A stretch of DNA of 12,953 nucleotides from Thiotrichaceae bacterium (lineage in GTDB: Bacteria; Pseudomonadota; Gammaproteobacteria; SZUA-229). The stretch is taken from the NCBI GenBank assembly GCA_002746365.1, contig NVWZ01000004.1, forward strand, positions 24,197 to 37,149, read 5' to 3'. The notes under the pieces were generated by a model. That model saw only the letters and a program-made list of their open reading frames with translations. It was not told the DNA's origin and ran no database searches. The position numbers and the translations under genes were made by a program. The number at the start of each line of letters is the position of its first letter. The stretch's first letter is position 1. Below are positions 1 through 12,953 of this stretch, piece after piece.

Positions 1-834
1 TCTATTCGCTTCGCTATGATTGATAGCAATATCAAGCAACGTCTTAATACCGCCTATAGGTGAACGTAATTCATGAGCGGCTATTTGTAATATATTCTTT
101 TTAAGCTCAAACACCTGTTCCTGGTATTCAATGTCATGCCATGCTTTTTCACGATCTTGTGATATCTTATTGAATGCTTTTGAAAATTCATAAATTTCTT
201 CTATTCGTGTATCTTCAATAAGACGAATACCTTTTTCACCAGTGGCTAACCTCTTCGCTGATGAGACCATGTCGCCTAGATTATGTTTGAATGATTTAAA
301 GACTAGAGCAAATAGAAATGCTGTTATAACAGAAAATAATACCGCTATTAAAAGTGCTTTATATAAAGGCGGTAACACTGCATTACTCGCGATAATTGGA
401 CTCGCTGAAATGACTAACATCCCAAGTCTTATTTTTTCTTCGCTTTCATCAAATACATCAGGACTGTATATGGGTAATTCTCTAACACGTAGTTGATCTA
501 TTTCCATCACATCAAAATTATCATTGATGCTATAGGCAATAACTTCGTTGTAATTATCTCTTACTGTAAGACTATACATATAAGAATATGAAATCAGACT
601 ATCAAGTGTCGAATTTATTAAGTCATGGTTATTCAAAGACAGTCCAACACCCAATATTTTTGACGCGCCGAGATTAGTTTGATTCCTTAAAGAGACAATA
701 GTATTTGCATTTGCCGTTTTCGTTTCATTGAATACCATGTATAAAATCGGGGTATACACAAAAAATGACGTAAATAATACAGAACTGCAAAGAACTTTTT
801 TATAAGAAATTTTAATGTCTGATAAATTTAACAT
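1..834 (-). CDS. Sensor histidine kinase, N-terminal part (cut by window edge)
   Basis: The frame is open for 278 codons from an ATG at 834 down to base 1, so the catalytic ATPase domain lies outside the window. Residues about 13-34 form a hydrophobic segment, followed by a 120-residue probable periplasmic sensor region and a second membrane segment at about 160-180 (ALLIAVLFSVITAFLFALVF). A HAMP-like linker follows, then a HisKA dimerisation domain with the motif AAHELRSP; the phospho-accepting histidine would be residue 254. This is the order of a membrane-bound two-component kinase that autophosphorylates on histidine and passes the phosphate to a response regulator. No partner regulator is visible. 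An upstream in-frame stop (868-870) and the lack of other start codons fix the ATG, although its ribosome binding site is poor. The ligand is unknown. Confidence 0.88.
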   Translation of the reverse strand, partial: MLNLSDIKISYKKVLCSSVLFTSFFVYTPILYMVFNETKTANANTIVSLRNQTNLGASKILGVGLSLNNHDLINSTLDSLISYSYMYSLTVRDNYNEVIAYSINDNFDVMEIDQLRVRELPIYSPDVFDESEEKIRLGMLVISASPIIASNAVLPPLYKALLIAVLFSVITAFLFALVFKSFKHNLGDMVSSAKRLATGEKGIRLIEDTRIEEIYEFSKAFNKISQDREKAWHDIEYQEQVFELKKNILQIAAHELRSPIGGIKTLLDIAINHSEANR

Positions 835-1026
835 GATTAATGTTATTGATAAGACGAACGAGTGCTTTCAACTATAAGGTCAAAAAAATACGTTTATTAT
901 TTATAGAAAGGTACCGCGATATGAACAAACGCTGGCTAAACGCTAACTACATCCGTGTGACTACAATATGAAACTCTTCCTCTTATATAATTTAATAACA
1001 ATTAGCGCTATATTATCTGACAATAG

Positions 1027-1052
1027 ATACATTAGGAATAGCTAATATGTAT
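1027..1052. other. Imperfect hairpin between kinase and regulator genes
   Basis: In the 257-base gap between the regulator stop and the kinase start, ATACAT-TAG pairs with CTA-AT-ATGTAT around a six-base loop, with a small bulge. It has no T-run in either direction, so it is not a convincing terminator; it could be an operator or chance in AT-rich DNA. The rest of the gap holds no gene I can support. Confidence 0.25.
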
Positions 1053-1091
1053 TAACTGACGAATGGTGCTATATATCTAGACTAAATCAAC

Positions 1092-1691
1092 TTACTTTTC
1101 ATTTAGAACTGATTTAAGTTCGTTTTGTATTGCAATTTTTAAATATTCTGATGGGCACGTTGTTTTAAAAGGATTGGCAAAATCATCAGACATTTTTACG
1201 GCACTATCTTTCAGCCGTACTAGATCTTCACCTGTAAGGTTATTAAATTTTTCGCCGGCTACTTCTGTTACTAGTGACATAACAATAAATTGAGCTTTTT
1301 CTCTATCTGCTTCATTTCTTTTTTGAAGGTCATGGATTGTTGGCGAGGCTATACCGGTTTCATCGATAAAGGGGTAATAACCACCAACTTTCCACCATGT
1401 TTTTATCTGTGGAATATTATGATTAAATGAATATGACTCTTGCAATGCGCTAATAATCACATCGATTTTAATCATCGATGGTGAACTGTTATTAAACCAA
1501 GACCTCACAGTATTGTAATTAAGGCCATCAAAAGTTTCTGGTTTGCGCTCTATTAAATATTTTTGGAAAAAAGCTACACGTCCCCTCTCCGCCTTAAAGC
1601 CAATTTGATCAAGTAAATGATTTAATCGTTTCCCTGATTCAGCAAAACTATCTGTTTCTGTTTCATATTCAATGTGACTGCTGCTTTCCAT
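1092..1691 (-). CDS. Putative helix-turn-helix transcriptional regulator
   Basis: This 199-residue protein is not a family I recognise by name. Residues about 15-75 look like a helix-turn-helix domain of the XRE/phage-repressor kind: a helix with RLNHLLDQIGF, then FFQKYLIER, then NYNTVRSWFN, which has the spacing of a recognition helix, and SPSMIKIDVIISALQ. The C-terminal half is mixed helical and lysine-rich with no recognised motif. I take the ATG at 1691 rather than the TTG one codon upstream. There is no proper Shine-Dalgarno site, but a plausible promoter (TTGATA at 1720-1725, 16-base spacer, TATACA at 1698-1703 on the minus strand) would start transcription at about the ATG, as in leaderless repressor messages. 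It lies 145 bases downstream of traI in the same direction. A role in controlling neighbouring transfer genes is only inferred. Confidence 0.6.
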   Translation of the reverse strand: MESSSHIEYETETDSFAESGKRLNHLLDQIGFKAERGRVAFFQKYLIERKPETFDGLNYNTVRSWFNNSSPSMIKIDVIISALQESYSFNHNIPQIKTWWKVGGYYPFIDETGIASPTIHDLQKRNEADREKAQFIVMSLVTEVAGEKFNNLTGEDLVRLKDSAVKMSDDFANPFKTTCPSEYLKIAIQNELKSVLNEK

Positions 1692-1697
1692 CAATTT

Positions 1698-1725
1698 TGT
1701 ATAACCTCTGGTAAGAGAATATCAA
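1698..1725 (-). promoter_or_regulatory. Candidate promoter giving a leaderless regulator mRNA
   Basis: On the minus strand, TTGATA (5 of 6 to the -35 consensus), a 16-base spacer and TATACA (4 of 6 to the -10 consensus) end six bases before the ATG at 1691. Transcription would therefore begin at or within a base or two of the start codon. The absence of a ribosome binding site agrees with this. Confidence 0.45.
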
Positions 1726-1731
1726 TACCGC

Positions 1732-1782
1732 AATAAAAATAACGGTTTTTCTTAAAAAAACGAAATATACGTGATTTTTATT
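1732..1782. repeat. Inverted repeat upstream of the regulator promoter
   Basis: Thirteen-base arms, AATAAAAATAACG at 1732-1744 and CGTGATTTTTATT at 1770-1782, match at 12 of 13 positions. The inner arm begins six bases before the -35 box of the regulator promoter, so this may be an operator or an AT-rich UP-like element. It could also help end traI transcription, but there is no clean T-run. Confidence 0.45.
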
Positions 1783-1836
1783 ATACATAATCCAAGTGTT
1801 ATTTAACAGTATTTGTCCTTCGCAGATACTGAAGGG

Positions 1837-3660
1837 CTATAGATGGAGCCTCAAAGCCTGATTTGAAGTGAAGTTTGCTAATGAAGGAAAGCAATCCTTA
1901 TTTAACAGATAAACACTTAACTCAGACTGTGATCGCTGACCTTCAACAGACATTTTCGAAATATTTTGCCCATTGGTGCCCTTCTGATGTATATCCAATG
2001 CCTGTAGTTCTTTCTGCAATAAGGTGTAAATTTTCTTGTCACCTGCCCTCTTCTCATAAAGGGCTTTTTTTAATGAGTTTTTTTCCAGATACAGTATAAA
2101 GATTGATGGCGTTACTAAAGCAACATGCTCATCAAGAATATGAACCGGTGCTGCAGGTTCATTTACTCGTATGTGCCGACGACGAATGCCTTTTAGTAAC
2201 CAGCCAATGAAGTCATTTTCAGCAAGAATATCCTCCTGCACTTGTCTGGAGGACCTCCATTCTTGTTTAGCTTCTTTTGAGCTAATGCCTGATTGTTCAC
2301 TATTCTGAGGTTCTATTGTTTTTTTGCTCTTGGGAACACTCACTTTTGGTTTCTGTACCATTTTTGTCACTGAACCTGGTGGTATATCAATATCATCTTC
2401 GACCTTAGATGTTAATTTCTCTATTGCGTCTTCAATATCTACGTTATTAGTTTCTGCTGTTATTTTACTTTCATCAATATTTAATGGATTTCCCTTCCGA
2501 TCAACTGGTGTGATTTCACCGTCGAAAACAGATGGATTACTTGTTGGCCAAATCAACGCATTATTAAAGCGTAAGAACGTAAGTTTTTGCTTCCAGTTTT
2601 TTGCGAAGTCATTTATCTCAGCAGACCAAACACTATCGCCTTCAATGTTAGGAATTAATAACTCATGTTCACGCAAGACCTCAAACAATCGGACAACATT
2701 TTTTGGTATCCCTTTATGGCCTTCATTTATTAGCTGTGCCCGGACTGCTTCCATGCCAGCTTTTGATACAACCCATGTTTCATTATCCGTTACCCAAACA
2801 GCAGCACCTGGTCTATTTCTTTTTAGATCCCCGTCATTAATTAGTTTTCTTAAAGATACAATTAACTTCTCATGAAGTGGTACGGCACTTGAATGATCAG
2901 TTTTTACACCCGTATCAGCACCTAGATCTCTGGCCACACTGGAACAATCTGCAGTTCTTACGATTTCTGATATGACTTGTCCTCCAAAAGTTGAATGTGA
3001 TACCGTACTAAACAATTGAGACAACAGCTCTGAGTCTTCAAATATCCAGTCAGCCGCTTCTTTGGTCAGCAATCTTGGTAACAAAGACATGGCCGCTTTC
3101 TCATGCAGTGACTTTGCTGATTTAGTGTTCCCTTCCCTCTTTTTGTAACGGTAAATATATTCAGAGCCAACAGGAATATTTGAATACCATGGGTGCCAGT
3201 GTTGAAAGCCCCCATCATTAACTGAATAAACAACTTCAATGTCTGTAACTATCTTTCCAATATCATGTGCGAGTATTGCTATCAATGCTGCGAACCTCCA
3301 GCGATCGGCTGCAGATGTAATTTCTTCGGGTTCTGTGTTTGGAGGTAATACATATCCGTGAGAAATTCTAATACCAGCATGTAATGTTTCTAACGTGTGG
3401 TCGATTAAACCACCAACATTTGAATGATGATGTATTTCAGAAGCTGGTACTTCTTGAACGATCTCAGCAAATGACTTTATTGCAAAATAGTAATGCTCTA
3501 ACCAAATTGAATCAGTAACGCTGAATAAACGTTTAATTTTGGTTACGTGTTTTTTTCTGTGGTCAACATTTAGTATATCTTCCCCAGTCTTAGCGATTAA
3601 ATATTTACTTGTCGCTTCTCTGTGAATTTCATTTGAATTAGCTTTAAAGATATTAAACAT
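1837..3660 (-). CDS. traI: MobH-family conjugative relaxase TraI
   Basis: A 607-residue protein of the TraI_2 type used by GI/PFGI-1 class elements. TraI is the DNA-processing enzyme that nicks the transfer origin and pilots the strand to the mating channel. Residues 72-94 carry the triple-histidine block (HHH at 77-79, then GGLIDHTLE), and AHDIGK at 131-136 supplies the HD metal-binding pair (His132-Asp133); both are hallmarks of this HD-hydrolase-like relaxase family. The TraI_2 domain covers roughly residues 10-380. A lysine/glutamate-rich linker (about 400-475) leads to a C-terminal domain at about 480-600 (GWLLKGIRRRHIRVNEP, ALVTPSIFILYL) typical of TraI_2_C. The length is close to that of ICE-type TraI proteins and shorter than SXT TraI. 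GGAGG lies six bases before the ATG. No frameshift was seen. The 156 bases upstream are a candidate place for the transfer origin or its regulation. Confidence 0.9.
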   Translation of the reverse strand: MFNIFKANSNEIHREATSKYLIAKTGEDILNVDHRKKHVTKIKRLFSVTDSIWLEHYYFAIKSFAEIVQEVPASEIHHHSNVGGLIDHTLETLHAGIRISHGYVLPPNTEPEEITSAADRWRFAALIAILAHDIGKIVTDIEVVYSVNDGGFQHWHPWYSNIPVGSEYIYRYKKREGNTKSAKSLHEKAAMSLLPRLLTKEAADWIFEDSELLSQLFSTVSHSTFGGQVISEIVRTADCSSVARDLGADTGVKTDHSSAVPLHEKLIVSLRKLINDGDLKRNRPGAAVWVTDNETWVVSKAGMEAVRAQLINEGHKGIPKNVVRLFEVLREHELLIPNIEGDSVWSAEINDFAKNWKQKLTFLRFNNALIWPTSNPSVFDGEITPVDRKGNPLNIDESKITAETNNVDIEDAIEKLTSKVEDDIDIPPGSVTKMVQKPKVSVPKSKKTIEPQNSEQSGISSKEAKQEWRSSRQVQEDILAENDFIGWLLKGIRRRHIRVNEPAAPVHILDEHVALVTPSIFILYLEKNSLKKALYEKRAGDKKIYTLLQKELQALDIHQKGTNGQNISKMSVEGQRSQSELSVYLLNKDCFPSLANFTSNQALRLHL

Positions 3661-3716
3661 AGATTCCTCCGTAGACAGAAGGATGCCTGATGAAGCATGT
3701 TGATAACATTAAAAAT

Positions 3717-3743
3717 GGGTCAATCATCTTAGACCTGAAAAAG
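3717..3743. promoter_or_regulatory. Dyad element upstream of traI, similar to one upstream of pilL
   Basis: GGGTC, ten bases, GACCT forms an interrupted dyad centred in the gap between traI and the 121-residue gene. The same arrangement, followed by GAAAAA, occurs at 12244-12270 upstream of pilL; 21 of 27 bases are identical. The element begins 57 bases before the traI ATG. On the minus strand it contains TTGACC, which could be the -35 box of traI, with only a weak -10. On the plus strand TATACT at 3772-3777 could be a -10 for the gene at 3817. Confidence 0.5.
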
Positions 3744-3816
3744 TCTATTAAAAGAAATCTTCATAGCAAAATATACTTGCTAGCCTCCTTTAATCAACGA
3801 CAATAAGAAAAGCAAT

Positions 3817-4182
3817 ATGACCAGGGAAACAAGTAAGTTAACCGCTTATACACTTAAATTAAGTGAAAAAGATAGACAAAGAATTAAATTGATCTGTGCG
3901 TTTAATCCAAAGTTAAAATATCAATACAGTTTTTTTGATGAAGCTGTGAACTGGGCGAATACAAATAAAGATAGTCTTTTTGCTATAGCTAATCCAAAAA
4001 ATGGATCAAATAAATCTTATTACTTAAGTGATTCCGTTGATCTGCTCGATGATTTAGAAACTGAATGGAATTGTAATACTACTCGTGCTTTGTACACGTG
4101 TGTTGTTCTGTTTCTAAAGTTTAGAGAAAATGAAATCAAAGAACTTAATTCCCGATGCTCTAATTTGGTTGAAGGATTTTAA
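3817..4182 (+). CDS. Hypothetical protein, 121 residues
   Basis: I do not recognise this protein. It has no signal peptide or membrane segment. The N-terminal part is basic and helical (TAYTLKLSEKDRQRIKLIC), the middle is polar, and the C-terminal part has a hydrophobic helix (TRALYTCVVLFLKFRENEIKEL). The size and basic N-terminus could suit a small DNA-binding accessory protein, but nothing proves it. The ATG follows a weak purine-rich site (AAGAAAAG). It is divergent from traI and runs toward the origin, ending 153 bases before the first iteron. A T-rich stretch follows the stop without a real hairpin. Codon and base use is AT-rich like its surroundings, and the frame is clean, so it is probably a real gene. 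Confidence 0.6.
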   Translation: MTRETSKLTAYTLKLSEKDRQRIKLICAFNPKLKYQYSFFDEAVNWANTNKDSLFAIANPKNGSNKSYYLSDSVDLLDDLETEWNCNTTRALYTCVVLFLKFRENEIKELNSRCSNLVEGF

Positions 4183-4219
4183 TCTTTTTTCTTTTTGTTT
4201 TTTTAATAAGGCTTTTAAA

Positions 4220-4235
4220 CGTCACTACTATGACG
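4220..4235. repeat. Short perfect inverted repeat downstream of the 121-residue gene
   Basis: CGTCA and TGACG flank a six-base centre. It sits in AT-rich DNA just before the origin. It is too short for a confident terminator or operator call. Confidence 0.25.
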
Positions 4236-4335
4236 GACTATTAAATACTAATAAAAGACTATATAGAGACTAAGGCGGTTTTTATATTAAATAATCCAAA
4301 GAAAAACAATGTCTTACACTACTATTTAACATCTT

Positions 4336-4444
4336 TAAAACCGTTAATACACGGTACTTAAGCACCTATTACACGTAGCTTAGGCACTTATTACACGCCA
4401 CTAAAGCCGTTAATACACGGTGCTTAGACACCTATTACACGGCG
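4336..4444 (+). repeat. Five tandem iterons with exact 22-bp spacing
   Basis: Units begin at 4336, 4358, 4380, 4402 and 4424. Units 2, 3 and 5 read CACCTATTACACG or close variants, while units 1 and 4 carry CCGTTAATACACGG, so there are two sub-types. The 22-bp period puts the units on the same face of the helix, as expected for cooperative initiator binding. Confidence 0.9.
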
Positions 4445-4447
4445 GTC

Positions 4448-4456
4448 TGTGTATAA
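4448..4456 (-). promoter_or_regulatory. DnaA box
   Basis: The minus strand reads TTATACACA, a perfect match to the TTATNCACA consensus. It lies four bases after the tandem iterons, the usual company of a DnaA site in iteron plasmids. Confidence 0.7.
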
Positions 4457-4511
4457 CTATGCAATGCGTTAAATGCCATAAAATCAGTACCTTATGAACG
4501 ATTGTATTGCT

Positions 4512-4532
4512 TTAAGCACCTATTACACGGTG
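4512..4532 (+). repeat. Dispersed iteron 6
   Basis: AAGCACCTATTACACGGTG is the best match to the consensus. It starts 176 bases, exactly eight 22-bp periods, from the first tandem unit, and is followed by the AT-rich segment. Confidence 0.85.
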
Positions 4533-4702
4533 GTTAGAAGAACGCTAATTATTGGCATTCTGTTCAATAATTTGTATCTTTAATCGAAAATTGCAGTGTT
4601 TTCACAATTATGGGAGAAATTTTAACGGTTTTCATTTTATTTAAACAGCTTGAAACTCAGTTCTGACGGGCTTTATTATTTATTTAGTGTGAAAAAATTT
4701 AT

Positions 4703-4723
4703 TTAAACACCTAATACACGGTC
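4703..4723 (+). repeat. Dispersed iteron 7
   Basis: AAACACCTAATACACGGTC differs from the consensus core at one base. It lies at the right border of the AT-rich segment. Confidence 0.8.
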
Positions 4724-4776
4724 GATTTTTGAAAAAATGATGAGCTGATATTAATAATGTGACGTGGAGAAATTAT

Positions 4777-4797
4777 TTAGACACCTATTACACGGTG
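4777..4797 (+). repeat. Dispersed iteron 8
   Basis: AGACACCTATTACACGGTG matches the core exactly and has the same orientation as all the others. Confidence 0.85.
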
Positions 4798-4829
4798 CTT
4801 GGTTGATTTGCCTGGTGAGCGATAAACGT

Positions 4830-4850
4830 TTAAGCACCAAAGACACGGTG
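4830..4850 (+). repeat. Dispersed iteron 9, degenerate
   Basis: AAGCACCAAAGACACGGTG keeps both ends of the iteron but differs in the centre. It ends two bases before the repA stop codon. Confidence 0.75.
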
Positions 4851-4852
4851 AT

Positions 4853-5908
4853 TTATGCTTTTATAGCTAAGATACGGAAGCTTTCCGCCCTACCCGTTCC
4901 TGTGATATCCGCATCAAGTAGATAGCCTGCTGACTTCAATTCTTCTAACGCCTTTTTGAAGTTCTTTTTCATGCTACTTTTACGGCAGCTGTATCCAATG
5001 GAAAGCGCAATATCATCAAGTTTGTTTAATTTGGTGAGCTCTTTATTTCTATTGCTAAGTTGACCACTGAGATATCGATGTAGCGCTTTAGCTAAAGATG
5101 TTTTTAGTTTCTTGCGAATATCCCAATCCACGTAGGTGTACTCTTCTTCTAACCAGTACGTAAAAACGGGAGAAAACTGGCCATAGATAATTCCATCTGT
5201 TGAATATCTTTGCCATTCGACATCGAGAAGTTTTATAGCCTTACCTATTTCACAATGTCCTAGATAACGATCATGTTTGTTTAGTTTTAAGACGAGTGTT
5301 GCGCTACTTAATCTTTCGATTGATTCAATGATACGTTTTCTTTCACGACCACCATCTGATAACTCTAGTTCCTTAAGGATCTCACTGACAGTACAGAGCA
5401 CTGCATTAACATGTACTTTACCTTTTTCATCGGATTTATATGTTATTGGGACTGAGATTGGTAACTTATTGCGTTCACCGCTAAGTCGCTTTTTGGATAA
5501 GCGAGATAAGCAGTACATAACATCTTCATCGAAAACACATAAGTTAGCACCGTAGCGCTTCCCTTCTCCAAAGGGTGTTTCAAATGGCAATGCATTATCA
5601 TCGTCCAGAAATTCTTTTTGCTTTGCCTTTGGAATAGGCATAAATAAGGGTATGCGTGTAAGCAGTGTTGGAAGTGCGTTTTTACTAGCAATTGGAATTG
5701 CATCAAACAGACCAAGTTGCTCATTCTGGTAAAGACTTTCTTCAGCAAGTTCAACCAGCTTGTTACTGGTCAGCCCATTTGTGGATTTTTTCTGCGGAGG
5801 TACTTGAGCTATATCTTCAAGTTCCGATTCTATTGATTGACGCTCGTTACTCCGTTCAGCAACTTTTAGCCCGAGCTCGTTTAATTTGTTAGCTAATCCT
5901 GTGCTCAT
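4853..5908 (-). CDS. repA: Plasmid replication initiator RepA
   Basis: A 351-residue protein of the RepA/TrfA-like group of iteron-binding initiators. It should bind the adjacent iterons, open the origin and recruit host DnaA and helicase. After a variable polar N-terminus (1-75), the conserved body has LPISVPITYK (about 149-158) and a first winged-helix region. A stretch then reads GQFSPVFTYWLEE (243-255) with VDWDIRKKLKTSLAKALHRYL (260-280), which is typical of the family. A second winged-helix segment follows at about 297-333 (LDDIALSIGY, KKALEELKSAGYLL). The start is supported by GAGGG about seven bases upstream of the ATG. The gene points away from parA, and the two share the 228-base region 5909-6136. 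No frame disruption was seen. The incompatibility group cannot be named from sequence alone. Confidence 0.9.
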   Translation of the reverse strand: MSTGLANKLNELGLKVAERSNERQSIESELEDIAQVPPQKKSTNGLTSNKLVELAEESLYQNEQLGLFDAIPIASKNALPTLLTRIPLFMPIPKAKQKEFLDDDNALPFETPFGEGKRYGANLCVFDEDVMYCLSRLSKKRLSGERNKLPISVPITYKSDEKGKVHVNAVLCTVSEILKELELSDGGRERKRIIESIERLSSATLVLKLNKHDRYLGHCEIGKAIKLLDVEWQRYSTDGIIYGQFSPVFTYWLEEEYTYVDWDIRKKLKTSLAKALHRYLSGQLSNRNKELTKLNKLDDIALSIGYSCRKSSMKKNFKKALEELKSAGYLLDADITGTGRAESFRILAIKA

Positions 5909-6009
5909 TTGTATGCCCTCTTTTTATTTTTGTTTTTAGGCGTTACATTTTTTAATGAATCAACAACTTCTAAAACTGTGTTTCTGCCTTGAAATCAACC
6001 TAAATAATG

Positions 6010-6024
6010 TTTTTGTTGCAAAAA
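6010..6024. repeat. Small dyad in the repA-parA divergent region
   Basis: TTTTTG, three bases, CAAAAA lies between the two divergent genes. It may be a regulator site for repA, but the composition is simple and chance is possible. I could not identify a convincing promoter pair for either gene here. Confidence 0.25.
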
Positions 6025-6085
6025 GAACAAATAATCATGAAATAGGTCTTTATATTATGATTCCGTGAATATACAATAAGTATAT

Positions 6086-6098
6086 GCATGTTACATGC
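6086..6098. promoter_or_regulatory. Candidate ParA autoregulatory operator
   Basis: GCATG, TTA, CATGC is a perfect 13-base dyad ending 38 bases before the parA ATG. Type Ia ParA proteins with an N-terminal helix-turn-helix repress their own promoter, and this is the clearest dyad in the region. Assignment is by position only. Confidence 0.45.
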
Positions 6099-6136
6099 GA
6101 ATTGTCAAACTAACAATAATAACAAAGGGACAGGAA

Positions 6137-7525
6137 ATGCTCGAAGAAAACCCTCAGCAGATATATTTACGAAGTATTCTAAACAAGCTCACTACGATCG
6201 CAACTCGTGGTGAGTCTATAATGAAGAATATCTCCAGTCTAGTTGCTAATGCACAGAAGAATAAACACGATGAAGCCTGGCTTGAATTTAACTCAGTCGA
6301 TGAAAGGGTTCAAAAGAGACGGTATGGAACGACACAAGCAGCGGAGTTAGCTGGCATTAGTCATTCGCTTCTTTATGCCGCTGAAGAGGATGGTCGGCTG
6401 CCAAAACCGGAATACAGGACAGACACAGTTAAAAAGGTACGCTCTGGTTACACGATGAACCATATCAATCATATGCGTGAAGTGTTTGGTACTGCGCCAA
6501 GAAAGCCCGAAGGGGAGAACGCGGCAATTATTGGTGTGTTAAATCTGAAAGGCGGAAGCCAGAAGACAACGAATACGCAGCTATTTGCACAACATCTAGC
6601 GAGAAGAGGTTATAGAGTCCTTTTGCTGGATACTGACCCACAAGGTTCATTAAGTTTGTTCTTCGGTAAAATACCAGATGATACGGTTAATTACGAGCAC
6701 ACAATGGCGCCCTACATGCTCGAAGATGAAGATGCGTTAATAGAAGCAGGGTATGAGGAAGGCGCTTCTGAGACGCTGCACTATGCTATTCAAAAAACCT
6801 ATTGGTCAAACATCGACATTATTCCTAGCTGTCTGCAGAACCTAAATATTGATTTACTGTTGCCCAAGATGCAGGAGAAAGCTGATACCAATGCAATGCA
6901 GCGAGTAATGAAATTGCGATATGGCCTCGTGGGTGTGAGTGAGGATTATGATTTTATATTGGTCGACGGTACACCTTCTTTGAATATCAGCACAGTAAAC
7001 GTCATATCCGCTTGTGATATGTGTTTTGTTCCAACGCCTGCAGCAATGATGGATTACGCTTCAACATTGAAATTCACCGGTCTAATCAGAGACTCTATTC
7101 AAAGCTACGATGAAATTAACTTTTATCCCAATATCCCGGATATAAGATATTTTATTACAAAATATACGCGTAGCAGTTATGCACAGTTCATGGGGCAATT
7201 AATACGAAAAGTGTTTACGGTTGAACGCGGAGATGTGTTATCAAATGAAGCTTATGCGTCGGATGAAATAGGCAAGGCAAATAATTCTATCTATACAATC
7301 TATGAGCAAAATCCTTCTGAGTCAGATAACCGTAAAAGGCTAAAAACAACTATAGAGATGTTTGATAATTTATATACAGAAATGCACGATGCAGTATGGG
7401 AGACATGTTTTGAAGATGCATTAAAGACATCCCAGATAGATAAGATCGACCAAATTATGGCAAACGCACAAGCAGAGAGTGAAGCGCAGTCAAAAGAAAC
7501 AGTATCTTTGGAAAGAGAGGAGTAG
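6137..7525 (+). CDS. parA: ParA-type plasmid partition ATPase (type Ia)
   Basis: A 462-residue ATPase that moves plasmid copies together with ParB. The long N-terminus includes a helix-turn-helix at about residues 64-91 (GTTQAAELAGISHSLLY), which marks type Ia ParAs that also repress their own operon. The deviant Walker A motif is KGGSQKT (138-144), followed by LLLDTDPQGS (Walker A', about 162-171) and FILVDGTPS (Walker B, 273-281). The length fits the P1 ParA/SopA class. I start at the ATG at 6137 because AAGGGA lies about seven bases upstream; an in-frame ATG at 6095 overlaps the operator-like dyad and has no site. The stop is three bases from parB, so the two form one operon. Walker B has DGTP where many relatives have a D-x-P-P pattern. 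Confidence 0.93.
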   Translation: MLEENPQQIYLRSILNKLTTIATRGESIMKNISSLVANAQKNKHDEAWLEFNSVDERVQKRRYGTTQAAELAGISHSLLYAAEEDGRLPKPEYRTDTVKKVRSGYTMNHINHMREVFGTAPRKPEGENAAIIGVLNLKGGSQKTTNTQLFAQHLARRGYRVLLLDTDPQGSLSLFFGKIPDDTVNYEHTMAPYMLEDEDALIEAGYEEGASETLHYAIQKTYWSNIDIIPSCLQNLNIDLLLPKMQEKADTNAMQRVMKLRYGLVGVSEDYDFILVDGTPSLNISTVNVISACDMCFVPTPAAMMDYASTLKFTGLIRDSIQSYDEINFYPNIPDIRYFITKYTRSSYAQFMGQLIRKVFTVERGDVLSNEAYASDEIGKANNSIYTIYEQNPSESDNRKRLKTTIEMFDNLYTEMHDAVWETCFEDALKTSQIDKIDQIMANAQAESEAQSKETVSLEREE

Positions 7526-7528
7526 GCA

Positions 7529-8680
7529 ATGGTAGATAATAAATATGGAAACATTGACGAATTAATTGCTGAGCCAGCTAAAAAACCTTTAAGTAAAGCA
7601 GAGGCTGATAAGCCAGCACGACGTCGCCGGCCAGTGCCAGCACTAGCAGCTTTGACTGGTGAAGACGCTCCAATTAGTACAACACAGAAACTTAGAGCTG
7701 AAAAAGAAGTTATTGAGAAGGAGTTAAAAGACACTACTGAACAGTTTGAAAAAGAAAAGTCTTCATTATTAGAGGATATAGAAAAGGCAAAGGCTGGCGG
7801 GAAAGAAGGGTCTCCAATAGTTTTAACTATGCCTGTTACTAAACAGGACGTGAAATTTGAATTAAAAAGAATTGATCCTACATTGATTGATGTGTCACCT
7901 GAGAATGAGCGTATCCAGGAATTTTTAGATGAGATTTCACTTGGCGATATTTTACCTTCCGTAAAAAAACATGGTCAGCAAAAACCTGGCACAGTAAGAC
8001 CGAAAGAGGGTGGTCGTTTTGAGTTAATTGAAGGTTCAAGAAGGTTAGCGTCTGTAAAATTAGCGGGGAAAAAATATCTGGCATTAGTTGGTAATGTGCC
8101 CGAAGCAGATGTGAGAGAGCTCGGTGTTATCGAAAACAAACATCAGGATGTAAGTCCTTATGAGAAATCGATAGCTTTCAAACGAATGATTGAAGCAGGT
8201 GAATTTGATAGCTGGAGACAGCTGGGTGCAGCAAAGGGGATTAGTGATTCACACATTTTACGTTACAAGGCTTGTGTGAATTTGGATAAATTATTTGTCC
8301 GTATTCTACCATCACCATCAAGCATGCCATTATCGTATGGTGAAACCATTGGGAAACTGCTTAAGAAGGAAGAAAAGGCGTTAATCAAGCAAGCAAAAGA
8401 ACTACTTAAAAACAGAGAAAATTCGCTAGTTAATAATGGTGAAGCTCTAGATACTGAAGATATTTTAAAGACGCTCAAAAGTTCAGTAAGAACAAAAACC
8501 GAAGCACCAAAAACATGGAAGCCGGTTACCTACAAGTCGGCTGATGGTAAGAGCTCATTAAAGCATGCGGTTACTAATAAGGGTGCGACCAAGTTTGAGC
8601 TGGTAGGCGTTAGTGATAAAGACGTTGAGAGTGTTCTGCAATACCTGACTAAAACACTCGGCTTGGATAGCAAGAAATAG
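7529..8680 (+). CDS. parB: ParB-type centromere-binding partition protein
   Basis: A 383-residue partner of ParA that binds parS and loads plasmid DNA for segregation. The N-terminal 60 residues are basic (ARRRRPVPALAALTG, about 30-44), the usual ParA-contact region. A short charged coiled coil follows at about 54-90. The ParB nuclease-like/CTPase core spans about 110-210, with FELIEGSRRLAS (164-175) as the arginine-containing C-motif and IENKHQDVSPYEKSIAFKRM (201-220) matching the conserved ENxxRxDLSPxE block. A helix-turn-helix lies at about 226-250 (SWRQLGAAKGISDSHILRY). The C-terminal 45 residues probably dimerise. GGAG lies upstream of the ATG and within the end of parA, so translation is likely coupled. 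Two probable parS palindromes follow the stop at once. Confidence 0.93.
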   Translation: MVDNKYGNIDELIAEPAKKPLSKAEADKPARRRRPVPALAALTGEDAPISTTQKLRAEKEVIEKELKDTTEQFEKEKSSLLEDIEKAKAGGKEGSPIVLTMPVTKQDVKFELKRIDPTLIDVSPENERIQEFLDEISLGDILPSVKKHGQQKPGTVRPKEGGRFELIEGSRRLASVKLAGKKYLALVGNVPEADVRELGVIENKHQDVSPYEKSIAFKRMIEAGEFDSWRQLGAAKGISDSHILRYKACVNLDKLFVRILPSPSSMPLSYGETIGKLLKKEEKALIKQAKELLKNRENSLVNNGEALDTEDILKTLKSSVRTKTEAPKTWKPVTYKSADGKSSLKHAVTNKGATKFELVGVSDKDVESVLQYLTKTLGLDSKK

Positions 8681-8695
8681 GGTAAAGAACTTCAA

Positions 8696-8712
8696 TTGCC
8701 CGCAACGGGCAA
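8696..8712. promoter_or_regulatory. Candidate parS site 1
   Basis: TTGCCCG, three bases, CGGGCAA is a perfect 17-base dyad 15 bases after the parB stop. The same arms recur 35 bases downstream and I saw no other copy in the window. GC-rich dyads directly after parAB are the usual place for a centromere site. Confidence 0.6.
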
Positions 8713-8724
8713 AACAACAAACTG

Positions 8725-8762
8725 GAGCAGTTGCCCGTCGCGGGCAATTGCTCTTTTTTTTT
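8725..8762 (+). terminator. Rho-independent terminator of parAB containing parS site 2
   Basis: GAGCA, a G-U pair, TTGCCCG, a three-base loop, CGGGCAA and TGCTC form a 13-pair stem, followed by nine T residues (8754-8762). The stem is unusually long and GC-rich for this AT-rich region. Its inner part (8731-8747) is the second copy of the TTGCCCG dyad, so the DNA site and the RNA terminator share bases. Confidence 0.85.
8731..8747. promoter_or_regulatory. Candidate parS site 2
   Basis: It has identical seven-base arms to site 1 but a different three-base centre (TCG instead of CAA), which suggests that the arms rather than the centre are under selection. The start-to-start distance is 35 bases. 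Confidence 0.6.
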
Positions 8763-8765
8763 AGT

Positions 8766-8788
8766 TAACTATATGAAAAATATAGTTA
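8766..8788. repeat. Perfect nine-base inverted repeat between convergent genes
   Basis: TAACTATAT and ATATAGTTA flank the loop GAAAA. It lies just after the parAB terminator. It might be a weak terminator for the leftward gene or a protein site; its AT-rich arms give little RNA stability. Confidence 0.4.
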
Positions 8789-8814
8789 TTAGTGATTTTT
8801 AAGAAAAGAAAACA

Positions 8815-8834
8815 CTTAAATAATTTAAGTAATG
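8815..8834 (+). repeat. Palindrome-bearing direct repeat, copy 1
   Basis: CTTAAATAATTTAAGTAATG starts with a 15-base perfect dyad (CTTAAA, TAA, TTTAAG). It is repeated without change 44 bases downstream. On the minus strand the dyad is followed by a T-rich run, so weak termination of the leftward gene is also possible. Confidence 0.6.
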
Positions 8835-8858
8835 TGGTAGGGAAGGTAGTTAAAAAGG

Positions 8859-8878
8859 CTTAAATAATTTAAGTAATG
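8859..8878 (+). repeat. Palindrome-bearing direct repeat, copy 2
   Basis: This is identical over 20 bases to the copy at 8815-8834. The 44-base offset is close to four helical turns, so a protein bound to both would sit on one face. It lies 15 bases before the stop of the ParB-like helix-turn-helix gene. Confidence 0.6.
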
Positions 8879-8893
8879 CTAGCATTAGATAAG

Positions 8894-9487
8894 CTAGAGC
8901 CCGTGTTCCTCAGCATTAAAGCCCAGTGCTTTCGCTATGTCATCTAGCGCATCGAGCGAGTAAAAACTCAACGTAATAGTGCCGCTTTGTTTGGCCTGGT
9001 TAAATTTAATTTTGGTTACGCGACCAGTGGCGCCCTGCATTTTTTCTTCGAAGCGAATTATATCTACGTCCTTTTCAATGGCTTCACCTTTAGCTAACGA
9101 CCTGGCGATTGATTCATATTTAGCAACTGACTTACTATTCTTCCCGCCATCACTTTTATTTCTACCGGCCACTAAATTACCCAGCAGATGATCTCTGTCT
9201 TTATACGGTAACTTGGCAATAGCTCTAACGTGCCCTAGCGTTATGTTTTTTGGATTGTTGTGCCATAACTCCAGCTCGGCTTCAGTTAGATGTGTGCCGG
9301 CGCGCTTTAGATACGAGACAAGACAAATGTTTTCAATATGTAATGCTGCGCGAATATCTGCATTCTCTAGCCCCTCATCAAACAGGAAAGAGACGATGTA
9401 CGCTTTAATTGCGTCAGTGCAATTAGGGTGTTCATTGAAATAGTCGATAGCTTCATCGGTGTCTAGTATGAGCGGCAGGCATTCCAT
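8894..9487 (-). CDS. ParB/KorB-type helix-turn-helix DNA-binding protein
   Basis: A 197-residue protein that resembles only the DNA-binding half of ParB/KorB proteins. Residues about 40-62 (LENADIRAALHIENICLVSYL) look like the first helix-turn-helix, and ITLGHVRAIAKLP (82-94), followed by a DRDHLLGNLVAG helix, matches the 'SLGHARALL' segment of Spo0J/KorB. The usual N-terminal CTPase core with the GxRR motif is missing, and the first 20 residues are too few to hold it. The C-terminus (about 155-190) may dimerise. It could be an operator-binding regulator or the BisD-like half of a transfer activator. GGAT lies five bases before the ATG. It has its own promoter overlapped by an 18-base dyad and is divergent from the DUF2857 gene, 238 bases away. 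Confidence 0.72.
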   Translation of the reverse strand: MECLPLILDTDEAIDYFNEHPNCTDAIKAYIVSFLFDEGLENADIRAALHIENICLVSYLKRAGTHLTEAELELWHNNPKNITLGHVRAIAKLPYKDRDHLLGNLVAGRNKSDGGKNSKSVAKYESIARSLAKGEAIEKDVDIIRFEEKMQGATGRVTKIKFNQAKQSGTITLSFYSLDALDDIAKALGFNAEEHGL

Positions 9488-9529
9488 GGATTATCCGGAT
9501 GTTAGTAGTTCTGTGGTTCGCTGACAATT

Positions 9530-9558
9530 ATCATACTCCGGCGGTAGTTGTTTGTCAC
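9530..9558 (-). promoter_or_regulatory. Promoter of the ParB-like regulator gene
   Basis: On the minus strand GTGACA (9558-9553, 5 of 6) and TATGAT (9535-9530, 5 of 6) are separated by 17 bases. Transcription would begin near 9523, giving a leader of about 36 bases. The -35 box lies inside the dyad at 9550-9567. Confidence 0.6.
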
Positions 9559-9567
9559 ATGACAAAC
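9550..9567. promoter_or_regulatory. Operator-like 18-base dyad overlapping the -35 box
   Basis: GTTTGTCACATGACAAAC has perfect eight-base arms around two bases. A protein bound here would block RNA polymerase at the promoter of the ParB-like gene, so repression (possibly by its own product) is likely. The binder is not known. Confidence 0.6.
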
Positions 9568-9632
9568 GGGATCAGAATTGGGGCGCATATATGAATACAA
9601 GTGATGATAAATAACACAGATTTATTTATTTA

Positions 9633-9690
9633 GCGTTAAATTAATTGACAATTCACGGTATTTTTTGCCTAATAGCGAAAAATTTAACGC
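9633..9690 (+). promoter_or_regulatory. Promoter of the DUF2857 operon flanked by an inverted repeat
   Basis: TTGACA at 9645-9650, a perfect -35 box, is followed after 17 bases by CCTAAT (9668-9673, 4 of 6). Perfect ten-base arms flank it: GCGTTAAATT at 9633-9642, just upstream of the -35, and AATTTAACGC at 9681-9690, at the probable start point. The arms are 48 bases apart start to start. This suits a regulator that bridges or occludes the promoter. Confidence 0.6.
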
Positions 9691-9725
9691 ATAATGAAAT
9701 AAAACACGAAAAAGGATGATATTAA

Positions 9726-10322
9726 ATGCTATTAAACAGTAAATTAAGGGAGGAGTCGTCAAGGGCTATATCCTCTATATTGGTCACGGCTCTAGAGGCG
9801 TGCCGCCAGGGTGATGTAGAGCTGGTTGAAAGTCTAGGGTTGTCTTTAGAAACCATGCAGCTGCTGGATCAGCTTAAGGCAGATCAGATTGTAAATATCT
9901 CAGGTAATTATATGCGCGACCAGACGCTTATGGATGTCTTTATCTTTAATTCTGAAAAGATGGCCAAAATTATCGAAATTGCTGCTGAGGAAACAAAGCA
10001 GTTCGAATTGGTCGATGATTACCTGCGAAGGGGCGCTTGTAAAAAAATGATGAATGATCTGTTTGGTATGCGTTCCACTCAAATAGCTAACCGTAAAAAG
10101 TTTCTCGGCATCCCAACAGTCAAAGGCCGAATTACCGTTACGACCTCAGATGAGCAACGCCAAGTATATGATGCCTGGTTAGCCGCTATCAAAACACCAG
10201 ACTACCGTGAAAGATTATTGCTGGTTTCAACAGAAACCGGGCTAATGCTATCGAAGATTTACCGTGAAGTTCTAATAATCGAAGAAATCCAAAATCAATC
10301 AAACAAGCGCATCTGCGCATAA
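9726..10322 (+). CDS. DUF2857-like (FlhC-related) putative transfer regulator
   Basis: This 198-residue protein resembles the DUF2857 proteins found next to the partition genes of PFGI-1 class elements. The diagnostic part is LRRGACKKMMNDLFGMRSTQIANRKKFLGIP (about residues 100-130), an FlhC-like helix-turn-helix core, followed by VYDAWLAAIKTPDYRERLL. As I recall, the ICEclc member BisC acts with a ParB-like partner, BisD, as an FlhDC-type activator of the transfer genes. If that holds here, this protein would activate transfer together with the divergent ParB-like protein. That is inference from resemblance and position. AAGGA lies nine bases before the ATG. The stop codon overlaps the ribosome binding site of the next gene, so the two are co-translated. 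Confidence 0.68.
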   Translation: MLLNSKLREESSRAISSILVTALEACRQGDVELVESLGLSLETMQLLDQLKADQIVNISGNYMRDQTLMDVFIFNSEKMAKIIEIAAEETKQFELVDDYLRRGACKKMMNDLFGMRSTQIANRKKFLGIPTVKGRITVTTSDEQRQVYDAWLAAIKTPDYRERLLLVSTETGLMLSKIYREVLIIEEIQNQSNKRICA

Positions 10323-10332
10323 GGAGGTGGGC

Positions 10333-11157
10333 ATGAAAGATAATACACAGAGAATGGCATCTATTGAAACCAAGCAAGACATTGAGATTGAATTAGCCAC
10401 TCGTCCTGCAGTGCGTTTATTTCAAGGTCGTGAAAAGACAGCAAAACGCCATGGCATTTTAGGTCTGCCAGGTTTTAGTAAGATAATTCGCGGAATCGAG
10501 CAAGCAGTAAGAGATGATGATCCGTACGCAGATTATCACTTCCATCAAATTGAGCAGGCGATCGAAGACCTTACTTTTGATTTAGACGGTGAGCTAAAAG
10601 ACATTACTGCATTTATAGATGAGAATATCCCATCAGCTATGCGCCTGCCAGAGATCGGAAGTAAGAACCCAGTTGTTGTGCCAGTTAGATTTGCATCTCG
10701 TTTAGGTTTTCAATTGGTATATCAATTATTGAAAGTTGATCAGATAGTCTTAAAGGTTTTACTTGCCAATCATATTGGACTGCTTCCAAATAAGGAAAAG
10801 TTTGAAACATTGGCAAGAGTTGAGAAACGTGTTCGCGGAGTCTTCCATTTAGTATTCGCTTATCGTCATACTGGCGTTACCCGAGATGATATTGCGGCCA
10901 ATAATAAGAAGGCTCAGAAAGCAATAGAGTTTATGGGTGACCTAGAACATGGATATCTGAATGGTACAAACCGGTCGGATAATGCGCCACCGCTTCCACC
11001 AAAAAGACTTAAAACAATAATTGGGGATTTAGACCGTGACAAACCACTTAAGTCAAAAACAGAGAAATCCGAAGTGGCCGATCTTGAAGCTGAAATAGAT
11101 AAAGTCATCGATAAGGCTGATGCGAAAAAAACAAAAACCAAGAAAAAGGCCGCTTAA
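10333..11157 (+). CDS. Integrating conjugative element protein, PFL_4669 family
   Basis: A 274-residue protein that matches the PFL_4669 (TIGR03761, DUF1845-type) family, known only from the cores of PFGI-1 class elements and related plasmids; its function is not established. Diagnostic blocks are DDPYADYHFHQIEQAIEDL (about 62-80), NPVVVPVRFASRLGFQLVYQL and ANHIGLLP. The C-terminal 60 residues are lysine-rich and low in complexity (KKTKTKKKAA) and are probably disordered and nucleic-acid-binding. I choose the ATG at 10333 because AAGGAGG at 10321-10327 stands five bases upstream; a GTG at 10327 would overlap that site. The gene is ten bases behind the DUF2857 gene in the same operon, which is the family order in ICEs. 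Confidence 0.82.
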   Translation: MKDNTQRMASIETKQDIEIELATRPAVRLFQGREKTAKRHGILGLPGFSKIIRGIEQAVRDDDPYADYHFHQIEQAIEDLTFDLDGELKDITAFIDENIPSAMRLPEIGSKNPVVVPVRFASRLGFQLVYQLLKVDQIVLKVLLANHIGLLPNKEKFETLARVEKRVRGVFHLVFAYRHTGVTRDDIAANNKKAQKAIEFMGDLEHGYLNGTNRSDNAPPLPPKRLKTIIGDLDRDKPLKSKTEKSEVADLEAEIDKVIDKADAKKTKTKKKAA

Positions 11158-11182
11158 CCAGAAGCAGGTCAGAGAAGAAATG

Positions 11183-11206
11183 GGGGTGCTAAAGGCATCT
11201 CTTTTT
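11183..11206 (+). terminator. Probable weak terminator after the PFL_4669-family gene
   Basis: GGGGTGC pairs with GCATCTC (two G-U pairs) around a five-base loop and is followed by five T residues. It lies 25 bases after the stop and just before the 23-bp repeat array, so the downstream gene probably has its own promoter. Confidence 0.45.
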
Positions 11207-11216
11207 AATGATAAGA

Positions 11217-11332
11217 GCGTGGTTCAGAACCAGTCGGAAACGCGGTTCAGCACCGAGAAGTAATGTGGTTCAATAGCGGGCATAAGCGTGGTTCAAGACC
11301 AGAATATGTGCGTGGTTCAGGAGCGGATTTTC
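11217..11332 (+). repeat. Array of five 23-bp tandem repeats
   Basis: Units begin at 11217, 11240, 11263, 11286 and 11310. Each carries GGTTCA at the same offset (11221, 11244, 11267, 11290, 11314), giving steps of 23, 23, 23 and 24 bases. The best-conserved part is GCGTGGTTCAGNACC, and unit 1 contains the dyad GGTTCAGAACC. The units are unlike the origin iterons. The last unit covers the ribosome binding site (AGGAG) of the gene at 11334, so a bound protein could control that gene. Confidence 0.85.
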
Positions 11333-11333
11333 T

Positions 11334-11768
11334 ATGACATTTCCTTTAAATATAAATTTAATAATACCTTTTAAGGATAATAAGGGTGAGCGTATTAAAA
11401 TGTACTTAAGTAATATTGAGGTTTTTAAAACACAATTATTCGATAGAGTTGAAGAATTGAAATGTGAGTTGGATAGCCTGTTTGGGGATGTGTTTGAATT
11501 ATCAATTTCAGCCAGATCTGATGGCAGTACAAAAAAGTTTTTCTGGCGGTTCAAATCCAGGAAACAGGATAGGACTTTTAATCGGTTGCATGCTGAATCC
11601 GTTGTGGAGTATTTATCAAAGTTACATGACGATAGAAAATTACGGGTCAAGGAGATGGAAGTGGAATTAATCTACATTAATGCAAATCTGAAAGTATTAA
11701 AAAGTTTGAAAGATGCCGTTGACCAAACAAAGCAAGATAAGCAAATGCTACTACAAGCAAATATATAA
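11334..11768 (+). CDS. Hypothetical protein, 144 residues (possible DUF3158-like)
   Basis: I cannot name this protein with certainty. It has no signal peptide or membrane segment. Residues about 35-75 contain VEELKCELDSLFGDVFELS and then STKKFFWRFKSRKQDR, and the C-terminal half (about 85-140) is a long charged helix, probably a coiled coil. In PFGI-1 class elements the gene after PFL_4669 is often a DUF3158 (PFL_4670-type) protein of similar build, with a short F-x-R-W-like strand followed by helices, so that is the likeliest assignment. AGGAG lies ten bases before the ATG, within the last 23-bp repeat. The frame is intact. It is separated from the upstream operon by a probable terminator. 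Confidence 0.5.
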   Translation: MTFPLNINLIIPFKDNKGERIKMYLSNIEVFKTQLFDRVEELKCELDSLFGDVFELSISARSDGSTKKFFWRFKSRKQDRTFNRLHAESVVEYLSKLHDDRKLRVKEMEVELIYINANLKVLKSLKDAVDQTKQDKQMLLQANI

Positions 11769-11941
11769 TAATGGATTGACCAATTGCCAATCATCTGTAA
11801 GAATCAATTTATCTTTTCCAAAGCTTCCGGGCTCAGCTGCAAAGTTTTACTTTGCTACACTCATAATACCTGCATTCATCATCTGCTTAACTAAACAAGT
11901 TTCGTGCGTATCGTACTTGTTACCAACATTTGCCTGACGAG

Positions 11942-12230
11942 CGTTAATCCGAGAATCCCACAGGTTGGGTTTTCAGATTAGCGTTCACTACAAAGACTTT
12001 GATTAATGCTAATTGGCTCTATTAGCAAGCGAGCGATTCTTGTAATAATGATGAAATATCGAGCGGCGTTTGTGTGGCGCAGCCATGCCGTGCATTAGCT
12101 ATAAGCCTGCACGAAAACCTAGGGGGAACAATGATCCACATGCCCCATAAGGATCTTACTGCAACATGGGTAATCGCTATACCCAAACTGTAATATCAAA
12201 ATGAAAAGCCTGCTTAATTGCAGGCTTTTC
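11942..12230 (+). ncRNA. Candidate structured RNA or leader upstream of pilL
   Basis: Successive hairpins can be drawn. At 11942-11983 there is a 19-pair stem with two mismatches and G-U pairs. TGCTAAT/ATTAGCA occurs at 12007-12027, CGTGCA/TGCACG at 12089-12113 and TGGGTA/TACCCA at 12167-12185, and the terminator closes the series at 12203-12230. Between 12122 and 12170, GGGG/CCCC, GATCC/GGATC and CCCAT/ATGGG pairings exclude one another. I match it to no known RNA family. Strand and start are inferred from the terminator, and no promoter was fixed. Confidence 0.35.
12203..12230 (+). terminator. Perfect intrinsic terminator hairpin upstream of pilL
   Basis: GAAAAGCCTGC and GCAGGCTTTTC form an 11-pair perfect stem around TTAATT. 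The 3' arm ends in four T residues and the DNA beyond stays T-rich. It lies about 100 bases before the pilL ATG and 430 bases after the previous gene, so it ends an unassigned transcript or attenuates pilL. The stem is symmetric and could act on both strands. Confidence 0.75.
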
Positions 12231-12243
12231 TATTTCAATAATT

Positions 12244-12270
12244 GGGTCAGTAATGCTAGACCCGAAAAAA
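12244..12270. promoter_or_regulatory. Dyad element upstream of pilL
   Basis: GGGTC, ten bases, GACCC, then GAAAAA. It shares 21 of 27 bases with 3717-3743 near traI and starts 85 bases (ends 58 bases) before the pilL ATG. The downstream -10 candidate (TAGTGT, 12294-12299) is weak, and no -35 stands 17 bases before it, as expected of an activator-dependent promoter. Confidence 0.5.
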
Positions 12271-12328
12271 GCTAATCCTTTGCCTTCTTTTAGTAGTGTA
12301 CTCCTGCCGAAATTATGGAGTACCAGCA

Positions 12329-12781
12329 ATGAATAAAATATTAAGTGTTGTAGCACTGTGTACGATGAGTACGGCTGTTATGGCGCAAAATAAACCATCT
12401 GATACAAATGAAGCTAATCGAATAGAAGCTTTGCAAACAGGCCGATATAGTTACATTAAGAATATCCCGCCTGTTGACCAATTAAATCCGTTAAAGGTTG
12501 TTATCAAAACGACAATTCCACAAAGCGTAGATACAGTTGGTGAAACCGTGAGATTTCTTCTTGTTAGATCAGGGTATGTTTTGGCGGAAGCGAGCGTGAT
12601 GAGTAAAGAAGCAAAAGTGCTTCTGAGTTTGCCGCTGCCACAGATACATCGAAAAATCGGACCAATGACATTAGATCGCGCATTACAAACCATGAGTGGT
12701 AATGCCTTTGAGTTGGTTGTTGACCCGGTACATCGGAAAATAACCTATGAGTTGTCTACGAAACTAGCGAGGGCGGAATGA
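12329..12781 (+). CDS. pilL: PilL N-terminal-type conjugation pilus protein
   Basis: A 150-residue exported protein matching the PilL N-terminal (TIGR03748-type) family of PFGI-1 class conjugation regions, usually the first gene of the block for the type IV pilus and mating pore. Residues 1-19 are a signal peptide (MNKILSVVALCTMSTAVMA). The family pattern then runs from RYSYIKNIPPVDQLNPLKVV through VGETVRFLLVRSGYVLAEA to LPLPQIHRKIGPMTLDRALQ, with a short C-terminal strand. There is no C-terminal TcpQ-like extension, so this is the short form. I choose the ATG at 12329, with GGAG eight bases upstream, over one 11 codons earlier that would give a poor signal peptide. Its stop overlaps the next gene (TGATG), so they are an operon. 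Confidence 0.85.
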   Translation: MNKILSVVALCTMSTAVMAQNKPSDTNEANRIEALQTGRYSYIKNIPPVDQLNPLKVVIKTTIPQSVDTVGETVRFLLVRSGYVLAEASVMSKEAKVLLSLPLPQIHRKIGPMTLDRALQTMSGNAFELVVDPVHRKITYELSTKLARAE

Positions 12782-12953
12782 TGTCAGAGTCAAAACTTAA
12801 ACAAACGCTAAAAACATCATTATTGAATAGCGAAGAAAAGACTGGTGGCGATACCGAAAAAAAAGATTCAGCTGTTGAAAACAGCGATGAGTTTGACCAG
12901 GCGAGTAAAAACACATCGAAGTTACCGCTAAGCTCAGAAATAGAGGCCATTAA
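12781..12953 (+). CDS. Conjugation-block protein, N-terminal part (cut by window edge)
   Basis: The frame is open from the ATG at 12781 to the end, 57 codons. GAGGG lies seven bases upstream; an ATG at 12778 is also possible but has only four bases of spacing. The visible part is hydrophilic and rich in Lys, Ser, Glu and Asp (NSEEKTGGDTEKKDSAVEN), with no signal peptide, and is probably disordered. In PFGI-1 class regions the gene after this PilL type is often of the TIGR03759 family, but nothing visible here confirms that. Overlap with pilL shows translational coupling. Confidence 0.65.
   Translation, partial: MSESKLKQTLKTSLLNSEEKTGGDTEKKDSAVENSDEFDQASKNTSKLPLSSEIEAI

Follow-up and report, generated by a model that had tools for sequence, protein, structure and literature searches.

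The described systems that lie closest to the locus analysed here are the oriT-mobI region of the IncC plasmids and the transfer regulators of IncC and ICEclc. According to the accessible part of the published account, the transfer origin (oriT) of the IncC plasmids, which belong to the MOBH class, is an AT-rich region of about 150 bp with direct repeats that lies immediately upstream of mobI and overlaps the mobI promoters, and it is absent from the 11.6 kb around traI (PMC5587640). Among the regulators, AcaB of IncC activates the acr-acaCD operon and has been crystallised (PDB 6n8a). In ICEclc, a shared motif occurs at eight of nine bimodal promoters, and in the portion of the report that is accessible the binding of BisDC at these places was not confirmed (PMC9286271). 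Here, we compare these systems with a conserved array of short repeats and a linked AT-rich element from a family of marine-type conjugative plasmids. Together they may form a single-copy, transfer-related site, probably one at which proteins that initiate or regulate plasmid transfer assemble. Our leading interpretation, offered tentatively, is an oriT combined with the promoter of an accessory gene.

The window, that is, the whole analysed stretch of 12,953 nucleotides from a Thiotrichaceae bacterium, carries the array between the gene for a protein of the PFL_4669 family and a gene for a 144-residue protein (Table 1). The initial annotation had reported five GGTTCA units in steps of 23, 23, 23 and 24 nt, and all five are indeed present, starting at 11221, 11244, 11267, 11290 and 11314. 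When the whole window was dinucleotide-shuffled 100 times, the longest phased chain of identical 6-mers had three members, and a chain of five was never reached (0/100). The repeat unit is longer than first described, extending over about 15 nt (GTGGTTCAGAACCAG), and it is palindromic to a varying degree, perfectly so over 13 nt in unit 1 (TGGTTC-A-GAACCA) and partially in units 2-5. Tandem Repeats Finder at a score of 30 does not report the array, presumably because the units are too unlike each other, and a simple scan for sigma-70-like promoters finds none within it. Other statements of the same annotation hold as well. The array is unlike the origin iterons, in that the iteron-like array close to the Rep-like gene (4348-4442) is built of a different unit; it lies between a terminator, represented by the stem at 11182-11202, and the small gene that starts with the ATG at 11334; and its last unit covers the ribosome binding site of that gene, where a Shine-Dalgarno-like GGAG precedes the ATG. 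The feature as a whole exceeds the range then assigned to it, however, and includes an AT-rich stretch within the gene, at 11343-11381.

Table 1. Coordinates of the array, the AT-rich element and neighbouring features in the window.
Feature	Position	Strand	Remarks
17-nt palindromes TTGCCCG...CGGGCAA behind parB	8696-8712, 8731-8747		
DUF2857 protein gene	9726-10322	+	DUF2857 is a domain of the ICEclc activator subunit BisC (PMC7423338, accessible part)
PFL_4669 / AcaB-family protein gene	10327-11157	+	Pfam PF08900; likelier start at ATG 10333
Terminator-like stem-loop	11182-11202	+	Parts the AcaB-like gene from the array; pattern scan
Array unit 1, GTGGTTCAGAACCAG	11219-11233	+	Perfect 13-nt palindrome inside
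Array unit 2	11242-11256	+	
Array unit 3	11265-11279	+	
Array unit 4	11288-11302	+	
Array unit 5	11312-11326	+	Over the ribosome binding site; TGG 37 nt before the core of the AT-rich element
144-aa protein gene	11334-11768	+	Predicted fold: long helix, beta hairpin, long helix
AT-rich element, CCTTTAAATATAAATTTAATAATACCTTTTAAGGATAAT	11343-11381	+	38 nt, codons 4-16 of the 144-aa gene; conserved as DNA

The site is flanked by the mobH/rep/par block on one side and the pil/tra operon on the other, both in the window and in the plasmids that were read. The product of the gene before the array matches Pfam PF08900 with an E value of 7.7e-52, and its structure model matches the AcaB crystal structure at 15% identity; judged by this model, the protein is structurally related to AcaB, a transcription regulator. 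The likeness to IncC extends to family and fold; the identity to AcaB is low, and no such repeats precede the putative acaDC operon of IncC. The DUF2857 gene directly before the AcaB-like gene recalls BisDC of ICEclc, as far as the accessible part of that report describes it (PMC7423338), but the window has no candidate gene for BisD between a 197-aa regulator gene and the DUF2857 gene. For the 144-aa protein, searches of Pfam, NCBIfam and PHROGs gave no convincing match. The 197-aa regulator, which has a ParB_C domain, is preceded by a palindrome of its own (TTGTCACATGACAA, 9552-9565), and copies of TAGTCAYRTGACTA occur at the corresponding place in relatives. Of 11 scanned sequences, 10 have one to three copies of the pattern T[AT]GTCAYRTGAC[AT]A before this gene, and the exception is a partial stretch of plasmid p123 (L045), which is without the regulator gene; the distant genome G346, looked at separately, has two copies. 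These palindromes are likely to be the regulator's own operator.

How well is the array preserved in other elements? The initial annotation held that a lack of conservation in relatives would speak against its proposal, and the array proves to be kept across related loci. The set compared comprises 15 loci from about seven lineages, namely the window, seven PLSDB plasmids (Vibrio tubiashii p123, Microbulbifer pTHAF38_a and five from Marinobacter), six loci from a scan of genome contigs and one distant locus (L050, in G346); the array stretches of L006, L008, L030 and L031 duplicate those of other loci. In 13 loci besides the window, four or five related units of the TTGGATCAGAACCRG type lie between the AcaB-like (PFL_4669-family) and 144-residue genes, and in the distant locus the array is only reduced and degenerate. 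There are five units in the window, L002, L003, L027 and L032 (one L032 unit being very degenerate) and four in nine Marinobacter-type loci, where the outermost unit is absent. By eye, a terminator-like stretch follows the AcaB-like gene in all 15 loci. The sequence of the units drifts from locus to locus, as in GTGGTTCAGAACCAG, TTGGATCAGAACCGG and TTGGCTCAGTACCAG, with TGG-N-TCA constant within the units and the A and CC after it kept less strictly. The array is also linked to MobH plasmids: a homologue of the MobH (TraI_2) relaxase was found in all ten array-bearing genomes or records tested, the best matches being 50-72% identical, and in G346 it is located on a different contig from the array. 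One of the loci, L031, places the cassette near 4.19 Mb in a 4.6-Mb record of Marinobacter salarius R9SW1 titled complete genome, and given this chromosome-sized record the element may exist in an integrated form too.

The geometry of the array is fixed. Measured from the core of the AT-rich element, the units recur within 1-2 nt at distances of about 37, 61-62, 84-85, 106-107 and 128-130 nt; a unit is present at 37 nt in 14 of the 15 loci, at 61-62 nt in 14, at 84-85 nt in 13 and at 106-107 nt in 14, and the outermost one at 128-130 nt in 5, with a search pattern relaxed manually so as to admit single divergent units in L003, L032 and L050. The unit at 37 nt in L029 reads GGGATC and escapes the pattern, and L050 is otherwise off the lattice (71, 47 and 37 nt). 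The start codon of L032 is shifted upstream by one codon, and the 37-nt spacing is nonetheless retained. Because the unit positions are fixed relative to the element core, the two can be regarded as one structure, and they look like a single nucleoprotein site.

The AT-rich element itself had not been seen by the initial annotation. It is near-identical in all 15 loci of the alignment, with 0-3 mismatches, despite its coding position; it is 84% AT, and its 40-mer falls within the most AT-rich 0.02-0.11% of the three sequences examined. In a comparison of nine loci, all ten invariant residues of codons 4-16 are encoded by one identical codon, compared to 1 of 33 elsewhere in the gene, and with the distant G346 locus added the values are 8 of 9 and 1 of 13. 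This test took 9 of the 14 array loci, omitting the near-duplicates L004, L008, L029, L030 and L031 and retaining both members of the close pair L006/L007; a second run included L036. Since the invariant residues of codons 4-16 share one codon, unlike those in the rest of the gene, the constraint on these codons is, on the evidence of the alignment, one that acts on DNA or RNA. In alignments of 32 and 45 proteins the encoded peptide, NINLxIPFKDN, is near-invariant, and yet the structure prediction for the N-terminus has low confidence (mean pLDDT 62 for residues 1-10 and 67 for residues 11-20), which is consistent with a peptide dictated by the DNA. Among the matches inspected, no copy of the element lies away from the cassette: in PLSDB only the same seven plasmids match at an E value of 1e-9 or better, besides ten further weak matches at E 0.01-0.6; among genomes of the class 2 of 369 have matches, both with the cassette; and within one family 4 of 163 have matches, all of them known copies. 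The copy in G522 is identical to that of L004.

What might such a site do? The main alternative to an oriT, about which we are rather doubtful, is that the array is nothing but the promoter and operator of the 144-aa gene and serves to tune a transfer gene, being bound cooperatively by the AcaB-like, DUF2857 (BisC-like) or 144-aa protein, with the AT-rich element as a second regulatory or RNA-level signal. This would account for the place of the array and for the regulators encoded nearby, in particular the AcaB-family protein (PF08900, with the fold of 6n8a) next to it. The initial annotation had already suggested an operator for the PFL_4669 or the 144-residue product, and that part of its proposal is in keeping with the location beside these genes and with the AcaB-like character of the PFL_4669 product. 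It is difficult, however, to see in these terms why an AT-rich stretch within the reading frame should be frozen. In addition, a transfer programme is switched on by activators with sites at numerous promoters, whereas the motif studied here is intergenic at a single place. A scan of the 187,775-nt contig at a score of 12 or more gives 13 matches besides the array, all of them inside open reading frames and none intergenic, and the total of 18 lies within the range of 5-22 obtained with column-permuted motifs. The idea of an operator shared by a transfer regulon was rejected for want of any other intergenic match at this score on the contig. The ICEclc arrangement differs in the same respect, with a 27-bp motif spread over eight promoters there, according to the accessible part of the report, and one array at one place here (PMC9286271). 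Among seven more distant PFL_4669/AcaB loci (L038-L044), none has a chain of at least three units, by a test that is not a strong one, as it also misses the degenerate arrays of L032 and G346.

In iteron-type vegetative origins, direct repeats spaced by roughly two helical turns adjoin a very AT-rich stretch. The array, with steps mostly of 22-25 nt next to a very AT-rich element, shares this anatomy, and one could imagine a second, Rep-independent replication origin in which the AT-rich stretch is unwound with the help of the DUF2857, AcaB-like or 144-aa group of proteins. Relatives of the DUF2857 protein are in fact annotated as pathogenicity-island replication proteins, and the copy in the 4.6-Mb record would also suit such an origin. 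We nevertheless consider it unlikely. A homologue of the window's Rep occurs in only 1 of 11 array-keeping genomes or records, G346, and in p123 and pTHAF38_a the corresponding place in the backbone is taken by a RepB-family gene, so that, unlike iterons, the array is not tied to one Rep family; this difference counts against a Rep-bound origin and less against a Rep-independent one. Moreover, the cumulative GC skew, computed for one contig, reaches its minimum at contig position 30402 (window 6206, in the rep/parA region), about 5 kb from the array at 35415. Because the array-keeping relatives have another Rep family and the skew turns at rep/parA, the array is probably not the main replication origin, and on the same grounds the second origin put forward in the initial annotation is disfavoured in its Rep-bound form. 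The centromere that it had also considered fares worse. Plasmid centromeres are typically phased arrays of partly palindromic sites, which the array resembles, and the plasmid's ParA is SopA-like, but a role of the array as parS of the ParAB system seems very improbable in view of the 17-nt palindromes (TTNCCCGNNNCGGGNAA) directly behind parB, which make the better parS candidate and, from their sequence and place, are likely to be the centromere. Two of them are present on the window's contig, with none elsewhere on it, and five in L005 and six in L028, in 34-nt steps; the remaining 8 of 11 scanned sequences lack the exact pattern, and by eye shorter palindromes of the TTCCC...GGGAA type lie behind parB in L002, L003 and L006. 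Finally, it can scarcely be credited that the repeats are degenerate and functionless and that the adjoining stretch is conserved as a peptide only. The drift of the units, the missing outermost unit in the Marinobacter-type loci and the near-invariance of the peptide would agree with this, but the register is frozen, synonymous sites are frozen in loci whose GC content ranges from 37 to 50%, and the peptide is predicted with low confidence.

Relatives of the Rep-like protein of the window (4853-5908) are found on Methylomonas and other plasmids, and the unrelated RepB-family gene at the corresponding position in p123 and pTHAF38_a points to an exchange of the replication module.

The resemblance to a transfer origin, which we tentatively prefer, derives from the single copy on the window's contig, the phased units, the frozen core, the position at the start of a small gene, the linkage to MobH, the persistence of the array on elements with differing replication modules and the location where the mobH/rep/par block meets the pil/tra operon. 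The peptide itself could add some constraint, and the oriT interpretation has to be weighed against this, as well as against the result that the copies of the element inspected all belong to the cassette. In the mechanism that we envisage, array and AT-rich element would act in cis as one single-copy nucleoprotein site, with four or five dimeric DNA-binding proteins seated on a lattice at about 37, 61, 85, 107 and 129 nt from the AT-rich core; bound together, they would bend or open that core. Because the site overlaps the start of the 144-aa gene, and probably its promoter, the same proteins would control this gene. The purpose would most likely be conjugation, the site being the oriT of the plasmid, where nicking would be expected, or the part of it that loads the relaxosome. 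The accessory factor could be the 144-aa protein or the AcaB-like protein encoded nearby, and the AT-rich element may be the stretch recognised by the MobH relaxase complex.

Such a site would work much like the IncC oriT-mobI region, which is likewise found on MOBH plasmids and, in the accessible part of its description, has AT-rich repeats upstream of a small accessory gene, over its promoter, and away from the relaxase gene (PMC5587640). The two differ in that the AT-rich core lies within the gene here, while the IncC repeats are described there as 14-bp direct repeats together with inverted repeats (PMC5587640), and in that the 144-aa family has no similarity to MobI (hhalign probability 0.2%). 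Since no MobI homologue adjoins the array, we do not class the site as an oriT of the IncC/SXT type, and only compare its manner of working. The best match between the AT-rich element and the IncC oriT region, 14 of 15 nt, is equalled by 7 of 500 shuffles; because shuffles reach it, and because it falls in a part that, according to the accessible text, can be deleted without effect (PMC5587640), this match does not count as support.

Perhaps, and we advance this with further reserve, the site represents a new family of oriT belonging to MobH plasmids with PFL_4669-type conjugation genes, in which a rigid lattice of four or five dimer sites is held at fixed distances from an AT-rich recognition core within the accessory gene's first codons, with the result that the DNA site dictates the N-terminus of the protein. 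The kind of site, be it an oriT or an operator array, is known, and it is this array family and a core written into coding sequence that would be new. In the literature searched, as far as its text was accessible, we found no described oriT for MobH plasmids with PFL_4669-type transfer genes and no description of an array beside these genes. With about 200 bp of conserved, clonable sequence, the question is directly testable, and the site would make it easier to identify mobilizable elements carried along by these plasmids. The frozen codons are also an example of a protein N-terminus shaped by a DNA signal, with the consequence that the near-invariant peptide there should not be taken straight away for a functional protein motif.

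The region downstream of the 144-aa gene has conserved features of its own. Between this gene and pilL, at 11960-12230, lies a conserved candidate for a structured RNA, with 41 predicted pairs in eight sequences, 11 of which show changes on both sides. A possible pseudoknot (GGGG..GATCC..CCCC..GGATC) is present in all ten stretches, by a pattern that was written from these same sequences, with GGGC..GCCC in G346; the fold of the window's single sequence is no better than that of shuffles. The candidate is followed by a strong stem at 12203-12230, which in the scan is terminator-like on the minus strand only. In the distant locus (L050:3273-4601, on contig 93 of G346), the 144-aa homologue is separated from the RNA region by two genes, the first of which, read from its translation, resembles an HNH-type nuclease with a possible partner gene. 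Upstream of pilL, at 12244-12263, the window also has a conserved dyad of the GGGTCA-N8-TGACCC type, for which matching changes on both sides are visible by eye in some of the loci.
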